From Brevundimonas lutea (lineage in GTDB: Bacteria > Pseudomonadota > Alphaproteobacteria > Caulobacterales > Caulobacteraceae), in the NCBI RefSeq assembly GCF_003704105.1, contig NZ_QUOQ01000002.1, positions 682,001 through 746,000 of the forward strand: a DNA stretch of 64,000 bases. Direction: 5' to 3'. A model generated the notes under the pieces. That model did no database searches, was not told the DNA's origin, and saw nothing but the letters and a program-made list of their open reading frames with translations. Position 1 is the first letter of the stretch. The number at the start of each line of letters is the position of its first letter. This document shows, piece after piece, positions 1 through 64,000 of this stretch. Both the position numbers and the translations under genes were made by a program.

Positions 1-25
1 GAACCTGTGACCCCCTCGGTGTGAA
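1..25 (-). other. tRNA-Val(CAC) 3'-half fragment, probable integration (att) site
   Basis: Read on the minus strand, these bases fit a tRNA from position 32 onward: a 7-nt anticodon loop TTCACAC (anticodon CAC, valine), stem half CGAGG, variable loop GGGTC, T-stem half ACAGG and the start of the T loop (TTC), where the window ends. The bases on the 5' side (26 onward) do not pair with CGAGG and show no D arm, so the tRNA is not complete here. Tyrosine integrases often use the anticodon loop to 3' end of a tRNA as attB, and an integrase begins about 200 bp away. Assignment as att is inference. Confidence 0.6.
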
Positions 26-221
26 CCTTCAAGGTACCCTTTTTCCGGTTATTACACCTGTTCCCTCCAGTGAGCTTTAATCAATAAATTCATCATGATG
101 GGTTGATCTGAAACCACTTTAGGTTTTCACTGCTGTGCGCCGAGTTCTGCGTCGACTGCCCCACTACTGCCCCACTAAACGGGCGAAGAGTCGTCGGTTC
201 GGCTACGGCAATGAGGCAGCG

Positions 222-1511
222 ATGGCGTCCGTCAAAATCTCCACCGATCGACAGGTCGCGGCGCTCAAACCCGGCGCGAAACCTTATGAAGTCACCGTGG
301 AAAAGAGCCGCGGCCTTTGTGTTCGTGTGTTTCCCACAGGGATCAAGAAGTTTGAATATCGCTATGTGGCGGGAAGCGGCGCGCGAAGACGCCATCGACT
401 AGGGCAGTACCCTGGGCTGTCGCTCTCGGAAGCGAAAGCGACGGTTGCGGCGCTGTCCGTGGGCGTCGTGAATGGCGAAGACCCGGCAGAGGATCGCGCA
501 CGAGAGCGGGAACGGGCCAGAACCGGCGATACGCTTTCGGAACTGGCCGAAACCTACTGGAAAGCCTCTGAGAAGGGACTGCACGGGGGTAGACGCAGGC
601 CCAAGCGGCCGATTTCGATCGCCAACGAACGTGGTCTGTGGCGCAAGCACGTGGCGCCCACCCTGGGAGCCAGGCGGTTCGAGGAGCTTCGCCGGGCCGA
701 CATAAAGGCGTTTATGCGGGCGCTTGCCACGGAGAGCGGACTCGCTCCGGCAAGCCTCGCGTCGGTCGGCACCGTCATTCAGGGCGTTCTGGGCTTTGCG
801 GTGGACGAGGAGCGACTGGAGGCGAATCCGGCCGTGGGACTTGCCCGGCCACTGGCGCTTAAGGCCCGTGAGCGGCTGTTCAGCGACCATGCTCTCGCGG
901 TGATCTGGCGAGCGGCGATGATTGCCTCCACGCCCCGCCCAGACGGTGAACCTTCGGAGGACATCCATGCTCGCATGGCGCCGGAGACGGGTCTGGCGAT
1001 ACGCCTGCTGATGCTGAGCCTTACGCGTCGCTCCGAGGTCGTCGGCGCGCGATGGCGCGAGTTCGACCTGAAGGCCGGCCAATGGACCATCCCCAGCGAC
1101 CGTGCGAAGGCCAACCACATCCACGTGGTCCCGCTCGTTCCCGAAGTGCTGGAGGTGCTGTCTCTGGCGAAGCGTCTGCATCCTCACGGCGACTGCGTAT
1201 TCCCGGCCGCCAAAGGTGACGGCGAACACCTCGAGCCGCGGGCCGTCACACGCGCCTTCGCCCGAATTTGCCGGCGGCATAATCTCGGAGCCGGCTCACC
1301 TCATGATGTGAAGCGTTCGGGCGCGACCACCCTCGTCGGCCGTCTCGGTGTCGGGCGGCTGGTGGTGGGGATGCTGCTCGGCCACACAGCGCGAGAAGGG
1401 GCGGCCGTGACCAGCGTTTATGATCGACACACCTACATGCCCGAGAAACGACACGCGCTCGAACTGTGGGCGCGCCATCTCCAGGCGCTCGAGCCCGATG
1501 AACAGCCTTGA
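222..1511 (+). CDS. Tyrosine-type site-specific integrase (DUF4102 arm domain)
   Basis: Phage or genomic-island integrase, 429 aa. The N-terminal arm-binding domain (about residues 5-90, with GLCVRVFPTG and a RRRHRLGQYPGLSL stretch) is followed by a core-binding SAM-like domain (about 105-210) and a catalytic domain. The recombinase residues are visible: Arg in LTRRSE, Lys in AKANHIHVVPL, His and Arg in PHDVKRSG, His in LLGHTAR and Tyr in SVYDRHTY. The ATG at 222 has GAGG about 8 bases upstream and starts at the family's usual N-terminus, so it is preferred to the far upstream in-frame start at 135. It sits next to a tRNA-Val fragment and points away from it. It probably mobilises, or once mobilised, the element to its right. 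Confidence 0.92.
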   Translation: MASVKISTDRQVAALKPGAKPYEVTVEKSRGLCVRVFPTGIKKFEYRYVAGSGARRRHRLGQYPGLSLSEAKATVAALSVGVVNGEDPAEDRARERERARTGDTLSELAETYWKASEKGLHGGRRRPKRPISIANERGLWRKHVAPTLGARRFEELRRADIKAFMRALATESGLAPASLASVGTVIQGVLGFAVDEERLEANPAVGLARPLALKARERLFSDHALAVIWRAAMIASTPRPDGEPSEDIHARMAPETGLAIRLLMLSLTRRSEVVGARWREFDLKAGQWTIPSDRAKANHIHVVPLVPEVLEVLSLAKRLHPHGDCVFPAAKGDGEHLEPRAVTRAFARICRRHNLGAGSPHDVKRSGATTLVGRLGVGRLVVGMLLGHTAREGAAVTSVYDRHTYMPEKRHALELWARHLQALEPDEQP

Positions 1512-1660
1512 TACGCCGTGCGTCGCACCGAAGCCGTGCGGCGCGATCGAACGAAAATGCGTGCGACTCGGGGCGATCAATGTCAGCAACTGACGCAAAC
1601 GTCTCAACGGATCCGCGCCAGGCGCCAGGACCGTGGTTCGATCGCCCGGGAGGCAGCCGA

Positions 1661-2161
1661 TTGCATCGACGATGTCTGAGTCTGTTCGCCGCCCTGGCTC
1701 TGAGCGCATGCGCGGCGACGCCTGAAACGGTGGCGGGCTCGCCACCCGAGGCCCGCGCCTACAGAACGAGCGATGACGCATCGGCCGATGTCGACGCCGC
1801 GCTCGCGCGGGCCGCACAGTCCGGCAAGCGTGTCCTTCTGGTGATGGGCGCCGACTGGTGCCACGACAGTCGCGCGCTCGCCGGCTGGCTGGCCACGGAT
1901 CGCTTCTCGGACCTCATCGAGCGCGAATACGAGCTTGTGTTCGTGGATATTGGAATGCCGAGAGGCGGCGACAGGCCCAACCTGGCGATCGCGCGCCGGT
2001 TCGGGATCGCCGAACTCCCGGGCTCTCCGAATGTGCTGGTGCTCACGTCCGACGGCGTGCTGGCCAATGCCGAGAGCGCAACCCGCTGGCGTGACGCGGC
2101 GAGCCGGACGGGCGATGAAATCTATGAGGAGCTCGCGGCCTTGGCCGATCAGCCGGCCTGA
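1661..2161 (+). CDS. Thioredoxin-fold lipoprotein
   Basis: A 166-aa protein with a lipoprotein signal ending LSAC (Cys17). It has a thioredoxin-like fold of the thioredoxin_7/DUF255 type: KRVLLVMGADWCHDSRAL carries a WCxxS motif in place of CxxC, and IAELPGSPNVLVL fits the cis-Pro region. The start is taken as TTG 1661 because GGGAGG lies 8 bases upstream and the signal peptide then begins at once; the frame is open back to 1508. It stands alone between the integrase and the lasso locus. Redox or thiol-handling at the membrane is an inference; a single Cys cannot form the classic disulfide. Confidence 0.7.
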   Translation: MHRRCLSLFAALALSACAATPETVAGSPPEARAYRTSDDASADVDAALARAAQSGKRVLLVMGADWCHDSRALAGWLATDRFSDLIEREYELVFVDIGMPRGGDRPNLAIARRFGIAELPGSPNVLVLTSDGVLANAESATRWRDAASRTGDEIYEELAALADQPA

Positions 2162-2510
2162 TGGCTCGGGCCAGGGCATTTCCTGGCGGACCGCCGGCAT
2201 CTGCGCGGATCGGACGTCATTCAGGGGTTTGGCGCGCGTTCTTCATTTAGATGCCCGTGAATCCCCCCCCCCCCCGATCGGCCGCCCTGTCGCGGCGCTG
2301 CGTCGCCACCTCAGGTCGAGGGACTTGCAAAGTCTCGCCTCATGTCGGAGGCTGAACCCGCGCCTGTCAGCGGCGCCGAGGCGTGAGAACCTCGCTTGAG
2401 ACGTGATATTCCGAGCGGCGGTCCGGGCGGTCCGCGCTATGTCCAGGTCTAATGACCCAAGGCGCGGGCGCATGCCCTCAAGCGTGTTCTCAACACCCGG
2501 TCCATCGGCC
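2162..2510. other. Intergenic region with C13 tract, upstream of lasso locus
   Basis: No convincing gene. It holds an uninterrupted run of 13 C at 2263-2275 and presumably the promoter of the fecI operon. Small frames here look like shadows. Confidence 0.5.
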
Positions 2511-2539
2511 GGGCTCGCCTCCCCATCGGAGGCGAGCCC
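2511..2539 (+). promoter_or_regulatory. Perfect hairpin covering the fecI ribosome-binding site
   Basis: GGGCTCGCCTCC (2511-2522), loop CCATC, then GGAGGCGAGCCC (2528-2539) form a perfect 12-bp stem that ends directly before the GTG start codon at 2540. The Shine-Dalgarno GGAGG (2528-2532) lies inside the 3' arm, so the folded RNA would hide it. No U-tract follows, so an intrinsic terminator is unlikely. A role in translational control of the sigma factor is inference. Confidence 0.65.
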
Positions 2540-3049
2540 GTGTCGGACCAAACCGGCGACATCAAGGCGGCGGCAGGGTCCGCGACGCTGTCGGAGCTAT
2601 ACCGGCGTCACGCCGGCTGGCTGGTCCGGCGGCTGCGCGCTCGCTGGGGGGCAGAGGCGGACGATATCGTGCAGGATTCGTTCGTCCGGCTCTCGCGCTA
2701 CGACGACAGTACGTCGATCGGATCGCCACGGGCCCTTCTGATCAGGATCGCGTCCAACCTCGCCGCCGACCGCGCGCGCCGCGCCTCCCATCGAGCGAGC
2801 CCGTCGCTTGGGACCGAGGGGCTCAAGCCCGAGGGAATCAGCGGGGGCCAGTACGAGAGCACGCTTCTGCGCGAGGTGGTCGCCGACATGCCGGAGCATC
2901 TTCGCGACGTCTTCCTGCTCAGCCGGATCGCGGGCTTCCGTCATCGGGAGATCGCGCAGCGGCTCGGGATCTCGGAAAAGACGGTGGAGTGGCGATTGGC
3001 GCGGGCGCTGACCTGGTGCGTCGAGCGAATGCGGGGCGGGGATGACTGA
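2540..3049 (+). CDS. FecI-type ECF sigma factor of the lasso locus
   Basis: A 169-aa iron-uptake-type ECF sigma factor. Region 2 (about residues 15-80) contains LYRRHAGWLVRRLRARWG and DDIVQDSFVRLSRYD; region 4 (about 110-165) contains the HTH in FRHREIAQRLGISEKTVEWRLARAL. It should direct RNA polymerase to the promoter of the downstream receptor and isopeptidase genes when FecR relays a signal. The GTG start at 2540 sits just after a hairpin that buries its GGAGG. Its stop overlaps the fecR start by 8 bp, so the two are coupled. Sigma/FecR/TonB receptor sets are regular companions of isopeptidase-type lasso clusters in Caulobacterales and Sphingomonadales. Confidence 0.9.
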   Translation: MSDQTGDIKAAAGSATLSELYRRHAGWLVRRLRARWGAEADDIVQDSFVRLSRYDDSTSIGSPRALLIRIASNLAADRARRASHRASPSLGTEGLKPEGISGGQYESTLLREVVADMPEHLRDVFLLSRIAGFRHREIAQRLGISEKTVEWRLARALTWCVERMRGGDD

Positions 3050-4001
3050 GGGACGCCGGTCATCCACGTCCGCAGACGCCAGCCTTCAGGCGGCGGAATG
3101 GCACGCGCGCCTGGCTGCGGCGCAGGTGGATGCGGACGAGATCCGCGCTTTCGGAGACTGGTTGGAGAACGCCGAGAACGCTCGCGCCTGGTCCGAGATC
3201 CAGTCCGTCTGGGACGCGGCCGGCGGTCTGTCGGAGGACGCCGGCATCCAGGCGCTGACACGCCAGGCGCTCTTCAGGCCGCGCGGAAAGCGACCAGAGC
3301 TGAGATGGGTCTCCGGGGGCGCCGCCCTGGCCGCGACGGTCCTGGTGACGGTCGCGGCCGCCGGCTGGTGGACGCGGGGAGAGACCTACGCCAGTCCGCC
3401 GGATGGGCTCCGCCGGCTGACCCTCGAAGACGGGTCGACGCTGGTGCTCGACGCCGATTCCGAGGCGCGCGTTCGCTTGCGTGATACCGGCAGGACGATC
3501 GAACTGCGGGAAGGCCGCGCCTATTTCGACGTCGCCTTCGATGCGGCAAGGCCATTCTCGGTGCGGGCCGGGGAGGTGACCGTCACGGCGCTGGGCACGC
3601 GCTTCGACGTCGATCTCGGGCCGGACGGCGTCGCGGTGAACCTCTACGAGGGGCGGGTCATTCTCACGGGGGCCGGCGGGACCCTGTCGCTTCAACCGGG
3701 AGACGCCGCCGTCGCCACGTCCGAAGGCCTCCGCCGCGCGACGGAGCCGGCTGAGGCGGACGGGGGCTGGATCGACGGGCGGATGGTGTTCCGCGACGCC
3801 TTGCTGCGCGACGTCGTGGCCGAGATGAACCGGTACTTCGACAGACCGGTGCGGCTGTCTCCCGAGCTTGAGCGAACGCGGGTGAGCGGTGTCTTTTCGG
3901 CGGGCGACCGGGCCGGCTTCGTGAGCGCCCTGACCGCCATGCTTCCGGCGCAGGCGCGCACCGACGACACGGGCGCGACCCTCCTGACTCCGGCGCCCTG
4001 A
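3042..4001 (+). CDS. FecR-type anti-sigma / sigma regulator
   Basis: A 319-aa single-pass inner-membrane regulator. It has a cytoplasmic DUF4880 region (residues 8-60, with WHARLA, FGDWLENAENARAWSEI), a TM helix near 90-108 (GGAALAATVLVTVAAAGWW), a periplasmic FecR domain (about 118-215, LTLEDGSTLVLDADSEARV and GRAYFDVAFD) and a C-terminal STN-like segment (about 250-315, LLRDVVAEMNRYFDRPV). By family it passes the ligand-bound state of the TonB receptor to FecI. Its ATG overlaps the fecI stop. The receptor gene follows after 87 bp. Confidence 0.9.
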   Translation: MTEGRRSSTSADASLQAAEWHARLAAAQVDADEIRAFGDWLENAENARAWSEIQSVWDAAGGLSEDAGIQALTRQALFRPRGKRPELRWVSGGAALAATVLVTVAAAGWWTRGETYASPPDGLRRLTLEDGSTLVLDADSEARVRLRDTGRTIELREGRAYFDVAFDAARPFSVRAGEVTVTALGTRFDVDLGPDGVAVNLYEGRVILTGAGGTLSLQPGDAAVATSEGLRRATEPAEADGGWIDGRMVFRDALLRDVVAEMNRYFDRPVRLSPELERTRVSGVFSAGDRAGFVSALTAMLPAQARTDDTGATLLTPAP

Positions 4002-4088
4002 CAATTTTTCTCACGCCCGGTTAGGGGGATCGCCCCGCCTGTTCGTCTCTCTCCCGACGCGGCCGTTCCGTCGCGGGAGGGGGAAGAC

Positions 4089-7037
4089 ATGACACCTGGG
4101 TTCGAAGGCTCCGTCGCAGCCGTTATCCTCGCCCTGGGCCTGGGCGTTCAGTCGCCGGCGCAGGCTCAAGCCCAGGCCCGGACGCCCGGGGCCGAGGCGC
4201 AGGACGTTCTGGTCCTGACCGTCCCGTCCGGGGACCTGTCGCGAGCCCTGGAAAGCCTCGCCGCACAGTCGGGCATCGACCTCATCTACGAATCCGGTCT
4301 GGTGGCCGGGCGGACCACTCCCGGATTGTCGGCGCGGACGACGGCCGCCGAGGCCATGCGGCGGCTGCTTCGGGACACCGGCCTCGTCGCGCGCAGAGCG
4401 AGCCCCGGGGTCTGGATCCTGGAACGGTCGGAGGCCACCCAGCTCGAGGAGATCGTGGTGACGGGAACCCTGTTGCGGGGTCGCGGACCGGTCGGTTCGC
4501 CTGTGGTCTCCCTGAGCCTCGACGAACTCGATCGCCGGGGCCATGCCTCGGTCGCCGACGCCGTCCAGGCTCTGCCGCAGAATTACGGGGGCACCGGAAC
4601 GCCGGCGGCCTTCCTCTCTTCGATCGAAGCCGGCAGCACCAACACCACCCTGAGCACGGGCGTGAACCTGCGGGGTCTCGGGCCCGACGCCACCCTGGTG
4701 CTGATCGACGGCCGCCGTCTGTCCGGCAGCGGAAGCCAGGGCGAGTTCAGCGACCTGTCAGCGGCGCCGGCGGCGGCGGTCGACCGTGTCGATGTGCTCC
4801 TGGACGGCGCCTCCGCCCTCTATGGCTCCGATGCCGTCGCAGGGGTGGTGAACGTGATCCTCAGGGACGACTACGAAGGAGCGGAGAGCCGTCTGCGGGT
4901 CGGGGCGGCGAAGGGCGGCGCCGAGGAGGTTCAGCTTTCGCATCTTGCGGGGACCGAATGGTCATCCGGATCGGCGCTGTTCTCCCTCGAGCATCGTGTC
5001 CAGAAGGGACTGAACGCCTCCGATCGTCCCTATACCGCGACCGGTGACCTCAGGGACTATGGAGGAAGCGACTGGCGAACGCCCTTCGCCTCGCCCGGCA
5101 ATATCGTCGCCTTCAACGCGGCTCTTGGAGGCTATGAGAGCCTTTGGGCGTTGCGGCCGGGAGCCGACGGGGTCGTCGACGACCCGGCGGACTTCGCAGC
5201 GGGCGAGGCCAACCTCGACCATCGACGTCGGGACGTGGACATCATTCCCGACCAGACGCGCTCGGCGCTCTTCGGCCGGCTTCGCCAGGAACTGACCAGT
5301 CGCGTGGACCTTCGGGCTGACCTCCGGCTCAGCCGTCGCGACTTCAACTTCCTCACCTATCACCACGCGCCGATCATGACGGTCACGGCCGCCAATCCCC
5401 AATTCGTGTCGCCGAACGGATCGTCCGCCCACGCGATCGCCTACAGTTTCATCGGCGACATGGCCCAGCCCCGGGTGACCGGATCCGTCGATCATCGCGC
5501 GGGCAGCCTCGGACTTGATGTCCAGCTCCCGGGGGACTGGGACGCCGAGATCTACGTGGCTCACGGCCGAGAACGCAGCGAAGGCGACACGCCGCTCGTC
5601 AACACGACCTTCCTTGACGAAGCGCTCGGCAATCGACCCGATGACCCGGCGACCGCGTGGTCGCCGGGTCGCAACGCCTACTTCAATCCCTTCGGAAGCG
5701 GGGGTCTGAACGATCCTGACACCATCGCCTTCGTGACCTCCGGCTTCAGCCGCAACTGGCTGGAAAGCGGCCTCACCACCGCGAGCGCCGTGGCCCAGGG
5801 CGAGCTTCTACAGGGTCCTGGCGGTCCGATCCGCCTCGCTGTCGGGACCCAGTGGCGCGAGGAGACCTTCGAAGGCGAGACCCGCAGCCTGGCCTCAGGC
5901 ACGACGCCTCTGACCACGAATCTCGCGGAGCGGCGCCGCGAGATCGCCGCGGCCTTCGCCGAACTCCGGGCGCCGCTGGTCGGCCCGGACAACGGTCGGC
6001 CCGGACTCCGTCGCCTGGACCTTTCCCTGGCCGGAAGGGCCGAGCGCTATTCCGATTTCGGCTCTACGGCCAATCCCAAGGTCGGGGTGACGTGGACGCC
6101 AATGGATGGGCTCGACGTCCGGACCAGCTGGGGGACCTCGTTCAGGGCCCCTTCGCTGAACGAGCTCAATGAGCCGGTGCGGATCGGGCCCACGACGACA
6201 CGCGAGGCGGGGGTGACACGGCTGGCGGTGATCACGCTTGGCGGCAACCCCGAGCTGGAGGCGGAAACCGCGGAAAGTTTGACCCTGGGGTTCGACTGGC
6301 GACCGGATACGGGACCGAGACTGTCGGCCACGCTGTTCGATATCGCCTTCGAAAACCGCATCGCCCGGCCCGTGGGCGAAAACATCCTGAACGCGCTCAC
6401 GGATCCGGCCCTGGCGCGCTTCGTCCAGCGCGTGGATCCCGCGAACAATCCGGAGGATCTGGCGCTGGTCGAGAGCCTCATCACCGACCCGCGGTTCCTG
6501 CTGCCCGGCGCCTTTCCGGCCTCCGCCTTCGCCGCGGTCCTCGACGGGCGATGGCTGAATACCGGAGAGCTGCGGGTCCGCGGTCTGGACATCTCGGCGA
6601 GCCATCACTGGCGGACACCATGGGGCGATATCGACGCGGAAGCGATGGGGACCCGACTCTTCGATTACGAGCGGCGCGTCACCCCGGACGCCGCGGCGGT
6701 CGACCGTGTCGGGGTGCTGGGACAGCCGGTCGAACTCCGCGCCCGCGCGTCTCTCGGCTGGACCCAGGGCGCCTGGGATGCGCGGCTCGGGATCAGCCAT
6801 GTGGCCGGCTATGACGACTTCCAGGGCGAGTCCATCGAGGCCTGGACGACAGGCGACGTGAGTTTGGGGTGGACGGGGCAGGGGCGTTGGGACGGGGTCA
6901 CGGCACAGGTCTTCGTCGCCAATGTCACGGACGCGGACCCCCCCTTCGTCGATCTCTCGACCGGGTATGGGTTCGATGCCGGCCAGGCCAGTCCGCTGGG
7001 CCGCACCGTCTCGCTGCACCTGGTCAAGCGCTGGTGA
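4089..7037 (+). CDS. TonB-dependent receptor with signalling (STN) domain, lasso-linked
   Basis: A 982-aa outer-membrane transducer. It starts with a signal peptide to AQAQA, then an STN secretin/TonB N-terminal domain (about residues 42-115, LTVPSGDLSRALESLAAQSGIDLIYESG), TonB-box-like EEIVVTGTLL, plug domain (about 125-250, NLRGLGPDATLVLIDGRRL and VDRVDVLLDGASALYGSDAVAGVVNV) and a 22-strand barrel ending in aromatic W982. STN receptors signal through FecR to FecI. In related loci the receptor is thought to import the threaded lasso peptide so the isopeptidase can open it. Its TGA overlaps the GTG of the isopeptidase gene. Confidence 0.93.
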   Translation: MTPGFEGSVAAVILALGLGVQSPAQAQAQARTPGAEAQDVLVLTVPSGDLSRALESLAAQSGIDLIYESGLVAGRTTPGLSARTTAAEAMRRLLRDTGLVARRASPGVWILERSEATQLEEIVVTGTLLRGRGPVGSPVVSLSLDELDRRGHASVADAVQALPQNYGGTGTPAAFLSSIEAGSTNTTLSTGVNLRGLGPDATLVLIDGRRLSGSGSQGEFSDLSAAPAAAVDRVDVLLDGASALYGSDAVAGVVNVILRDDYEGAESRLRVGAAKGGAEEVQLSHLAGTEWSSGSALFSLEHRVQKGLNASDRPYTATGDLRDYGGSDWRTPFASPGNIVAFNAALGGYESLWALRPGADGVVDDPADFAAGEANLDHRRRDVDIIPDQTRSALFGRLRQELTSRVDLRADLRLSRRDFNFLTYHHAPIMTVTAANPQFVSPNGSSAHAIAYSFIGDMAQPRVTGSVDHRAGSLGLDVQLPGDWDAEIYVAHGRERSEGDTPLVNTTFLDEALGNRPDDPATAWSPGRNAYFNPFGSGGLNDPDTIAFVTSGFSRNWLESGLTTASAVAQGELLQGPGGPIRLAVGTQWREETFEGETRSLASGTTPLTTNLAERRREIAAAFAELRAPLVGPDNGRPGLRRLDLSLAGRAERYSDFGSTANPKVGVTWTPMDGLDVRTSWGTSFRAPSLNELNEPVRIGPTTTREAGVTRLAVITLGGNPELEAETAESLTLGFDWRPDTGPRLSATLFDIAFENRIARPVGENILNALTDPALARFVQRVDPANNPEDLALVESLITDPRFLLPGAFPASAFAAVLDGRWLNTGELRVRGLDISASHHWRTPWGDIDAEAMGTRLFDYERRVTPDAAAVDRVGVLGQPVELRARASLGWTQGAWDARLGISHVAGYDDFQGESIEAWTTGDVSLGWTGQGRWDGVTAQVFVANVTDADPPFVDLSTGYGFDAGQASPLGRTVSLHLVKRW

Positions 7038-9535
7038 CCCGTCTGGTCGCTGTCCTGCTGGCGGCCGCCTGGGCCGCGGTCTGGCCCGCACAGGTCAATG
7101 CCGAGCCGGCGGGGCGTGAGGATCGCCTCTGGTCGATCGAGCACATGCTCGCCGCCGAGAGTTTCGGACGCGCGTCGATCGATCCGTCGGGCCGTCACCT
7201 GGTGTTCGAGCACCAGGGCCCCTGGACCACGGCGGCCCCTTTCGACCGGGGACCTCTGACACCCTGGATCGCCCGGCGCCTGATGGTCGCCCCGGTCGAT
7301 GGAGACGGCGCCCCACGGCAGGTGTGCGGAAACCGCGGGACGGGCTGTCTGGCGGGGCCGTGGTCGCCCTCCGGACGTCGTCTGCTGGTCTGGACCCTGA
7401 CCGGGCGCCGGTTCGGGGCCAGCGTGCTCGACGTCGCCAGCGGCGCGATCCGAGACCTGCCGGTCAGACCCGATGTGCCGGTCTTCGGCGAAACCGCGAT
7501 CTGGGCCGATGACGACACCCTGATCCTCGTCGATCGGCTGGACGGCGAGCTGCCCTATCACTTCACCTGGGAACCCGAGGCGCGCGCGTCCACGGCCGCC
7601 GCCTGGGCCGACATGGCGCGGGGAGAGTCCCCGACCGCCCTGGCCTGGGGCGTCCCGCCTTACGATCGCGACGCGCCGTCGAAACCGGTCGCCCGGGTGG
7701 TGGAGCTCGATCTCTCGGCGGAGGATCAGACAGCGCGCGTCCTGTGGAGCGGTAGGGTCTGGGACATGACCCTGTCGCCGTCGGGGGACGTCGTCGCCGT
7801 CATGGAGGCGGGCGAGCGGTTCGACCGCGCGCCGGGCGCGGCCCTACACCCCGCCGATCGGCCGGCGAGACGGACAATCTCCCTGATCAATCGGCGCGAC
7901 GGCGCCGTTTCCCGCCCGCTCGGCCACACGCCCGTGGTGGCGGGACTGATGAGCTGGTCCGACGACGATCGCCTCCTGGTCCACACGGTGGACGAGACCG
8001 GCGCCCCGGCGGACGACGGCCTGGTGAGCCTGGACGGCGGCGACGCGGTGACGCGGTGGCCGCTCGCCGGGCTTCGTCCCGATCCGGGCGCCGATATCAT
8101 CACCAGCCTGACGACCGTCAGGGCGTCGTGGAACGCGGGCTCTCCCGTGGTGCTGGCCGCTGAGGACTCCCGGGGCCGGTCCGACTGGTACAGGCTCGAG
8201 GCCGCAGGTCCCCGGCTGCTGACCGGCGACTTCAAGAGCGTCCCGCGAACCCTCGAGGCCCAGTGGGGAGACGCGCTGGTGGTCCTCTCGGATGACGCGG
8301 CATGGTCTCTCCGGGCGGGTGAACGACGGAAGATCCCCGGGTCGACAGGCGTTCGCGCCCTGACCACCCTCGACATCTGGGACGCCCAGCGGCTGCGCTG
8401 GAACCCCCGGCCGACCCGCGGACCGCTGGTGGTCCGGACGACGGCTGGGGGGATGGCGGCCCTTCATCCCGGCGGGAACGGCGGAGACCCGCGCACCGAG
8501 CCGCGCGGCGCCGTCCGAGGCTCTGTCCTGGCGGCGACGCCGGAGTGGCGCCTGGAGGTCGAGCGCGCGGGCGCGCAGGTCTCGCTTGCGCTGGTCGGGC
8601 CGGAGGCTGATCGCCGGGATCTGGCGACGCTCAACCGCGACCTGGCCGACATCGCGTTTTCAGAGCCCCTTCCGGTTCGTCACACGGGTCCGGGCGGCGA
8701 GCCGCTCGTCAGCTGGCTCTGGCCCGCGAAGGGCGTCGCGGGGCCGGCGCCCCTGGTCGCCCTGACCTATCCGGGCCCCGGGGGATACACCCTCGACGGT
8801 CCGGATGTGCGGCCGCCGTCGGACCCGGCGGCTTGGATTCCGATCGGCCAGACCCAGCTCTTCGCCTCGGCCGGGTTCGCCGTCCTCAAGCCGGGCCTGC
8901 CGCGCGACTTCTATCCGGCGGAGCCCGGGCCGGAGCTCGCCGCACAGCTGACGGCGGTCGTCGACGCGGCCATCGGCCAGTACCCGGATGTCATCGACGC
9001 CGACCGGCTCGGCTATTTCGGGCACAGTTTCGGAGGCTGGGCCGGCCTGGAGATCGCCACCCAGACAGACCTGTTCGACGCCATCGTCGCCGCCTCCGCG
9101 CCCTCGAACCTGGCCGCCATGTGGGGAGAATTCTCGCCCTGGTTCCGGGGCGCGCCACGCCACGGAGACTCCTTCCAGTTCCAGCAGGGATGGACCGAGA
9201 CGAGCCAGGGCGCGATGGGCGGACCGCCGTGGACCGATCCGCAGCGCTATGTGAGGGCCAGCCCGCTGTTTCGGGCCGATCGCATCGAAACGCCCCTCCT
9301 GATGCTGCACGGCGACCGTGAGCCCGCGCTTGCCCAGGCGGAGGCGATGTATTCGGCGCTCTGGCGGCTGAACCGGCCGGTTCGCCTCGTCGTCTATCGG
9401 GGAGAGGGCCATGTCCCGTCCTCTCCCGCCAACATCCGCCACATGCATGCCGAGATCCTCGGCTTCTTCAGACAGGCCTTCGGGATGCCGGGCCCTGACG
9501 ACCCGACCAGCGACGCACCCAGCTCTCGACCATGA
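7034..9535 (+). CDS. Lasso peptide isopeptidase (prolyl-oligopeptidase fold, AtxE-like)
   Basis: An 833-aa exported S9-family hydrolase. The signal peptide runs to AQVNA; an N-terminal beta-propeller (about 30-590, repeated blade patterns such as GRHLVFEHQG and WSPSGRRLLV) precedes an alpha/beta-hydrolase domain. The catalytic triad is visible: S665 in GHSFGG, D761 in HGDREP and H793 in GEGHVP. AtxE-type enzymes cut the lasso isopeptide bond and linearise the peptide. The start is GTG 7034, overlapping the receptor stop (GTGA), rather than the open frame back to 6869. The 3' end overlaps the convergent cyclase gene by 68 bp. It is longer than AtxE2 (about 690 aa), so the substrate is not proven. 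Confidence 0.85.
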   Translation: MTRLVAVLLAAAWAAVWPAQVNAEPAGREDRLWSIEHMLAAESFGRASIDPSGRHLVFEHQGPWTTAAPFDRGPLTPWIARRLMVAPVDGDGAPRQVCGNRGTGCLAGPWSPSGRRLLVWTLTGRRFGASVLDVASGAIRDLPVRPDVPVFGETAIWADDDTLILVDRLDGELPYHFTWEPEARASTAAAWADMARGESPTALAWGVPPYDRDAPSKPVARVVELDLSAEDQTARVLWSGRVWDMTLSPSGDVVAVMEAGERFDRAPGAALHPADRPARRTISLINRRDGAVSRPLGHTPVVAGLMSWSDDDRLLVHTVDETGAPADDGLVSLDGGDAVTRWPLAGLRPDPGADIITSLTTVRASWNAGSPVVLAAEDSRGRSDWYRLEAAGPRLLTGDFKSVPRTLEAQWGDALVVLSDDAAWSLRAGERRKIPGSTGVRALTTLDIWDAQRLRWNPRPTRGPLVVRTTAGGMAALHPGGNGGDPRTEPRGAVRGSVLAATPEWRLEVERAGAQVSLALVGPEADRRDLATLNRDLADIAFSEPLPVRHTGPGGEPLVSWLWPAKGVAGPAPLVALTYPGPGGYTLDGPDVRPPSDPAAWIPIGQTQLFASAGFAVLKPGLPRDFYPAEPGPELAAQLTAVVDAAIGQYPDVIDADRLGYFGHSFGGWAGLEIATQTDLFDAIVAASAPSNLAAMWGEFSPWFRGAPRHGDSFQFQQGWTETSQGAMGGPPWTDPQRYVRASPLFRADRIETPLLMLHGDREPALAQAEAMYSALWRLNRPVRLVVYRGEGHVPSSPANIRHMHAEILGFFRQAFGMPGPDDPTSDAPSSRP

Positions 9536-11171
9536 CCAGCCGCATGACCGCCGCCGATCCGCCCTGCCAGGCCAGCCGGTCGCGGTCGAGCTGTTCTTCC
9601 ACCGCGGCGGCGTCGATCAGGCCGAGCGCGCGCAGTGTCCCGTCGAGAAGATGGGTCCGGAACAGCGGCAGGGCGGCGGACAGTTCCCGGCTCTGCACAA
9701 TGGAATGATCTCCCTTGGACTGCCGGGCCAAGGTTCGGGGTGACAGTCGCGCCGAGAAGGCGTCTCGGGCCAGGCTCCGGTCGCAGGTTCCGTCCATGAG
9801 GACCGAGACCGGCGTCGCCAGGGCCCATTCCAGCAGCGGCTGGCTCATCAGGGGATGGATGACATCGGCCACCGAGCCGCGCCGGCTCTCGGTCACATAG
9901 GCGAGATTGGACACCAGGGCGCGCAGACGCAGGCGCTCCGCCAGGCTGAGGCCGTCCTCGTCCCGCAGCCAGGGATGGACCGGAGCGGAGGGCGTCGAGG
10001 CGCCGGAGCTGTTTCCAAACGGCGGTGACGGAGACGGCCCGCCCGACCGCGCCGCGCGGCTGAGATCGAAGATCGATCGGCGGGTCAGCCTGGCCAGGCG
10101 CCACGGCAGGCGGGAGATCCAGCCCGTCACCGGGCGCCGCCCGAGATGGTCGGCGAGAACCTCCGGACCCCAGCCCTGATGGAAGAGCGCGTCGCCACCC
10201 TTGCCGGTGAACAGCGTCGAGGCGCCGAGATCCGTGAGGACGTCGGCGATCGCGGCGTCGAACCCCGCGTCGGCCCGGCCGAGAGCCGGACGCAGGTCTC
10301 CGCCAAGCGCCATGAGATCGCCGGCGGCCGGAGGTCGCAGGGGGCGGGCAACCTCCCGCAGATCGACCCCGACATGATCGGCGGCCAGGCCAGCCCAGCG
10401 CCGCTCATCGGCGCCGGGGGCCTCCGCCCAGACAGTGATGGCGTGGCTCGGCGGCCTTTCGGCGCGACACAGGGCGCTGGCGACGATGGCGGAATCCAGT
10501 CCGCCGGAAAGTTCGGCGACGGCCGCACCGTCGGGGTGAAGCGTTCGGACGCAGTCATCCACCAGTCGCACCAGCCTGCGGCCGCGGGCTGCGGCGCTGC
10601 GGCGGCGCGCACGACCGACCCAGTCGACGGGATTCCAGGCCAGCTGACGCTGTCCGGTTCGCGTGTCGAGGACTTCGCCCGCGTCCAGCACCGCGATGCC
10701 GGTGAGGCCGGGCGCCGACAGACAGGCCAGCGGGTCCGACAGCAGGGTCGCGACCCCTGAAAGATCGAGCCGGACGGGGCCGGGGAGGCGGGACCACAAC
10801 CAGTCGGGAGCGGCGTCGGCGACAATCTGGACATCGTCGGCGGTCCAGATCGCCGCCTCCAGGGCGCCGCTGGGATCGCGCAGAACGGAAGCGATACGGC
10901 CGGTGTCATCGCGCGTCATGGCGATATAGCGCCCCCATCCCCGCTCGATCAGGTCCCGGGGCTGGGCGGGCGGCGCCATGGGAGCGTTGCCGAACCACTG
11001 GCCGACCACGATCAGGTCGCGATATCGCGTAAGAGGGGGCGGGGACGAGGCGCTGAAGCCCAGCCAGCCGCAGGCCGCCCGGTCGGCGGTGACCAGTCCA
11101 TGGGCCTTGGCCCTGTCGATGAGGTCGTCGAGGCGCCGCGGGGATGGCGCGTGGAGATGCAGGTAGCGCAC
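9468..11171 (-). CDS. Lasso peptide cyclase (asparagine synthetase-like, McjC family)
   Basis: A 567-aa C protein that activates the ring acid residue with ATP and forms the macrolactam with the core N-terminus. The C-terminal asparagine-synthetase domain has the PP-loop SGGLDS (residues 222-227) and a downstream FTGKGGDALFHQGWG segment; the N-terminal part resembles a glutamine-amidotransferase fold with no catalytic Cys at position 2. GTG 11171 is chosen because it lies 4 bases after the B-protein stop, although the frame is open to 11228. It completes the A-B-C order. Its 3' end runs 68 bp into the opposite-strand isopeptidase gene. Confidence 0.9.
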   Translation of the reverse strand: MRYLHLHAPSPRRLDDLIDRAKAHGLVTADRAACGWLGFSASSPPPLTRYRDLIVVGQWFGNAPMAPPAQPRDLIERGWGRYIAMTRDDTGRIASVLRDPSGALEAAIWTADDVQIVADAAPDWLWSRLPGPVRLDLSGVATLLSDPLACLSAPGLTGIAVLDAGEVLDTRTGQRQLAWNPVDWVGRARRRSAAARGRRLVRLVDDCVRTLHPDGAAVAELSGGLDSAIVASALCRAERPPSHAITVWAEAPGADERRWAGLAADHVGVDLREVARPLRPPAAGDLMALGGDLRPALGRADAGFDAAIADVLTDLGASTLFTGKGGDALFHQGWGPEVLADHLGRRPVTGWISRLPWRLARLTRRSIFDLSRAARSGGPSPSPPFGNSSGASTPSAPVHPWLRDEDGLSLAERLRLRALVSNLAYVTESRRGSVADVIHPLMSQPLLEWALATPVSVLMDGTCDRSLARDAFSARLSPRTLARQSKGDHSIVQSRELSAALPLFRTHLLDGTLRALGLIDAAAVEEQLDRDRLAWQGGSAAVMRLVMVESWVRRWSGRQGPASRRPV

Positions 11172-11175
11172 CGGT

Positions 11176-11796
11176 TCAGACCGCCATGATCGGCGTATAG
11201 AGGCCGATGCGATCAGGATCGTCGTCAAGCGCGTATGGACCGATCTGCAGCCAGCAATGGGCGGCGAAAGGCCAGGTCTTGACCCCGAATACCCAGTCCG
11301 CCTTCACGCCCGAGCGGGCCAGGGCCGCGCCAAGCAAGCGGGCGCGCCACAGGCATTCGCCCTGCGGGGTGATGAAGGGAAGCATTCCTTGATACGTCGC
11401 GATGACGGAGGCGGTGCGGGCGCTGTCGGCGACGGCGGCCACGCGGCGGGACGGCGAAACGGTGGGGATGTCGCCTTGGGAGGCGACCGGGCCGCGGACA
11501 GCCGCGAGGACCCGCCAGACATCAAGGGGGAGCCGCCACGAAACGATCGCGGGATGGGGCGCCGTCGGTTGGGGCGGAAGCGGCCGGCGGGGCGCCGGGC
11601 CCCTTCGCGAGACCAGGCCTTCGGCCGCGAGCGCCGTCAGGATATCCTCGGGACCGGTCAACAGGCCGCCGGCGCCCGGCTGTAGCGCGCGGCCGGGATC
11701 GGGTATCTGGAGATAGGCGTCGCGCGCGGCGTCCAGGACGATGAGGTCGTCATCGCAACGCGCCATGTGACTGTGGGCGGTGAGCCACGCGATCAT
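11176..11796 (-). CDS. Lasso peptide B protein (RRE plus leader peptidase, McjB family)
   Basis: A 206-aa fused B protein. The N-terminal about 70 residues are PqqD-like (DDDLIVLDAARDAYLQI) and should be the RiPP recognition element that binds the leader. The C-terminal transglutaminase-like protease domain shows Cys148 in QGECLWRA, His180 in FAAHCWLQIG and Asp at 191-193 in LDDDPDRIG, the expected triad. It removes the leader so the cyclase can close the ring. ATG 11796 has GGAGA about 9 bases upstream; longer in-frame starts would run through the precursor gene. It lies 50 bp after the precursor stop. Confidence 0.9.
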   Translation of the reverse strand: MIAWLTAHSHMARCDDDLIVLDAARDAYLQIPDPGRALQPGAGGLLTGPEDILTALAAEGLVSRRGPAPRRPLPPQPTAPHPAIVSWRLPLDVWRVLAAVRGPVASQGDIPTVSPSRRVAAVADSARTASVIATYQGMLPFITPQGECLWRARLLGAALARSGVKADWVFGVKTWPFAAHCWLQIGPYALDDDPDRIGLYTPIMAV

Positions 11797-11846
11797 GGGC
11801 AGTCTCCGGTGCAGGCGGGCGCGACCTGCGCCCGCCTGCGCGCCCG

Positions 11847-11957
11847 TCAGGCCATGGGCCGGTAGGGCTGGAGGTCGGCTTCCGTCACGGTGATGTCGAA
11901 GCCGCCGCGGGTCAGTTCGGACACCTGTCCGAGCCGAATGATGCGAAGACGGGTCAT
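11847..11957 (-). CDS. Lasso peptide precursor (A gene)
   Basis: A 36-aa precursor, too short for most ORF callers. The leader is MTRLRIIRLGQVSELTR and the predicted core is GGFDITVTEADLQPYRPMA. Lasso leaders carry Thr at the second-last position, seen here as T16-R17, and the core starts with Gly. Glu9 of the core is correctly placed for a 9-residue G1-E9 macrolactam ring, as in other Caulobacterales lasso peptides. An AAGGAG ribosome site lies 9 bases before the ATG. It is directly upstream of B and C on the same strand. Ring size and processing site are inferred. Confidence 0.85.
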   Translation of the reverse strand: MTRLRIIRLGQVSELTRGGFDITVTEADLQPYRPMA

Positions 11958-12004
11958 GCGTGTCTCCTTGGAGAAGCGCCCCAGGATTGAGGCTTCGCCA
12001 GACC

Positions 12005-12055
12005 ACACCTCCGCTGGAACCGCCGCAATCTATACTTGAACTATTGTCAGCGGCC
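12005..12055 (-). promoter_or_regulatory. Candidate promoter region of the lasso ABC operon
   Basis: An AT-rich patch stands out in GC-rich DNA just upstream of the precursor. On the minus strand it reads CTGACA then TATAGA, but the hexamers are only 10 bp apart, so a standard sigma-70 pair is not clear. It overlaps the stop of the XRE gene. The location is the main support. Confidence 0.3.
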
Positions 12056-12529
12056 GGGCGTGGGCCGCCCGTCCCGCAGGTCGGCTTCGCCTTCGCGCAT
12101 CCAGGCCCGCGCGGTCTCGGCGCGGGTGACGGCCTCCGAAGCGACCCGGTCGAAGGCCTCGGTGAAGACGGTGATCAGCAGGCGCGTGTCGAGGGTCCGC
12201 AGGTCGTCGCCGAGACGCTTGTCGAGCCGCTGCAGGGCGATGCTCAGCACCAGCATCAGCTTGTTGTCGGCGCAGCGGGCGGCGAAGGCGGGCGATCCGA
12301 TCCACAGCGCGGCCTGGAGGGCGTAGGGGTCTGAGTTGGTGGCCCGGGCGAACCGCTCGACATGATCGAGGTTGATCCTGTTCGCTCCGCCCTCGAAGCT
12401 TTCATAGGTCCTTTCGTGTAGAGACATGGCGGCCGCGACCTCCCGGACCGTCAGCTTTCTTTCGCGCCGTACGGCCCTGGCGGCGGCTCCGATGAGCTGG
12501 GCGTCGCTGCGCCGGGGCCTGCGCGCCAT
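12047..12529 (-). CDS. XRE-family HTH regulator beside the lasso operon
   Basis: A 160-aa protein. The N-terminal HTH (about residues 8-62) contains LIGAAARAVRRERKLTVREVAAAMSLHERTYESFEGG; the C-terminal helical half (ALQRLDKRLGDDLRTLDTRLLITVFTEAFDRVA) is unlike a known ligand domain. It is on the same strand as the precursor, with 89 bp between them, so it may be co-transcribed with or control the biosynthetic operon. ATG 12529 was chosen because the HTH begins there; the frame is open to 12607. It diverges from a GntR-type gene. Confidence 0.75.
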   Translation of the reverse strand: MARRPRRSDAQLIGAAARAVRRERKLTVREVAAAMSLHERTYESFEGGANRINLDHVERFARATNSDPYALQAALWIGSPAFAARCADNKLMLVLSIALQRLDKRLGDDLRTLDTRLLITVFTEAFDRVASEAVTRAETARAWMREGEADLRDGRPTPGR

Positions 12530-12636
12530 CACACCGGCGCCCCGCGGCGCGGTTCCTGAGGCGTCGCGCCGGGGAGGGCGACGAAAAGGCGCGGAAAGAC
12601 GCGCCACGCGCGACGAGCCTGTATCGACGGGGCAAC

Positions 12637-13251
12637 GTGGCGCCGATGATGATGGCGAGAGATCACGAGCCCTACGCCAAGGCCCTGGCCGCCCTGCGGG
12701 AGCGGATCGCCTCCGGCGTCCTGAACGGGGGCGATCCGGTCGTGGTCATGCTGGAGGCGGAGGCTCTCGACCTGTCCCCGACGCCGTTGCGCGAGGCGTT
12801 GGCGCGGCTCGAGGGCGAGGGTCTGGTGCGACGGGTGCACCGGGGCGGTTATCGCGTCGCCCATCTGGGCGCGGGCGAGATCGCCGAACACTATCGTTTC
12901 CAGGCGCGGCTCGTCGCGACCTCCCTGGCCTTGGCCCCGCCGCCCGTCTCGGCGCGCTCGCCCACGACTCCGGCAGAGGCCTCGGAAGCCCTGGCCGGAC
13001 TGCTGGGCGATGTGGTGCGCGGCACGGGGGATCGCGCCCTCCTGGCCGCCTGGCTCGCCTCGACCGGACGCCTCGAGCGCGTCCGTCGCCGCGAGGCCGC
13101 CCGGCTCGACGGTCTCGTCGAGGAGCATCGCAGGGTCTCGGCGGCCCTGGCCGCGGGAACCGGTCAGGCCAGGACGGCGGTGGCGGGCGCCTATGACCGC
13201 CGCATCGAAGCGGCGGGTCGCCTGTCCGACTCCGCCGCCTCGACGGGCTGA
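12637..13251 (+). CDS. GntR-family transcriptional regulator
   Basis: A 204-aa protein with an N-terminal winged HTH typical of GntR (YAKALAALRERIASGVL and LSPTPLREALARLEGEGLVRRVHRGGYRV, about residues 12-80). The C-terminal all-helical region is shorter and more Ala/Arg-rich than a full FadR effector domain. Start GTG 12637; ATG 12646 is an alternative. It diverges from the XRE gene beside the lasso operon, so a role in lasso regulation is possible but inferred. Its last 61 bp overlap the convergent membrane-protein gene. Confidence 0.8.
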   Translation: MAPMMMARDHEPYAKALAALRERIASGVLNGGDPVVVMLEAEALDLSPTPLREALARLEGEGLVRRVHRGGYRVAHLGAGEIAEHYRFQARLVATSLALAPPPVSARSPTTPAEASEALAGLLGDVVRGTGDRALLAAWLASTGRLERVRRREAARLDGLVEEHRRVSAALAAGTGQARTAVAGAYDRRIEAAGRLSDSAASTG

Positions 13252-13658
13252 GCTTCGCGGTCGGCGCGCATGAGCGCCGCGACCCTGCCGCCCATGAGGG
13301 CGAGCATCAGGCACCAGAGGCCGAGGCGCACCGTCGCCAGGGTCCAGTTGAACTGGTCCGGAGACACGAGCGGCAGGAGATGGGTCCAGACGATGGTGGA
13401 CTGCAGCGCACCGGCCAGGAAGATCCACCAGCGGTCCGAGCGCTCGCTCAGTGTCCAGAGCGCGGCGAGGCCCAGGAGATTGACGAGGAACAGGCCCGCT
13501 CGCCAGGTGCCGACCTGCACCGGTTGGACGAGAGGCTCGAGCAGGACCACGGCCGCGAGCACGAGCACGGCCGCGCGATCTTCGCGGCGGCCAAGCCCGA
13601 ACAGGGCCGCGAGCACCACGACCGTGCCCAGGAGGATCACGGACTGGGCCGGGCTCAC
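13191..13658 (-). CDS. Four-helix membrane protein, module 1 (third gene)
   Basis: A 155-aa protein of unknown function with four or five hydrophobic helices (VILLGTVVVLAALFGLG, AAVLVLAAVVLLEPLV, GLFLVNLLGLAALW, and two in the second half). A WWIFLAGALQS motif resembles WWRLIIAGAQVN in the protein at 22676-23104. The start is GTG 13658, 9 bases after the preceding stop, so it is coupled to the helical protein upstream. It belongs to a duplicated three-gene module. Confidence 0.7.
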   Translation of the reverse strand: MSPAQSVILLGTVVVLAALFGLGRREDRAAVLVLAAVVLLEPLVQPVQVGTWRAGLFLVNLLGLAALWTLSERSDRWWIFLAGALQSTIVWTHLLPLVSPDQFNWTLATVRLGLWCLMLALMGGRVAALMRADREAQPVEAAESDRRPAASMRRS

Positions 13659-13667
13659 CGCCGGGGC

Positions 13668-14108
13668 TCACGGGACCGCGACGGCCCCCTGGGGGCGGGC
13701 GGCGCCGATCTGATCGACCTCGCCCCTGTCCTCCAGGCGGCTCCGGACGCCCTGGGGGCGGGTGGTGCCGATCTCATCGATATCGCCCTTTTCCAACAGG
13801 GGGCCCAGGACGGCGGGATCCGGTCGGGCGCCGAGGAGACCGGCGGCGCGGCTCAGACGGGAATGGGTCTGGATCAGACGGCCGCGGAACCGGACCAGGT
13901 CCCGCGTGGCTTCTCCCACCGACACCAGGGCGTCGTGGCCCACGCTGGAGGCGAGACCGCCGGCCAGGCGGGTTTCGGGCAGGGTCTGGAGCAGGGCGCC
14001 GAGGCGGGCGAGGGTTTCGTCCGCGGAGCGTTCGACGGCGCGCAGATCGGCCGCCACGGTCGTGGCGAGCCGATCGCGATCGGGAGGGGACGGGATGGAG
14101 GGGGTCAT
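13668..14108 (-). CDS. Small helical protein with 21-residue C-terminal repeat, module 1
   Basis: A 146-aa soluble, helix-rich protein of unknown function. The first 100 residues align by eye with the protein at 23156-23539 (compare LGALLQTLPETRL with ATFMHLLPSLRL). The C-terminus carries two copies of a 21-residue unit (DIDEIGTTRPQG and EVDQIGAARPQG), matching a 63-bp DNA repeat at 13687 and 13750. The gene lies between the LuxR-type gene and the membrane-protein gene. The preceding HTH frame stays open across most of it. Confidence 0.65.
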   Translation of the reverse strand: MTPSIPSPPDRDRLATTVAADLRAVERSADETLARLGALLQTLPETRLAGGLASSVGHDALVSVGEATRDLVRFRGRLIQTHSRLSRAAGLLGARPDPAVLGPLLEKGDIDEIGTTRPQGVRSRLEDRGEVDQIGAARPQGAVAVP

Positions 14109-14577
14109 GGGCGATGTCCTGACTGACGGCGAGAGGGCGCCGCAGGGCGCTGTCCACGAGCTCGGCGCAGGATCTCAGCGACATGCTCGCCACGCCGAGC
14201 AGGAGCGCGATCAGCGCGCCGAGCGACAGCATGGGACCCAGTCGGCTTCCGCCCCATCGCGGGGGCGCTCCCAGGTCCAGGCGGCGAGGCCGCCGGATTC
14301 CGGTCGGATCATGGCCTGGCGACGAGGACGGCTCATCGGCGGCGGCCCCAGAGACGGACACGTCGGCGGCGGACGCCATGGGCCGTTCGGGCACTGTATC
14401 CAAAAGACCCAGACGCCCGGCCGCCGCGAGGCGACCGGACACGCCGAGCTTGGCGTAGGCGTTGGACAGATGGTTCTTGACCGTGCCCTCGGAGATGTCG
14501 AGGTGTCGGGCGATCTCCTTGTTGCGGAGCCGAAGCCCCGCCAGCCGCACGCATTCCGTCTCCTGGGGCGTGAGCAT
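13774..14577 (-). CDS. LuxR-type HTH protein with C-terminal membrane helix, module 1
   Basis: The N-terminal about 65 residues are a LuxR/GerE HTH (LTPQETECVRLAGLRLRNKEIARHLDISEGTVKNHLSNAYAKLGV). A low-complexity linker and a TM helix (SLGALIALLLGVASMSL, about residues 123-140) follow, which would anchor the DNA-binding head to the membrane. ATG 14577 has CGGAGG 5 bases upstream. The frame does not stop until 13774, inside the next gene, and beyond about 14110 it looks like shadow sequence, so the true C-terminus is unsure. Confidence 0.6.
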   Translation of the reverse strand: MLTPQETECVRLAGLRLRNKEIARHLDISEGTVKNHLSNAYAKLGVSGRLAAAGRLGLLDTVPERPMASAADVSVSGAAADEPSSSPGHDPTGIRRPRRLDLGAPPRWGGSRLGPMLSLGALIALLLGVASMSLRSCAELVDSALRRPLAVSQDIAHDPLHPVPSRSRSARHDRGGRSARRRTLRGRNPRPPRRPAPDPARNPPGRRSRLQRGPRRPGVGGRSHAGPGPVPRPSDPDPFPSEPRRRSPRRPTGSRRPGPPVGKGRYR

Positions 14578-14630
14578 CCGCACCTCCGGTTGAGAGGCCA
14601 GACTAGGGCGGATCGGCGTCGACGCAAAAA

Positions 14631-15122
14631 TTGAGTGGAAGAGACGGCGCCGGGAGGCCGTCACGTCTTCCGCCCGGCGCCGAACATCCTATTGTCCGGG
14701 GGAGAGGCCGGACCGGTCTCCCGTCCATCACGGAGGCCGTCATCACCCCTTCCCAGACCACGGCGCGGTCGCCGCACCCCTTCGATGTCGAGATCGGGCG
14801 CCGTGTGCGCGAGGTGCGCATCCGCGCTGGCCTGTCGCAGTCCCAGCTCGCCGCCGCCATCGGGGTCAGTTTCCAGCAGGTGCAGAAGTACGAGAACGGG
14901 GCCAACCGGTTCTCGGCGTCGAAGCTGGCCCAGGCCGCGACCTTCCTCGGGGTCGAGGCCGGCGCGCTGTTTCAGGATCTTCCGGGCGACGGCGAGACCT
15001 CCGGCGACCTCCGCCCCATGTCGCGGACGGCCATCAAGGTCGCCGAGATCGTCGGCGGGCTGTCGCCGGCCAAGCAGCGGATCATCCTCGACCTCGCCAC
15101 GGAACTCCGCGACGGCGGCTGA
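14631..15122 (+). CDS. XRE-family HTH regulator
   Basis: A protein of up to 163 aa with a well-formed HTH (VDVEIGRR-type start, RAGLSQSQLAAAIGVSFQQVQKYENGANRFSASKL) of a common alphaproteobacterial XRE family, followed by a short tail (AIKVAEIVGGLSPAKQRIILDLATEL). The start is uncertain: TTG 14631 is the only standard codon in frame before the HTH and has no ribosome site, while an ATC at 14742 has GGAGG 5 bases upstream. It diverges from module 1. Confidence 0.75.
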   Translation: MSGRDGAGRPSRLPPGAEHPIVRGRGRTGLPSITEAVITPSQTTARSPHPFDVEIGRRVREVRIRAGLSQSQLAAAIGVSFQQVQKYENGANRFSASKLAQAATFLGVEAGALFQDLPGDGETSGDLRPMSRTAIKVAEIVGGLSPAKQRIILDLATELRDGG

Positions 15123-15162
15123 GGGCTTCGATCGGCGGCGGACGGGTCAGGCGCGACGGTCC

Positions 15163-16074
15163 CTAGGGCGCCAGCCGGGCCGAGAGCGCGCAGTGATCGC
15201 TCAGGGGCTCGGTCTGGAACCTGTGCTCGTGGAAGTCCCGCAGCTGCGCGCCCGCGCGCCGGTCCAGCACGATGAAGTCGATGAAATCGGCGTAGCGCGG
15301 GTCGCAGCGCGCGCCCCGGTCGTCGGACGCCAGCCTGAGATCCGCGTTGGCCGGGTCGGCGTCGTCCCATCCCGACCAGACCATGTCTCCCGGTCGGGCG
15401 AGGCGCCGGTTGAAGTCGCCGAGAAGGGCGAAGCGGTCGTCCTCCCGGGCGCGGTCGTCGATCCAGGCCTCGAGCACCGGCGCCTGGTCGAACAGCACGG
15501 GACAGGCGTCCCGGTCGGCGCCGGCGCTGCAGCCCGACTTCAGATGCACCGACAGAAGCCTCAGGGGCGCGCCGTTCCGGGGGGTGACGCGGATATCGAC
15601 TCCGGATCGAAGATCCGGATCTCCCAGCTGCAGCGCCGTCAGATCGGGAAGCCGCTCGAAAGGCAGGTCGCGCCGGATGGCGAAGCCGGTGCGCTGGGCG
15701 TTCAGGGTGAGACCGGGGCGACCCCGACATTCGGGCCGATCGGCGGATCCCGCGCGGTCTTCGATCACCACCGCCCAGGTCGCGGGATCGAACACGCGAT
15801 AGGCGGCCGCCTCGCTCTCCACCTCCTGGAAGGCGATGACATCGGCGTCCACCGCCTCGGCGTAGGCGCGCATCGCGGCATAGTCCGCATCGTCGCGCGG
15901 CCGGCAGCCCGTGCCGTTGGCGGCGGCGAGATGCTCCATGTTCCAGGCGGCGATCGTCAGGCCCGCCGACATGGGACTGTCGTGGAGAGGCGCGGAGGGT
16001 CCGGTGCAGCCGCCCGCGATCAGGATCGAGGCGACGAGGAGGGCGGCGAGACGGACACGGGTCATGACCGCCAT
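15163..16074 (-). CDS. Endonuclease/exonuclease/phosphatase-family lipoprotein
   Basis: A 303-aa lipoprotein (signal ending IAGGC) with an EEP fold. Visible motifs are IAAWNMEHL, FQEVES (metal Glu), LLSVHLKSGC, ALLGDFNRR (GDFN) and the C-terminal LSDHCALS (SDH). The family is metal-dependent phosphodiesterases; the export signal suggests a periplasmic nuclease or phosphatase. The start may be Met1 or Met4. It lies alone, convergent with the XRE gene upstream. Confidence 0.85.
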   Translation of the reverse strand: MAVMTRVRLAALLVASILIAGGCTGPSAPLHDSPMSAGLTIAAWNMEHLAAANGTGCRPRDDADYAAMRAYAEAVDADVIAFQEVESEAAAYRVFDPATWAVVIEDRAGSADRPECRGRPGLTLNAQRTGFAIRRDLPFERLPDLTALQLGDPDLRSGVDIRVTPRNGAPLRLLSVHLKSGCSAGADRDACPVLFDQAPVLEAWIDDRAREDDRFALLGDFNRRLARPGDMVWSGWDDADPANADLRLASDDRGARCDPRYADFIDFIVLDRRAGAQLRDFHEHRFQTEPLSDHCALSARLAP

Positions 16075-16223
16075 AGAGCATGGACCGGAGCGCCCGGGAA
16101 AGCCGGCCGCGGCCGTCGGGGCCCGCGCGACCGGGCGGCGCCGCTTGGAGGCGTCGCTCGGATGAGGCCGGACAGGGGATGGAGGCGTCGCCTGACGCCC
16201 AGCGCCCTTGAGGAAGAAGCCCC

Positions 16224-16421
16224 TTGGCCACGCTCGACCTCGTCCGTAATCCGGAGCTCGGCCGGGGCCAGGTTCGGTTCATGCTGGACGGCGCGGAGGT
16301 GAGCGAGGACGTCTTCGTCGAGGGCCTCGACGCGGGCGGGACCGGCCACATCGAATACAGTCCAGAGGACGAGGACCTGGTCCTGTCCCAGGTCCATCGG
16401 GCCATGGGGCGCGCGCAGTGA
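16224..16421 (+). CDS. Small conserved-looking hypothetical protein
   Basis: A 65-aa acidic protein with TTG start and AGGAAG upstream. The sequence (LDLVRNPELGRGQVRFMLDG, EDVFVEGLDAGG) shows coding character, but no family was recognised. Its stop overlaps the start of the OGFr-like gene (GTGA), so the two are probably translated together. Confidence 0.6.
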   Translation: MATLDLVRNPELGRGQVRFMLDGAEVSEDVFVEGLDAGGTGHIEYSPEDEDLVLSQVHRAMGRAQ

Positions 16422-16858
16422 GCGCGGTCGCGGACTTCCTGGAAGGCGTCGGGGTCGACGCCGCGGGGCGCGATCTTGAGACGGTGCTGGCGAGCGACGA
16501 CGGCGCGCTGGAACGATCTCACGACTTTATCCAGTGGCTGTTTCCGCTGGACGCGCCGAGCCGGGCGGTCGCGACGGCTCCGGTGCTCGCCGGCGAGGAC
16601 GTCGCCCGCATCCGACGCTCGACGGCGGCGAGGACGGCCCTGGCCCGGTCCAGCCGCCGCATGCTCGGCTTCTATGAGCGGACGGGCGGCTGGCGAGCCC
16701 CGCATGACCACAATCATCTGCGCATCAGCCGCATCATCAGAAGCCTCCGGTTGCTGCTCGGGGACGCGGAAGCCGACGCCTTCCGCACCCGCATCGAGAC
16801 CCTTTGCGAGGGCGATCCGATCAGCGCCGGGACGCGGCGTCACTGGTCGCGGGCGTGA
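16418..16858 (+). CDS. Opioid growth factor receptor (OGFr)-domain protein
   Basis: A 146-aa protein carrying the conserved OGFr core: SHDFIQWLFPLDAPSRAV and the GWRAPHDHNHLRISRIIRSLRLLG region (about residues 33-125). The domain is known from animals and also occurs as a stand-alone bacterial protein of unknown function. GTG start overlapping the previous stop. No signal peptide or membrane segment is visible, so it is probably cytoplasmic. Confidence 0.75.
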   Translation: MSAVADFLEGVGVDAAGRDLETVLASDDGALERSHDFIQWLFPLDAPSRAVATAPVLAGEDVARIRRSTAARTALARSSRRMLGFYERTGGWRAPHDHNHLRISRIIRSLRLLLGDAEADAFRTRIETLCEGDPISAGTRRHWSRA

Positions 16859-16869
16859 CGGCCGGCCGC

Positions 16870-17640
16870 CTAGTCCGAAAGCTCGATCCACACCGGCGCA
16901 TGGTCGCTGGCGCCGGGATGTCCCCTGACGGCGGCATCGACCCCCGCGTCGGTGAGGCGCCGGGCCGCCGCGGGGCTCAGTAAAAGATGGTCGATGCGCA
17001 GGCCCGCATCCCGCTCCCAGGCCTGGCGCAGATAGGCCCAGAAGGTCCACGGAGGCTCGTGCGGAAACCGTTCGAGAAGGGCGTCGGTCCAGCCCTGTTC
17101 CATGAGGCGGGCGAAGGCGGCGCGGCTCTCGGGATGGAGCAGGGCGTCGTCCTTCCAGGACCGCGGACTGTAGATGTCCCGGTCGGTGGGCACGACATTG
17201 TAGTCGCCGGCCAGCACCACCGGGACGCCGCTGGCGGCCAGGTCCGCCGCGTGGGCGATCAGTCGCCGAAACCAGGCGAGCTTGGCGTCGAATTTCGGCC
17301 CGGGCCATGGATTGCCGTTGGGTGCATAGAGGCTGGCGACGGCCACGCCGCGCACCGCCGCCTCGAGGTAGCGGCTCTGGCCATCCGGGGGGCCGGGCAG
17401 GGCGCGGCGGGTGACGAGGGGCTCGCCGATCCTGGACAGGATGGCGACGCCGTTCCAGCGCGCCTGCCCAAGCCACACGGCGTCATAGCCCGCGGCTTCC
17501 AGCGGGGCGGCGGGAAAGCGCCCGTCGGGAGCCTTGAGCTCCTGGAGACAGACCACATCGGGCGACGCCTCCTCCAGCCAGGCGACGAGGTTGGGCAGTC
17601 GGCGGTTGATCCCGTTGATGTTGAAGCTGGCGATCTTCAC
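16870..17640 (-). CDS. xth: Exodeoxyribonuclease III
   Basis: A 256-aa AP endonuclease / 3'-5' exonuclease of base-excision repair. It opens with VKIASFNINGINRRLPNL, then CLQELKAP (metal Glu), YAPNGNPWPG, LAGDYNVVPTDRDIY (GDxN), WTFWAYLRQAWERDAGLRIDHLLLS and a final SDHAPVWIEL. All expected XthA motifs are present. GTG 17640 fits the family's N-terminus; the frame extends to ATG 17760 with 40 extra residues that look non-coding. Confidence 0.92.
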   Translation of the reverse strand: MKIASFNINGINRRLPNLVAWLEEASPDVVCLQELKAPDGRFPAAPLEAAGYDAVWLGQARWNGVAILSRIGEPLVTRRALPGPPDGQSRYLEAAVRGVAVASLYAPNGNPWPGPKFDAKLAWFRRLIAHAADLAASGVPVVLAGDYNVVPTDRDIYSPRSWKDDALLHPESRAAFARLMEQGWTDALLERFPHEPPWTFWAYLRQAWERDAGLRIDHLLLSPAAARRLTDAGVDAAVRGHPGASDHAPVWIELSD

Positions 17641-17867
17641 CCCGGGGGCCTTTGGCCACGGGTGGCAGGCCTCGTCGGCGGTCCGAGCCTTCGTGTCGGC
17701 GGCGCGGACTGCGGCGCGCAGGGCGGCGGGGGAGGCCGGGGGTATCGCATCGCTCGACAATGGCCGGCGGGTCCTGAGGGTTCAATCGCGGGTCGTGTCC
17801 GTGACGGGCGTTGATCGGCGGTCCGAATGGGCCACCATGCCGTCGATGGCCAGCTCAGCCCCCACTG

Positions 17868-18060
17868 ACCAAGACGGTTTCGGAGGCCGATCTCGCGCGC
17901 CTCGACGAGGCGCGACTGGTCAGGCTGCTCCTGGTCGCCGCTGAGGGTGATGCGGGGTTCAAACGGCGGCTGCGGCTGGAGCTTCTGATGTCATGGGGCG
18001 CGCTACGCGAGGCGGCTGGAGGCATAGAGGCGAAGCTGGCGGAGCTTGTGGGGGCCCATT
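17868..18060 (+). pseudogene. N-terminal remnant of a DUF6880-like protein
   Basis: The frame encodes VSEADLARLDEARLVRLLLVAAEGDAGFKRRLRLELL, the start of a DUF6880-like protein family usually several hundred residues long. After about 60-70 residues the sequence becomes Pro/Arg-rich shadow and ends at 18188. It is best read as a truncated remnant, though a short intact gene cannot be excluded. Confidence 0.45.
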
Positions 18061-18331
18061 CCCAACTGGCGCTCTGGGCGTCCCGGCTGGCGGCCCGGCA
18101 TCCGGCGCCGCGTCTCTGCCGCAGGCCTGCGCCCGCGCCGCCCTGGCGCAACGCGGCCCGGGTCCCGAGGCCGAGGCGGAGGCGCTGACAAGGAGCGTCG
18201 GCGAAAGCGCGCGCTGACCGATCTCGGCGGCGCGCCCGTCGCCCGCGCCGTCCTGGGGCGGCCGCGCAAAAGCCCGGCTTCGGGATGCCGGAGGGGGTGT
18301 GGGAAGGCTTCGGGCCGCGCCGGCCTTGAGA

Positions 18332-18505
18332 TCAGGGGGGCGTGCCGCTCCCGAACTTGCGCCAGCTGTCCTCGCATCGCCAGCTGTCGTCACCGCTCGT
18401 CGCCTCGCAGACCGCCCAGGCGAGATCGGTGAGGGCAGGGTGTTCCGACCCGGGCGTAACCAGCCATACGGCCACGGCGAGAAGCCAGGAGCGACGACGG
18501 GTCAT
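18332..18505 (-). CDS. Small exported two-Cys protein coupled to YedK
   Basis: A 57-aa protein too short for ordinary ORF lists. It starts [19 protein letters not shown], a signal peptide or N-terminal anchor, and continues with VCEATSGDD and [12 protein letters not shown], giving two Cys that could form a disulfide. Its ATG overlaps the stop of the SOS-peptidase gene (ATGA), implying translational coupling. No family was recognised. Confidence 0.55.
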
Positions 18506-19203
18506 GCCGTCACGAGGACGTCGTCGGGCAGCGCCCTCTGAAGCGCCTTCGCCTCGTCCCAGGGCGCCCGCATCCAGGTCTCGCGCTCTTCCTCGGTGGT
18601 GAGGATCACCGGCATGGCCTTGGGGTGAACCGACTTCACCGGTTCCGATGGCTCGGTCGTCAGGAAGGCGAACAGGTCGCAGGTCTCCAGGCCCGTCTTC
18701 TTCTTGCGCACGCAGGTCCAGTCGCGGAGGTGGACGCCGGCGAAGAAGGCCAAGGGCTCGGGCTCCTCACCCGCCAGGCGGAACCAGACCGGCCGGTACC
18801 TGCCTTCGGCATCGCGGCCGGGCTCGGAGAAGCTGGTGAAGGGGACGAGGCAGCGGTGCTCCGGCGCCAGCCACGGCCGCCAGTGGGCGGAGGTGGTGTT
18901 GCGGACGTTCGTCGTGCCGTTGTCGGGTTCCAGTTCCAGCAATTTCGGAAAGTCGACGTCCTCTCCCTTGGCGCGCATCTTGTCGGCGCGCTTGGTGGCG
19001 GCGTCGAACAGCGCCTTCTTCGACGACGGCATGCCCCAGCGGGCGCGGGTCAGGATGCGGCGCTCGCCCTCCATCCGCACGATCGGCGCGGCATAGTCCG
19101 GATAGATCGAACCGGGTTCCAGATTGCCGACGTGCGAAGCCATCGCGCGGGCGAGGTCGAGGATCGCCTGGGGGCCTTTGCGGAGGCTGTAGAGATTGCA
19201 CAT
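18502..19203 (-). CDS. SOS response-associated peptidase (SRAP, YedK/HMCES type)
   Basis: A 233-aa protein that forms a stable crosslink with abasic sites in single-stranded DNA. Met1 is followed by the nucleophile Cys2 ([10 protein letters not shown]). [14 protein letters not shown] matches the N-A-R-E-type substrate region, [12 protein letters not shown] carries the catalytic Glu segment, and [11 protein letters not shown] carries the conserved His. ATG 19203 is fixed by the need for Cys at position 2; the open frame to 19374 would bury it. Confidence 0.9.
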
Positions 19204-19322
19204 CGGATGCGACGCTGGACCGCTCAGCCGCCGAGCGCAACACGCCGACGGGGTGTCCGTTTTACGGCGACAGGCAAAAGACTGTTTTCGACCCAAAGCA
19301 GACGTTGCGCGGGTCAACCTGA

Positions 19323-19754
19323 TCAGACGATACCGTGCTTTTTCAGTTCGGCCTCTTCGTCGCCAGTAATCCAACCAAAAACCTGGGCGCGACCATCCAT
19401 CTCGCGAACCAGATAGACGTTGGTGAAGTCGATCAGCGTATCGTCGGTGCTGGTCTCGTACGCCGCCTGCCAGTCCACGCGCGCCATGGCGTGGATCGGG
19501 TCGATGTCCGCCACATCCACCCCCTGGACGGTCATGCTTTTCATGCCGATTTTTCGGCTCCGATCAAAACCCGCAGACATAGCCTCCTCGAACTCCTTGC
19601 CTTTTGAACCCACCATCACGCCCGCTGGCGCGGCACCGATAAATGAGTCTTCATAAAGATCAGCCAAGGCAGCTAAGTCAGGCTTTCCGCTTAGCGCGGC
19701 GTTGAAGACGTCGGCGTAGTTATCGAACAGCTTCCTAACGGCGTCATTGGTCAT
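19323..19754 (-). CDS. SnoaL/NTF2-like protein
   Basis: A 143-aa protein with the NTF2-like fold pattern: an N-terminal helix pair ([16 protein letters not shown]), [16 protein letters not shown] and C-terminal strands ([39 protein letters not shown]). No signal peptide. Base composition is visibly lower in GC than neighbouring genes, which fits recent acquisition. Function unknown; such proteins range from polyketide cyclases to stress proteins. Confidence 0.7.
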
Positions 19755-19925
19755 CGAACGGTCTCTCAGTCTCAACGAACATAGAACACAGCGTTAGCGT
19801 TCGACGTTCCGCTAACCACCCCTTCCCGAAGTCCGGAAGGTCCGGTCACAGCACTAACCGCCGGTGTCCGATTTCGGGGTGGGATCCAACTTCGCATGGC
19901 GACCCATTGCGGACGCCCTCAGTCA

Positions 19926-20153
19926 CTACGACTTTCTGTCCTCACCCCAACCGAACACGTCTTCAACACCAACGCCAAACAGCCTCGATATTCGGAAGGC
20001 GCTTTCGAGGCTTGGGGAATAGCGACCTTGCTCGATTGCTATTATGGTCTGTCGCGTAACTCCGATTGCCTCTCCAAGCGCGGACTGGCTGATATTGCCG
20101 TGCTGTTCGCGCATTTCTCTCACGCGATTTGTAATTGGCGGACGTTTGGCCAT
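19926..20153 (-). CDS. XRE-family regulator of an HTH/membrane-protein pair (copy 1)
   Basis: A 75-aa HTH-only protein (NRVREMREQHGNISQSALGEAIGVTRQTIIAIEQGRYSPSLESAFRISRLFGVGVEDVFGWG) of the short YozG-like XRE type. It starts 2 bases after the membrane-protein gene ends, so the two form an operon. A similar pair lies at 46252-47077. HTH proteins of this type usually repress their own operon. Confidence 0.85.
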   Translation of the reverse strand: MAKRPPITNRVREMREQHGNISQSALGEAIGVTRQTIIAIEQGRYSPSLESAFRISRLFGVGVEDVFGWGEDRKS

Positions 20154-20155
20154 TC

Positions 20156-20575
20156 TCAGGAGGGTCGACGAATAAGTGCAATCTGAAGCCCATACTCCGC
20201 GATCTGCGCGACGATCAGGCTGCCCATGATCGTATGGAACAGCAGCAGTCCATTCTGATGATCGAAGAAGTAAAGCAGCGATGTGACCGTACCGGCGGCC
20301 AGAACGAGCCCGGACCAATGGCCTGCCCGGTCGAGCAATGGCTTCTCTCGCTCATCAGCGGGGGCGTTGGCTGCCCGAGGAGTCAACAAGGCGAGGGTCG
20401 TCTGGCCGACCACGGAGGCGATCACGACTAGAAGCGTAAAGGGGATGAAGATGGCTATTGGCGGCGCGGCAGCGCCGACCTCGCCTGAGACAGCGAGGGC
20501 CATGTTCACGTAGAAGGCGCCTGCTCCCACCATCAGCGCGCCCATAAACCAGGCCGACTTTTCCCTGAACGACAT
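20156..20575 (-). CDS. Four-TM membrane protein paired with XRE regulator (copy 1)
   Basis: A 139-aa integral membrane protein with four helices (SAWFMGALMVGAGAFYVNMAL, IAIFIPFTLLVVIASVVG, SGLVLAAGTVTSLLYFF, LLLFHTIMGSLIVAQIA). The arrangement, membrane gene then short XRE gene, matches families related to DUF2178, whose role is unknown. It sits in a lower-GC patch. Confidence 0.75.
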   Translation of the reverse strand: MSFREKSAWFMGALMVGAGAFYVNMALAVSGEVGAAAPPIAIFIPFTLLVVIASVVGQTTLALLTPRAANAPADEREKPLLDRAGHWSGLVLAAGTVTSLLYFFDHQNGLLLFHTIMGSLIVAQIAEYGLQIALIRRPS

Positions 20576-20939
20576 TCAGTCCTCCCTTGTGTCAAAAATA
20601 TTCGACACATCTGGCTGTCATTCATGGGCATGTCAAACATTTTTTACGTTCGTGCTGCATCGCGCAGCTTCCGCTTCGCCCCAGCAGAAGTTGTAAAGTC
20701 CGCTCTTCGGCCAGGGGCCGAACGTCCGGCTTCAGGCATGGAGCCGATGTCCTGGTCCGACCCCCGAGCGGACTTTGCCCATGCAGTCCATTGCACTACT
20801 GTGAGCTCGTCGAAAAAGGCAGATCGGTGTGGTTAGCCCGATCCTCGCATAAGCGGGTCTGTCCGTCGCTGTTTGTGGCGAGTCCCCCGACCTTCAACGC
20901 GGTTTGCATGGTGCAAGCTGCGAGCAAAGGACGTGGACC
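20576..20939. other. Intergenic region without a supported gene
   Basis: Between divergent genes. The bases next to 20576 should hold the promoter of the membrane/XRE pair, and those near 20900 that of the VOC gene. Short frames here have no recognisable protein. Confidence 0.4.
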
Positions 20940-21362
20940 ATGCAACAGCAGATTTCAGTCATCACTCTAGGCGTCGCCGACTTGGCGAGATCGAAACGAT
21001 TTTACTCAGTCGGGTTTGGATGGTCGCCCATCTTCGAGAACGAGGAGATCGTCTTCTATCAAATGAACGGCCTCATCCTGGGAACCTGGCTCGACGGCGG
21101 CTTGGAGGGCGACATGCTGAGGGATGGACTGAAGCGTCCTGGAGCTTTCAGCCTCGCTCATAACGTAAGAAACCGAGACGATGTCGCCCCCTTGATGGAC
21201 CGCCTAGCAAGCTCGGGCGGTCGGATCCTTCGCCGGGCGGATGCGCCCCCACAGGGAGGGTTTAGAGGCTACGTTGCCGATCCAGACAACCATTCTTGGG
21301 AGATCGCTTTCAACCCGACATGGCGCATCGATGAGCGAGGCTTGGTGACCTTCGGCCTGTAG
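20940..21362 (+). CDS. VOC-family (glyoxalase/bleomycin-resistance-like) protein
   Basis: A 140-aa vicinal-oxygen-chelate protein with two beta-alpha-beta-beta-beta halves: ISVITLGVADLARSKRFYSVGFGWSP, IVFYQMNGLILGTW and a second half ending FRGYVADPDNHSWEIAFNPTW. DPDNHSWEI is the hallmark metal-Glu region. The substrate is unknown. ATG 20940 is the natural domain start; the frame is open to 20904. Confidence 0.85.
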   Translation: MQQQISVITLGVADLARSKRFYSVGFGWSPIFENEEIVFYQMNGLILGTWLDGGLEGDMLRDGLKRPGAFSLAHNVRNRDDVAPLMDRLASSGGRILRRADAPPQGGFRGYVADPDNHSWEIAFNPTWRIDERGLVTFGL

Positions 21363-21436
21363 CCGTTGGTGAGGCGGGCCTTCTGAGAGATCCGCTTTCC
21401 ACCCCTAGCCAACCTTGGCGGTGTTCGCTTTCCGCG

Positions 21437-21556
21437 TCAGGGCCACGCCAGACCGAGCAAGGGTCCGACGACCAGAACGATCAGCCAGGTAATCCCGAAC
21501 AGTAGGATGGGCGCCGCCAGAGGATCGCGTGGGGGGCGCAGGCGCATGGCCGTCAT
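21437..21556 (-). CDS. Small single-TM protein
   Basis: A 39-aa protein with one hydrophobic helix (PILLFGITWLIVLVVGPLLGLAW) after a short basic N-terminus. Its ATG overlaps the stop of the upstream gene (ATGA), which supports real translation. Function unknown. Confidence 0.55.
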   Translation of the reverse strand: MTAMRLRPPRDPLAAPILLFGITWLIVLVVGPLLGLAWP

Positions 21557-21870
21557 TCCCGTTCGAGGGGCCCGCCGTCGATGTAGTCCTCGACAGGTCG
21601 AGCCGACGTCAGCGCCGCCTTGTCGCGGAACACCTCGGGCGGAACGCCGGTGATGGAGAGCTCGGTCACGATCGGCGATACGATGGTGAAGAGGCCGGGC
21701 TCGGCCTCGCGGAACACATAGGCCATCTCGTCCGGAAAATAGGTCCTGGCCAGCCGGCGCTTTTCGTCTCGAGAGACTTCCGTCGGCATGGGTTCGACCA
21801 ACCATTCGATCAGGCGGTGATGGCTGAGGGGAAGGAGCGGATCGTGAGATCGTTTTTTCTCTTCAGGCAT
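21553..21870 (-). CDS. Hypothetical protein
   Basis: A 105-aa soluble protein rich in charged residues (VSRDEKRRLARTYFPDEMAYVFREAEPGLFTIVSP, EVFRDKAAL). No signal or TM segment and no recognised domain. It is followed by a coupled small membrane protein, so the two may act as a pair. Confidence 0.6.
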   Translation of the reverse strand: MPEEKKRSHDPLLPLSHHRLIEWLVEPMPTEVSRDEKRRLARTYFPDEMAYVFREAEPGLFTIVSPIVTELSITGVPPEVFRDKAALTSARPVEDYIDGGPLERE

Positions 21871-21978
21871 GGCGATCGCGTCTCCTCGCCAATCCGGAAG
21901 GCGTTCGGCGGCGAACGGAGGTGAGCCCGCCTGGACCTGACCTCCATCCGTTATTCGCGACCTCCGCGGCGGTCACGG

Positions 21979-22659
21979 CTAGGCGGCGAGCGGAAAGGGA
22001 CCGGCGGACACGTCGAACGGGTTCGCCTGGGCGCACACACGCGAGCAGGCCCCGTCCTCGTCGATGGCGATGTGAAGGTCGAACGCGATCTCGAAAAGCG
22101 CGGCGGCCTTGCGCAGGCCGGCCAGGGCGTCTGCGAAGGCGGCTCCGTCGGTCTTCAAGGGCATCCGGCTGGCCGTTATCACGGCGTGGGCGCCGACCAT
22201 CAGGGCGTAGGCCAGGATCTCGCGCTGCCCCTTGGCATGGAGTGCGAACTCGCAGTCCCAGGGTTCGATGCGCTGGCTGATCAATTGACCGGTCGCATCC
22301 ACGTGGAAAACCACGAAGCGGCGATCGCGGTGATGGGCCAGGGCTTCGACAGCCAGGGCCTCGAGCTCTCGTTGGCCAGGCCGGGCCGGGCTGCGTGCCC
22401 CGCGCGCCACCAGCGTCCGTCTGGCGATCTCGCGGGTCACCGCCAGGCGCTGGATCAGGGCGGGCGCCATGGCCGAGCCCGCCGCCACCCTGAGAATGGA
22501 ATTGGGCCGGGCGGCGGCCAGGCGGTCCAGGCCGCCGAAGTCTCGCAGCAGTCGACGGGCGACGCGGACGCCCCGACCCGCGGGAGAGATCAGAAGCGCC
22601 AGCAGTTCGTCGTCGGGCAGGAGGGCGAGCCCGCCCCGGATGTCGAGGTCGCAGGTCAT
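21979..22659 (-). CDS. RadC-like protein with lost JAB metal site
   Basis: A 226-aa protein with the RadC layout: an HhH-like N-terminus (LLPDDELLALLISPAGRG, LLRDFGGLDRLAAA) and a C-terminal JAB/MPN domain (FVVFHVDATGQLISQRIEPW, REILAYALMVGAHAVI). Where RadC has the zinc motif HNHPSGD, residues 163-171 here read ASRMPLKTD, so the metal ligands are gone and the domain cannot be a standard metalloprotease. The intact length suggests it is still functional, perhaps as a binding protein. Confidence 0.75.
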   Translation of the reverse strand: MTCDLDIRGGLALLPDDELLALLISPAGRGVRVARRLLRDFGGLDRLAAARPNSILRVAAGSAMAPALIQRLAVTREIARRTLVARGARSPARPGQRELEALAVEALAHHRDRRFVVFHVDATGQLISQRIEPWDCEFALHAKGQREILAYALMVGAHAVITASRMPLKTDGAAFADALAGLRKAAALFEIAFDLHIAIDEDGACSRVCAQANPFDVSAGPFPLAA

Positions 22660-22675
22660 GGATGGTTTTGCGCGG

Positions 22676-23104
22676 CTATCCTGGGCGGCGCGTCAGGCCG
22701 CGTGGGGACCGCCATGTCTGGAAAGCGGCGACGGTCAGCGGCGCCAGCTGCAGAATGCCGAGGAGCCAGACGGCGGAGCCATAGGCGTAGCCGACCATGC
22801 CGGTGCCCAGTCCGATCACGACGTGGCTGAGGACCGCATTCACCTGGGCGCCGGCGATGATCAGTCGCCACCAGGACGGTCGAGCGATGTAGAGGGCGGC
22901 CAGCGCGACCAGGGCCAGGCTGTCGACGATCAGCACGCCTTCCTGGACCCGGTGCACCTCGGTCTGGCGAGACACCAGAAGGGTCGCCGTCCAGCCCAGC
23001 AGGATGACGATCCCGACCGGCCGGGGACGACCTCCGACCAGGATCGCCGACAGGGACACGATGATGGCGGTCGCGAAGGCGATGACGCCGATCATCGAAT
23101 TCAT
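22676..23104 (-). CDS. Four-helix membrane protein, module 2
   Basis: A 142-aa protein with four or five TM helices (MIGVIAFATAIIVSLSAILVG, VGIVILLGWTATLLV, VLIVDSLALVALAALYIA, AVWLLGILQLAPLTVAA). It shares the WW-x-I-x-AGA-Q pattern with the membrane protein of module 1 at 13191-13658 and occupies the same last position. Function unknown. Confidence 0.7.
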   Translation of the reverse strand: MNSMIGVIAFATAIIVSLSAILVGGRPRPVGIVILLGWTATLLVSRQTEVHRVQEGVLIVDSLALVALAALYIARPSWWRLIIAGAQVNAVLSHVVIGLGTGMVGYAYGSAVWLLGILQLAPLTVAAFQTWRSPRGLTRRPG

Positions 23105-23155
23105 CGGTGGCCTCGCGGTGGCGGGTCGCCACCTTGGGTCGCGCTGGCCGCAACA

Positions 23156-23539
23156 TCAACCCACGGCTCTCAGGCTCGTCTCTCCAGAGCCGGTGGCGAT
23201 GAAGCCGGTCTTGATCGGCTCCTCCTTGGGCTGGCCCGTTCCCATGGCGTACGCGCCGAGGCCGATCGCCGGCGCGGCGGCCGCCAGGTCACCATGCGCG
23301 GCCACCATTTCGGTGCGGCTTTCGCTCAGCGCCTGGGCGGCGCGGGTGATGCGCGCGATGGCGGGCGCGGCCAGCACCGCCGAATAGTTCTGCTGCAGAC
23401 GGAGAGACGGCAGCAGGTGCATGAAGGTGGCGGTTTCGATCAGGGCCTGGTCGATGGCGTTCTCGGTCTGCAGCAGCTGGGCGAGGATCTGATCGCCGAC
23501 CTGGCTGCGACGGATGGGGGCGGGCGTAACGGTGGACAT
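23156..23539 (-). CDS. Small helical protein, module 2
   Basis: A 127-aa protein, mostly helical (VGDQILAQLLQTENAIDQALIETATFMHLLPSLRL, IARITRAAQALSESRTEMVAAHGDLAAAAPAI). It resembles the module 1 protein at 13668-14108 in length of the helical part and in the LLP-x-x-RL motif, but lacks the C-terminal repeat. A clear AGGAAGGA ribosome site precedes ATG 23539. No signal peptide. Confidence 0.65.
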   Translation of the reverse strand: MSTVTPAPIRRSQVGDQILAQLLQTENAIDQALIETATFMHLLPSLRLQQNYSAVLAAPAIARITRAAQALSESRTEMVAAHGDLAAAAPAIGLGAYAMGTGQPKEEPIKTGFIATGSGETSLRAVG

Positions 23540-23599
23540 GGAGCATCCTTCCTCCGCGCGGGTACGCGGGACGGTGGCTGGGTTGTGGGAAATACGGAC

Positions 23600-24493
23600 C
23601 TAGAAGAGACGCATCAGTCCGTAGGTCAGGGCGGTCGCCAGGATCAGCAGAAGTCCGATGACCACGGCGGCCGCCAGGACCTCGATCAGGCGGCGCGCCG
23701 CCGTTCCGGGGGTGAGGGGTTCGTCCGGCGGAGCCGGGCGCGCGGCAAGGCGAAGACCAGCGAGAAAAGCACGCGCAGCATGTCTCTCGTGCGGCTGAAC
23801 AGGTGGCGCTCCTGGAAGATCCGGCTGAACTGCGCCATGGCCGCCGACCGAGCCTTGCCCGACGTCGAGTGATGCAGGACCGTCTCGATGTCGTCCCAGT
23901 GCAGACGCGGCAGGATCTCCGTCGGCGGCTCCTTGAAGGCGTGAACCCACGCCCCCGGAGAGATCGGTTCGGGAGTCGAGACCGCCTGGGCGGTCAGGAT
24001 CACCTGCTGCAGCAGGTCCATGGGACTGAGCGCCCAGCTGACCATGCGCAGGTTGCGGACCATCTCGACCGCGAGCGGCTTGGCCGTCTCCGGCGCCATG
24101 TCCTCCAGAACGACCTCGATGTCCTCCCAGCTGATCGGGAGAGGATAGCTGTCCTCCGGTCGGGGGCCGGCCTGGAGCATCTCCTGGGGTGGGGTGGGCG
24201 GTTGAAGCATCGGGCTCTCCGTGGACCCCCCGATCCAGCGGTGGTTCGGCTCCGACGCCCATCCCGGAAAGTCCGGCTACGGGTTTTTCCGTGAGGAGGC
24301 CGCGGGCCCGGGCCATGGCCGCGGCCTCGCGGCTGCTGGAGGCGCCCAGCTTTGCGCGCGCATTCCGGAGGTGGGTTTCAACCGTGTTTTCGGTGACGCC
24401 CATTCGGTGGGCGATCTCAAGCACCTTCAGCAGCTGGACGACGCCGGTCAGCGCCTCCCGCTCGCGAGGCGATAGCCGAGCCGCCTCCTCCAC
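23600..24493 (-). CDS. LuxR-type HTH protein with distant C-terminal TM helix, module 2 (frame suspect)
   Basis: A 297-codon frame. It opens with a LuxR HTH (LSPREREALTGVVQLLKVLEIAHRMGVTENTVETHLRNARAKLGA, residues 7-60) from GTG 24493, which has GGGAGG 6 bases upstream. It ends with a clear membrane helix (RLIEVLAAAVVIGLLLILATALTYGLM). The middle (about 24270-23730) reads as Gly/His/Pro-rich shadow, while the other frame there is a good protein. Two compensating frameshifts in one HTH-domain-TM gene would explain this; see the next entry. Confidence 0.5.
   Translation of the reverse strand: MEEAARLSPREREALTGVVQLLKVLEIAHRMGVTENTVETHLRNARAKLGASSSREAAAMARARGLLTEKPVAGLSGMGVGAEPPLDRGVHGEPDASTAHPTPGDAPGRPPTGGQLSSPDQLGGHRGRSGGHGAGDGQAARGRDGPQPAHGQLGAQSHGPAAAGDPDRPGGLDSRTDLSGGVGSRLQGAADGDPAASALGRHRDGPASLDVGQGSVGGHGAVQPDLPGAPPVQPHERHAARAFLAGLRLAARPAPPDEPLTPGTAARRLIEVLAAAVVIGLLLILATALTYGLMRLF
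23686..24210 (-). CDS. Middle domain of module 2 regulator, in the alternate frame
   Basis: A 174-aa frame with convincing coding character and an internal duplication: ISWEDIEVVLEDM (about residues 26-38) and LHWDDIETVLHHS (about 102-114). It is +1 to the HTH frame, and its end (FALPRARLRRTNPSPP) passes into the TM segment of the other frame at about 23720. Upstream, the frame also reads well from about 24280 (GWASEPNHRWIGG) back to a TAG. It is either a separate gene starting ATG 24210 or the central part of a single gene broken by two indels. Confidence 0.5.
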   Translation of the reverse strand: MLQPPTPPQEMLQAGPRPEDSYPLPISWEDIEVVLEDMAPETAKPLAVEMVRNLRMVSWALSPMDLLQQVILTAQAVSTPEPISPGAWVHAFKEPPTEILPRLHWDDIETVLHHSTSGKARSAAMAQFSRIFQERHLFSRTRDMLRVLFSLVFALPRARLRRTNPSPPERRRAA

Positions 24494-24695
24494 GTTCGCC
24501 TCCCTGGGGAATCTACGTAGGTGAGTTAAACCATGAATCGGCGGGCGGAGGGGCGCCGCCATCACACTTGTGCACGGTTTCGAACACTTGCGTCGGGCAT
24601 TGGACACAAGCTTGGCCATACTGGACAGGTTCTCGAATAACGGGCATCACCGAATTTCGGTCGCGCAGGGGGCGCGGCCGCTTGGGGAGCTATCT

Positions 24696-25070
24696 ATGAG
24701 AACCGCCATCATTCTCAGCTGCGTCATCGCGGCCGTTTCCGTTTCGGCCTGCGCGACGAAGCGCTATCCGATCGCGACCACCTTCACGCCGGCCGAAGCC
24801 GCCGCCATGGATTGCGACGACCTCCGGTTGGAGCTGATCCGCGCCGAGCAAGTGCAGGCCCAGATCGCCGACACGGCCAATGTCGACTGGCGCTCGGCAG
24901 CCGGATTCCTCGGTGACTTTGGGATTGGGAACGCGATGGCCCGTTCCGACGCTGACAAGGCCATCACTCAGCGCATCACCGCGATCCGGCAGGCCCAGGC
25001 AGACAAGCGCTGCTCGACCGCCAGCGCGGCGAACGGCGTGACGGCCTGGATCGGAAAGGTGTTCGGCTAA
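24696..25070 (+). CDS. Lipoprotein of unknown function
   Basis: A 124-aa protein with signal peptide MRTAIILSCVIAAVSVSAC (lipobox SAC) and then a helical region (DDLRLELIRAEQVQAQIADTA, ADKAITQRITAIRQAQADKRC). ATG 24696 has GGGGAGC upstream; the frame is open to 24570. A rho-independent terminator follows at 25102. The type is frequent in Caulobacterales, with no assigned role. Confidence 0.75.
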   Translation: MRTAIILSCVIAAVSVSACATKRYPIATTFTPAEAAAMDCDDLRLELIRAEQVQAQIADTANVDWRSAAGFLGDFGIGNAMARSDADKAITQRITAIRQAQADKRCSTASAANGVTAWIGKVFG

Positions 25071-25101
25071 GCCGTACGACCGTTCGACCTGGAGACTGTG
25101 A

Positions 25102-25134
25102 AGCCCTCGCCGAGCGCATCGGTGGGGGCTTTTT
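25102..25134 (+). terminator. Rho-independent terminator after lipoprotein gene
   Basis: AGCCCTCGCC pairs with GGTGGGGGCT (10 bp, two G-U pairs) around a 9-base loop, followed by five T. It is 31 bp past the lipoprotein stop. Confidence 0.8.
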
Positions 25135-25718
25135 CATGCGCCGGACCCCGGCGCCTGGGGCCAGAGGAGCGCGGGTTCGAACAGCCCGCCGGCGCAGTTC
25201 CGACACGGGCCCCTCACGCAACGCGCCAGCTCCTGCATCCCGGTGGAGGCGTCGCCGCGTCCGCTGGCGATCAGTCGATCGATCATGGCCGGAACCGTCA
25301 GGGTGACGGCGCGGCGACAGCCGACGCACGTGATCGAGATCATCAGGCCGTCGTGCCCCAGATAGGCGATGAGCGGGACGCCCCTGGGATAGGCCTCGAC
25401 CGGCCGCGCCAGGCCGCATCCCAGCGGGTGGGAACACGACAGCGCCTCTTGAAGGACGGCGCTCGAAAGGTGGCCATAGCCGCTCCGGACCAGGGCCTCG
25501 ATGTCCGGCTCGACCCGCCGCCCGCAATCCTTCCGCTGACATCTGAGCAGGACGGTCTGGCCCCGCTGCAGGAAGCCCAGCAGCGTCTTGTCAGGAACGA
25601 ACCGCTCCGGCGGTCCGAGGTCCAGTCGCCAGCCCGGAGCCTGGTATCGGGCCAGGCCGGCGAGGCGACGATCCTCGGCGCGGGACAGCTGCTTGGCCCG
25701 CGACGGGTTGGCGGCCAT
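25134..25718 (-). CDS. Cys-rich zinc-ribbon-like protein
   Basis: A 194-aa protein with paired cysteines that could bind two zinc ions: LLRCQRKDCGRRV, CSHPLGCG, ITCVGCRR and GPCRNCAGG. No signal or TM segment. Probably cytoplasmic; nucleic-acid or protein binding is a guess from the Cys pattern. It lies convergent to the lipoprotein gene and stands alone. Confidence 0.65.
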   Translation of the reverse strand: MAANPSRAKQLSRAEDRRLAGLARYQAPGWRLDLGPPERFVPDKTLLGFLQRGQTVLLRCQRKDCGRRVEPDIEALVRSGYGHLSSAVLQEALSCSHPLGCGLARPVEAYPRGVPLIAYLGHDGLMISITCVGCRRAVTLTVPAMIDRLIASGRGDASTGMQELARCVRGPCRNCAGGLFEPALLWPQAPGSGA

Positions 25719-26351
25719 GGATCATCCGCCTCCACGGGCCGGGGAGACACGGTCGAACCCGGGTCGACCGCCTTCGATGACCAGGAACCCTAGCCAAGCC
25801 GCGCGGACACTCAGGACCCGCACTGTTACGCCCCGCTCGACCCCCAGGCCGTCGGCCATGAGGGGGGCCGAGGCGCCCGACACGTTCCCAAATGTGCGCC
25901 GCACGCCCGGCCTGGCGGGGACAAGGGCGTGTCCGGCGCGCCAACGCGCGAAGCGCGGATATAGGGGGGCGATATCTCCGCGCGCATCGCAACGCGCCCG
26001 CTCGGCGCGGGGGCACGGGATCCGGCGGCTATCTGGAGGACGCACGAGCAGGCTCCGGCTGGTCCGCCACGACCCCGCCGAGCGCATAGGCCGACCGCCC
26101 GTTCGGATGCAAGCTGAGATGTTCCTGCTACGTTCCCATGCTGTGGACGATGCGAGTTCGGCAGGCCGTCCTGGCCGAACAGCACCGCAAGCTGCCGAAC
26201 CGCGCTCGGGCACGGCCTGACGTGGCGTTTTGGGAGGTGTCGGCTCTCGACCGGTGCCGACGCCGCTCGCAGCGCCATGAGACCGACCCTCGCGCGAGGA
26301 GGCGAGGCCGTCCGGCGCCGTCGGAGCGAGCCGATCGCTATCGAGCGAGCG
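25719..26351. other. Long intergenic region without a supported gene
   Basis: Both strands have long Arg/Ala/Gly-rich frames typical of GC-rich shadow sequence, and none shows a domain or ribosome site. Several inverted GC-rich stretches occur around 25945-26010. I see no gene that I can support. Confidence 0.4.
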
Positions 26352-26921
26352 CTACTTCATCGGATCGGGCGCGCGCGCGAGGGCCGCAACGACGCGGGGC
26401 GCCAGTCGGCGAGCGATGCGGGCGACGCCGTCCGCATTGGGGTGGATGCGGTCGGCCAGGGCATAGCGCGGATCGAGAGCGACGCCCTCCAGCAGGAAGG
26501 GATCGAAGGCCACGTCGTAACGGTCGGCGGCGTCACGAAACAGACCGTCGAAGACCATTGCATAGACGCCGAGCCAGGGCGGCGCGCGCATGCCGCACAG
26601 GAACGCTGGGATACCCCTGTCGGTGAGCCTGTCGAGGATGGCGTCCAGGTTGGCGCGGATGCGGTCGACCGAGATCATCTGCATCATGTCGTTGGCGCCG
26701 AGGGCGACCACGCAGAGGGTGGTCTGCAAGGGCACGTCGCGGTCCAGGCGTCGCAGCCCGTCCGCCGTGGTGTCTCCCGAGACGCCGGCGTTCACCATCA
26801 CGCAAGGGCGGCCCAGTGTCTCCATCTCGGCCTGCAGGCGCGCGGGGAGCGCTTCGGTGCGACGGAGCCCGTAGCCGGCCGTCAGAGAGTCGCCCAGCAT
26901 GGTGATCAACGGCGTCGTCAA
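26352..26921 (-). CDS. GDSL/SGNH-family esterase (TesA-like)
   Basis: A 189-aa SGNH hydrolase with all four blocks: ITMLGDSLTAGYGL (nucleophile Ser), NAGVSGDTTADG (Gly), VALGANDMM (Asn) and DRIHPNADG (Asp, His). The family covers arylesterases, lysophospholipases and thioesterases like TesA. No signal peptide from the TTG start, which overlaps the preceding stop (TTGA), so it is coupled to the small gene upstream. Confidence 0.85.
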   Translation of the reverse strand: MTTPLITMLGDSLTAGYGLRRTEALPARLQAEMETLGRPCVMVNAGVSGDTTADGLRRLDRDVPLQTTLCVVALGANDMMQMISVDRIRANLDAILDRLTDRGIPAFLCGMRAPPWLGVYAMVFDGLFRDAADRYDVAFDPFLLEGVALDPRYALADRIHPNADGVARIARRLAPRVVAALARAPDPMK

Positions 26922-27148
26922 GCGGCGAGGTCGCCCACGTCCAGCGCCTCGGTCGCAAAACCGAGCGACGGGTTCGACAGCACGGCGACGGACCGTTCAT
27001 CCTGGTAAAGCGCGATGGTCTCGAAGCCGGGCCAGAGTCCGGCGACCCGCGCGAGCTCTCGCTCTGCCGCGCCGTCATCCTTCGCCTGGATCGCCACGAT
27101 GTCCCGCACGGCGACGCCGGGCGTGTTGACGAGGCAGAAATAGGACAT
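26918..27148 (-). CDS. Small hypothetical protein
   Basis: A 76-aa protein starting MSYFCLVNTPGVAVRDIVAIQAKDD, with LWPGFETIALYQDERSVAVLSNPSLGF later; compact alpha/beta character. No family was recognised. The ATG at 27148 was chosen over the open frame to 27265. Its stop overlaps the esterase start. Confidence 0.6.
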   Translation of the reverse strand: MSYFCLVNTPGVAVRDIVAIQAKDDGAAERELARVAGLWPGFETIALYQDERSVAVLSNPSLGFATEALDVGDLAA

Positions 27149-27386
27149 CGCGGGCGCGCTCCGAGTGGCGAAGGAGAACCGGCGCGGGGCGATCGGGTTG
27201 CATGACGCACCGCCGGGAGTTCGACGTCTCGGCGAAGTGGTCATTCGCGCTTCGCAAGACGTCACGCGTGGTCATTGGCGAAACGAAGGCGGTCGACGCC
27301 GCATCCGGGGTGGCGGCCGGCAGTCGCGCGGCTAGACCGGGTGTGGCCAGCCCCGGCCGTCGGGGCCTTCTTCGGGACTGACCGCC

Positions 27387-27809
27387 ATGATCCGCCTCGC
27401 CGCCGTCGTCGCCGCCCTGTGTCTCGCCTCCACTCCGGCGCTCGCCGAACCGGGAAGGTCGAGCCTCGCCCTGACCTTCGAGACGGGAACGGACGCTGGC
27501 GTCGTCATGGTCGCGCTGTACGACAGCGCGGCGGCCTATGACGGTGGCCAGCCGGTCCGCACCGCCCGGGTGGAGCTGGCCGAAGGCGCCCGGGACGCGG
27601 CCTTCGACGACCTGCCGGCCGGCGACTATGCCGCCAAGACCTTCCACGATGTGGACGGCGACGGCGCCATGGGCCGCAATCCCTTCGGCATGCCGACCGA
27701 GCCCTTCGCCTTCACCAACAACGCGGTGGGCAATATGGGCCCGGCGAGCTGGGACCGCGCCCGGGTGGCTGTCGACGGCGCGGTCGCCCAGACCATCGTG
27801 CTGCGTTGA
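27387..27809 (+). CDS. DUF2141 exported protein
   Basis: A 140-aa secreted protein: signal peptide to STPALA, then the DUF2141 beta-sandwich (VMVALYDSAAAYDGG, VELAEGARDAAFDDLPAGDYAAKTFHDVDGDGAMGRNPFGMPTEPFAFTNNA). The DVDGDG-N-P-FGMP-E stretch is characteristic. It is 29 bp upstream of a carotenoid oxygenase gene, a pairing that suggests a role tied to that pathway, though the molecular function is unknown. Confidence 0.85.
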   Translation: MIRLAAVVAALCLASTPALAEPGRSSLALTFETGTDAGVVMVALYDSAAAYDGGQPVRTARVELAEGARDAAFDDLPAGDYAAKTFHDVDGDGAMGRNPFGMPTEPFAFTNNAVGNMGPASWDRARVAVDGAVAQTIVLR

Positions 27810-27838
27810 ACCCGTCCCCTGAGCGAGGAGCCTGTTCG

Positions 27839-29305
27839 ATGATCCCGTCACGCCGCGCCTTCCTGCTTGGCGCCGCCGCTCTGTCGGCCGCCGTGGCCAC
27901 CCCGGAGACGGTGCGGGCCCTGGCCGCGCTCGAGGCGACCGCCGACTGGGCCCTGGCCACCGCCGATCTGGAGCGCGATGTGGCGCCGCGGGCGATGCGG
28001 CGCGTCCACGGACGCGTGCCGGATGGCCTGGAAGGGACGCTGTTCCGCAACGGGCCCGGCAAGTTTCGTCGGCCGGGCGGCAGCGCCACCCACTGGTTCG
28101 ACGGCGACGGCCTGATGCGGGCCTTTCGGATCCGGGAGGGCGAGGCGAGCCTGGAGGCGCGCTTCGCCGACACCGCCAAGCGCCGCCACGAGACCGCTCT
28201 CGACGCGGTCGTGACCCCCGGCTTCGGAACGGCGGGCGACGCACGCGCCCAGGTCGGCGGACCGGACGACGCCAATGCGGCGAACACCGCCGTCCTGCCC
28301 CTGGGCGACGCGGTCTGGGCGCTGTGGGAAGGCGGCTCGCCGGTCGCCATGGACGCGTCCGATCTGACGACGCGGGGGGTGGTCACCCTGCGCGACGACC
28401 TGAAGGGGATGCCGTTTCAGGCCCATCCGCGCATCGATCCGGACGGGACGATCTGGAACATCGGCCTGGCGGGGGACCGGATGATCGTCTGGAGGCTGAA
28501 CGCCGACGGGACCTTGAGGTCCGCCGACGTCGTCCGGCTTCCGCGCGCCAGCTATATGCACGACTTCACCGCCTCGGCGCGCCATCTGGTGGTGGTGCTT
28601 CAGCCCTGGGTGTTCGACCGCGACACCATGCCCTTCATGACCCGCTTCGCCTGGAAGCCGGAACTGGGGACGGAGGTGATGGTGATCGACAAGGCGGATG
28701 TGACACGGACTCGGATCTTCGAGCTTCCGGCCTTCAGCTATTTCCATCTGGGAGACGCCTGGGAGGACGGGTCGGGCGGGATTCGCTTCGATGTGGCGGC
28801 CGCCTCCGACGTCCGCTTCGCCCTCGAGGGCGCGCGGGTGCTGGTCGAGCAGCGCGGGACCGTGCCGGGCGACCCGGCCACCCTGTCGCTGGTGACGCTT
28901 CACGCCGACGGGCGGGCCGAGTTCGTCTCCTCGGGCGTGACGGCGGAGTTTCCCAAGGCCAATCCGCGCCTGGCCGGGTCGACGCGTCGTCTCACGTCGC
29001 ATGTGGCGGGCGAGACCGGCGGACGGCCCCTGCCCACCGGCCTGGCGGTGCAGGACTGGGAGACCGGGCGTTCGGATGTCTTCGACTTCGGCGATCGACA
29101 GATCATGGAGGAGGCGGTCTGGGTTCCCAAGCCGGGTCTGCACGGCGAAGCCGACGCCTGGCTGGTCGCGCCGTCCATCAATCTGGACGAGGGCGTGACC
29201 GAACTGCACGCCTTCGAGGCCGGACGGGTCGCCGATGGGCCGGTGGTCAGCTGGAGGGCCGATGTCGCCCTTCCCGCCGGCTTCCATGGCGCCTGGGCGA
29301 CCTAG
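27839..29305 (+). CDS. Carotenoid oxygenase (RPE65/CCD family), Tat-exported
   Basis: A 488-aa iron-dependent oxygenase that cleaves carotenoids or related alkenes. A twin-arginine signal (SRRAFLLGAAALSAAVA) precedes the propeller domain with GTLFRNGPGKFRRPG and HWFDGDGLMRAF. Four likely Fe-ligand His are in FQAHPRID, YMHDFTAS, FHLGDAWED and FHGAWAT. GAGCGAGGAG gives the ribosome site for ATG 27839. It is in an operon with DUF2141. Periplasmic location is unusual for the family but is seen in several Proteobacteria. Confidence 0.9.
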   Translation: MIPSRRAFLLGAAALSAAVATPETVRALAALEATADWALATADLERDVAPRAMRRVHGRVPDGLEGTLFRNGPGKFRRPGGSATHWFDGDGLMRAFRIREGEASLEARFADTAKRRHETALDAVVTPGFGTAGDARAQVGGPDDANAANTAVLPLGDAVWALWEGGSPVAMDASDLTTRGVVTLRDDLKGMPFQAHPRIDPDGTIWNIGLAGDRMIVWRLNADGTLRSADVVRLPRASYMHDFTASARHLVVVLQPWVFDRDTMPFMTRFAWKPELGTEVMVIDKADVTRTRIFELPAFSYFHLGDAWEDGSGGIRFDVAAASDVRFALEGARVLVEQRGTVPGDPATLSLVTLHADGRAEFVSSGVTAEFPKANPRLAGSTRRLTSHVAGETGGRPLPTGLAVQDWETGRSDVFDFGDRQIMEEAVWVPKPGLHGEADAWLVAPSINLDEGVTELHAFEAGRVADGPVVSWRADVALPAGFHGAWAT

Positions 29306-30078
29306 TACCAGCCGGCTTCGCGCAGCGCGCGGGCATAGCGGCGGCTGACCGGCGCCCTGACCCCGCCCTCGAGGGTGAGGGTGGCCCGGCCGTCGCCGCG
29401 CTCGACTTGGCGGACAGCGTCCCGGGCCACCCACCAGCCGCGATGGGTCTGGGCCCCCTCGAGGCCCTCGAGTTCGGCGAGGGCGTCGGAGAGGCGCATC
29501 AGGATCAGGTCGGAGCCGCGATTGGTATGCACGCGCAGATAATGATCCTCGCTCTGGACGGCGCGCAGGTTCGCGCCGCGGAGATGGGGCGGCAGGCGAT
29601 CCAGAAAGCGCGGGGCGGGCGCGTCGAGCGCGCCGGCATGGGTCTGGATCGGCTTCCGCTGGAGGAAGACATTCAGCAGGCTGACGACGCCCGTCACCAC
29701 AAGGACCGGCGGGAAGAAGGCGATGAGACGGCCGACCGTGGGGTGGCGTCCGGCCTGAAAGAGGAAGACGGTGTAGCCCCAGACCACGACGGTAAGCGGC
29801 AGGCCGATGGCCAGGGTCAGGGCCAGGGACGCCAACCAGGGGCGCCGGTCGCTGTCGATCCACCGGTCGAGCAGGCGGGCGCAGAGGTGACCCCACAGGG
29901 CGCCGGCCAGCATCAGGGGGAGCCAGTAGAGAAGCCTGTGACCGAACCCTTCTCCGGTCATGCCGAAGGCCCCGGTGAAGGCCAGCACCACACCCGCCGC
30001 GAGCGCGATCCCGACACCCTTGAGGAAGTCGGGATCGATCGACCCCGGCAGGCGCGGGCGGTGTGTCGCATCAATCAT
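29302..30078 (-). CDS. LytTR-domain regulator with four-TM sensor region
   Basis: A 258-aa membrane-anchored DNA-binding protein. Four TM helices (VGIALAAGVVLAFTGAFG, LLYWLPLMLAGALWGHL, LASLALTLAIGLPLTVVVWGY, LIAFFPPVLVVTGVVSLLNVF) precede a LytTR domain (about 160-255, LRAVQSEDHYLRVHTNRGSDLILMRLSDAL, THRGWWVAR, PVSRRYARAL). This architecture senses at the membrane and binds DNA directly. It is convergent with, and overlaps by 4 bp, the carotenoid oxygenase gene. Confidence 0.88.
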   Translation of the reverse strand: MIDATHRPRLPGSIDPDFLKGVGIALAAGVVLAFTGAFGMTGEGFGHRLLYWLPLMLAGALWGHLCARLLDRWIDSDRRPWLASLALTLAIGLPLTVVVWGYTVFLFQAGRHPTVGRLIAFFPPVLVVTGVVSLLNVFLQRKPIQTHAGALDAPAPRFLDRLPPHLRGANLRAVQSEDHYLRVHTNRGSDLILMRLSDALAELEGLEGAQTHRGWWVARDAVRQVERGDGRATLTLEGGVRAPVSRRYARALREAGWY

Positions 30079-30169
30079 TGACAGCTTCCCTTGGCGGTCT
30101 TGGAGGCCGCAGCCGCGGGCCATGCCTAGTCCGGGATGACGGTTCCACGCAATCGTCGCATGGACCCGG

Positions 30170-31079
30170 GCCGCGATGTTGCACGCAGGCTTGGTGAGAT
30201 CATTTGGAGCACCGGTGATCGTCACCGGGGGATCGCAGGCGCCCCAGCCCTCCGTGCTGGACCGGGGCGCCTTCGTGTTCGTCAATGGGCTGACCAGCGG
30301 CGGAGCCGCCCTCAAGCCCGAGCGATCGATGAGTTCGACGGTGGGGCCGGCCTGATCCCCGTCGGAGGCCTGCTGAGCCTGCTTCAGACAGGTCCGGGTC
30401 GGACGAGGCGTCGGCCTCGACGGATGGTGGGGGGACTACCGGGACCTGATGGTTCGCGAACAGGCCCAGCCCATCCTCGATCAGGCCGGGGCGGACACGC
30501 TCGCGGGCCGCGAAGGAACGGAGGCCCAGTCCCGCATCACGGGCGGCTTCGAGGTGCGATCACCGGCCTGCGGCTCAGGTTCGTCAACGCCGCGGCGATC
30601 AAGGCGCAGGGATGGGATCTGACGGTGCGCTATGAGCGCGGCGTGCTGGGCGGTCGCGGGTCGCCTCGGCGAGCGTCTGCCACATCGATCGATTCGATAT
30701 CCGCATGTCCGACGGGGCGCCCTTGCAGTCGGCGGTCGGATCGACGAACCTCAACACCCTGGCTCGCTCCATGCCTCGCAATCAGGGCCGGCTTGATCTG
30801 GCTTGGGACGGCGCCGGCCACAGCGTGATCCTGACCGCGCGCTACACGCGTGGCCACCGCAACGGCCGCAGCGGCGTCATGCGCGACCGCATCGGCTCCT
30901 GGCCGGGCCTTGATCTGGGCTATGGCGTGGCCCTGGGACGAGCGGAGACGCTTTGGGCGAAAATCGAAAATGTCGCCGATCGCGATCCGCCGCTGGCGCA
31001 GTTCGCCCTGGGATATGATCCGGGCGCCTCAGATCCCTGCGGTCGCGTGATCTCCATCGGTCCGAAGCGACCGTTCTAG
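30170..31079 (+). pseudogene. Decayed TonB-dependent receptor
   Basis: Pieces of the C-terminal barrel of a TonB receptor appear in different frames: FVFVNGLTSGGAALKPERS (about 30270-30330), EQAQPILDQAGADTLAG (about 30450-30510), LRFVNAAAIKAQGWDLTVRYERG (about 30575-30650) and a long intact end from about 30700 to the stop at 31079 with ARSMPRNQGRLDLAWDG and KIENVADRDPP. Several indels separate them, and the N-terminal half is missing. It is clearly not functional. Confidence 0.7.
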
Positions 31080-31831
31080 AGCAGGCTGGCTTGGGCTGAC
31101 GGCCGTTCGGTTTCGTCCCGACCCCCGCGTCTCGCGCGTTCGGTCCGGGCGCTGAAGCGGACATCGGGATCGCGATCGAGCGCCAGGGTATCGAGGGCTT
31201 TGCTGTCGAGCGTGTCCCAGGAGCGCCCCCGGTCGGGCCCGTGCGGCACGCGCGGCAGGAGGCCCGGCTCGCCGCTCCAGGCGATGAGAGTATCCACCGG
31301 GACGCTGTTGAGCATGTCCCTGAGGTGATGGGCGGTGACATAGGCGTCCGGGAAGGCCCGGTGGGCCGGAAGGCCCCTCTCATGCGCCAGGCCCTCCGGG
31401 CGGCGCAGATAGCGCAGCATCTGGTTGGAGAAGCGCGGGAGCTCGGGCCAGAGCCGGAGCGCGCATTTCCAGGTGCAGATCCAGGGCGCGCCCCCCGTGA
31501 ACCGGGGTCGACAATAGCGCTGCTCGAAACTGGCCCGATGGGCGGCGAGGGCGATCAGGTCGCCGCCGGGCCGGAGGATACTGTCGGCGGTTTCGCGCCA
31601 GAAGGGCGCGTCCTTCACCTGCTCGTCGAGGATGTGGTGGACCGCCATGGTGTCAGCCGAGATGGGACGCCCGGGATTGACGAAGACGGCACCGCACCGG
31701 TCCGCGAGACGCCATCCGGAGGGCGTTCGCTCCACGTCCTGCCAGCCGATCTCGCAGACGTCATCCGGCCCGGAACCGGCGGTTTCAAGGTCAACGACCC
31801 GGATGAACACGGGCGGCGTCGCCTCAGTCAC
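31076..31831 (-). CDS. DnaQ-like 3'-5' exonuclease
   Basis: A 251-aa protein with the DEDD fold: IRVVDLETAGSGPDDVCEIGW (DxE), AVHHILDEQVKDAP, LIALAAHRASFEQRYC (with Ala-His in place of the usual HN-F-D) and AHRAFPDAYVTAHHL (C-terminal D). A long tail follows, ending RDPDVRFSARTERA. GTG 31831 overlaps the stop of the small gene upstream (GTGA). It probably trims DNA or RNA ends. The Asp of motif II looks replaced, so activity should be checked. Confidence 0.8.
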   Translation of the reverse strand: MTEATPPVFIRVVDLETAGSGPDDVCEIGWQDVERTPSGWRLADRCGAVFVNPGRPISADTMAVHHILDEQVKDAPFWRETADSILRPGGDLIALAAHRASFEQRYCRPRFTGGAPWICTWKCALRLWPELPRFSNQMLRYLRRPEGLAHERGLPAHRAFPDAYVTAHHLRDMLNSVPVDTLIAWSGEPGLLPRVPHGPDRGRSWDTLDSKALDTLALDRDPDVRFSARTERARRGGRDETERPSAQASLL

Positions 31832-31968
31832 CGGCCGGTCTTGCCGCCCTTTTTCCCAAGGATGGCCTGCGCCCTTGAAGACTTCCGCGGATTGCTCTCT
31901 CCGTCCTTCTTCGCGGCCGCGTTGGCGCGCTTGGCGGCGTGACTGCCCTTGCCTCGTGTTTCGGCCAT
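31828..31968 (-). CDS. Small basic Lys/Ala-rich protein
   Basis: A 46-aa protein (MAETRGKGSHAAKRANAAAK, then LGKKGGKTGR at the end) absent from usual ORF lists. It is highly basic, like KGG-type stress proteins. Its TGA overlaps the GTG of the exonuclease gene, so the two are translationally coupled. It is one of a series of small hydrophilic proteins between 31.8 and 33.2 kb. Confidence 0.6.
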   Translation of the reverse strand: MAETRGKGSHAAKRANAAAKKDGESNPRKSSRAQAILGKKGGKTGR

Positions 31969-32123
31969 GGTTCACCTCCGAAGGATGAACGGTGCGGGCT
32001 CAACCCCGTTCCCCGCCGGGACGACTGCGGTCGCGGCGGACCTCGAGAGCATCTTCGGATACGGAAATCCTGTCGCCCCGATGCGTCCAGCGAGGATGAT
32101 CCGCCGCGCCTGGGATCGGGAAA

Positions 32124-32300
32124 CTACGGGCTGTTCTTGAACGTGGCGCCGATCTCAGTGGCGTCCGGTCCGTCGGGCCCGGCGGAGCGTCTTTCCTCGC
32201 GTCCGACCTTCACAACGTCCTTGTCCGGGGTGGTCGGATCCGGCTTGCCGCCTGGCGAGGCTGCGTTTCGCTTGCGTCCGTCGCTCTGTCGCTCAGCCAT
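32124..32300 (-). CDS. Small hydrophilic protein
   Basis: A 58-aa, probably disordered, polar protein (MAERQSDGRKRNAASPGGKP, GPDATEIGATFKNSP). Its ATG lies inside the end of the upstream gene (8-bp overlap with the stop at 32293), which supports coupled expression. No family was recognised. Confidence 0.5.
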   Translation of the reverse strand: MAERQSDGRKRNAASPGGKPDPTTPDKDVVKVGREERRSAGPDGPDATEIGATFKNSP

Positions 32301-32601
32301 TCGCCTTTCTCCTGCGTGTTTCCCAGCCTTTTTTGGCGGCGGCCGATCGATCGGCTTTCGATCGCGCCGACGAGGCGTCGCCGCCTTTGCGGCCGCCCGT
32401 CTTGGCGGCGGGATGACCGGTGTTCTTGCCTCGGCCGGAGCCGCCCGGCTGTTTACCGCCGCCGTCATCCTTGTTGACGGTGGCCCAGGCGCGGCGTTCG
32501 GCTTCTTTTTCCGACACGCCGCGTTTCTCGTAGCCCTCGGCGATATGATCGGCCTTGCGCTCCTGTTTGTCAGTGTATTTCGACTTGTCTCCGCGAGGCA
32601 T
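32293..32601 (-). CDS. Basic 'plasmid stabilization'-type small protein
   Basis: A 102-aa basic protein: MPRGDKSKYTDKQERKADHI and YEKRGVSEKEAERRAWATVNK followed by a Gly/Lys-rich tail (TGGRKGGDASSARSKAD, AAKKGWETRRRK). Databases usually label this family plasmid stabilization protein, a name without solid functional evidence. The tail could bind nucleic acid. It overlaps the next small gene. Confidence 0.7.
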   Translation of the reverse strand: MPRGDKSKYTDKQERKADHIAEGYEKRGVSEKEAERRAWATVNKDDGGGKQPGGSGRGKNTGHPAAKTGGRKGGDASSARSKADRSAAAKKGWETRRRKANG

Positions 32602-32660
32602 GATGATTTCCTTTCACGCGGACCAACCCGCTCTGCGTAACCCTGTTCCGCCTATCGCTT

Positions 32661-32807
32661 TCAGAGGCCCTTGGAAGGGTCGTCTCCGGGCGTGTGGGGG
32701 TCGACCTGATCATCGCGCTTTCGCGATTGAAACTGACCCCAGGCCAGCGCGATGCCCAGAAGGATCGCGCCCCCGAGGACGACAAAGAGCCAGGGGAAGG
32801 AATCCAT
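32661..32807 (-). CDS. Small single-TM protein
   Basis: A 48-aa protein with an N-terminal helix (WLFVVLGGAILLGIALAWG) and a charged tail (QSRKRDDQVDPHTPGDDP). GGAG precedes the ATG by about 8 bases. It is too short for common gene callers. Topology suggests the tail is cytoplasmic. Function unknown. Confidence 0.6.
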   Translation of the reverse strand: MDSFPWLFVVLGGAILLGIALAWGQFQSRKRDDQVDPHTPGDDPSKGL

Positions 32808-32921
32808 TGCTTACTCTCCATTGAAGATGGGTCAGAGACGTCCCTTGGGCGGCTCGACCCGAGACGGCCTGTCCGGCCCGGTACGCCGGGACCCGGACCC
32901 GTTAGTGCTCCAGAGGAGGGG

Positions 32922-33242
32922 CTAGCGGTCGCCCTTCAGCTGGTCCCGGTTGGCGGCGGCGGTCTTCGGACCCTGGCCTCGCGAGGCTTCGGTGCGCTCG
33001 GGCCGATTTACATGGTTCCGACCCTGCTGCAGGCCTTCCGCGGCGACCGCATCGCCCTCGTCCATGTCATCGGCCAACTCTCCCGCCGCCGGCGCGGCCA
33101 CGCTGGCTTGCCGCCAATCCTGATCGACATACGACCTGGGCTCCCGGGGCGCGGAGGCGTCGGCGCGATCGTTCGGCTGGACCGGATCGGTGGCCTGGTT
33201 CTGGGCGGTGGCGTTGGAACTTGAAACATTCTGGTGCGGCAT
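32922..33242 (-). CDS. Hydrophilic protein with C-terminal GRNHxxRPxRT-GQGPKT motif
   Basis: A 106-aa polar, probably disordered protein (MPHQNVSSSNATAQNQATDP). Its C-terminal 30 residues contain QQGRNHVNRPERT and GQGPKTAAANRDQLKG, nearly the same as the 47-aa protein at 38244-38387. The shared tail defines a small unnamed family with two members in this window. Confidence 0.6.
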   Translation of the reverse strand: MPHQNVSSSNATAQNQATDPVQPNDRADASAPREPRSYVDQDWRQASVAAPAAGELADDMDEGDAVAAEGLQQGRNHVNRPERTEASRGQGPKTAAANRDQLKGDR

Positions 33243-33381
33243 GAGCGTCTCCCTTCAGGGGACGGCAACCGCGGCCCGCCGGTGATGTTCCCTAGCGGTC
33301 TGACGATAAGCCCCCGGCGTCGGGCGAACACAGTCCCGAGCGGCCTCGCGTCCCGAGACGCTTTATCGGCGTCCGGTGTCG

Positions 33382-33915
33382 TCACGCTGGGCCACACGAC
33401 TCGGCTCGGTCGAAGTCGAACCTTTCGACCAGCGACCAGGGTCCGCCGCGATAACGCCAGAGCAGCAGGCCCTCGATGACGACGGAGAAGGGCTCGAACG
33501 TCATCTGCAGCTGCGCCAGAACACGGCGGGCGTCTTCCGGACGCACCTTGTTCTGGACCGTGATGTGCGGCCGAAACGGCTGCCGGTCCTGACGTGTCAG
33601 CCATTCGCCGAATGCGTCCGCCAGCTCATGGCGGAGCTGATCGAGCTCGCCGCCGGCGAGCCTGTAGGCCACCCCCCGACCCAGCGACCAGGGGCCGCGG
33701 ACCGCGAGAGGAAGGGAGGGCCGCGATCGGCTGGCCGCGTCCAGCGTTCGCCGGACATGATCTTCCTGGTCATGGGGCAGGGCGTGAAACAGGGTCAGAT
33801 GCGCCGGGACAAGGTTCCGCTCACGCGGAAAGTGCGCTTGGCGAAGCGCCTCGAAGCGCGCGAAGGAGCGCTCGTCCAGGGCGGCGGTGACGATCAGGGG
33901 CTCAGAACCGGACAT
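33382..33915 (-). CDS. 2H phosphoesterase (2'-5' RNA ligase family)
   Basis: A 177-aa protein with the two HxT/S-x signature motifs, PAHLTLFHAL (about residue 39) and FRPHITVQNK (about residue 115), that form the 2H active site. Family members open 2',3'-cyclic phosphates or join tRNA halves; the true substrate here is unknown. It stands alone between small stress-type genes and the mfd-like gene. Confidence 0.85.
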   Translation of the reverse strand: MSGSEPLIVTAALDERSFARFEALRQAHFPRERNLVPAHLTLFHALPHDQEDHVRRTLDAASRSRPSLPLAVRGPWSLGRGVAYRLAGGELDQLRHELADAFGEWLTRQDRQPFRPHITVQNKVRPEDARRVLAQLQMTFEPFSVVIEGLLLWRYRGGPWSLVERFDFDRAESCGPA

Positions 33916-34046
33916 GGAGCGAGCTCAGAGCGCAGATTCCGACAAAGGCTGCGCGGAGGGTGGACCCCGCATTCCAGGCGCGCGTCCCGCACCGGAGGGC
34001 GACGCTCGGGCGCCCGCAGGCTCTCCGACCGGCGCGGGATGTTGGT

Positions 34047-37000
34047 TCAGGCGGCAAGGTCGGCCAGGGCGGCGGTGAGGAAGGCGTGGTCGTGTTCGAC
34101 GTTGCTGGACGCCTCGAAGATGAGACGGTCGTCCGCCCAGCGTCGTGCGCCCGTGTCCGGCAGCCGGGGACGCAGGACCTTGGCGCGTGCGGCTGACAGG
34201 GTGAAGGCGGTAGCCTTGGGGCCGGTCGAGATCTTGGTGACGCCGGCTTCGGCGGCCAGGGCCGACAGGCGCGTGGCCGCGATCAGGGTCGTGACGGGCG
34301 GGGGTGGCGGGCCGAACCGGTCGCCGACCTCGTCCTCCAACGCATCGACCTCCGCCGAGGAGACGACGCGGGCCAGGCGCGCATAGAGATTGATGCGCAT
34401 CGTGGCGTCGGGAATGAAGTCCTCGGGCAGATAGGCCGTGTCTCCGATGCGCGGGGGCGACAGATCGGGCGGAAGCTCTTCGCCACGGGCTGTGCGCACC
34501 GCGCGCTCGAGGACGCGCTGATACAGGCTGGCGCCAATGAGCTTCATATGGCCGGCCTGTTCGTCGCCGACCAGGTCGCCGCCGCCCCGCAGGTCGAGAT
34601 CCCGGGCGCTGAGGGCGAAACCCGAGCCCAGCCGGTCGAAGGCCTCGAGCGCCCCGAGACGGGCCCGTGTCGCGTCGGCGAGGTCGTCGTCCGGCTCGGT
34701 GACCAGATAGGCGAAGCCCTGGGCCCGGCCGCGTCCGATGCGTCCGCGCAGCTGGTGCAGCTGTGTCAGGCCGAAGCGATCCGGACGCCAGACCACCAAG
34801 GTGTTGGCGCGCGGCACGTCCAGACCGCTTTCGATGATGTTGGTGGCCAGGAGGATGTCGCCCCGGCCCTCGGCGAAGGAGACCATGGCCTCGTCAACCT
34901 CCGCGGCCGGCATTTTGCCGTGGGCCGCGACCACGCTCAGTTCCGGTACGAGCGCTTCGAGTCGGTCGCGCATCGGCTCGAGGTCCTCGATGCGCGGGCA
35001 GACGACGAAGGTCTGCCCACCGCGGCGCTTTTCGCGCAGCAGGGCGGTCCGCAGGGAGGCGGCGTCGTAGTCGGTCAGGGCCGTGCGGATGGGCCGGCGT
35101 CGCGCCGGAGGGCTGGCGATCACGCTGACCTCGGTCAGCCCGACCAAGGCCGCCTGCAGGGTTCGCGGTATGGGGGTGGCGGTCAGGGTCAGGGCATGGT
35201 CGGCCCGGGACCGCAGCGCATCCTTGATCTTCGATCCGAACCGCTGCTCCTCGTCGATGATGACCAGGCCGAGGTCGGCGAAGGCCACCGTATCGGCCGC
35301 GAGCGCATGGGTGCCGACCACGATGCGGATGGACCCGTCGGCCAGGCCGGCCCTGACGGCCGAGGTCTCCGCGCCGTCGACCAGCCGCGAGAGATGGGCC
35401 ACCGGGAGGCCGGTGTCGCGGAAGCGACGGACGAAGGTCTCATGGTGCTGGCGGGCCAGGACCGTCGTCGGAGCCACGACGGCCACCTGACGACCGCTGA
35501 GCGCCACGGCGGCGGCGGCGCGCAGGGCGACCTCGGTCTTGCCGAAGCCGACGTCGCCGCAGATCAACCGGCTCATCGGCCGGCCGCTCGCCAGATCCTC
35601 GAGCACGGCGCCGATGGCCGTGGCCTGATCCGCGGACTCCGGGTAGGGGAAGCGCGCCACAAAGGCGGCATAGGCCTGGCGCGGGGGGACGATGGGCGCG
35701 GCCTCGGCCTTCGCCTTTTCCGCAGCCAGGGCGACGAGGCGTGCGGCGGTCTGGTCGATCTGCGCGCTCACCTCGGCGCGTCGCTTGCGCCAGGCGTCCG
35801 ACCCGAGCCTGTCGAGCGTCACGGCGTCGGGCTCCGACCCGTAACGCCAGATGCGGTCGAACTCCTCCACGGGCGCCAGTATGGTCGCGCCGCCGTGGTA
35901 TTCGAGGCGCAGGACGTCGCGCTCCAGGTCGTCGATCTCGATCCGCTCGAGCGCCTGAAGGACGCCCAGGCCGTGATCCTCGTGGATGACCACATCGCCG
36001 ACGCGCAGCTCGGGCTCGCCGATCAAGCTTCGGCCGGGCGAACGGGTCTGCGCCACCCGGCCGCCCAGCGCGTCGGTGGCGGTGAGGAGGGTCAGGCCTG
36101 TCTGCGGATCGTCGAACCCCGAGCCGGGATCGGCCACGACGGTGAACAATCGGCCGGGGAGGGCGTCCGCGACCTCGCTCCAGGTGGCCAGGGGGTCCGG
36201 CGTCTCCATCGCGTGCCGCTTCAGAAAACGGCCGATCAGCCGAAGCTCGGCTTCGGTGGCGGCGAAGACCACCCGGCGGCCCGCGTTACACTTGTCCTCG
36301 ACATACTGGCGCAGCGCCCGACCCGGATGGCGCTCCATGGCGAAGATCGGTGAGGGCGCGGCGTCGTCGAGATTCTCGATCGGGCTCGCCCTGGCCAAGA
36401 CCGCCTCGACCTCATCGGCCGTCAGATAGAGGCCGGACGGGCCGAGCGGCGCGCCGCCGTTGCTGAAGGCCAGGGCCGTCGCATGGGCGTCCGCGATCTG
36501 GTCCAGGACGCCTCGGCAGCGATCCCCGGTCTCCGCCTCGACCAGGATCGCGGCGCCCTCGACCAGGGTGAAGAGGCTATCCAAAGGACCGGCGATTTTT
36601 CCCATCCGGTGTTCGCATCCGACCTCCCGCGGCTCCTCGTCGGGCAGGTGGAGTTCGGAGGCCCCTCGCAGGGTCAGGGCGTCGAGCTCGTCTTCGGATC
36701 GTTGGGACAGCGGATCGAACCATCGCAGCGAGTCGATCCGCCCGTCGGCCAGGACGAGGCGGACCGGTTGCTGTTCCGCGGCCGGGTAGATGTCGATGAC
36801 TTCGCCGAGGAAGGCGATCTCGCCGGGTTCGTCGATCCGGTCGTCGACCACATAGCCGGTCCGGCGGGAGAAGGCTTCGAGCGCCTCGCGGTCCAGCGTC
36901 GCGCCCACCGTCAGATCGAAGGCCGCCGACCACGCGGCGGGCGGCGGCACGCGCTGGAGCGCCGCTTCCGGGGAGGTGATGAGTAGCTTGCGCCCTATCG

Positions 37001-37343
37001 GGTCCGCGAGGCGGTCCAGCACCGCGAGACGACGCCCCTGGCTCTCGCGCGAGGGGGACGCGTGGTCATAGGGCAGGCAGTCCCAGGGTGGCAGCACCAG
37101 GACCTCGAGGGTCGGGTCCGCCATGCCGGCGAGGGCGCGGCCGATTTCGTCAGCCCGCGCCTCGCTGGTCGTCAGCATGAGCGTCAGCCCCTTGCCCGGC
37201 CGGGCGGCGAGGCGCGAGGCGATCAAGGCCGGACTGACCTTGATCGCCCGTCGCGGCGAACGGCCGTCGTCCGGCAGGGGCCCACCGACGAGTGGCGTGG
37301 GGCCGAGAACGTCGCCGGCGGCTGCCTGAACGGTATCAGACAA
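34047..37343 (-). CDS. mfd: Mfd-family transcription-repair coupling factor
   Basis: A 1098-aa DNA translocase that removes stalled RNA polymerase and recruits UvrA. It has an N-terminal UvrB-like module (TLEVLVLPPWDCLPYDHASPS), an RNA-polymerase-interacting domain (VGDVVIHEDHGLGVLQALERIEID), helicase motifs GDVGFGKTEVALRAA (Walker A), DEEQRFGSKIKD (Walker B) and TATPIPRTLQ, a QLRGRIGRGRAQGFAYL motif VI and a C-terminal TRCF domain. TTG 37343 with GGAGG 9 bases upstream is preferred to TTG 37418. Some motifs differ from typical Mfd (VPVEN is replaced by APVEEF), so it could be a second, divergent paralogue. Confidence 0.85.
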   Translation of the reverse strand: MSDTVQAAAGDVLGPTPLVGGPLPDDGRSPRRAIKVSPALIASRLAARPGKGLTLMLTTSEARADEIGRALAGMADPTLEVLVLPPWDCLPYDHASPSRESQGRRLAVLDRLADPIGRKLLITSPEAALQRVPPPAAWSAAFDLTVGATLDREALEAFSRRTGYVVDDRIDEPGEIAFLGEVIDIYPAAEQQPVRLVLADGRIDSLRWFDPLSQRSEDELDALTLRGASELHLPDEEPREVGCEHRMGKIAGPLDSLFTLVEGAAILVEAETGDRCRGVLDQIADAHATALAFSNGGAPLGPSGLYLTADEVEAVLARASPIENLDDAAPSPIFAMERHPGRALRQYVEDKCNAGRRVVFAATEAELRLIGRFLKRHAMETPDPLATWSEVADALPGRLFTVVADPGSGFDDPQTGLTLLTATDALGGRVAQTRSPGRSLIGEPELRVGDVVIHEDHGLGVLQALERIEIDDLERDVLRLEYHGGATILAPVEEFDRIWRYGSEPDAVTLDRLGSDAWRKRRAEVSAQIDQTAARLVALAAEKAKAEAAPIVPPRQAYAAFVARFPYPESADQATAIGAVLEDLASGRPMSRLICGDVGFGKTEVALRAAAAVALSGRQVAVVAPTTVLARQHHETFVRRFRDTGLPVAHLSRLVDGAETSAVRAGLADGSIRIVVGTHALAADTVAFADLGLVIIDEEQRFGSKIKDALRSRADHALTLTATPIPRTLQAALVGLTEVSVIASPPARRRPIRTALTDYDAASLRTALLREKRRGGQTFVVCPRIEDLEPMRDRLEALVPELSVVAAHGKMPAAEVDEAMVSFAEGRGDILLATNIIESGLDVPRANTLVVWRPDRFGLTQLHQLRGRIGRGRAQGFAYLVTEPDDDLADATRARLGALEAFDRLGSGFALSARDLDLRGGGDLVGDEQAGHMKLIGASLYQRVLERAVRTARGEELPPDLSPPRIGDTAYLPEDFIPDATMRINLYARLARVVSSAEVDALEDEVGDRFGPPPPPVTTLIAATRLSALAAEAGVTKISTGPKATAFTLSAARAKVLRPRLPDTGARRWADDRLIFEASSNVEHDHAFLTAALADLAA

Positions 37344-37890
37344 GGATGCGCGCCTCCGGCTGGGGGCCGCGCCGCCGGGCTGAGCCGGGCGCCACGGAGC
37401 GGTCGGCTGGCGACCCAACGGAAGCTGTGCCGCAGGGTGATGTCTTCGCGCGGGCCATGGGATGAGCCTTCATGTCTGGAACCGCGTAAACCGTCAGGTC
37501 GGCCGGTGCCCGCGCTCCGTCCGCCAATCCGTCGCGAAGCCGGCAGTTCCTATGTCCTCTTGACGACGAAGGGGGCGGCGACGAAGCGTGGTTCGACCCG
37601 CCCCTTGTGCGATGACTGCGGGCTCAGCGTCTAAGCCGCGCAGATCTCGTGCACATCAAAATGCCGCAAGATGGCGGCGTCTCGGCATCGACGGAAGATC
37701 AGGTCGTCGGATAGGTGAGTAGATCCCGCCGCCCGAGCATAGACCCCGTCGCTATGACCAGACACCCCGTATTCGCCCGCAGCCGTACGGGCTTTCCGGG
37801 CGGCGACGACCCAGCGGCCTAGTCACCCCGGGCCAGCGACGCATATTCCCGAAGTCCGGCGTTGTGTGGCAGATCCCTAGGGAGGGCGCT
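37344..37890. other. Intergenic region without a supported gene
   Basis: No frame has a domain or ribosome site. It should contain the promoter of the mfd-like gene on the minus strand near 37350-37450. A short frame around 37420-37527 (PADLTVYAVPDMKAH) could be a relic but is too short to judge. Confidence 0.4.
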
Positions 37891-38240
37891 CTACCAGCAC
37901 TTCACGCGCGAAGGCCTGCCGGCGCGAACAGGCTGGTCATCGTCGACGTTGGCAGGGCGGGTGGCGCCGGCCAGGCCGAGCAGCAGGCGCCGGCCGCTCG
38001 CGCCATCGGCCAGCTGCGTCAGGGCGGCGAGCAATTCGATGCGCGCGGCCGCGTAGGTAAGGCCGCCGAACGCCACCGACAGATAGAGGGAGGGCAGCGG
38101 ACCCTCGGCCTTCTCCCAAAGCTCGTCGCCGGCTTCGACGCCGTCCTGGTGACGGAACGGGACCGGGTCAGGTGCAGGCGACGCTGACGCCGCTCTCGCC
38201 TCCGCCGGCGCCTGGCCCGGGGGAGAGTGACGCTGGCGCT
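37891..38240 (-). pseudogene. Fragment of an unrecognised protein
   Basis: The minus-strand frame reads HQDGVEAGDELWEKAEG, SLYLSVAFGGLTYAAARIEL and LTQLADGASGRRLLLGLAGA, which has real coding character. No ATG, GTG or TTG start occurs in frame upstream of the first GTG (in SVAFGG). It follows the small gene ending at 38244, so it may be a gene that lost its start, or a 61-aa product from the internal GTG. Function unknown. Confidence 0.4.
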
Positions 38241-38243
38241 GCG

Positions 38244-38387
38244 CTAGTGCGCGCCCTCCAGCCGCTCGCGGGTTGCCTGAACTGTCTTGGGGCCCTGGCC
38301 GCTCGCCGCGTCGGTTCTTTGGGGCCGGCTGGCGTGGTTCCGGCCCTGCTGCGCACCGCCGTCAGAAGATCCGCAATCGGTCGTCAC
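38244..38387 (-). CDS. Small protein with GRNHxxRPxRT-GQGPKT motif
   Basis: A 47-aa polar protein (GAQQGRNHASRPQRT, SGQGPKTVQATRERLEG) whose tail matches the end of the protein at 32922-33242. Its GTG overlaps the stop of the Hpt gene (GTGA), so it is coupled to it. It is not listed by tools with a 60-aa limit. Confidence 0.55.
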   Translation of the reverse strand: MTTDCGSSDGGAQQGRNHASRPQRTDAASGQGPKTVQATRERLEGAH

Positions 38388-38635
38388 AGGCTGGAGAGGG
38401 CTTCGAGGAGCTCGGCCAGGTCGAGGGACGTCGGACGGGCGCCGTCCGCGATGGCGCCATCCAGTCGACCCGCGATCTCGCCGAGCTGCGTGTAGCCGAA
38501 GACCCCGGAGACGCCCGCCAGTCGGTGAATGAGGTGAGCGACGTCCTCGTCCGAAACAGGCGTAATGAGGCGCGCCCTGTCCTGGCGGCACCGCGCGATG
38601 AACTGCTCACGCAGAGGCTGGAGCGGATCGGTCAT
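38384..38635 (-). CDS. Hpt-domain phosphotransfer protein
   Basis: An 83-aa stand-alone Hpt protein. The helix with LIHRLAGVSGVFGY carries the likely phospho-accepting His37 (H-x-L-x-G pattern). Hpt proteins shuttle phosphate between hybrid kinases and response regulators. It lies between a truncated glycosyltransferase and a coupled small gene; no kinase or regulator is nearby. Confidence 0.8.
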   Translation of the reverse strand: MTDPLQPLREQFIARCRQDRARLITPVSDEDVAHLIHRLAGVSGVFGYTQLGEIAGRLDGAIADGARPTSLDLAELLEALSSL

Positions 38636-38711
38636 CGGGCGCGTCCGAAAGAGATCGACGACGGGAGCGCCGGGCGGCCGGGCGCGCCGGCGGCGCCGCG
38701 CGACCGGGCTG

Positions 38712-39860
38712 TCACGTGGCCGCTCCGCCGCCGGTGGGGCCGAAACCGCGGCGCGTCATGGTTCCCCAGGACTGGCTTTTCCTGAGGTACTGCCAGACGC
38801 CGCGAAGCCGCCACAGATTGTTGATCTGGCGGTAGCCGAAGTTCTCCAGCACGGCCATCGCGGTCAGAAGGACAAGATGGCGGGCGCGCGGGAAGCGCCG
38901 CAATTCCGATTCCTCCAGGGCCAGGGCGCCTACCGAGATCACGACGCCGAAGGTGAAACTGACGGCCAGGAAGGCCAGCAGATAGTCGGTGGACAGGACG
39001 CCGGCCGCCCAGAAGGCGGGGATGAGCAGGTAGCCGAGCAGTTCGATGATGGGGCCGAGGACGTCGACGAGCAGGATGTAGCCGAAGCCGACGAAACCGA
39101 CGCGGCCGTATCGCGGCTTCACCAGCATGTCCCGGTGACGCTCGAAGGTCTCCAGGGCGCCCCGATGCCATCGCGCGCGCTGGCGACCGAGGACGCGGAA
39201 ACTCTCCGGCGCTTCGGTCCAGCAGACCGGTTCGGGTACGAAGGCGACCCGGTAGGGCTGGCGCTTGTCGCGCATGAGCCGGTGCAGCTTGACGACGAGC
39301 TCCATGTCCTCGCCGACCGTGCCATGGGTGTAGCCGCCGACCTCGATGACCCGGGCGCGCCGGAACAGCCCGAAGGCGCCGGAGATGATGGTCAGGGCGT
39401 TGATGCGGCTCCAGGCCAGGCGCGCCATCAGGAAGGCGCGGAGATATTCGACCGTCTGGAGCAGCGCCAGCAGATTGCGCGGAGGGCGGACCTCGACCAC
39501 TCGGCCGTGGGAGATGACGCAGCCGTTGGCGATGCGGACGGTGCCCCCGACCGCGACGGTGCGCTCCGGGTCCTCCACGAACGGCCTGACGGCTCTGAGC
39601 AGGGCGTCCGGCTCCAGCAGGGAGTCGGCGTCCATGGAGCAGAAGATGGGCGCGCGGGACACGTTGACACCCGCGTTGAGGGCGTCGGCCTTACCGCCGT
39701 TCTCCTTGTCGATCACGATCAGGCGCGGCTGATGGGTGGCGGTATAGATTCCCCGGATGGGGGCATGGGCGATGGCCAGGTCGTAGTGCCGCTGGGCCGG
39801 CCTGAGCTCGAAGGTGTCGATGAGCACCTGCAGGGTCCGGTCGCTCGATCCATCGTTGCA
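38712..39860 (-). pseudogene. 5'-truncated family 2 glycosyltransferase
   Basis: Homology to a processive GT2 (PgaC/cellulose-synthase-like) begins abruptly at NDGSSDRTLQVLIDTF. It continues with KADALNAGV, the metal-binding CSMDADSLLEPDALL, GGYTHGTVGEDMELV, QRARWHRGALE (QxxRW) and three C-terminal TM helices. The usual N-terminal TM helices and first Rossmann strand are missing; upstream of about 39860 the frame is unrelated. A GTG at 39827 could start a 371-aa product lacking the UDP-binding start, which is unlikely to be active. Confidence 0.65.
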
Positions 39861-40642
39861 ACGGCGCGCGGACCGACAGCCAGGGAAGAATGCCCTGCTT
39901 GTCCGGGTGGAAGGTCGGAGCCGAAGAGCGCCTGGGGTGGAGGCCCCCCAGGCGCTCCCGTCACATAATCAAGCCGCAGGCCCGGCATTTGGAGAGCTGT
40001 ACGGGCGACGGCGGCGATCCGGATCGAACTCGCCCCGGGGAAACAGGGGAGGCTGGGCCATGAAGCGCGGGGCGAAATCCACGATGCGCCTGGGCTGAAT
40101 GGACGAGGAACGGATAACAGAGAAAGACGTGCCCGCCGGACCGGTCGCCAGGCTGACCCCGCAATCGCGGGGGGAGGCGAAGCCGTCCGCCGCCTGCCGC
40201 AGGGATGCGCCCCGCTCTCCGCAAGGCGGGAGTTCGCGAGCGATCGTCAAAGCGACCCGCGCCGGATGCGCGTCGGGGCGTCGTTCTGGCCGACATCGGA
40301 CAGCAGGAACAGCAGCAGGAGCGCGCCCCGGTGCTCTTGATATTGGCCCGCCATTCCATGAAATCCGGGGAATCGCCGAAGCTCACATCGATGTGCCAGC
40401 CGTCGTCCCCGCCGACTGGTTTGATGGAAAGTGGGGATCTGACGGTCCCTCAGCCCCTCAGGCTCAGGATAAGGCGACGATTATTTTCCCTGGCCCTGAA
40501 GGGCCGAACATTGATCTAGGCGGCGCCTGGGTGCGCCGGGCGATTACGCCCTCAGATCAGCGGGAAGAAAATGGCCTTCATCATCATGGCGCAGACCATG
40601 CCATCAGATGAGATCTGGCGGCAAGCCGGTAGCGAGGGGGCT
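39861..40642. other. Long region without a supported gene, next to a gene break
   Basis: It adjoins the breakpoint of the truncated glycosyltransferase. Frames on both strands are unconvincing, though the minus-strand stretch near 39970-40110 (VDFAPRFMAQPPLFPRGEFDP) may be a relic. A strong inverted repeat is present at 39926-39957. No transposase or terminal repeats were seen. Confidence 0.4.
39926..39957. repeat. Perfect 12-bp inverted repeat
   Basis: GAGCGCCTGGGG (39926-39937) and CCCCAGGCGCTC (39946-39957) pair perfectly around an 8-base loop. Neither side has a clear T-run, so it may be a degenerate terminator left from a lost gene; it lies about 65 bp from the glycosyltransferase break. 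Confidence 0.6.
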
Positions 40643-41041
40643 CTAGGGCGCCCGCTTGTGCGCGTGCTGGGGCTTGTCCAGGGCGCTAAGCCAGGGTTCC
40701 CGCCGGACGATCCAGGATTCGTACTGCGGCTCCAGCAGTCCAATTTCGTCGAGGCTGCCGATCGAGATTTCCACCTCGTCGCCATTGAGCGCGATGACCC
40801 GTGACCCGCAGGCGTCGCAGAACTGGCGGTCATATCCGGGGGAGCTGAACCAGCTGCGCGGGCTACCGGTCACTTCGACGGCCGCCGCGTCAAAGACAAC
40901 GAAGGGATTGAAAGCCGCGCCGTGAGCCCTCCGGCAGGTCAGGCAGTGACAAAGCCCGACCCGCAAAGGCTCCGCCCGCGCTCTGAAGCGGACCGCGCCG
41001 CATGCACATCCTCCGGAGAAACGCTTCGAATTCCCTTGCAT
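40643..41041 (-). CDS. GFA-family (glutathione-dependent formaldehyde-activating enzyme-like) protein
   Basis: A 132-aa zinc protein with the family's Cys pattern: SGGCACGAVRF, LCHCLTCRRAHG and FCDACGSRVIAL. It continues with ISIGSLDE, as in other GFA members. The founding member helps condense formaldehyde with glutathione, but most GFA proteins have no proven function. GGAG precedes ATG 41041. Confidence 0.85.
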   Translation of the reverse strand: MQGNSKRFSGGCACGAVRFRARAEPLRVGLCHCLTCRRAHGAAFNPFVVFDAAAVEVTGSPRSWFSSPGYDRQFCDACGSRVIALNGDEVEISIGSLDEIGLLEPQYESWIVRREPWLSALDKPQHAHKRAP

Positions 41042-41173
41042 GGGGGCTCCAACGTCAGTTCGGACTGTTCGATCCGTCGTCCTCGGTCAAGCCGCGTGCG
41101 GGACGCTTGGGCGGCGCCGACCCTCCGATCGGGGCCGCCGTCAGACTGTTGCACCCGCCGCGGGCGGGCCTCA

Positions 41174-41767
41174 TCAGCCGGCCCGGGGACGGAGCGTGCG
41201 GAAGGTCACGGAGTAGCGGAGCTGATCGCCGGGGGCGATGCTGTGCTGCCACGCCTCGCGGGCGGGGCCGTCGAGGAGATAGGCCGAACCCGGCGGCAAA
41301 GGTCGCGACGCCCGCCGCCAGCCTTCGTCTGTCGGTCGCCGGAAGCGGAGCACGCACGCCGAACCGAAGGACAGGCCGACGACCTTGCCGTACTCGGGGC
41401 GATCCCGGTGCCAGCCGATGCCGGCCCCGGGCGCGTATTCGGTGACGAGCGCCTGCGTCAGATCGGCCGGTGCGATGTCGGCGAAGGCGGCCGCCGCCGC
41501 GCGCAGCGGCTCAAGCCACTCGGGCAGGGGGTCGGCCCGGTCGACGCGATTGTGGGTGAAGTCGTAGCGGGAGCCGAAGGCGACGGTCCGGCGATTGCCC
41601 TTGAAACCGCGGAAGTCGAAAGGGGCGAAGGCCAGGGTCTGGAAGCGGCGGACAAGACTGTCACGGGCTTGGGGCGAAACCGCGTTTTCGGCGTACTGCA
41701 GGCCGACGGGCTCGGTCACGGCTGGGGCCTGCCTCAGTTCGGGGAAAAGCGAGGGGGTGTCGTCCAT
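41174..41767 (-). CDS. alkB: AlkB-like 2-oxoglutarate/Fe(II) dioxygenase
   Basis: A 197-aa DNA/RNA dealkylation-type dioxygenase. Iron ligands are H120 and D122 (GWHRDRPEY) and H175 (AWQHSIAP); the 2-oxoglutarate-binding Arg pair is R184/R190 (LRYSVTFR). It is close to the short bacterial AlkB group that starts with LFP. It follows a DksA-like gene by 3 bases in one operon. Confidence 0.88.
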   Translation of the reverse strand: MDDTPSLFPELRQAPAVTEPVGLQYAENAVSPQARDSLVRRFQTLAFAPFDFRGFKGNRRTVAFGSRYDFTHNRVDRADPLPEWLEPLRAAAAAFADIAPADLTQALVTEYAPGAGIGWHRDRPEYGKVVGLSFGSACVLRFRRPTDEGWRRASRPLPPGSAYLLDGPAREAWQHSIAPGDQLRYSVTFRTLRPRAG

Positions 41768-41770
41768 CGA

Positions 41771-42034
41771 TCAGCGCAACTGGCTGTCCTTGCTGCCCCG
41801 CCGGTTGATGCCGGCGATGACGACCCGACTGTCGCGGCCGGACTGGCAGGGAACACAGGTGGTGACGCCGGGCAGCGCCTTACGCCGCGCCTCGGGGATG
41901 GGGTCGCCGCATTCCACACAGTCTTCGGTTCCCTCGCCGGCGGGCATGCGGGCGCGGGCTGTGAGCACGCCGTCGAGGACGGTGTCGTCGATCTGATCCA
42001 GGACCGCGCCATCGCGGGTCCAGCCGCCGGCCAT
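41771..42034 (-). CDS. DksA/TraR-type zinc-finger protein
   Basis: An 87-aa protein with a DksA/TraR C4 finger (EDCVECGDPIPEARRKALPGVTTCVPC) and helical N-terminus (LDQIDDTVLDGVLTARARM), the size of TraR or YbiI. Such proteins bind RNA polymerase in its secondary channel. ATG 42034 fits the family; the frame is open to 42133. It lies immediately upstream of alkB. Confidence 0.85.
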   Translation of the reverse strand: MAGGWTRDGAVLDQIDDTVLDGVLTARARMPAGEGTEDCVECGDPIPEARRKALPGVTTCVPCQSGRDSRVVIAGINRRGSKDSQLR

Positions 42035-42159
42035 CGGGGAACTCCATGACTTGAATGGGGGGAGACGCTGGAGATGGGAATTCCCGCTAAGAAACCAAGC
42101 CTTACCGGTTGCAGGAATTTCCCGCGCTCCCACAACATCAAATTCCTCCGCTCCCTGGC

Positions 42160-42396
42160 CGAGGACGTGGATCGGCGGCTGACGGCGGCATGGCCCTGGG
42201 AAGCTCGAGCGGATCGGTGTCGGTTCGAGCTTCTGAAGCGGGCCTATGTCGAGGCCCGCTACTCCGACCAGTACGACGTGACGCCGGAGAATCTGCGGCG
42301 CTCACAGGGGCCGCGAGCCGGCTTTGGGACCTAGTGGCCGAGGCCTGCCGCGAGCGGATCGAGCGGCTCCGGGCAAAGGCCGGTTACGGCGCCTGA
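42160..42396 (+). pseudogene. Frameshifted HEPN-domain remnant
   Basis: One frame encodes FELLKRAYVEARYSDQYDVTPENLRR (about 42215-42310) and another continues LWDLVAEACRERIERL to a stop at 42396. Together they match the HEPN part of nucleotidyltransferase-HEPN proteins of alphaproteobacteria. The front part is missing and there is a frameshift at about 42305. Confidence 0.6.
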
Positions 42397-42728
42397 ACCC
42401 CGACGATCGGGGACGACGCAGCGAAATCTTCGAAGGGCTCGACGATTGGGAAGGCATGGACGTCTCTGAACCTCTCATGCGCGCGTCCGGGGCGCCCGCC
42501 CGATGCACTGAGAACGGGCCGGCGGTGGCGGTCCGCAGGCGGGTCCCGTGAGGGCGGCGGCGGAGCCGCCGGACTTCGGGGCGTCCGCGCCGCGGCTGGC
42601 GCGCGCCCTGATCGGGGCCGCATTCTGGCGAGGCTCGCCGAGCGACGCGGGCGCGCGCCTCCCGGAGTATGATGACAATCGGCCACGAGATGGCGCTGCC
42701 CGGCTCGGAATAGCGGGATGCCGAGCGG
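42397..42728. other. Intergenic region without a supported gene
   Basis: Only Arg/Pro/Ala-rich shadow frames are present. Nothing recognisable. Confidence 0.35.
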
Positions 42729-42863
42729 TCAGAAGAGGTAGCGAACGCGACCCGGCTGGTTCGGATAGCCCGCCACCACGGCGCTGCGCGGAACATTGAT
42801 CAGGGGTTTCACCTCGAGCCCCTGGAAGCGATAGCGCCGAACACGCCGGGCGTCCGGCGTCAT
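42729..42863 (-). CDS. Possible small protein (start uncertain)
   Basis: The minus frame ends LINVPRSAVVAGYPNQPGRVRYLF and upstream reads LLHVELTPSDLSALMTPDARR, which looks coding. The only ATG is at 42863 (44 aa). Coding character extends back to about 42960 without a standard start, so the gene may be longer or broken. No family was recognised. Confidence 0.35.
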   Translation of the reverse strand: MTPDARRVRRYRFQGLEVKPLINVPRSAVVAGYPNQPGRVRYLF

Positions 42864-43027
42864 CAGCGCGCTCAGGTCCGATGGGGTGAGCTCGACGTGC
42901 AGCAGCCGGAGCCCCTGGCGGCGGCGATGGTCAATGCCCTCGCGGATGCGATCACGAACCGGGTCCTCCGCGAGCGGGCCAGGGCTCGCCGTGGGGGCGT
43001 CGGATCGGAGGCGCGGGCCGGGCGCCG

Positions 43028-43357
43028 TCACGGAAGGAACTGGATTGTGCGGACGAAGGAGGCGGCGCCGGCGGGTGCGTCGGAGGTCTCTCCCTCTATC
43101 AGGGCGAGGGCGGCGTCGGCGAAGCCGAGCCCGGGGTGGCTGTCCCGGATAACCCGGCAATCCTCAGCCCGGTTGTCGGGCCCAACCGCACAGCTAAGTG
43201 TCACGGACACGTCGGCCAGGGGTTTCTTCGCCGGGCCGACGGCCGGAAGGTCTCGTTTCACGGCGCCGCCGACCGGGACCGGAGCTATTTCCACCGGAGC
43301 GGCGATCATGAGTGCGGCGGCGGCGAACAAGCTGATCACGGAGGTCTCCTTCGCCAT
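43028..43357 (-). CDS. Exported TonB C-terminal-like protein
   Basis: A 109-aa protein with signal peptide (SVISLFAAAALMIAAPVEIA) and a compact domain VTLSCAVGPDNRAEDCRVIRDSHPGLGFADAALALIEG, which resembles the TonB C-terminal fold found in small periplasmic proteins. The two Cys may form a disulfide. It has no N-terminal anchor plus Pro-rich spacer, so it is not a complete TonB. Confidence 0.6.
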   Translation of the reverse strand: MAKETSVISLFAAAALMIAAPVEIAPVPVGGAVKRDLPAVGPAKKPLADVSVTLSCAVGPDNRAEDCRVIRDSHPGLGFADAALALIEGETSDAPAGAASFVRTIQFLP

Positions 43358-43769
43358 TCGGAATGGTCACGCGCATCGATTGTTCCCTGAGTCCGGCGGG
43401 CGACGGGCGCCGGGGGCGGCATGCCATCTTGCGTCCTGGGCGAACCGTCAGGGCCTAGCTGCGCATGGGCGCACCCGGCAACCGCGGGTCCCGCCCGGGG
43501 CCGGGGCGTCACCATGGGCAAGCCTTCAGGCCAGAGCGATAGCCGCGCCCCCTTCGATCTGGGGGGTTGTGCCGTCCGGTCTTGCGCCGGGAGCAAGGGG
43601 CCCGAGATCTCGTCGGCAACGCGACGTGTGGTATGGTGTTAGCCAGGGCATGGCGCGTCGGAACATGATCGCTCGCGGAACCCGGCTGCGCCCCCGGCCG
43701 GTCGGACGTGGGACTTGCGAGATGTTGCGTGCCGCGGGGCACAGCCTGGACGCGAAGATGGAAACGAGT
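43358..43769. other. Intergenic region without a supported gene
   Basis: A plus-strand frame runs through it into the DUF5996 gene but has only shadow composition. The DUF5996 promoter probably lies near 43600-43740. Confidence 0.35.
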
Positions 43770-44714
43770 ATGAGCGGGACAGACGCGACGCTCTGGCCGG
43801 ACCTTACAAGTCCGACGCTGGACGAGACCGCGCGGACGCTGCAGCTCTGGAGCCAGATCGTCGGCAAGGTGCGGCTGCGATACACGCCCTGGGTCAACCA
43901 CTCCTGGCACGCGACCCTCTATGTGTCCGCGCGCGGTCTGACGACCTCGCTCTTCCACATCGGCGACCGGGCCGTCGAAATGGAGTTCGACGTCGTGGAC
44001 GGCGCGCTGGTGATCCGTGACGCGGCCGGGCCGGAGCGCCGGATCGCCCTTGTCGCGGGCGGCATCGCCGATTTCCATGCGCAGGTTCGTGGGGCTTTGG
44101 CCGAAATGGGGCTCGAAGTCACGATCGACGACCGACCCAACGAGATTCCGGACGCCGTCCCGTTTTCGCAGGACCGCGCGCCGCGGTCCTATGATCCGGC
44201 CGCCGCCGTCGCGCTGTGGCGAGCCCTGGTCCGTATCGATCGGGTGTTCAACGCCTTCAGGACCCGATTCCTCGGCAAGTCGAGCCCGGTCCATCTCTTC
44301 TGGGGCAGTTTCGATCTGGCGGTCACCCGCTTCTCGGGCCGACGCGCGCCCCCACACCCCGGCGGGATCCCGAACCTTCCCGACGCCGTGACGCGGGAGG
44401 CCTATTCGCATGAGGTGGCGAGCGCCGGCTTCTGGCCAGGAGGGGCGGGAATCGCGCCGTCCTTCTACGCCTACGCCTATCCCACGCCGGCGGGCTACGC
44501 CGAGGCGTCGATCCGGCCCGACGCCGCGCGCTTCGATACCAGCCTGGGTGAATTCCTCCTGCCCTATGAGGCCGTGCGCACGGCGCCGGATCCGGAGGCC
44601 ATGCTGCTGGACTTCCTGCAGTCGGCCTATGAGGCCGCCGCCGACCTTGCCGCGTGGGACCGTCACGCCCTGGATTGCGACCATGGGCGTCACGGGTCTC
44701 CGCGGAAGGTGTGA
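43770..44714 (+). CDS. DUF5996 family protein
   Basis: A 314-aa cytoplasmic protein of a widespread but uncharacterised family: LWPDLTSPTLDETARTLQLW, VGKVRLRYTPWVNHSWHATLYVSARGL, EMEFDVVDGALVI, LFWGSFDLAVTRFSGR and FYAYAYPTPAGY. The length is typical. ATG 43770 begins the conserved part; ATG 43758 is 4 codons upstream and the frame is open much further. Confidence 0.85.
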   Translation: MSGTDATLWPDLTSPTLDETARTLQLWSQIVGKVRLRYTPWVNHSWHATLYVSARGLTTSLFHIGDRAVEMEFDVVDGALVIRDAAGPERRIALVAGGIADFHAQVRGALAEMGLEVTIDDRPNEIPDAVPFSQDRAPRSYDPAAAVALWRALVRIDRVFNAFRTRFLGKSSPVHLFWGSFDLAVTRFSGRRAPPHPGGIPNLPDAVTREAYSHEVASAGFWPGGAGIAPSFYAYAYPTPAGYAEASIRPDAARFDTSLGEFLLPYEAVRTAPDPEAMLLDFLQSAYEAAADLAAWDRHALDCDHGRHGSPRKV

Positions 44715-44846
44715 CTGGCGGTCGGGGAGCGGCGTCGCCGTCGCGGGCGTCGGAGGCGGCGGTCGGGACACAGCTGACCGGCTTGGTCGCATCTGGGCGA
44801 CGGCCGGTCTCGATGAGATCCAGCGGAAAGACAGCCGTGTCTGCGA

Positions 44847-46202
44847 TCAATGGGGCGTCAGCGTTCGTTTCAGAAAGGCGAGGATTTGCGGCCAGGCGTC
44901 GATTTGAGCCCGTGCATTGGCTGAGGCCGAACCTCCCCCTCTGTCCAGTCCGACGATTGTCGGGGCCCAGCCGTCGCCGCTGACATCGTGCCCAGCGTCA
45001 GGATAGACTAGCAGGGTGGTGTCTAGCCCGGTTACATCGCGAGCCGCCGCAAGATTGCGGGCCATTTGGCCGGATTTCCACTCGCTGTCGGCGTCTCCGG
45101 CAACCAGCATGACCGGGCCCGGAAAGTCCTCGATGCGAATGCGTGCATCGGCCTCACGCTCGGGATGTGCCGCGCGTCCATCTTCGTGGATTTTCAGAAG
45201 ATCGGCGCCGGGCCCGGCCAGAAGGCCGTCGACGAAGCCGACATAGGGCATGAAGGGCAGGGGCCGACCCTCGAACGAGAAGGATGACCGGACACCTTCC
45301 GCCTCGATCGTCTCCAGTCCCCACCCCTCCCACACCAGGTCGGACGGGGCGATGGCGACGACTGAGGTGAGCCACGGGTATTTGCTGGCGGCGATCAGGG
45401 CGAACTCGGCGCCTTTGGACCCTCCAAACAGCGCGATGCGCTCGGCATCGACCTCCGGTCGCGTGCGCAGCCATTCGCGAAGTTCGGCGATCTGGTCGAT
45501 CCGGATATCGATGAAGCTGCCCGGAAGCTCGGCGATTGCCTTGGGCGGCGCATGCTCTCCCCAGTCGGGTGAGTAATACGGCAGGCCCACGACGGCATAG
45601 CCAAGCGACGCCAGCTTGGGTCCGAACCGCTCGCTAGCGCCCGTGCCGCCATCGGCGCCGTGGAGAACGACGACCACGGGGCGGGGCGTTCGGCCGGGGA
45701 GGCGGTAGAGCGTCGCCGAGGGAAACCCCGGGACGGCTTCGGTCATCACCTCGGCCAGGCCGCCGATCAGTTGCGTCGAGCCCTCCGCCACGACGATCCC
45801 GTCAATGCGCGCCGTCAGACGGACCTCGCCGCGTCTCCAGGTCTCCGGCGGGGTTCGATCCGACGGCGTCATCGACCAGAACAGGCCGGCGGCGTCGGCG
45901 CCCTCATAACTGCCTTCAACCGGGATCGCGGTGGCCAGATTCACCTCGCCATTTGGATCCGCGACGAAGCGGGCGCTGGACGCATAAAGGAGGGGCGGCC
46001 TGCCGAAGCGACGCTCGGCCGATATCTCCACGTCGGCGCCCGGCGCGACGGCGGCCAGACGGATCGTCACGGGCTGACCCTGGAGCACGGCTCCCGCCGG
46101 TTCGATCTGGAAGGATTGGGCGGCGGCCTGTCCTGCGGGCGCGAGAAGGGCGAGAGCCGCGACGGCCGCGACGCCGGGGGAGGCCCATGGTTTGCGGTGC
46201 AT
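44847..46202 (-). CDS. Exported BAAT/acyl-CoA thioesterase-like hydrolase
   Basis: A 451-aa secreted alpha/beta hydrolase: signal peptide to GQAAAQ, N-terminal immunoglobulin-like thioesterase domain (FQIEPAGAVLQGQPVTIRL, about 25-150) and a catalytic domain with GGSKGAEFAL (nucleophile Ser), VAGDADSEW (Asp) and YPDAGHDVS (His). BAAT-type enzymes hydrolyse or transfer acyl groups; bacterial substrates are unknown. ATG 46202 starts the signal peptide. Confidence 0.85.
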   Translation of the reverse strand: MHRKPWASPGVAAVAALALLAPAGQAAAQSFQIEPAGAVLQGQPVTIRLAAVAPGADVEISAERRFGRPPLLYASSARFVADPNGEVNLATAIPVEGSYEGADAAGLFWSMTPSDRTPPETWRRGEVRLTARIDGIVVAEGSTQLIGGLAEVMTEAVPGFPSATLYRLPGRTPRPVVVVLHGADGGTGASERFGPKLASLGYAVVGLPYYSPDWGEHAPPKAIAELPGSFIDIRIDQIAELREWLRTRPEVDAERIALFGGSKGAEFALIAASKYPWLTSVVAIAPSDLVWEGWGLETIEAEGVRSSFSFEGRPLPFMPYVGFVDGLLAGPGADLLKIHEDGRAAHPEREADARIRIEDFPGPVMLVAGDADSEWKSGQMARNLAAARDVTGLDTTLLVYPDAGHDVSGDGWAPTIVGLDRGGGSASANARAQIDAWPQILAFLKRTLTPH

Positions 46203-46251
46203 GCAAGCTCCTTGTCGGCGCATCAGCGCCGCGTTTCTGTGGAGGAAAGAG

Positions 46252-46473
46252 TCAGCCGGGCGGGGACCGCCAGTAGAAGAGATCGTCGACCGGTCGCCGG
46301 AAGACGAGCGCCAGGCGCATGGCGAGTTCGAGCGATGGCGCGTACCGGCCCGCCTCGAGGGAGATGATTGTCTGTCGGGTCACGCCCGCCGCCTTGGCCA
46401 GGGCTTCCTGGGTCATCTCGTCGTGGTCGAACCGCAGCCGCCGCAGATTATTTCCGATCGCGTGCTCAGCCAT
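46252..46473 (-). CDS. XRE-family regulator of an HTH/membrane-protein pair (copy 2)
   Basis: A 73-aa HTH-only protein (NNLRRLRFDHDEMTQEALAKAAGVTRQTIISLEAGRYAPSLELAMRLALVFRRPVDDLFYW). It closely parallels the one at 19926. It overlaps the membrane-protein gene by 8 bp. It probably represses its own operon through the palindromes at 47089-47123. Confidence 0.88.
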   Translation of the reverse strand: MAEHAIGNNLRRLRFDHDEMTQEALAKAAGVTRQTIISLEAGRYAPSLELAMRLALVFRRPVDDLFYWRSPPG

Positions 46474-47077
46474 CGGAGTCCTCCGGCCTGGACGCCCCCC
46501 AGTAGCCCTGGAGTTGGGTGGTGAACGCCACCACGCCGCTGATCAGGATGAGCACGACGAGCAGATTGCCGATGACGAAGGGAGTCAGCCGCTCCGTCAC
46601 CACGACCGGGGCGAAGCCGAGGGTCAGCAGCAGGACGACCAGCAGGCCAATGAGGCCTCCATATCCGGCGCGCGCTCCCCGGTTGGCCATTTCGGCGTCC
46701 CGCTCGTCGCGATCCATCGATCGGGGCCGCAGGATGACCCACCCTGCGGTCGCCCCGAGGATCAGGAGCCAGTTGTCGACGGCCAAGGTGTTTCCGCGGC
46801 CGACGTGGAGGTCCAGGCCGGAAAGCAGGGCGACGGAGAGATGGCTAGAGACAACCGACAGTGACGCCATCGCGTGCCAGGCCCGCCGCTCATACGGGCC
46901 CGGCTCGTCTCCGGTGACGGCGGCGCCGTGGTCCCAACGGCGGCGTGCCATGCCGGCCGCGGCAACCAGCAGTACGGCGCCGACCAGCCCGGGCCAGAGC
47001 GGCCACATCGCCCAGCTCCAGGCCAAGGCGCCGCCCAGACCCAAACCGCCGGCCATAACGAGGATAATCCGAAACAT
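46466..47077 (-). CDS. DUF2178-like membrane protein paired with XRE regulator (copy 2)
   Basis: A 203-aa protein with about six TM helices (RIILVMAGGLGLGGALAWSWAM, WPGLVGAVLLVAAAGM, NWLLILGATAGWVIL, YGGLIGLLVVLLLTLGF, FVIGNLLVVLILISGVVAF). A charged loop with SMDRDERDAEM is typical of DUF2178-type proteins. Role unknown. ATG 47077 sits 12 bp after the operator palindrome. Confidence 0.8.
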   Translation of the reverse strand: MFRIILVMAGGLGLGGALAWSWAMWPLWPGLVGAVLLVAAAGMARRRWDHGAAVTGDEPGPYERRAWHAMASLSVVSSHLSVALLSGLDLHVGRGNTLAVDNWLLILGATAGWVILRPRSMDRDERDAEMANRGARAGYGGLIGLLVVLLLTLGFAPVVVTERLTPFVIGNLLVVLILISGVVAFTTQLQGYWGASRPEDSDG

Positions 47078-47088
47078 AGTACTCCCCA

Positions 47089-47123
47089 CCAGACATAATG
47101 TCTGGTATAGCGTACATTATGTC
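47089..47123. promoter_or_regulatory. Two inverted operator-like sites for the XRE/membrane-protein operon
   Basis: A 17-bp palindrome CCAGACATAATGTCTGG (47089-47105) lies directly upstream of the operon. A second copy of its core, ACATTATGTC (47114-47123), follows 8 bp later and matches GACATTATGTC in 10 of 11 positions when the adjacent T is counted. Dyads at this spot are the usual binding sites of the short XRE repressors. Confidence 0.65.
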
Positions 47124-47198
47124 GCGTCAAGCGTACGGCCATGTCCGCTTTATGCGTGTGAGCCAGCTGCGAAAGATCTGGGCGCGGCGGCCGGCCCG

Positions 47199-47475
47199 TC
47201 AGGCCCAGGCGCCGGTCGCGACTTCCTCGCGGAATTCGAAGTCGCCATCGGTGGAGGCGCTCAGCTCGCGCCAAGCCATCAGTTCGGCCTGGAGGCTGTC
47301 GATCTTGCCCTGGACCAGACGCAGGGCGTCGGATCCGGCGGCCCAGCGCACCGGCGGGTTCGCCGCGTTCGCCAGGGCCACCAGGGCCTGGCCCAGCCGG
47401 GCCGGATCGCCGGCCTGGTTGCGGCTGCGGCCATCGTAGAAGCTCTTCAGGGCGGCGGACGGCTCGGAAACAGCC
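47199..47475 (-). pseudogene. C-terminal remnant of a short-chain dehydrogenase
   Basis: The frame encodes FYDGRSRNQAGDPARLGQAL and VRWAAGSDALRLVQGKIDSL through to a stop at 47199. This is the C-terminal about 85 residues of an SDR of the family that ends this way. The Rossmann core with TGxxxGIG and YxxxK is missing; upstream of about 47475 the frame is unrelated. Confidence 0.65.
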
Positions 47476-47748
47476 CAAGGGCGATAACTGACGCCGGGTG
47501 CCCAAGCATCGCGGAGCGCGGCATCAGACCAGTCGCCGCCGAGCAGGCTTTCGGGGCGCTGACAGGACCAGAGGCTTGTCGGGCCCGAGCGCATGCCGCC
47601 TTGATGCGCGTCACAGGCATCGCGAGCACAAAGCCGAGGTCGTGCTGTCGAGGGACCTGTTCGAGGCCGACGCGCGAGCCCGACGCCGAGAGAGCGGTTC
47701 GAGCCATCCGCCCCGACGGGATCGAACGTTAGCTGCGTCTGAACGGCT

Positions 47749-48366
47749 TTATGGCGGAGACCACCCGCCGGCGGCGATGAGCCCGCCCGCGGCACGGGCG
47801 ACATTCCAGAGCGAGTAGAGCAGGACGACGCCGAGGGCCCCGACCACCGCCGGCCGCCAGGACGCCAGGGCGGCCACGCCCGTGCCGCAGACGAAGATGG
47901 CGACCCCGATCCAGAGTCTCGGCGAGCGCGCCATCTCGGCGAAGCCGGGGTCGGCCGCCGCCAGCGCCATGACCAGCAGGGCCACGATCAGATTGGCGGC
48001 GAGGATGCAGGCGAAGATAAGCCGCCGGTGGGCCCAGAAATGCGCGTCGAGATCGATGCGCGCATTAGCCCCTTCGGCGGAGGTTCGGGGGAAGGTGATG
48101 CTGGCCGCGACATAGAAGGTCGCCGCGATGGCCAGGCCCATGACCAGAAGGGCCAAATTGTAGGGAGCGCCTCTGAGCAAGGCCCAGGCCTGGTTCCAGA
48201 AGGTGGTGATGTCGATCGCGACGAACAGCGCGAGCATCGGTGTGAGCAGACCGAAGCGGATGCGTTCCCGCTCGTGCAGGACACGGGCGAGCCCGCCGAC
48301 CAGTTCCGCCACCGAAAGGCCCAGCAGCAGCCCATAGAAGCTGAAGAAGAATTCGAAAGCGCTCAT
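47749..48366 (-). CDS. Integral membrane protein, unknown
   Basis: A 205-aa protein with five or six TM helices (FFFSFYGLLLGLSVAELVGGLA, LTPMLALFVAIDITTFW, YNLALLVMGLAIAATFYVAASI, RLIFACILAANLIVALLVMAL, WIGVAIFVCGTGVAALA). The VAELVGGLARVLHERERIRFG segment in the first loop is characteristic of a common, uncharacterised alphaproteobacterial family. It stands alone. Confidence 0.75.
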   Translation of the reverse strand: MSAFEFFFSFYGLLLGLSVAELVGGLARVLHERERIRFGLLTPMLALFVAIDITTFWNQAWALLRGAPYNLALLVMGLAIAATFYVAASITFPRTSAEGANARIDLDAHFWAHRRLIFACILAANLIVALLVMALAAADPGFAEMARSPRLWIGVAIFVCGTGVAALASWRPAVVGALGVVLLYSLWNVARAAGGLIAAGGWSPP

Positions 48367-48607
48367 AATCCCCCACCGTCGCTGTCCGCTTTACAGGGTC
48401 CGTCTCTTCGCGCCTATCCAGACCGCTGGGTTTCAGCCTGCTGCGGCTCAAGCGACCAACATCCGTCCGTTGGCGTCGCCGGCTTGCGGCGAGGCTTCTC
48501 GGCCTGACGGAGGGCGAGGCTCTTCCGTGCCGGATTGCTTCGGCTTCCAGCCGCCTGGAAGACGTTCGTGCGCTACACTGATCCGGCGACGCGCGGCGCG
48601 GACTCCG

Positions 48608-48793
48608 TCAGGTCTGTTGAGGCGCGCGTCCACACAACGGAACAATCGTACGCTCCGACGGGCCTGGGCCGCCGGTGAACCGCTCATCCAGGTCGCGCGC
48701 CGAGGCCAGCAGGGCGCGCGCCAGGTTCGGCGTGCCGATCTGCGCGGCCAGTCGACGGGCGGTCGCCGTGCGAATTCGTAGATCCGCGTCCAT
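48608..48793 (-). CDS. Small hypothetical protein
   Basis: A 61-aa protein (MDADLRIRTATARRLAAQIG, LARALLASARDLDERFTGG) with helical character. ATG 48793 was chosen; the frame is open to 48856. No ribosome site stands out and no family was recognised, so it may not be real. Confidence 0.4.
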   Translation of the reverse strand: MDADLRIRTATARRLAAQIGTPNLARALLASARDLDERFTGGPGPSERTIVPLCGRAPQQT

Positions 48794-48989
48794 TGTCACG
48801 GCCCTCCGCTGGGATGGTCGGACACTGTCGCTCGGCAAACGGTAACACGCCGTCACCGCGTCACGGCCCCAGCCGACAGGAAGAGGAATTTGCCCGAACT
48901 CAGGTCTTGATCCTCCAATCGAGCCCGTAGGCGTCGTTGAAGACCGGGGGCGTGCACCACGACCTCACCTCGGCCCTGTAAGATCGGGT

Positions 48990-49082
48990 TCAGGCTCCGG
49001 CGACCAGACGCCCGACGACCGCGCTCAGAGCGAAGATCACCGAGATGAGTCCAAGATAAGGTCCGGCGCGCTGAAGTTTCAT
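48990..49082 (-). CDS. Tiny single-TM protein
   Basis: A 30-aa protein (MKLQRAGPYLGLISVIFALS, AVVGRLVAGA) that is one membrane helix. GGAGGG lies 4 bases before the ATG. It is too short for standard callers. It lies just downstream of the glutaredoxin-MauE gene on the same strand. Confidence 0.5.
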   Translation of the reverse strand: MKLQRAGPYLGLISVIFALSAVVGRLVAGA

Positions 49083-49180
49083 TGTCCCTCCGGACGGCAC
49101 GCCCGGTGGCCGGGCCCGTTCCAGCAATGCGCCTCAGCGGCGTTCGGTCGCAGGCCCCGGGGCGTGGTGCGGTCGTGGCC

Positions 49181-49945
49181 CTACATCGCCATCGCCGGAT
49201 TGGCGCCCCGGAACGCCGTGACCAGCATCCACACCGCCATGGCGATCATCATCAGGTTCTCGGTCAGGGACAGGAAACCCAAGGGCACGTTGCTGTCTCC
49301 GCCGACGCAGGCGCATTTCAGTTCGCGCTTGTCGACATAGACGGCCTTGAACACGGAGATCGCCCCGATGCCGCCGATGATGAGGGCGACGGGCGCCGAC
49401 AGCCAGGTCAGGACGCCCGCGACCATCAGGGCCCCGGCGCCGAATTCGGCGAAGGGATAGATCTTGCCGTAGGGAATCCAGCGCTTGGCCAGCAGGTCGT
49501 AGTTCAGGAACATGGTCGAGAAGCTCTCGACGTTCTGGAGCTTCAGCATGCCCAGCACCATCATCGACAGGGCGATGAACCATTCGCCCGCGCGCACGGT
49601 CAGGGGCGCGCCATAGACGGTCAGGCTCAGCAGGGCGGCCATGACGGCGGTGGTTAGGAAGACGACCAGGACCGGGGTGTAGGTCGTCGCCTTGGGGTCG
49701 CGGACCTTGAGACCGAGGAAACGGCGCAGATCGTCGTGACCGCCGATCCGCCGTCCGTCGATGAAGACCTGGGGCGTGGTCTTGACCCCGTGCTCGGCCC
49801 TGAAGGCGTCGGTCTGCTCGCGCGTCGTCAGCCAGCGGTCGTCGACCTCGTAGCCCCGGCTCTTCAGCAGATGACGAGCCTTGAGCCCCCAGGGACAGGT
49901 GTGGTCGGGCATCACCATGCGGTGGATGGTGGCGGTCTTGGTCAT
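49181..49945 (-). CDS. Glutaredoxin-MauE/DoxX-like membrane fusion protein
   Basis: A 254-aa fusion. The N-terminal glutaredoxin domain (residues 3-80) has HTCPWGLKARHLL with CPWG as a one-Cys CxxC variant, plus KTTPQVFIDGRRIGGHDDL. It is followed by four TM helices of the MauE/DoxX type (TPVLVVFLTTAVMAALLSL, EWFIALSMMVLGMLKL, GAGALMVAGVLTWL, LTENLMMIAMAVWML) and a CACVGGDS loop. Such fusions probably pass electrons across the membrane or handle thiol-bound metal. Its promoter has MerR-type geometry, with the regulator gene divergent. Confidence 0.85.
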   Translation of the reverse strand: MTKTATIHRMVMPDHTCPWGLKARHLLKSRGYEVDDRWLTTREQTDAFRAEHGVKTTPQVFIDGRRIGGHDDLRRFLGLKVRDPKATTYTPVLVVFLTTAVMAALLSLTVYGAPLTVRAGEWFIALSMMVLGMLKLQNVESFSTMFLNYDLLAKRWIPYGKIYPFAEFGAGALMVAGVLTWLSAPVALIIGGIGAISVFKAVYVDKRELKCACVGGDSNVPLGFLSLTENLMMIAMAVWMLVTAFRGANPAMAM

Positions 49946-49981
49946 TGCAGCCTCCGTGATCTTCTCAATTCGAGGCCCTCA

Positions 49982-50012
49982 CCCTAAGTTCCGGACCGTG
50001 GTACGGAGTCAA
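49982..50012 (-). promoter_or_regulatory. MerR-type promoter with 19-bp spacer
   Basis: On the minus strand, TTGACT (50012-50007) and TTAGGG (49987-49982) are separated by 19 bp, the over-long spacing typical of MerR-activated promoters. The spacer holds an imperfect dyad, CTCCGTACC and GGTCCGGAA. It drives the glutaredoxin-MauE gene, and the MerR gene begins 3 bp away on the other strand. Confidence 0.75.
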
Positions 50013-50014
50013 GC

Positions 50015-50428
50015 ATGACCGAGCGGACGATCGCGGGCCTGGCCCGGGAGGGTGGTGTCGGCGTGGAGACGATCCGCTTCTATCAGCGGCGCGGCCTGAT
50101 GCCGACGCCGGGGCGATGGTCGCGCGACGGCGTCGGCGCGGGCATTCGTCGCTACGGCGAGGAGGACGTGCGCCGATTGAAGTTCATCCGCTCGGCCCAG
50201 ACGGCCGGGTTCACCCTGGAGCAGATCAAGGAACTGCTGTCGCTGGATGCGGGCGAGGATCGGGCGCGGGCCCGCGTGCTGGCGGCGGAGCGACTGGAGG
50301 CGCTGGACCGGACCATCGCCGATCTGGAGGCCGCGAGAGCGGCCCTGAGGCGGCTGGCGAGCGCCTGCGCCGTGAAGGACAGCGGACCGTGTCCGATCAT
50401 CGCCGCCTTCCAGGGAGAAACCGCCTGA
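50015..50428 (+). CDS. MerR-family regulator, CueR-like
   Basis: A 137-aa protein with winged HTH (IAGLAREGGVGVETIRFYQRRGLM, IRRYGEEDVRRLKFIRSAQTAGFTLEQIKELL), dimer helix and metal loop CAVKDSGPC (C118 and C126, seven residues between). That C-x7-C spacing is as in CueR (C112/C120), not MerR (x8), and no Cys equals MerR C82. This suggests Cu(I)/Ag(I) sensing. It is divergent from the gene it most likely activates. Confidence 0.88.
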   Translation: MTERTIAGLAREGGVGVETIRFYQRRGLMPTPGRWSRDGVGAGIRRYGEEDVRRLKFIRSAQTAGFTLEQIKELLSLDAGEDRARARVLAAERLEALDRTIADLEAARAALRRLASACAVKDSGPCPIIAAFQGETA

Positions 50429-50431
50429 GAC

Positions 50432-50887
50432 TCAGGCCCCGTTGTGGCGGCCGAAGACGGTGGCCTTGCCGCTGCGGTCGATCAGCAGGGTGACATAGGG
50501 TTCGCGTCCCGCCGCCTCCATGCCGGGCGATCCGGCGGGCATCCCGGGCGCGGCGAGCGCCACGGCCCGTGGTCGCTCACGCAGCAGCCGCGCGACATCG
50601 GCGGCCGGCACATGGCCCTCGATGGCGTAGGCGCCGACCACGGCCGTGTGGCATCCGGCGTAGCGATCCGGCACGCCGTGGCGGGCGCGGATCGGGGCGA
50701 GATCGTCGCGCTCGATCACCTCGACGGTCCAACCGGCGCCGCGCATGTGCGCGACCCAGCCGTCGCAGCATCCGCACCACGGCGTCTTGTAGGCGGTCAT
50801 GCGACGGTCCTGGGCCGACACCGGCCCTGCGGCGATCGCGGCGGCGACACCCCCCAGAATGGTGCGCCGGGTCTGGGCGGCGATCAT
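50432..50887 (-). CDS. DUF411 metal-binding protein
   Basis: A 151-aa periplasmic protein (signal peptide to GPVSAQ) with the DUF411 motifs KTPWCGCCDGWV, HGVPDRYAGCHTAVVGAYAIEGHVPA and VALAAPGMPAGSPGM. These proteins occur in copper and silver resistance operons and probably bind Cu(I). The ATG overlaps the stop of the CopC-like gene, so it is co-translated. Confidence 0.88.
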   Translation of the reverse strand: MIAAQTRRTILGGVAAAIAAGPVSAQDRRMTAYKTPWCGCCDGWVAHMRGAGWTVEVIERDDLAPIRARHGVPDRYAGCHTAVVGAYAIEGHVPAADVARLLRERPRAVALAAPGMPAGSPGMEAAGREPYVTLLIDRSGKATVFGRHNGA

Positions 50888-51348
50888 CAGTGCACCATGA
50901 AGCGCACCGCGCCCGTCATCTGGTGACCGTCCGCGCCCTCGGCGGTCCAGTTCAGGACATAGTTGCCGGGCGTCAGCGTCGGCAGGTCGGCGGAGACCCG
51001 CGTGGTGGCGGCGGCTGCGACGACCGGCACCGACACGGCGGTCTGGCCCTCGGCGGTCACGGTGACGGCCTTCAGGGTCATGGCGTGGGGGAAGGTGGCG
51101 GTGAACCAGTCGGGCGAGCCATTGGTCATGTCGCCGTCCGCCGGGCTGGTGACGACGCCGTGGTCAGCATGGTCGGCGGACGCCGTCTGGCCATGGGCCG
51201 CATGGGCTTGCTGCGACCCGTGCGCGGCGTGCCCGGCCTGGGCCTCCTGCCCCATCTCGCCGCAGCAGCAGCATGCCGCAGCAGCCTGGGCAAGGCTTGG
51301 GGCCGCCAGAGCCAGGGTCAGGACGAGGGCGGGGATGATCTTGCGCAT
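50887..51348 (-). CDS. CopC-domain periplasmic protein with Cys/His-rich N-terminus
   Basis: A 153-aa exported protein. After the signal peptide comes ACCCCGEMGQ and a His-rich linker (GHAAHGSQQAHAAHG), then a short CopC-like beta domain (TFPHAMTLKAVTVTAEGQTAV, LTPGNYVLNWTAEGADGHQMTGAVRFMV) that ends like CopC. The Cys cluster and His repeats point to metal binding. It is followed by DUF411 and preceded by copB. Confidence 0.8.
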   Translation of the reverse strand: MRKIIPALVLTLALAAPSLAQAAAACCCCGEMGQEAQAGHAAHGSQQAHAAHGQTASADHADHGVVTSPADGDMTNGSPDWFTATFPHAMTLKAVTVTAEGQTAVSVPVVAAAATTRVSADLPTLTPGNYVLNWTAEGADGHQMTGAVRFMVH

Positions 51349-51360
51349 GGACGGTGCTCC

Positions 51361-52437
51361 TCAGAACCAGGCCTTCAGGCCGATGACGAAACGGGTCTGT
51401 TCGGGGTCGCCGCCCGCCGCACGCGTGAAATCGGCGGTGTCGCCGAGCTCGCGAGTCCACTCCACGCCCACATAGGGCGCGAACTCCTTGGCGATTTCAT
51501 AGCGCAGACGCAGGCCCGCCTCCACGTGGGTCAGGCCCGATCCCAGACCCAGTTCGGGAACGTCGGCGGCCGAGGCCTCGACCTCGACGCGCGGTTGCAG
51601 GATCAGGCGCTGGGTGATGCGCTGATCGTATTCGGCCTCGACCCGCGCGGTCAGGTCGCCTTCGGTCGACAGGAAGGCGGCCGCGTCGACCTCCCACCAG
51701 TAGGGCGCCAGGCCCTGGAAGCCGAGCACCAGGTGGGTCGGGGTCTCGTCGCCCTCGCCGAAGTCCTGGCGCACGCCCGCCTGGACGTCCCAGAAGGGCG
51801 AGATGGCGCGGCTGTACAGGGCCTGGACCTCGCCCTCGATCTCGCCGTCGAAGTCTCCCTCGGCCTCGGACTTCCACCAGAAGCGGTTGATGTCGCCGCC
51901 GGTCCAGCCCGCGACGTCCCAGGTCCAGCCTTCCTCGCCGTCGCCGAAGCCGACCTCCAGGCGGTCGACGATGACGGCGGTGGCGCGCACGTCGCCGTTC
52001 TCGCGCCTCAGGCCTTCGCGGGCGCCGGCCATCCGGTCCGCTCCCCAGAGGGCGTCGGCGGCATGGGCCGGACCCGACAGGGCGGCGTGTGGCAGGGGCG
52101 GCTGGCGCGGACGGCCTTCGTCGTCCGCGCTGGTGGGCACGTCGGGCGGGCCGCTCGCCGCGTGGGCGCCCATGTCGTGACCCGCGTGGGCATCGGCCTG
52201 GGCGGGCATCGCATGACCGGCGTGAGCATCGCCGGCCTGAGACGGCGCGCCCATGTCGTGCCCGGCGTGCGGATTCGGTGCTGGCGAGGCGGGGGGCATG
52301 GTGTGACCCGCGTGCGGGTCAGCCGTCGGTGCCTCAGCTGGCCTCGGCGGCGGAGCCGTGTGCTGGCTGTGATCCTGGGCGGTCGCGGCTCCGGCGGCCA
52401 GCAGCAGGGGTGCGAGGGCGGCTGTCAGGCGGATCAT
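51361..52437 (-). CDS. copB: Outer-membrane copper resistance protein CopB
   Basis: A 358-aa protein: signal peptide, a His/Met-rich metal-binding stretch (repeated HAGHDMG and HAGHTM units, residues 40-90) and a C-terminal beta-barrel (VGFGDGEEGWTWDVAGWTGGDINRFWWKSEAEGD through GLKAWF). With CopA it binds excess copper in the periplasm and outer membrane. Its start overlaps the copA stop by 4 bp. Confidence 0.93.
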   Translation of the reverse strand: MIRLTAALAPLLLAAGAATAQDHSQHTAPPPRPAEAPTADPHAGHTMPPASPAPNPHAGHDMGAPSQAGDAHAGHAMPAQADAHAGHDMGAHAASGPPDVPTSADDEGRPRQPPLPHAALSGPAHAADALWGADRMAGAREGLRRENGDVRATAVIVDRLEVGFGDGEEGWTWDVAGWTGGDINRFWWKSEAEGDFDGEIEGEVQALYSRAISPFWDVQAGVRQDFGEGDETPTHLVLGFQGLAPYWWEVDAAAFLSTEGDLTARVEAEYDQRITQRLILQPRVEVEASAADVPELGLGSGLTHVEAGLRLRYEIAKEFAPYVGVEWTRELGDTADFTRAAGGDPEQTRFVIGLKAWF

Positions 52438-54239
52438 GACGCCGCTCCATCCAGAGGGCGGACGGTGACGACGTTGAACATGCCCGCGTGCATGTGCATC
52501 AGCATGTGGCAGTGGAAGGCCCAGTCACCGGGCGCATCTGCGGTCAGGTCGAAAGTCACCTTGGACCCCGACGCGACATTGACCGTGTGCTTCAGCGGCT
52601 GATGCCCGGCCGGGCCGCCCGTCACCAGTTCGAAGAAGTGACCGTGCAGGTGGATCGGATGCGCCATCATGGTGTCGTTGACCAGGGTCACCCGCACCCG
52701 CTCGTTCCGCTCGAAGCGGATCGGCTCGACGATCTCGGAGAACTTGCGGCCATCGAAGCCCCACATGAACCGTTCCATATTGCCGGTCAGGTGGATTTCC
52801 ATCGCGCGGGACGGCGGCCTCTGGTCCCTGTTGGGAGCCAGGGACACGAGGTCGGTGTAGACCAGCACCCGGTGCGGGACATCCTCCAGCCCCATGGGCC
52901 GTTCGCCCAGGCGGTTGGCCGGGTCCGGGGAGATCATGTCCACCCCGACGCCGACCGCCATGCCGGCCGGAGCGTTGTCCGGATTGCGCATGTCGTGATC
53001 CATGCCGCCATGCCCCATTGTGGCGTGATCGTTCGGCGCGACGACGGGCTCCCCGTGACCCATGGCGGCGTGATCCATGCCGCCGTGACCCATGGCCGAG
53101 TGGTCCATCCCCGTCATGCCCCCCATACCCATGTCGCGCATGGTCAGGGTCGGAACCTCGCGCAGCGGCGGAACCTCGGCGGTCATGCCCAGACGGGGCG
53201 CCAGCGTCGCCCGCGCCATGCCGGAGCGATCCACGGACTCGGCGACGAGGGTGTAGGCGCGGTCCTCGTTCGGGCGAACGATGACGTCATAGGTCTCGGC
53301 GACCGAAATCTGGAACTCGTCGGTCTCGACCGGGCGCACGTTCTCGCCGTCGGCGTTGACGACGGTCATGGCCAGGCCGGGGATGCGGACGTTGAAGATC
53401 GACATGGCCGAGGCGTTGATGACGCGCAGACGCACGCGCTCGCCGACCCGGAACAGGCCGGTCCAATTCTCGGCCGGGCCATGGCCGTTGACCAGATAGG
53501 TGTAGGTCGTGCCGTTGACGTCGGCGATGTCGCGCGGATCCATCCGCATCCGGCCCCACATCTGGCGGTCGGCCAGCGACATGCCGTCCTCGCCCGAGAT
53601 CAGACCGGACAGGGTGGTGCGCGACCGGTTGAAATAGCCGGGACTCTTCTTCAGCCGGTCCAGAATTTCGTGGGGATGAAGGAAGCTCCAGTCCGACAGG
53701 ACGATCACATGCTCGCGGTCGTAGGCCACGGGATCGGCCCCCGCGGGGTCGATGATCAGCGGCCCGTAGTGGCCCATCGCCTCCTGGAGGTTGGAGTGGC
53801 TGTGATACCAGAAGGTCCCAGACTGGATGACCGGAAACTCATACTGGAACGTCTCGCCCGGTCGTATGCCCGGGAAGCTGACGCCCGGCACGCCGTCCAT
53901 ATGGAAGGGCAGCAGCACGCCGTGCCAGTGGATCGAGGTGTCCTCGTCCAGGGTGTTGGCGACTGAGAGCCGTGCGGGCTGACCTTCGCGCAGGCGGATC
54001 AGGGGCGCGGGCAGGGTGCCGTTGACCGTGATGGCATGGCCGGTGCGACCGCCCACAGCGAAGGGCGAATGACCGACGCTGAGCCGGACGTCGGGACCTT
54101 CCAGTGTCGGCAGATCGGCGCGCAGGCCAGGCGAGCCGGTCTGGGCCCAGGCGGGCAGCAGGCCCTGCGCGGCCAGCAGCCCCGCGCCGCCGGCGAAGCC
54201 ACGCAGGAGCGCGCGGCGGTCAGTCTGTAGGGAGGTCAT
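52434..54239 (-). CDS. copA: Multicopper oxidase CopA (copper resistance)
   Basis: A 601-aa Tat-exported oxidase (signal TDRRALLRGFAGGAGLL). Copper ligands are visible in four motifs: SIHWHGVLLP, FWYHSHSNLQ, HPIHLHGHFFEL and HCHMLMHMHAGM. A Met/His-rich insert (DMGMGGMTGMDHSAMGHGG, about 365-430) binds extra Cu. It oxidises Cu(I) to the less toxic Cu(II) in the periplasm. It heads the copA-copB operon. Confidence 0.95.
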   Translation of the reverse strand: MTSLQTDRRALLRGFAGGAGLLAAQGLLPAWAQTGSPGLRADLPTLEGPDVRLSVGHSPFAVGGRTGHAITVNGTLPAPLIRLREGQPARLSVANTLDEDTSIHWHGVLLPFHMDGVPGVSFPGIRPGETFQYEFPVIQSGTFWYHSHSNLQEAMGHYGPLIIDPAGADPVAYDREHVIVLSDWSFLHPHEILDRLKKSPGYFNRSRTTLSGLISGEDGMSLADRQMWGRMRMDPRDIADVNGTTYTYLVNGHGPAENWTGLFRVGERVRLRVINASAMSIFNVRIPGLAMTVVNADGENVRPVETDEFQISVAETYDVIVRPNEDRAYTLVAESVDRSGMARATLAPRLGMTAEVPPLREVPTLTMRDMGMGGMTGMDHSAMGHGGMDHAAMGHGEPVVAPNDHATMGHGGMDHDMRNPDNAPAGMAVGVGVDMISPDPANRLGERPMGLEDVPHRVLVYTDLVSLAPNRDQRPPSRAMEIHLTGNMERFMWGFDGRKFSEIVEPIRFERNERVRVTLVNDTMMAHPIHLHGHFFELVTGGPAGHQPLKHTVNVASGSKVTFDLTADAPGDWAFHCHMLMHMHAGMFNVVTVRPLDGAAS

Positions 54240-54318
54240 GCGTCAGGTTCAGCCTGTCTGTCTGATCCGACTTACGCCGTTGTCGAGCCCGACCCTCGCG
54301 ACAGCTGGTCGCAGGGGC

Positions 54319-54876
54319 TCAATCAAAGGGGCCAATCCGATCCAGCAAGGCCCTGCGCGCTCGCGCGATCCGCAGCTCGACCGCCTTGGGCGAGAGGCCC
54401 AGGATCTCGCCGATCTCGGCATGCGACCGGCCTTCGAGGACCGCCAGCATAAGCGGCGCGCGCTGACCGCCGGGCAGGTCGGCGAGCGCGCGGTTCAGCC
54501 GTTCGAGACGCCGCCGCTCATCCACGCGGACATCCGCGCCCGGCGCCGGGTCGCCGACCGCCATGGCCTGAGGCGCGTCTAGTCCCATCACGCCCCGCAC
54601 CATTCGCCGCACCCGGCGACGGCGGCTCCAGTCTCGGCATTTGTTGAGGGCGATGGTCCGCAACCAGGCCCCGAAAGGCCGCGCCGGGTCATAGCGGCGT
54701 ATCGACAGCCAGGCGGCGGCGTAGCTTTCCTGGACAAGGTCCAGCGCTTCGTCGGGGTCGCCGACATAGCGGGCGACGAAGCGATGCAGGTCGCCCTTGG
54801 TGGCGGTCATGAGGCGCGAAAACGCCGCCCGGTCTCCCTGGGCGGCCTTGGCTTCCTCGGTGTCGCCCGCCCCCAC
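54319..54876 (-). CDS. ECF sigma factor of a CnrYXH-like system
   Basis: A 185-aa ECF sigma: region 2 (ATKGDLHRFVARYVGDPDEALDLVQESYAAAWLSIRRYD) and region 4 (LPGGQRAPLMLAVLEGRSHAEIGEILGLSPKAVELRIARARRAL). It is the third gene after a small membrane anti-sigma and a CnrX-like sensor, the order of cnrYXH. It likely drives the adjacent copper genes and perhaps efflux genes elsewhere. Confidence 0.88.
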   Translation of the reverse strand: MGAGDTEEAKAAQGDRAAFSRLMTATKGDLHRFVARYVGDPDEALDLVQESYAAAWLSIRRYDPARPFGAWLRTIALNKCRDWSRRRRVRRMVRGVMGLDAPQAMAVGDPAPGADVRVDERRRLERLNRALADLPGGQRAPLMLAVLEGRSHAEIGEILGLSPKAVELRIARARRALLDRIGPFD

Positions 54877-54883
54877 GCTCGCG

Positions 54884-55321
54884 TCAGTCGGCGTCGGCGC
54901 GCAGGGTCTCGGCCACGGCGCGGTCGAACACTTCCGCCTGTTCAGGCGTCAGCACGGCGCGCATCTCGAACACATGGCGGATCGTGGCCATCTGGAGATC
55001 GCCCATGGCCGCATGGAAGTGATCGACGGCGGCCTGGACCTCGGGCGTGTCGCCCCGGCTCTGGGCGATGGCCGCGGACAGTTCCGCATTGGCCTCGCGC
55101 ACCTCGGCCTCCAGGGGCGCGCGGCGCGCGGCGAAGGCGTCTTCGATCTCGTCCAGGCGCCGATCCTGCTCCGGGCTGAGATCAAGCCGGTCGTGAACGA
55201 TCTGGTGGAGGTCAGTGGGCCTGTCCTGACGCGCCTGCAGGGTCATCGCGCCCCAGGCGGCGGCGGCCCCGACGGCGGCGGCCATGACGGCGGTGGTCAG
55301 GGTGGATTTCAGCCCGCTCAT
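54884..55321 (-). CDS. CnrX-like periplasmic metal sensor
   Basis: A 145-aa protein with an N-terminal membrane anchor (about residues 9-28) and a helical hairpin domain of the CnrX/ZraP group. Residues H39, H43, E60, H116 and M120 keep the exact spacing of the CnrX Ni/Co site (H42, H46, E63, H119, M123, all offset by 3). Metal binding should release the anti-sigma and free the ECF factor. Its start overlaps the upstream stop by 4 bp. Confidence 0.85.
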   Translation of the reverse strand: MSGLKSTLTTAVMAAAVGAAAAWGAMTLQARQDRPTDLHQIVHDRLDLSPEQDRRLDEIEDAFAARRAPLEAEVREANAELSAAIAQSRGDTPEVQAAVDHFHAAMGDLQMATIRHVFEMRAVLTPEQAEVFDRAVAETLRADAD

Positions 55322-55593
55322 CCCAGGGCGCTCCGGACATCGAGAGGCGTCGCGGCCATGCGCGGGCTGAAGATCGACAGTTCGCTCGGGGTCGTCTGGA
55401 GGTCGGGCGCCGTCACCCCGCCCGCGACCCCGCCGATGACCGCCGCGGCTCCGAGGGCGGCGAGGCGCACGGTCCGCTCGCGAGCCTTCGACCGCGCCTG
55501 GTCGACCCGGGACCACACGCCGTCTTCCAGGCCGTCCAGCGCGAGGACGGCGTCCTGCGAGCCGCGCACGATGAGGGTGTCCAGATCGGTCAT
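55318..55593 (-). CDS. CnrY-like membrane anti-sigma factor
   Basis: A 91-aa protein with a cytoplasmic N-terminus (LDTLIVRGSQDAVLALDGLEDGVWSRVDQARSKA), one TM helix (LAALGAAAVIGGVAGGV) and a short periplasmic tail. Size, topology and position as first gene of the set match CnrY, which holds the sigma factor until CnrX senses metal. Sequence identity to CnrY is not obvious by eye. ATG 55593. Confidence 0.7.
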   Translation of the reverse strand: MTDLDTLIVRGSQDAVLALDGLEDGVWSRVDQARSKARERTVRLAALGAAAVIGGVAGGVTAPDLQTTPSELSIFSPRMAATPLDVRSALG

Positions 55594-55712
55594 GCCGAAC
55601 GTCTCCAACTAACCCAGTTCCCTACGCGGCGATCTCGCCACACCCTCGTGAGGGGGCGCTTCACAGCCAGCGTAGGGGGAGCATAATCCGATCCGTCATC
55701 CAGGAGTCGTCG

Positions 55713-56192
55713 ATGAAGCGCCTGATCCTTGCCGCAGCTCTCGCCCTCTCGGCGCCCGCCGCCGTGGCGCACGACGGTCCTGGCTCAACAGGTTCGGTCC
55801 AAAGGGTGAGTGACGCGGCGGCCCCGGCGGTCGCGGTGGTGGACGCCTTCCACGCCGCCCTCGGATCCGGCGATCCCGAGGCGGTGATGTCCCTGTTGAC
55901 CGAGGACGTCATGGTTCTGGAGGAGGGTGGGGCCGAGCGGTCGCGAGACGAATACGCCGGCCATCACCTGCCCGCCGACATGACCTTCGCCGCCGCCACG
56001 ACCGCCGAGGTCACGCGTCGGGCCGCCTGGGTCGAGGGCGATGTCGCCTGGGTGCTGACCGAGGGCCGCACGGTCGGCGCGTTCAACGGGCGGCCCGTCG
56101 CTCGTCTGACCGCCGAGACCATGATCCTGCACCGCGACGGCGACGTCTGGCGCATTCGCCATATCCACTGGTCCTCGCGCGCGCCGGCCTGA
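55713..56192 (+). CDS. Exported SnoaL/DUF4440-like protein
   Basis: A 159-aa periplasmic protein: signal peptide to AAVAHD, then the NTF2-like fold (VVDAFHAALGSGDPEAVMSLLTEDVMVLEEGGAERSRDEY, HRDGDVWRIRHIHWSSR). Such proteins are frequent in copper islands of Caulobacterales and Sphingomonads. Role unknown. It diverges from the CnrYXH-like set. Confidence 0.82.
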   Translation: MKRLILAAALALSAPAAVAHDGPGSTGSVQRVSDAAAPAVAVVDAFHAALGSGDPEAVMSLLTEDVMVLEEGGAERSRDEYAGHHLPADMTFAAATTAEVTRRAAWVEGDVAWVLTEGRTVGAFNGRPVARLTAETMILHRDGDVWRIRHIHWSSRAPA

Positions 56193-56195
56193 CCC

Positions 56196-57101
56196 TCACA
56201 TGGAGGCGGGCGGCGCCTGGACGCCCATCGCCGCGACCAGACCGAGCAAGGCGACGCCCGCCGCCAGCTCGACGCCGATGCTGATCCGCAGGCGTGTGAG
56301 GGGAGGCGCCGGCGCCCCGCGCGCGACAGCGTCGGCCAGGGCCGGCGTCAGCGTGAAGCGATTATGTGCGGCCAGACCCAGCATCAGGCCAAACAGCGCC
56401 AGCTTGGCGAGCAGCAGCAGGCCCCAGGTGGAAGTGGCGATGCGCGCGACGCCGTCCGAGCCCACCAGGAAAGCCGTGTTGATCAATCCCGTGATCACCA
56501 GCGCCACGACAGCGGCCGTGCCGATGTTGGCGAAGCCCGCCAGGGATCGGGCCAGGGTGTCCGACGGGGTTCGCGACACCCGCAAGAGCATGAGGCAGAA
56601 CCCGGCCAGGGCGCCCAGCCAAAGGGCGGCGCCGAGGGCATGGACGATGTCGGCGATGAGATGAACCCATCCGAACGCGCCGCCGCTGGCTGCGCCGTGG
56701 CCGCTCCAGGCGAAGCTGGCCGTGGCTCCGGCGAAGGCGAGGACAGCCAGTGTCCGCGTGACCGTCGGGCTCCGCCCGAACGCCAGAAGGGCGCTGCCCA
56801 CCACGGCGAGCGCGGCGCGGGCGATATGAGCCATGCCGAGACCGGTCGATTGAATGACGTAGCCGATCGCCGCCGCATCCAGCCCCGCCGCCCAGCCGCC
56901 CGCCATCATGGCCGTTTGGGCGAGTAGCCCGCCGACCGCGCCGGCCGCCAGAGCCAGCCCGGCGAAGACGGCGACCCTAGTCGAGGCTCCCGTCGGGCGG
57001 GCGTCCGGGGCGTAGGTCTGAAAGAACGGCAATCCCAGCGCCACGACCGCCGCAGAGACCTGCAGCCACCGAAGGGCGACCACGGTCAGGTCGATCGGCA
57101 C
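56196..57101 (-). CDS. copD: Copper resistance protein CopD
   Basis: A 301-aa inner-membrane protein with eight or nine TM helices. Conserved CopD features include MAHIARAALAVVG, WSGHGA, HLIADIVHALGAALWLGALAGFCLML and LAAHNRFTLTPAL. It imports copper from the periplasm together with CopC. It begins 1 base after the copC stop. Confidence 0.92.
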   Translation of the reverse strand: MPIDLTVVALRWLQVSAAVVALGLPFFQTYAPDARPTGASTRVAVFAGLALAAGAVGGLLAQTAMMAGGWAAGLDAAAIGYVIQSTGLGMAHIARAALAVVGSALLAFGRSPTVTRTLAVLAFAGATASFAWSGHGAASGGAFGWVHLIADIVHALGAALWLGALAGFCLMLLRVSRTPSDTLARSLAGFANIGTAAVVALVITGLINTAFLVGSDGVARIATSTWGLLLLAKLALFGLMLGLAAHNRFTLTPALADAVARGAPAPPLTRLRISIGVELAAGVALLGLVAAMGVQAPPASM

Positions 57102-57102
57102 G

Positions 57103-57456
57103 TCAGCGGACGGTGAAGCTGTAGGTTCCCGTCATGCGGTGACCGTCGGCCGCGGCGATGGCCCAGGTCACCCGATAGGTCCCGGCGGTGAGGGGCGCGG
57201 GGAACGATCCGGCCAGCGTCTTGCCGTCCTGCGACACCGCCTTGGTGACGGGCACCGGACGACCCCGTCCGTCCTCGACCTCGACGCTGGAGAAGGGCGC
57301 CGCGAACCGCTCACTGAACGTCAGGCTGAGCCCCCGGGGCGCGGTGACGGTCGCGCCATCGCCGGGGGTCGCGGAGACGAGTCTGGCATGGGCCAGCGCC
57401 GGAGGCGCGCCGAGAGCCACGGCCGAGGCGATGACGAACGGTAGGATCCGGTTCAT
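57103..57456 (-). CDS. copC: Periplasmic copper chaperone CopC
   Basis: A 117-aa protein with signal peptide to PALAHA. The mature N-terminal His (AHARLVSATPGDGATV) and the C-terminal TWAIAAADGHRMTGTYSFTVR supply the Cu(II) site; the Met-rich Cu(I) loop of the Pseudomonas type is absent. It carries copper to CopD. ATG 57456 starts the signal peptide. Confidence 0.93.
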   Translation of the reverse strand: MNRILPFVIASAVALGAPPALAHARLVSATPGDGATVTAPRGLSLTFSERFAAPFSSVEVEDGRGRPVPVTKAVSQDGKTLAGSFPAPLTAGTYRVTWAIAAADGHRMTGTYSFTVR

Positions 57457-57745
57457 GGGCAACTCCTTCAGTGCTGTCATCTACGCCTGCTCCGTGATCA
57501 TCCCTCATGGGGAAGGCGAGGGCGCTTTGGCCAGATCATGATCGAGGCCTGGCCCTGGAACATGCAAGCTTCTCATCACGCATCGGAAGCGGACCTTCCA
57601 GACCAAAGTAAGGGATCCGGGAGGCAATTGGGCTTCTCCACCTATAGAAAGCTTAGACCTAGCCAGCTGTGATGCGGTTGGGTATCCGCTCGGGTCTTCC
57701 AAACGAACCGAGCGACGCCCTCGTCGACCGTCCGCGTTAGCGGTC

Positions 57746-60244
57746 TCACCTGCGAGGCAGGGCCCAGGCGATCACATGGTCTCCCGCCGGCGTCTCCATG
57801 AAATGGTGGCCGCCCGCCATCAGCACCAGATACTGCCGCCCGTCCTGCTCATAGACCATGGGTCCGGCCTGTCCTCCGGCCGGCAGCACCTCGGACCAGA
57901 CCGTCTCGCCGGTTTCGATGTCGATCGCCCGGATCAGGTCGTCGGTCGCGGCGGCGATGAAGATCAGCCCGCCCGCGGTGACAACCGACCCGCCGTTGTT
58001 GGGCGTGCCGATGTCGAGCGGCAGCATCGAGGGGATGCCGAACGGTCCATTCTTGCGCGCCGTTCCCAGCGGCCGGTCCCATACGGTCTCGCCGGTGCGG
58101 ATGTCGATGGCGCGGATGCCGCCGTAGGGAGGTTGTTTGCACAGCATCCCGGTCGACCCCATGCGCCATCCGGCGTTGACGTCGATGGCGTAGGGCACGC
58201 CCATCTGCGGATCTCCCGCGCCTTCTGCGCCCTGGGGAACGCCGCCGCGCGAACCCGGCGTCTGTTCCTTCAGGCGCGGATCGCCATGCGGGAACCAGCC
58301 CTTCTCATTGGCGACCTGGCGAGGCACCAGACGGTTGTAGTTCGGCATGTCATTGTAGTTGGCGATGACCCAGCCGCGTCGGGGATCGACCGCCACCCCG
58401 CCCCAGTCCGACCCGCCGTTGTAGCCGGGGTACTGGATCCAGCGCCGATCGGTGGTCGGGGGCGTGTAGATGCCTTCATAGGCGGCCTGACGGAAGCCGA
58501 TGCGGCAGATCATCTGGTCGACCGGCGACATGCCCCACATGTCGCGCTCGGTCAGATCGCGCTTCGCCAGGGTATGAAAGCGGGAGAAGGGCTGGGTCGG
58601 GGCGCGCTCCGCCGGTTCCACCCCGCCCCGGGCCGCGGCGCGGTCTTCGACGGGGACGAGAGGCCGGCCGGTGCGGCGGTCCAGGATATAGAGGTCGCCC
58701 TGTTTGCTGGGCAGGACCAGAGCGGGAACGACGCCGGACGCCGTGGGATAGTCGATCAGGGTCGCCTGCGAGCCGAGGTCATAGTCCCAGACATCCTTGC
58801 GAACCGTCTGGAACGACCAGGCCGGCCGGCCGGTGGTCACGTCCAGCGCCACCAGCGACGTGGCGTAGCGGTTTTCGGCCTCCGACCGATCGCCGCTGTA
58901 GTAGTCGGCGGCGGAGTTGCCCATCGGCAGATAGACCAGCCCCAGCTGTTCGTCGCCCGAGGCGGTGGTCCACATATTGGGCGTCCCCCGTGTGAAGGTG
59001 TCGCCCTCCGCCGGACGGCCGGTCAGGTCGGGACGGGTCATGTCCCAGGCCCAGCGCAGCTCGCCGGTCACGACATCGAAACCCTGGATCACGCCCGACG
59101 GCGCGGACCGATACTGGCCGTCCAGCACCTGGTGGCCGGTGACGATCACGCCCCGGACGATGGTGGGGGCGGAGGTTATCGACACCATGCCCGGGATAAC
59201 GTCGCCCATGCCCATCTTGATATCGACCGCGCCGTTGGTCCCGAAATCGGAACACGGACGGCCGGTGCGGGCGTCGACAGCGATCAGGCGGCCGTCGAGC
59301 GTCCCCTCGATGATCCGGGCGCGGCACGGCGCCGTTTCCCCAGCGCCGCCCGGCGATGCCGCGGGAGGAGCCGGCGTGGCGTCGCCGGTGCGTTCGGCCG
59401 GGGCGGACGCGGAGGTCGGTACCCCGGTTTCATGATAGGCTACCCCGCGACAGGCGGCGGTGTAGGGAATCCAGTCGTCGGAGACGTCGGGGTCGTAGCG
59501 CCAGCGCTGCCTGCCCGTCCGGGCGTCGAGAGCGATCAGGATATTGCGCGCCGAGCACAGATAGACGGTGTCGCCGATCTTCAAGGGCGTCGTCTCCGCG
59601 CCCCATTTCTCTTCGGGCGTGTCGCCGGTCCGGAAGGTCCAGACCCGCTCCAGTTCGCCGACGTTTTCGCGATTGATCTGGGCAAGCGGCGAATAGCGCC
59701 GCGCGCTCTCCGTCCCGCCGTAGGCTGGCCAGTCGGCGCCGGTGGCGCGCAGGGACGGGTCCGACATCAGCGCGAGCGCCGCTGTCCGCGGGTCGTTCGG
59801 CGGCATCGGGCGGTTGGCCTGGGCGATCACGACGCCGGAGAGCAGCGCTCCGACGATGAACACCGCGGCCCCGCCCAGGGCCAGCCGCCCGCCGCGGCGC
59901 GTGTCCAGTGCGGGCAGGGCGGCGATCACCAGCATCAGCAGAACCGCCGGGGCGACCACGCGCGGCACGAGGGCCCAGCCGTTGAGCCCGACCTCCCAAA
60001 GAGCCCACAGCACGGTGAGGACGAATACGACGACGTAGATCCAGGCCCCGACCAGGCTGAGCCGCCACAGCATCGCGCCGGAGGCCATCAACCCCAGACC
60101 GGCGAGCAGATAATAGGGAGAGCCGCCCAACGCCAGCAGCCATGCGCCGCCGACCGTCAGCACCAGGCCGAGGATCACGAAAACAGCCGCGAGGACTCGC
60201 ACGGCGATGCTCCCGACTCCTCTGACCGTCTTGACCGTCCCCAT
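57746..60244 (-). CDS. Membrane-bound PQQ-dependent dehydrogenase (glucose/quinate/shikimate family)
   Basis: An 832-aa quinoprotein. Five N-terminal TM helices (residues 15-140) anchor it to the inner membrane; the rest is an eight-bladed propeller with WRYDPDVSD, GRVI-type blades, TNGAVDIKMGMGDVIPGM, NGGSDWGGVAVDP and a final WALPRR. It oxidises a sugar or cyclic acid in the periplasm and gives electrons to ubiquinone. Glucose and quinate types cannot be separated by eye. No pqq biosynthesis genes are in the window. Confidence 0.9.
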   Translation of the reverse strand: MGTVKTVRGVGSIAVRVLAAVFVILGLVLTVGGAWLLALGGSPYYLLAGLGLMASGAMLWRLSLVGAWIYVVVFVLTVLWALWEVGLNGWALVPRVVAPAVLLMLVIAALPALDTRRGGRLALGGAAVFIVGALLSGVVIAQANRPMPPNDPRTAALALMSDPSLRATGADWPAYGGTESARRYSPLAQINRENVGELERVWTFRTGDTPEEKWGAETTPLKIGDTVYLCSARNILIALDARTGRQRWRYDPDVSDDWIPYTAACRGVAYHETGVPTSASAPAERTGDATPAPPAASPGGAGETAPCRARIIEGTLDGRLIAVDARTGRPCSDFGTNGAVDIKMGMGDVIPGMVSITSAPTIVRGVIVTGHQVLDGQYRSAPSGVIQGFDVVTGELRWAWDMTRPDLTGRPAEGDTFTRGTPNMWTTASGDEQLGLVYLPMGNSAADYYSGDRSEAENRYATSLVALDVTTGRPAWSFQTVRKDVWDYDLGSQATLIDYPTASGVVPALVLPSKQGDLYILDRRTGRPLVPVEDRAAARGGVEPAERAPTQPFSRFHTLAKRDLTERDMWGMSPVDQMICRIGFRQAAYEGIYTPPTTDRRWIQYPGYNGGSDWGGVAVDPRRGWVIANYNDMPNYNRLVPRQVANEKGWFPHGDPRLKEQTPGSRGGVPQGAEGAGDPQMGVPYAIDVNAGWRMGSTGMLCKQPPYGGIRAIDIRTGETVWDRPLGTARKNGPFGIPSMLPLDIGTPNNGGSVVTAGGLIFIAAATDDLIRAIDIETGETVWSEVLPAGGQAGPMVYEQDGRQYLVLMAGGHHFMETPAGDHVIAWALPRR

Positions 60245-60719
60245 TTCGAATGCCTCGCCCCAGCTTCACCCCAAGTGTGAACCGACCGCGCCCGGACTGG
60301 TTCCGGCCTTTCAGGCTCAGGACGCCAAGGCTGGGCGCAACGCGGCCCCGGTACATCCGCATCTCAGCTCGCCTCTCAAGCGAATCCACCGCGCCAAACA
60401 TCGTCAATTTCCGCCATTGCGGTTGAAAGCGACGTAACGCTGCTCTTTGTGCTTGCGCTTTCTGATTTGGCTCGGTTATTAAGAAACCGTTAAGGCCTCG
60501 GGAGGGCTGGAGGGGGAAAGTCATCCGTTAGCAAACGCGGGCTCATCGAACCCGTAAACGAAGCACGGTGGCGGTTTTTTGGCGTACGCGTCACGACCGC
60601 GTCAGTTTCGTGAAGGATGACGCACGCCTGACGGTTGGACTGAAGCTTCAAACATCATCACTTCACTGCGGTCGAACCTGCGGGTCATGACCGACATCTT
60701 GAAACCAAGGACACTCATC
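60245..60719. other. Regulatory region upstream of the pilus operon
   Basis: No gene seen. It contains a relatively AT-rich section (about 60440-60500, with GGTTATTAAGAAACCGTTAAG) and the long leader of the first pilin gene. The pilus promoter should lie here; several CGTCA/TGACG copies occur at 60585-60635. Confidence 0.5.
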
Positions 60720-61196
60720 ATGAAGCGCATCCTCGTCGCCGCCGCCGCCCTCTCCGCCATCGCCGCTCCGGCGTTCGCTCAAGACGCTCTGAACCTGTCG
60801 GGTTCGGTGGCCCCGGTCTGCACCATCACCGCTCCGGCCGACAACAACGCCGTGAACCTGTCGGGCGCCACCACGCTCGGCAGCCTGACCGTTCAGTGCA
60901 ATGATCCTCAAGGCTTCACCGCCTCAGCTTCGTCGCTGAACAGCGGCCGCCTCGTTGAAGCGAACAACCCGACCTACTACACCTACCAGTTGGGTGTGAA
61001 CGGTGTCGGCAATCAAAATCTTTCCAGCCCGGTCTCCTTCAGCACCGCTAGCCTCGGCGGCAATGCTGGTGCCGCCGCCGCTGCGGCCGTCGGTGGTATT
61101 CCGGTTCAGGTGAGCCTGCAGAACGTGGCTCGCGTCGGCTCCAACTTCGCCGGCAGCTACTCCGACACGATCACCTTCTCGATCGCCGCAAACTGA
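60720..61196 (+). CDS. Spore coat U/Csu-type pilin subunit 1
   Basis: A 158-aa exported subunit: signal peptide MKRILVAAAALSAIAAPAFA, then an SCPU-type fold (LNLSGSVAPVCTITAPADN, LGSLTVQCNDPQGFTASASS, FAGSYSDTITFSIAAN). Two Cys form the usual disulfide, and the C-terminal strand is the donor-groove part. As the first gene, followed by a strong hairpin, it is probably the major pilin of an archaic chaperone-usher pilus. Confidence 0.85.
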   Translation: MKRILVAAAALSAIAAPAFAQDALNLSGSVAPVCTITAPADNNAVNLSGATTLGSLTVQCNDPQGFTASASSLNSGRLVEANNPTYYTYQLGVNGVGNQNLSSPVSFSTASLGGNAGAAAAAAVGGIPVQVSLQNVARVGSNFAGSYSDTITFSIAAN

Positions 61197-61203
61197 GACG
61201 AAC

Positions 61204-61233
61204 GGGAGGCGGCGCCGACCGGCGTCGCCTCCC
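61204..61233 (+). terminator. Strong stem-loop after the first pilin gene
   Basis: GGGAGGCGGCGCC pairs with GGCGTCGCCTCCC (13 bp, one G-U) around loop GACC, 8 bases after the pilin stop. No T-run follows, so it may be an attenuator or an mRNA 3'-end protector rather than a full terminator. Confidence 0.6.
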
Positions 61234-61300
61234 CCTATACTCTTGACCATCCGTCGGGCTGAGACTCAAGGCCCGTCTACGCTGTCGCAGGAAGATCACC

Positions 61301-61765
61301 GTGAAGCGCATCCTCATCGCCGTCGCAGCCGTCTCATCGCTTGCAGCGCCCGCTTTCGCCCAGTCATCAGACTCGATCAATCTGAGCGGTGAAGTGGCGC
61401 AGATTTGCACCATCGCCACAAGCGGCGACCAGACGATCAATTTAATTTCGGGTTCCCAAGACGTGGGCGACGTCACGATCCATTGCAATGATCCCGGGGG
61501 CTTCACCGTCACCGCGACATCGGCCAAGAACAGCGCCTTGGTCCATACCGAGGCGCCTGGTTCTTCCTATGCCTATACCATGAACTCGACGCCATGGGGC
61601 GCGGTTCGGTTCGGGGTTCCGGTCAATGCCAACGACATCGGAGGCGCGGGCCTTTATGTCACGCCGCAAGTCGTCGGGCTCGATATCTCGGTCGGCTCGA
61701 TCACCGGCCCAGCCTTTGCCGGCGACTATACCGATCAGGTGACGTTCACGATCAGCGCCAACTAG
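61301..61765 (+). CDS. Spore coat U/Csu-type pilin subunit 2
   Basis: A 154-aa paralogue of subunit 1 (signal peptide MKRILIAVAAVSSLAAPAFA; INLSGEVAQICTIATSGD, VGDVTIHCNDPGGFTVTATS, FAGDYTDQVTFTISAN). The two share the Cys positions and end motif, showing a tandem duplication. Probably a minor or alternative pilin. Confidence 0.85.
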   Translation: MKRILIAVAAVSSLAAPAFAQSSDSINLSGEVAQICTIATSGDQTINLISGSQDVGDVTIHCNDPGGFTVTATSAKNSALVHTEAPGSSYAYTMNSTPWGAVRFGVPVNANDIGGAGLYVTPQVVGLDISVGSITGPAFAGDYTDQVTFTISAN

Positions 61766-61814
61766 GGCAAAGACAAAGCGTCGCCGGTCAGGCGTTGCTC
61801 AGGTTTTTCGCATC

Positions 61815-62327
61815 ATGATCCTTCGCACCCTCGCCACTGGTCTCCTGCTCGCGACAGCTGCCGCTCCGGCGCTTGCGCAGCAGGCAGACGTGGGCGCGGG
61901 CGCGAACATGGCCACGTCGGGCACCATCGAGATGCGCGCCACGACGCCCGAGGTGTGCACCGTGGTCAGCGGGGTGGCGGAGGTCACCACCGTGGACCTG
62001 ACCACGACCTCGGGGCAGGTGCTGGGCGACCTGACCTATGTCTGCAACAGCATCTCGGGCTTCAGTCGGCGCATCTTCAGCGAGAACAACGGCGCCCTGG
62101 TGCGCGGCGACGACCGCATCGCATACCGGTTCGCCCATGGCGGCGCGGCTCCGCTGGCGCTGGCGCCAACCGAGCTGAGCTCGCCGGTCACCACGGCCGT
62201 GGCGCCCTTCGGCGCCATCACGGTTGGCGAGAGCGGGCCGGTGTCGGTTTACATGCCGGGGTCAACCACTGGTTTACTCGCCGGCGCCTACGAAGACACG
62301 GTGACGGTCGAGATCACCGCCGAATAG
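61815..62327 (+). CDS. Spore coat U/Csu-type subunit 3 (more diverged)
   Basis: A 170-aa exported protein (signal peptide to APALAQ) with the same two-Cys fold (EVCTVVSGVAEVTTVDLTTT, LGDLTYVCNSISGFSRR, LAGAYEDTVTVEITAE). It is longer and more diverged than subunits 1 and 2, so it may be an adaptor or tip protein. The chaperone gene starts 29 bp downstream. Confidence 0.8.
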   Translation: MILRTLATGLLLATAAAPALAQQADVGAGANMATSGTIEMRATTPEVCTVVSGVAEVTTVDLTTTSGQVLGDLTYVCNSISGFSRRIFSENNGALVRGDDRIAYRFAHGGAAPLALAPTELSSPVTTAVAPFGAITVGESGPVSVYMPGSTTGLLAGAYEDTVTVEITAE

Positions 62328-62355
62328 GCGGCCGTCCACCCGGGGGTAAAGGCTT

Positions 62356-63111
62356 ATGAGGATGTTCAAACCCGCCCGCTGGCGCGCCCTCGTGGGCGCC
62401 GTCCTGGCGTTTGGCCTGGTGGTTACGCCGGCCTCGGCCATGCGCGTGCAACCCATGTCCTATGACCTGACGCCGTCGGGCCGGGGCGCGACCCAGGACA
62501 TCCGTGTCGAGAACACCAACGCCACCCCCATGCCGGTCGAGATCCGCGTCGAGCGCCGCCACATCGGCTTGAACGGCGAGGAGACGCGCGAGCCGGCCGA
62601 GGACGACTTTCTCGTCTTCCCGCCCCAGGGCATCGTGCCGCCCAACGGCTTCCAGAATTTCCGGGTCCAGTATATCGGCGATCCGGCGCTGACGCAGACC
62701 GCCCTCTATGTGATCACGGTGGCTCAGCTGCCGGTGAACACCACGGGCGCGGAATCCTCCGGCGTCCAATTCCTGTTCAACCTGGGCACCTCCGTGGCGG
62801 TCAGTCCCGAAGGCTCGACGGCCGACGTTCAGGTGACTTCGGTGGAGCCCGCGGCCGAAGCCAACAAGCTGCGCGTCACTGTGACCAATCGCGGAAACCG
62901 CTATGCGCGCCTGCATAACGGCAGCTGGACCTTCACCACCGCGGGCGGGGCCAGCGAAACCCTGATCGGCGAAGATCTCCGCGCGGCCGTGTCCCAGCCC
63001 CTGATCGAGCCGGGCGCGACCCGGATCATCGAGCTGCCGGTCAGCGAGCGCTTCGTGCGCGAAGGAGCCTCGGCTCGCTTCGAATACGTGCCGATCACGT
63101 CCGGACGATAG
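62356..63111 (+). CDS. Periplasmic pilus chaperone (archaic/CsuC-like)
   Basis: A 251-aa PapD-like chaperone: signal peptide to TPASA, two Ig-like domains (MRVQPMSYDLTPSGRGATQDIRVEN, FLVFPPQGIVPPNGFQNFRVQYIG, LRVTVTNRGNRYARLHNGSWTF). It donates a strand to nascent pilins and delivers them to the usher. It lies between the pilin and usher genes, 3 bp before the usher ATG. Confidence 0.9.
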   Translation: MRMFKPARWRALVGAVLAFGLVVTPASAMRVQPMSYDLTPSGRGATQDIRVENTNATPMPVEIRVERRHIGLNGEETREPAEDDFLVFPPQGIVPPNGFQNFRVQYIGDPALTQTALYVITVAQLPVNTTGAESSGVQFLFNLGTSVAVSPEGSTADVQVTSVEPAAEANKLRVTVTNRGNRYARLHNGSWTFTTAGGASETLIGEDLRAAVSQPLIEPGATRIIELPVSERFVREGASARFEYVPITSGR

Positions 63112-63114
63112 TTC

Positions 63115-64000
63115 ATGTCGGTCAGCCTCGCCGCCCTGATCGCCGCCGCCGCCCTCAACGGCGGGGCGCAGGAATTCGCGGCGACTCCAGCTGTCCCGAC
63201 GGTCCCGGCTGTGCCGGTCGCCGGCGTCGCCGCCGCGCAGGACCAGCGATTCCGCCTGAGCATCTCCCTGTCCCTGAACGGCGCCTACGTCGGTGACGTG
63301 CCGGTCGAAGCGTCCTTGGCCGGCGACGCCTCGGTGGAGGTGGCGCGTCTGGTCGAACTGCTCCGTCCCCTGGTCGCGCCCGAAGTGATCGACGGCCTCG
63401 TGGCCCGCTCGGCCGGGGCCGGGATGGCGTCGACGTCCGTGCTGTCGGGACCGGACCTAACCCTGACCTTCGATCAGGCCGCCCTGGCTCTGTCCGCCCA
63501 GATCACGGCCGACGCCCGCGCCCTCAATCGCCTGTCCCTGATCGACGCCACGCGCCAGGGCGGCGGCGCCAGGTTGACGCCCCCATCGAACCGCGCCTTT
63601 GGCATCACCGTCGCCCTCAACACCCAGATCGAGCACGAGGGCTTTCTCAACGACCTGGTGCGCGAGCCGGCCGAGGTGGCCATCCGGGGTTTCGGCAATG
63701 TCGGTGGCGTCGACGGCCTGAACCTCGCCTTCGAGACCGGCTACCGGGAAGACGGCGACTTCGCCCGGCGACGGACGACCCTGTTCTACGACGATGTCCC
63801 GCGCGCCATCCGTTACGCCCTGGGCGACGTCGATCCCGAGACGCTAGGCGCCTATCAGGCGCCGATCAGCCTGGCGGGCCTGTCGATCGAGCGCCTGTAC
63901 CAGGAGATCCAGCCCTACCGGAACGTGCGACCCTCAGGTCGCGGCCAGCTGACCCTGGAGAGCGCATCACGGGTCGAGGTGCTGGTCAACGGCGTGGTCC
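63115..64000 (+). CDS. Outer-membrane usher, 5' part (cut by window end)
   Basis: The first 295 residues of a fimbrial usher: signal peptide, an N-terminal chaperone-binding domain (FRLSISLSLNGAYVGDVPVEA, LLRPLVAPEVIDGL) and the start of the beta-barrel (LNLAFETGYREDGDFARRRTTLFYDD, IRYALGDVDPETLGAYQAPISLAGLSIERL, FRNVRPSGRGQLTLE-like). It forms the assembly pore for the pilus. The frame stays open to base 64000. Confidence 0.88.
   Translation, partial: MSVSLAALIAAAALNGGAQEFAATPAVPTVPAVPVAGVAAAQDQRFRLSISLSLNGAYVGDVPVEASLAGDASVEVARLVELLRPLVAPEVIDGLVARSAGAGMASTSVLSGPDLTLTFDQAALALSAQITADARALNRLSLIDATRQGGGARLTPPSNRAFGITVALNTQIEHEGFLNDLVREPAEVAIRGFGNVGGVDGLNLAFETGYREDGDFARRRTTLFYDDVPRAIRYALGDVDPETLGAYQAPISLAGLSIERLYQEIQPYRNVRPSGRGQLTLESASRVEVLVNGVV

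Follow-up and report, generated by a model that had tools for sequence, protein, structure and literature searches.

A putative isopeptidase-type lasso peptide cluster of Brevundimonas lutea with a predicted 19-residue core and a candidate regulatory element upstream of its precursor gene

The window, that is the whole stretch of 64,000 nucleotides of Brevundimonas lutea DNA that was analysed, contains a very short open reading frame next to two genes resembling lasso peptide biosynthesis enzymes. This raises the questions of whether the frame is a genuine lasso precursor, what product it would give and how its expression might be controlled. The initial annotation had placed a 36-codon precursor ahead of the B and C genes, which is borne out by translation and gene order, the gene being on the minus strand:

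11847..11957, minus strand: precursor gene A, recognised by its translation, its homologues and its codon differences
11957..11907, minus strand: leader of gene A, 17 residues
11906..11850, minus strand: core of gene A, 19 residues, with a predicted G1-E9 ring
11849..11847, minus strand: stop codon of gene A
11176..11796, minus strand: gene B, an RRE-like N-terminus fused to a leader peptidase of transglutaminase fold (NF033537, PF13471)
9468..11171, minus strand: gene C, an asparagine-synthetase-type lasso cyclase (PF00733); its start is uncertain and the GTG at 11171 was taken

Read from 11957 to 11847, the 36 codons and the stop translate to MTRLRIIRLGQVSELTRGGFDITVTEADLQPYRPMA, which divides into the leader MTRLRIIRLGQVSELTR and the core GGFDITVTEADLQPYRPMA; an AAGGAG box, read directly from the sequence, immediately precedes the ATG. 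Translation also confirms the Thr at -2 (T16), the core length of 19 residues and the acid at core position 9, a Glu, all of which had been proposed before. Gene A thus displays the hallmarks of a class II lasso precursor, namely Thr at -2, an acid within core positions 7-9 and a short leader-plus-core frame directly upstream of B and C. In two other Brevundimonas genomes, three homologues sharing 56-64% identity with gene A are located upstream of B genes, and the differences at the three codon positions between gene A and these relatives are 9/10/19, 11/10/17 and 12/10/16, the third positions differing most. Because homologues occupy the same place in other clusters and the codon differences concentrate at third positions, gene A is considered a real gene.

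Curated models do not recognise this precursor above their cutoffs. The best of them, NF033522 (benenodin family), reaches 16 bits against a cutoff of 33 (E 0.0081), on which benenodin family membership was rejected; the three relatives likewise go unrecognised by curated models. A profile of the four precursors, run against 390 genomes of the family, returned the same four at 1.2e-21 to 7.8e-26, followed by the next match at 7.6e-5. Since the profile is strong only for these four, the core group is present in 3 of the 390 genomes. The source genome has one C match and one precursor match.

The cores of the relatives, GGFENLVTEADKRPYIQMA, GGFTELVREADKQPYNIMA and GGFTEYVREADRRPYDFIA, agree with the window core at 12, 12 and 10 of 19 positions, and together the four follow the pattern GGF...V.EAD..PY..A. 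Invariant positions are G1, G2, F3, V7, E9, A10, D11, P14, Y15 and A19, whereas position 4 is D, T or E. The invariance of G1, E9 and D11 and the variability of D4 support the predicted G1-E9 ring. E9 had been described as the single acid of the ring; E9 is indeed present, but D4 also falls inside the putative ring. Known lasso rings comprise 7-9 residues. As candidate ring acids, D4 was rejected because position 4 varies among the four cores and D11 because an 11-residue ring would exceed the known range. Overall, the reading of gene A as a lasso precursor with this core, this cleavage site and this ring is well supported by the gene neighbourhood and by conservation.

For a broader view, precursors were gathered around the C matches of 67 genomes and at 33 named loci, with a nearby B gene and a Shine-Dalgarno sequence required, which yielded 94 distinct cores. 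Of 180 candidates, 68 lacked a Shine-Dalgarno sequence or a suitably spaced B gene and were dropped, although some of these looked genuine; a few of the retained cores appear spurious (e.g. GCWSSAREYFRSDKGRQ). The acid is at position 9 in 77 of the 94 cores (76 of them Glu) and at position 8, not 9, in the other 17. The search pattern required an acid at 7-10, along with Thr at -2, so the absence of acid-free cores is imposed, although the peak at position 9 is still informative. E9 combined with an acid at 11 and an aromatic residue at 15 is common to 13 of the 94 cores, including those of the window and its three relatives.

The predicted peptide is new by these comparisons, yet of a known lasso kind. 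As the initial annotation had anticipated, the core has no counterpart among 43 published cores: the best in-register identity is 3/19, no better than that of 2000 shuffles with G1 and E9 fixed, whose best values range from 3 to 8 and mostly fall at 4-5. The 43 come from a published table of 62 cores (PMC12427821). A search of the full text of the open-licence literature for the core sequence gave 0 matches. Together with the sub-cutoff score of the best curated model, these results make it plausible that the precursor is unlisted. The features singled out earlier as unusual are nevertheless familiar ones. A Gly-Gly start also occurs in microcin J25, acinetodin, citrocin, burhizin and ubonodin (published table), an acid at 9 is the commonest arrangement among the relatives, and tails related to PYRPM exist in caulosegnin III (...ARYDPM) and in GSDMGTLPETDFGVWRPLA.

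Known systems resemble the window in different respects: (i) caulosegnin III and caulonodin VI of Caulobacter, also Caulobacteraceae, share the 19-residue core, Glu at 9 and an aromatic-x-P tail (PMC12427821), whereas the window core has a GGF start and EAD..PY, and caulosegnin III is not among its eight best in-register matches, which share 3/19; (ii) brevunsin, which according to the available part of PMC7549694 was produced heterologously, comes from the same genus (Brevundimonas diminuta), but its 21-residue core (GDMGEEVIEGLVRDSLYPPAG in the review table) belongs to another group; (iii) benenodin-1 has a tail that likewise ends in PM, and the leader region of gene A resembles NF033522, but the ring acid of benenodin-1 is at 8. 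The core group, missed by curated models, would add to the isopeptidase-type lasso peptides.

Two further kinds of precursor were observed in the related clusters. Twenty-five of the 94 cores start with Asp (LTR/D......E9) and a further 24 with Ala. The Asp-start type may already be known, as the core of L155, DGMGEEFIEGLVRDSLYPPAG, is close to brevunsin. Moreover, 20 of 106 clusters contain single frames upstream of B that carry two to three tandem leader-like and core units, each with TR/A and Glu at core position 9 (18 distinct frames). These look like multi-core lasso precursors, and their inner cores would need C-terminal trimming; the terms multicore, multi-core and multiple core are absent from the reviews searched for them.

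Asp-start loci: L032, L034, L036, L073, L089, L096, L104, L114, L155 and others
Tandem-unit loci, first half: L108/L109, L103/L106, L094, L101, L112, L113, L123, L124, L100
Tandem-unit loci, second half: L153, L080, L082, L097, L099, L115, L117, L125, L159

The biosynthetic enzymes, a B protein with Cys-His-Asp and an asparagine synthetase-type C protein, are those expected of a class II lasso locus. The B protein scores 51.8 bits with the lasso B2 model NF033537 (cutoff 33) and 62.4 bits with PF13471 (Transglut_core3); in an alignment of 15 proteins its Cys148 and His180 are invariant and Asp192 is at least 90% conserved. Its N-terminus is taken for an RRE by the look of its sequence only. 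The C protein scores 82.7 bits with PF00733 (Asn_synthase), whereas its 47.3 bits with NF033561 remain under the cutoff of 300. Searches of the PDB with the single sequences gave, for B, an unrelated best match at E 0.032 and, for C, none at 0.01; a profile of B was equally unproductive. C matches at 1e-15 occur in 67 of 131 Brevundimonas genomes, with identities of 27-42%; merging split matches reduced 103 rows to 101.

The neighbourhood of A, B and C is completed by the following features:

2540..3049, plus strand: FecI-like ECF sigma factor (PF08281 53.4 bits, PF04542 32.1 bits)
3042..4001, plus strand: FecR-like anti-sigma factor (PF04773 71.3 bits)
4089..7037, plus strand: TonB-dependent receptor (barrel 123 bits, Plug 60.8 bits) that also carries an STN signalling domain (31.9 bits against a cutoff of 28.4)
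7034..9535, plus strand: putative lasso isopeptidase of the S9 family (PF00326 78.8 bits; Ser665, Asp761, His793)
12028..12048, minus strand: TATA-N7-TATA element GACAATAGTTCAAGTATAGAT, a proposed operator, its centre 81 nt before the start of A; it overlaps the stop codon of the XRE gene
12047..12529, minus strand: XRE-type helix-turn-helix protein (PF13560), the proposed regulator of A; the ATG at 12529 was chosen as start
12637..13251, plus strand: GntR-type regulator (PF00392 47.7 bits), divergent from XRE-A-B-C

The FecI, FecR, receptor and S9 genes lie on the strand opposite to C, tail to tail with it, and the 3' ends of the convergent C and isopeptidase genes overlap by 68 bases (9468-9535). 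An alignment of 22 proteins shows no variation at Ser665 and His793 of the putative isopeptidase and at least 90% conservation at Asp761. The protein scores 43.5 bits with NF033523 (Atxe2 family), far from the cutoff of 400 that defines membership. With its profile, AtxE2 is matched at 7.5e-19 and SpI-IsoP at 5e-7, some other S9 peptidases ranking ahead of them. A structural model (pLDDT 79.2, pTM 0.81) gives a similar picture: in Foldseek it is nearer to other S9 peptidases than to AtxE2 (rank 27) or SpI-IsoP (rank 39), and the 50 matches listed by VIA-align are other S9 peptidases, with no lasso isopeptidase among them. The protein shares the S9 fold of AtxE2 but is longer (833 residues, compared with 705 for the AtxE2 chain). 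It is therefore read as an isopeptidase from its gene context; the fold alone would not identify one. Relatives lie in clusters of the same type, with an isopeptidase match at 27 of the 33 named loci.

As described in the available part of PMC9266682, a GntR gene, a TonB transporter and a sigma/anti-sigma pair are constant companions of lasso isopeptidase clusters; the astexin clusters of Asticcacaulis combine an isopeptidase with these same genes, and the biological function of isopeptidase-type lasso peptides is called enigmatic. In the window an S9 gene, a TonB receptor, a sigma/anti-sigma pair and a GntR gene surround A-B-C, and by this gene content the locus is an isopeptidase-type lasso cluster in Brevundimonas, although its core is unrelated to the astexins.

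These components could cooperate in the following manner. B would bind the leader and cut after Arg17, with Thr at -2; C would activate Glu9 with ATP and join it to the amine of Gly1, so that the ring encloses the threaded tail. The resulting lasso of 19 residues would have a calculated monoisotopic mass of 2061.98 ([M+2H]2+ 1031.999), compared with 2079.994 for the linear core. The peptide would probably be re-imported via the STN/TonB receptor of the cluster, which may signal through FecR/FecI and so sense the returning peptide or its cargo, and the putative isopeptidase would linearise it. The neighbouring XRE protein probably sets precursor transcription by acting at the element 81 nt upstream, and GntR would be a second regulator. 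The enzymatic steps are proposed from family knowledge, and we infer the lasso topology, the order of events, uptake, sensing and the XRE-element pairing.

Taken as a whole, a class II lasso precursor processed by B and C, with receptor uptake, isopeptidase linearisation and XRE/GntR control, is very probably the correct account of the locus. The precursor might be real and its product different, with cleavage one residue later, so that Gly2 comes first and the same Glu closes an 8-residue ring, or with D4 or D11 in use. Gly at both positions, the invariance of D11 in the four relatives and the 17 related cores with an acid at 8 would fit such a product, but Thr at -2 suits cleavage before Gly1, D4 is not conserved and an 11-residue ring lies outside the known sizes, which leaves this variant unlikely.

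Still less probable is a decayed or silent cluster that makes no lasso peptide under any normal condition: the reading frames are all open, the catalytic residues are kept and the upstream element is present, even though the isopeptidase and the cyclase of the source genome are divergent. That gene A is a chance frame beside B and C, as its shortness and the failure of curated models might suggest, can practically be dismissed in view of the homologues at the equivalent place in other clusters and the excess of third-position codon differences.

The XRE protein scores 27.0 bits with PF13560, exactly at the cutoff of 27, and 21.2 with PF01381, under its cutoff of 23; the helix-turn-helix domain is also apparent from its model (pLDDT 89.6), where the N-terminal domain is of the Cro type and the C-terminal half is helical. 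The N-terminus superimposes on ClgR (3f52_A; TM 0.85 by target, rmsd 1.3, Foldseek E 2.7e-3). Its relatives are mostly 40-55% identical. In the genus, 94 of 99 XRE matches are found upstream of a C match at a distance of at most 5 kb (48 on the same strand, 46 on the opposite one), which makes XRE an almost constant neighbour of the cyclase gene; 9 of 101 C matches have no XRE match within 5 kb. C and XRE occur together in 64 of the 131 genomes and are both absent from 62; C alone is found in 3, where it lies on contigs of 5-8 kb, and XRE alone in 2 (Fisher 5e-31, a value that ignores the relatedness of the genomes). XRE matches occur in 138 of 390 family genomes and 5 of 22 genera.

The element upstream of gene A was initially read as a strict palindrome, a description that was replaced by a 21-bp weight matrix. 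With at most one mismatch allowed, the window-only pattern ATANTTNAANTAT recurs 22 times in 1.17 Mb of cluster DNA, beyond the window itself. Of these matches, 19 (some of them the same cluster counted twice) stand either 80-82 nt ahead of a precursor or at a distance of 856-884 nt from an XRE gene in divergent orientation; the remaining three lie elsewhere (L041, L068, L070). Of 106 clusters, 93 score above 9 with the matrix (54 distinct sites), an in-sample result since the matrix was trained on the clusters scored. In 318 local shuffles the 95th percentile was 7.3 and the highest score 19.7; the window element reaches 23.6, towards the low end of the positive scores. In held-out tests, the 99% shuffle level is exceeded by 50 of 54 divergent-XRE clusters when the matrix comes from clusters with a codirectional XRE gene, and by 41 of 46 when the roles are exchanged, together 91 of 100. 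On the reverse strand, 26 of 54 and 16 of 46 clusters pass as well, which is what a near-palindromic element would produce.

Its position is similarly constant: the centre lies 72-89 nt before the start codon of the first precursor in 69 of 72 placeable clusters, with a mode of 81, the value found in the window. The box columns reach up to 2 bits, compared with 0.03-0.73 for 30 upstream columns. A genus-wide search of the 131 genomes with the pattern ATASNNNNNRTATAGNT yields 89 matches, exactly one of them in the source genome (12028-12044). Sixty-four are located at most 4.5 kb upstream of a C match, all on its strand and covering 58 of 101 clusters, against about 0.1 expected for unrelated sites; this is so partly by construction, since the pattern was drawn from cluster sites, and the window-only pattern and the held-out matrices are the cleaner tests. 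The other 25 matches are distributed over genomes with C (13) and without C (12). By eye, a backwards control pattern is at least as frequent in the genus genomes as ATASNNNNNRTATAGNT. Family-wide, matches occur in at least 160 of 390 genomes, many of them in some other genera. A search for a sigma-70 consensus promoter at 11780-12700 found none.

Which protein reads the element? Thirteen of the 106 clusters score at most 9 with the matrix, three of them being contig-end pieces. In five low-scoring Brevundimonas clusters the boxes are one base closer together, and in two from Caulobacter they stand at a different spacing. The XRE proteins of the five form one tree group with a support of 93/45, which is not firm. 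An Asp occurs in the XRE recognition helix in 7 of 9 low-scoring clusters, namely these five and the two from Caulobacter, and in 0 of 91 others, at a position that we take to correspond to the base-contacting Gln33 of the phage 434 repressor. This substitution, noticed afterwards and confined to two lineages, points to the XRE protein as the reader of the element. The proposed pairing draws on this late observation and on co-occurrence, and in the latter respect GntR, the other possible reader, is just as cluster-linked as XRE: of its 74 other matches in the genus, 73 have a C start no more than 6 kb away.

We propose that the XRE regulator and the element control precursor expression; the element may serve activation or repression, or may belong to the promoter itself. 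The more general idea, that Caulobacteraceae lasso clusters are run by a dedicated module in which XRE reads TATA-N7-TATA about 81 nt before the first precursor, beside GntR and FecI/FecR, has in our estimate an even chance of being right. Searches of the open-licence literature turned up no XRE-type lasso-cluster regulator, although the closed literature may hold one, and the terms HTH and helix-turn-helix are absent from PMC9266682. If the module is real, it would be a direct handle on when these lasso peptides are made, and a regulator gene with a fixed element over about 100 clusters would allow the inducing signal, and hence the purpose of the peptides, to be tested.

In many clusters a further conserved block is present about 30 bases downstream of the element and about 40 nt before the start codon; it reads GGGCGCT and continues with (C/G)ACTGG-like bases. 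This block may be a promoter or 5' leader element, and it has no good counterpart in the window. XRE homologues without a nearby C match were found at L167 (G064), L166 (G047) and G018:C1:680516-681781, in the last case with a GntR homologue beside it, and these are possibly cluster remnants.
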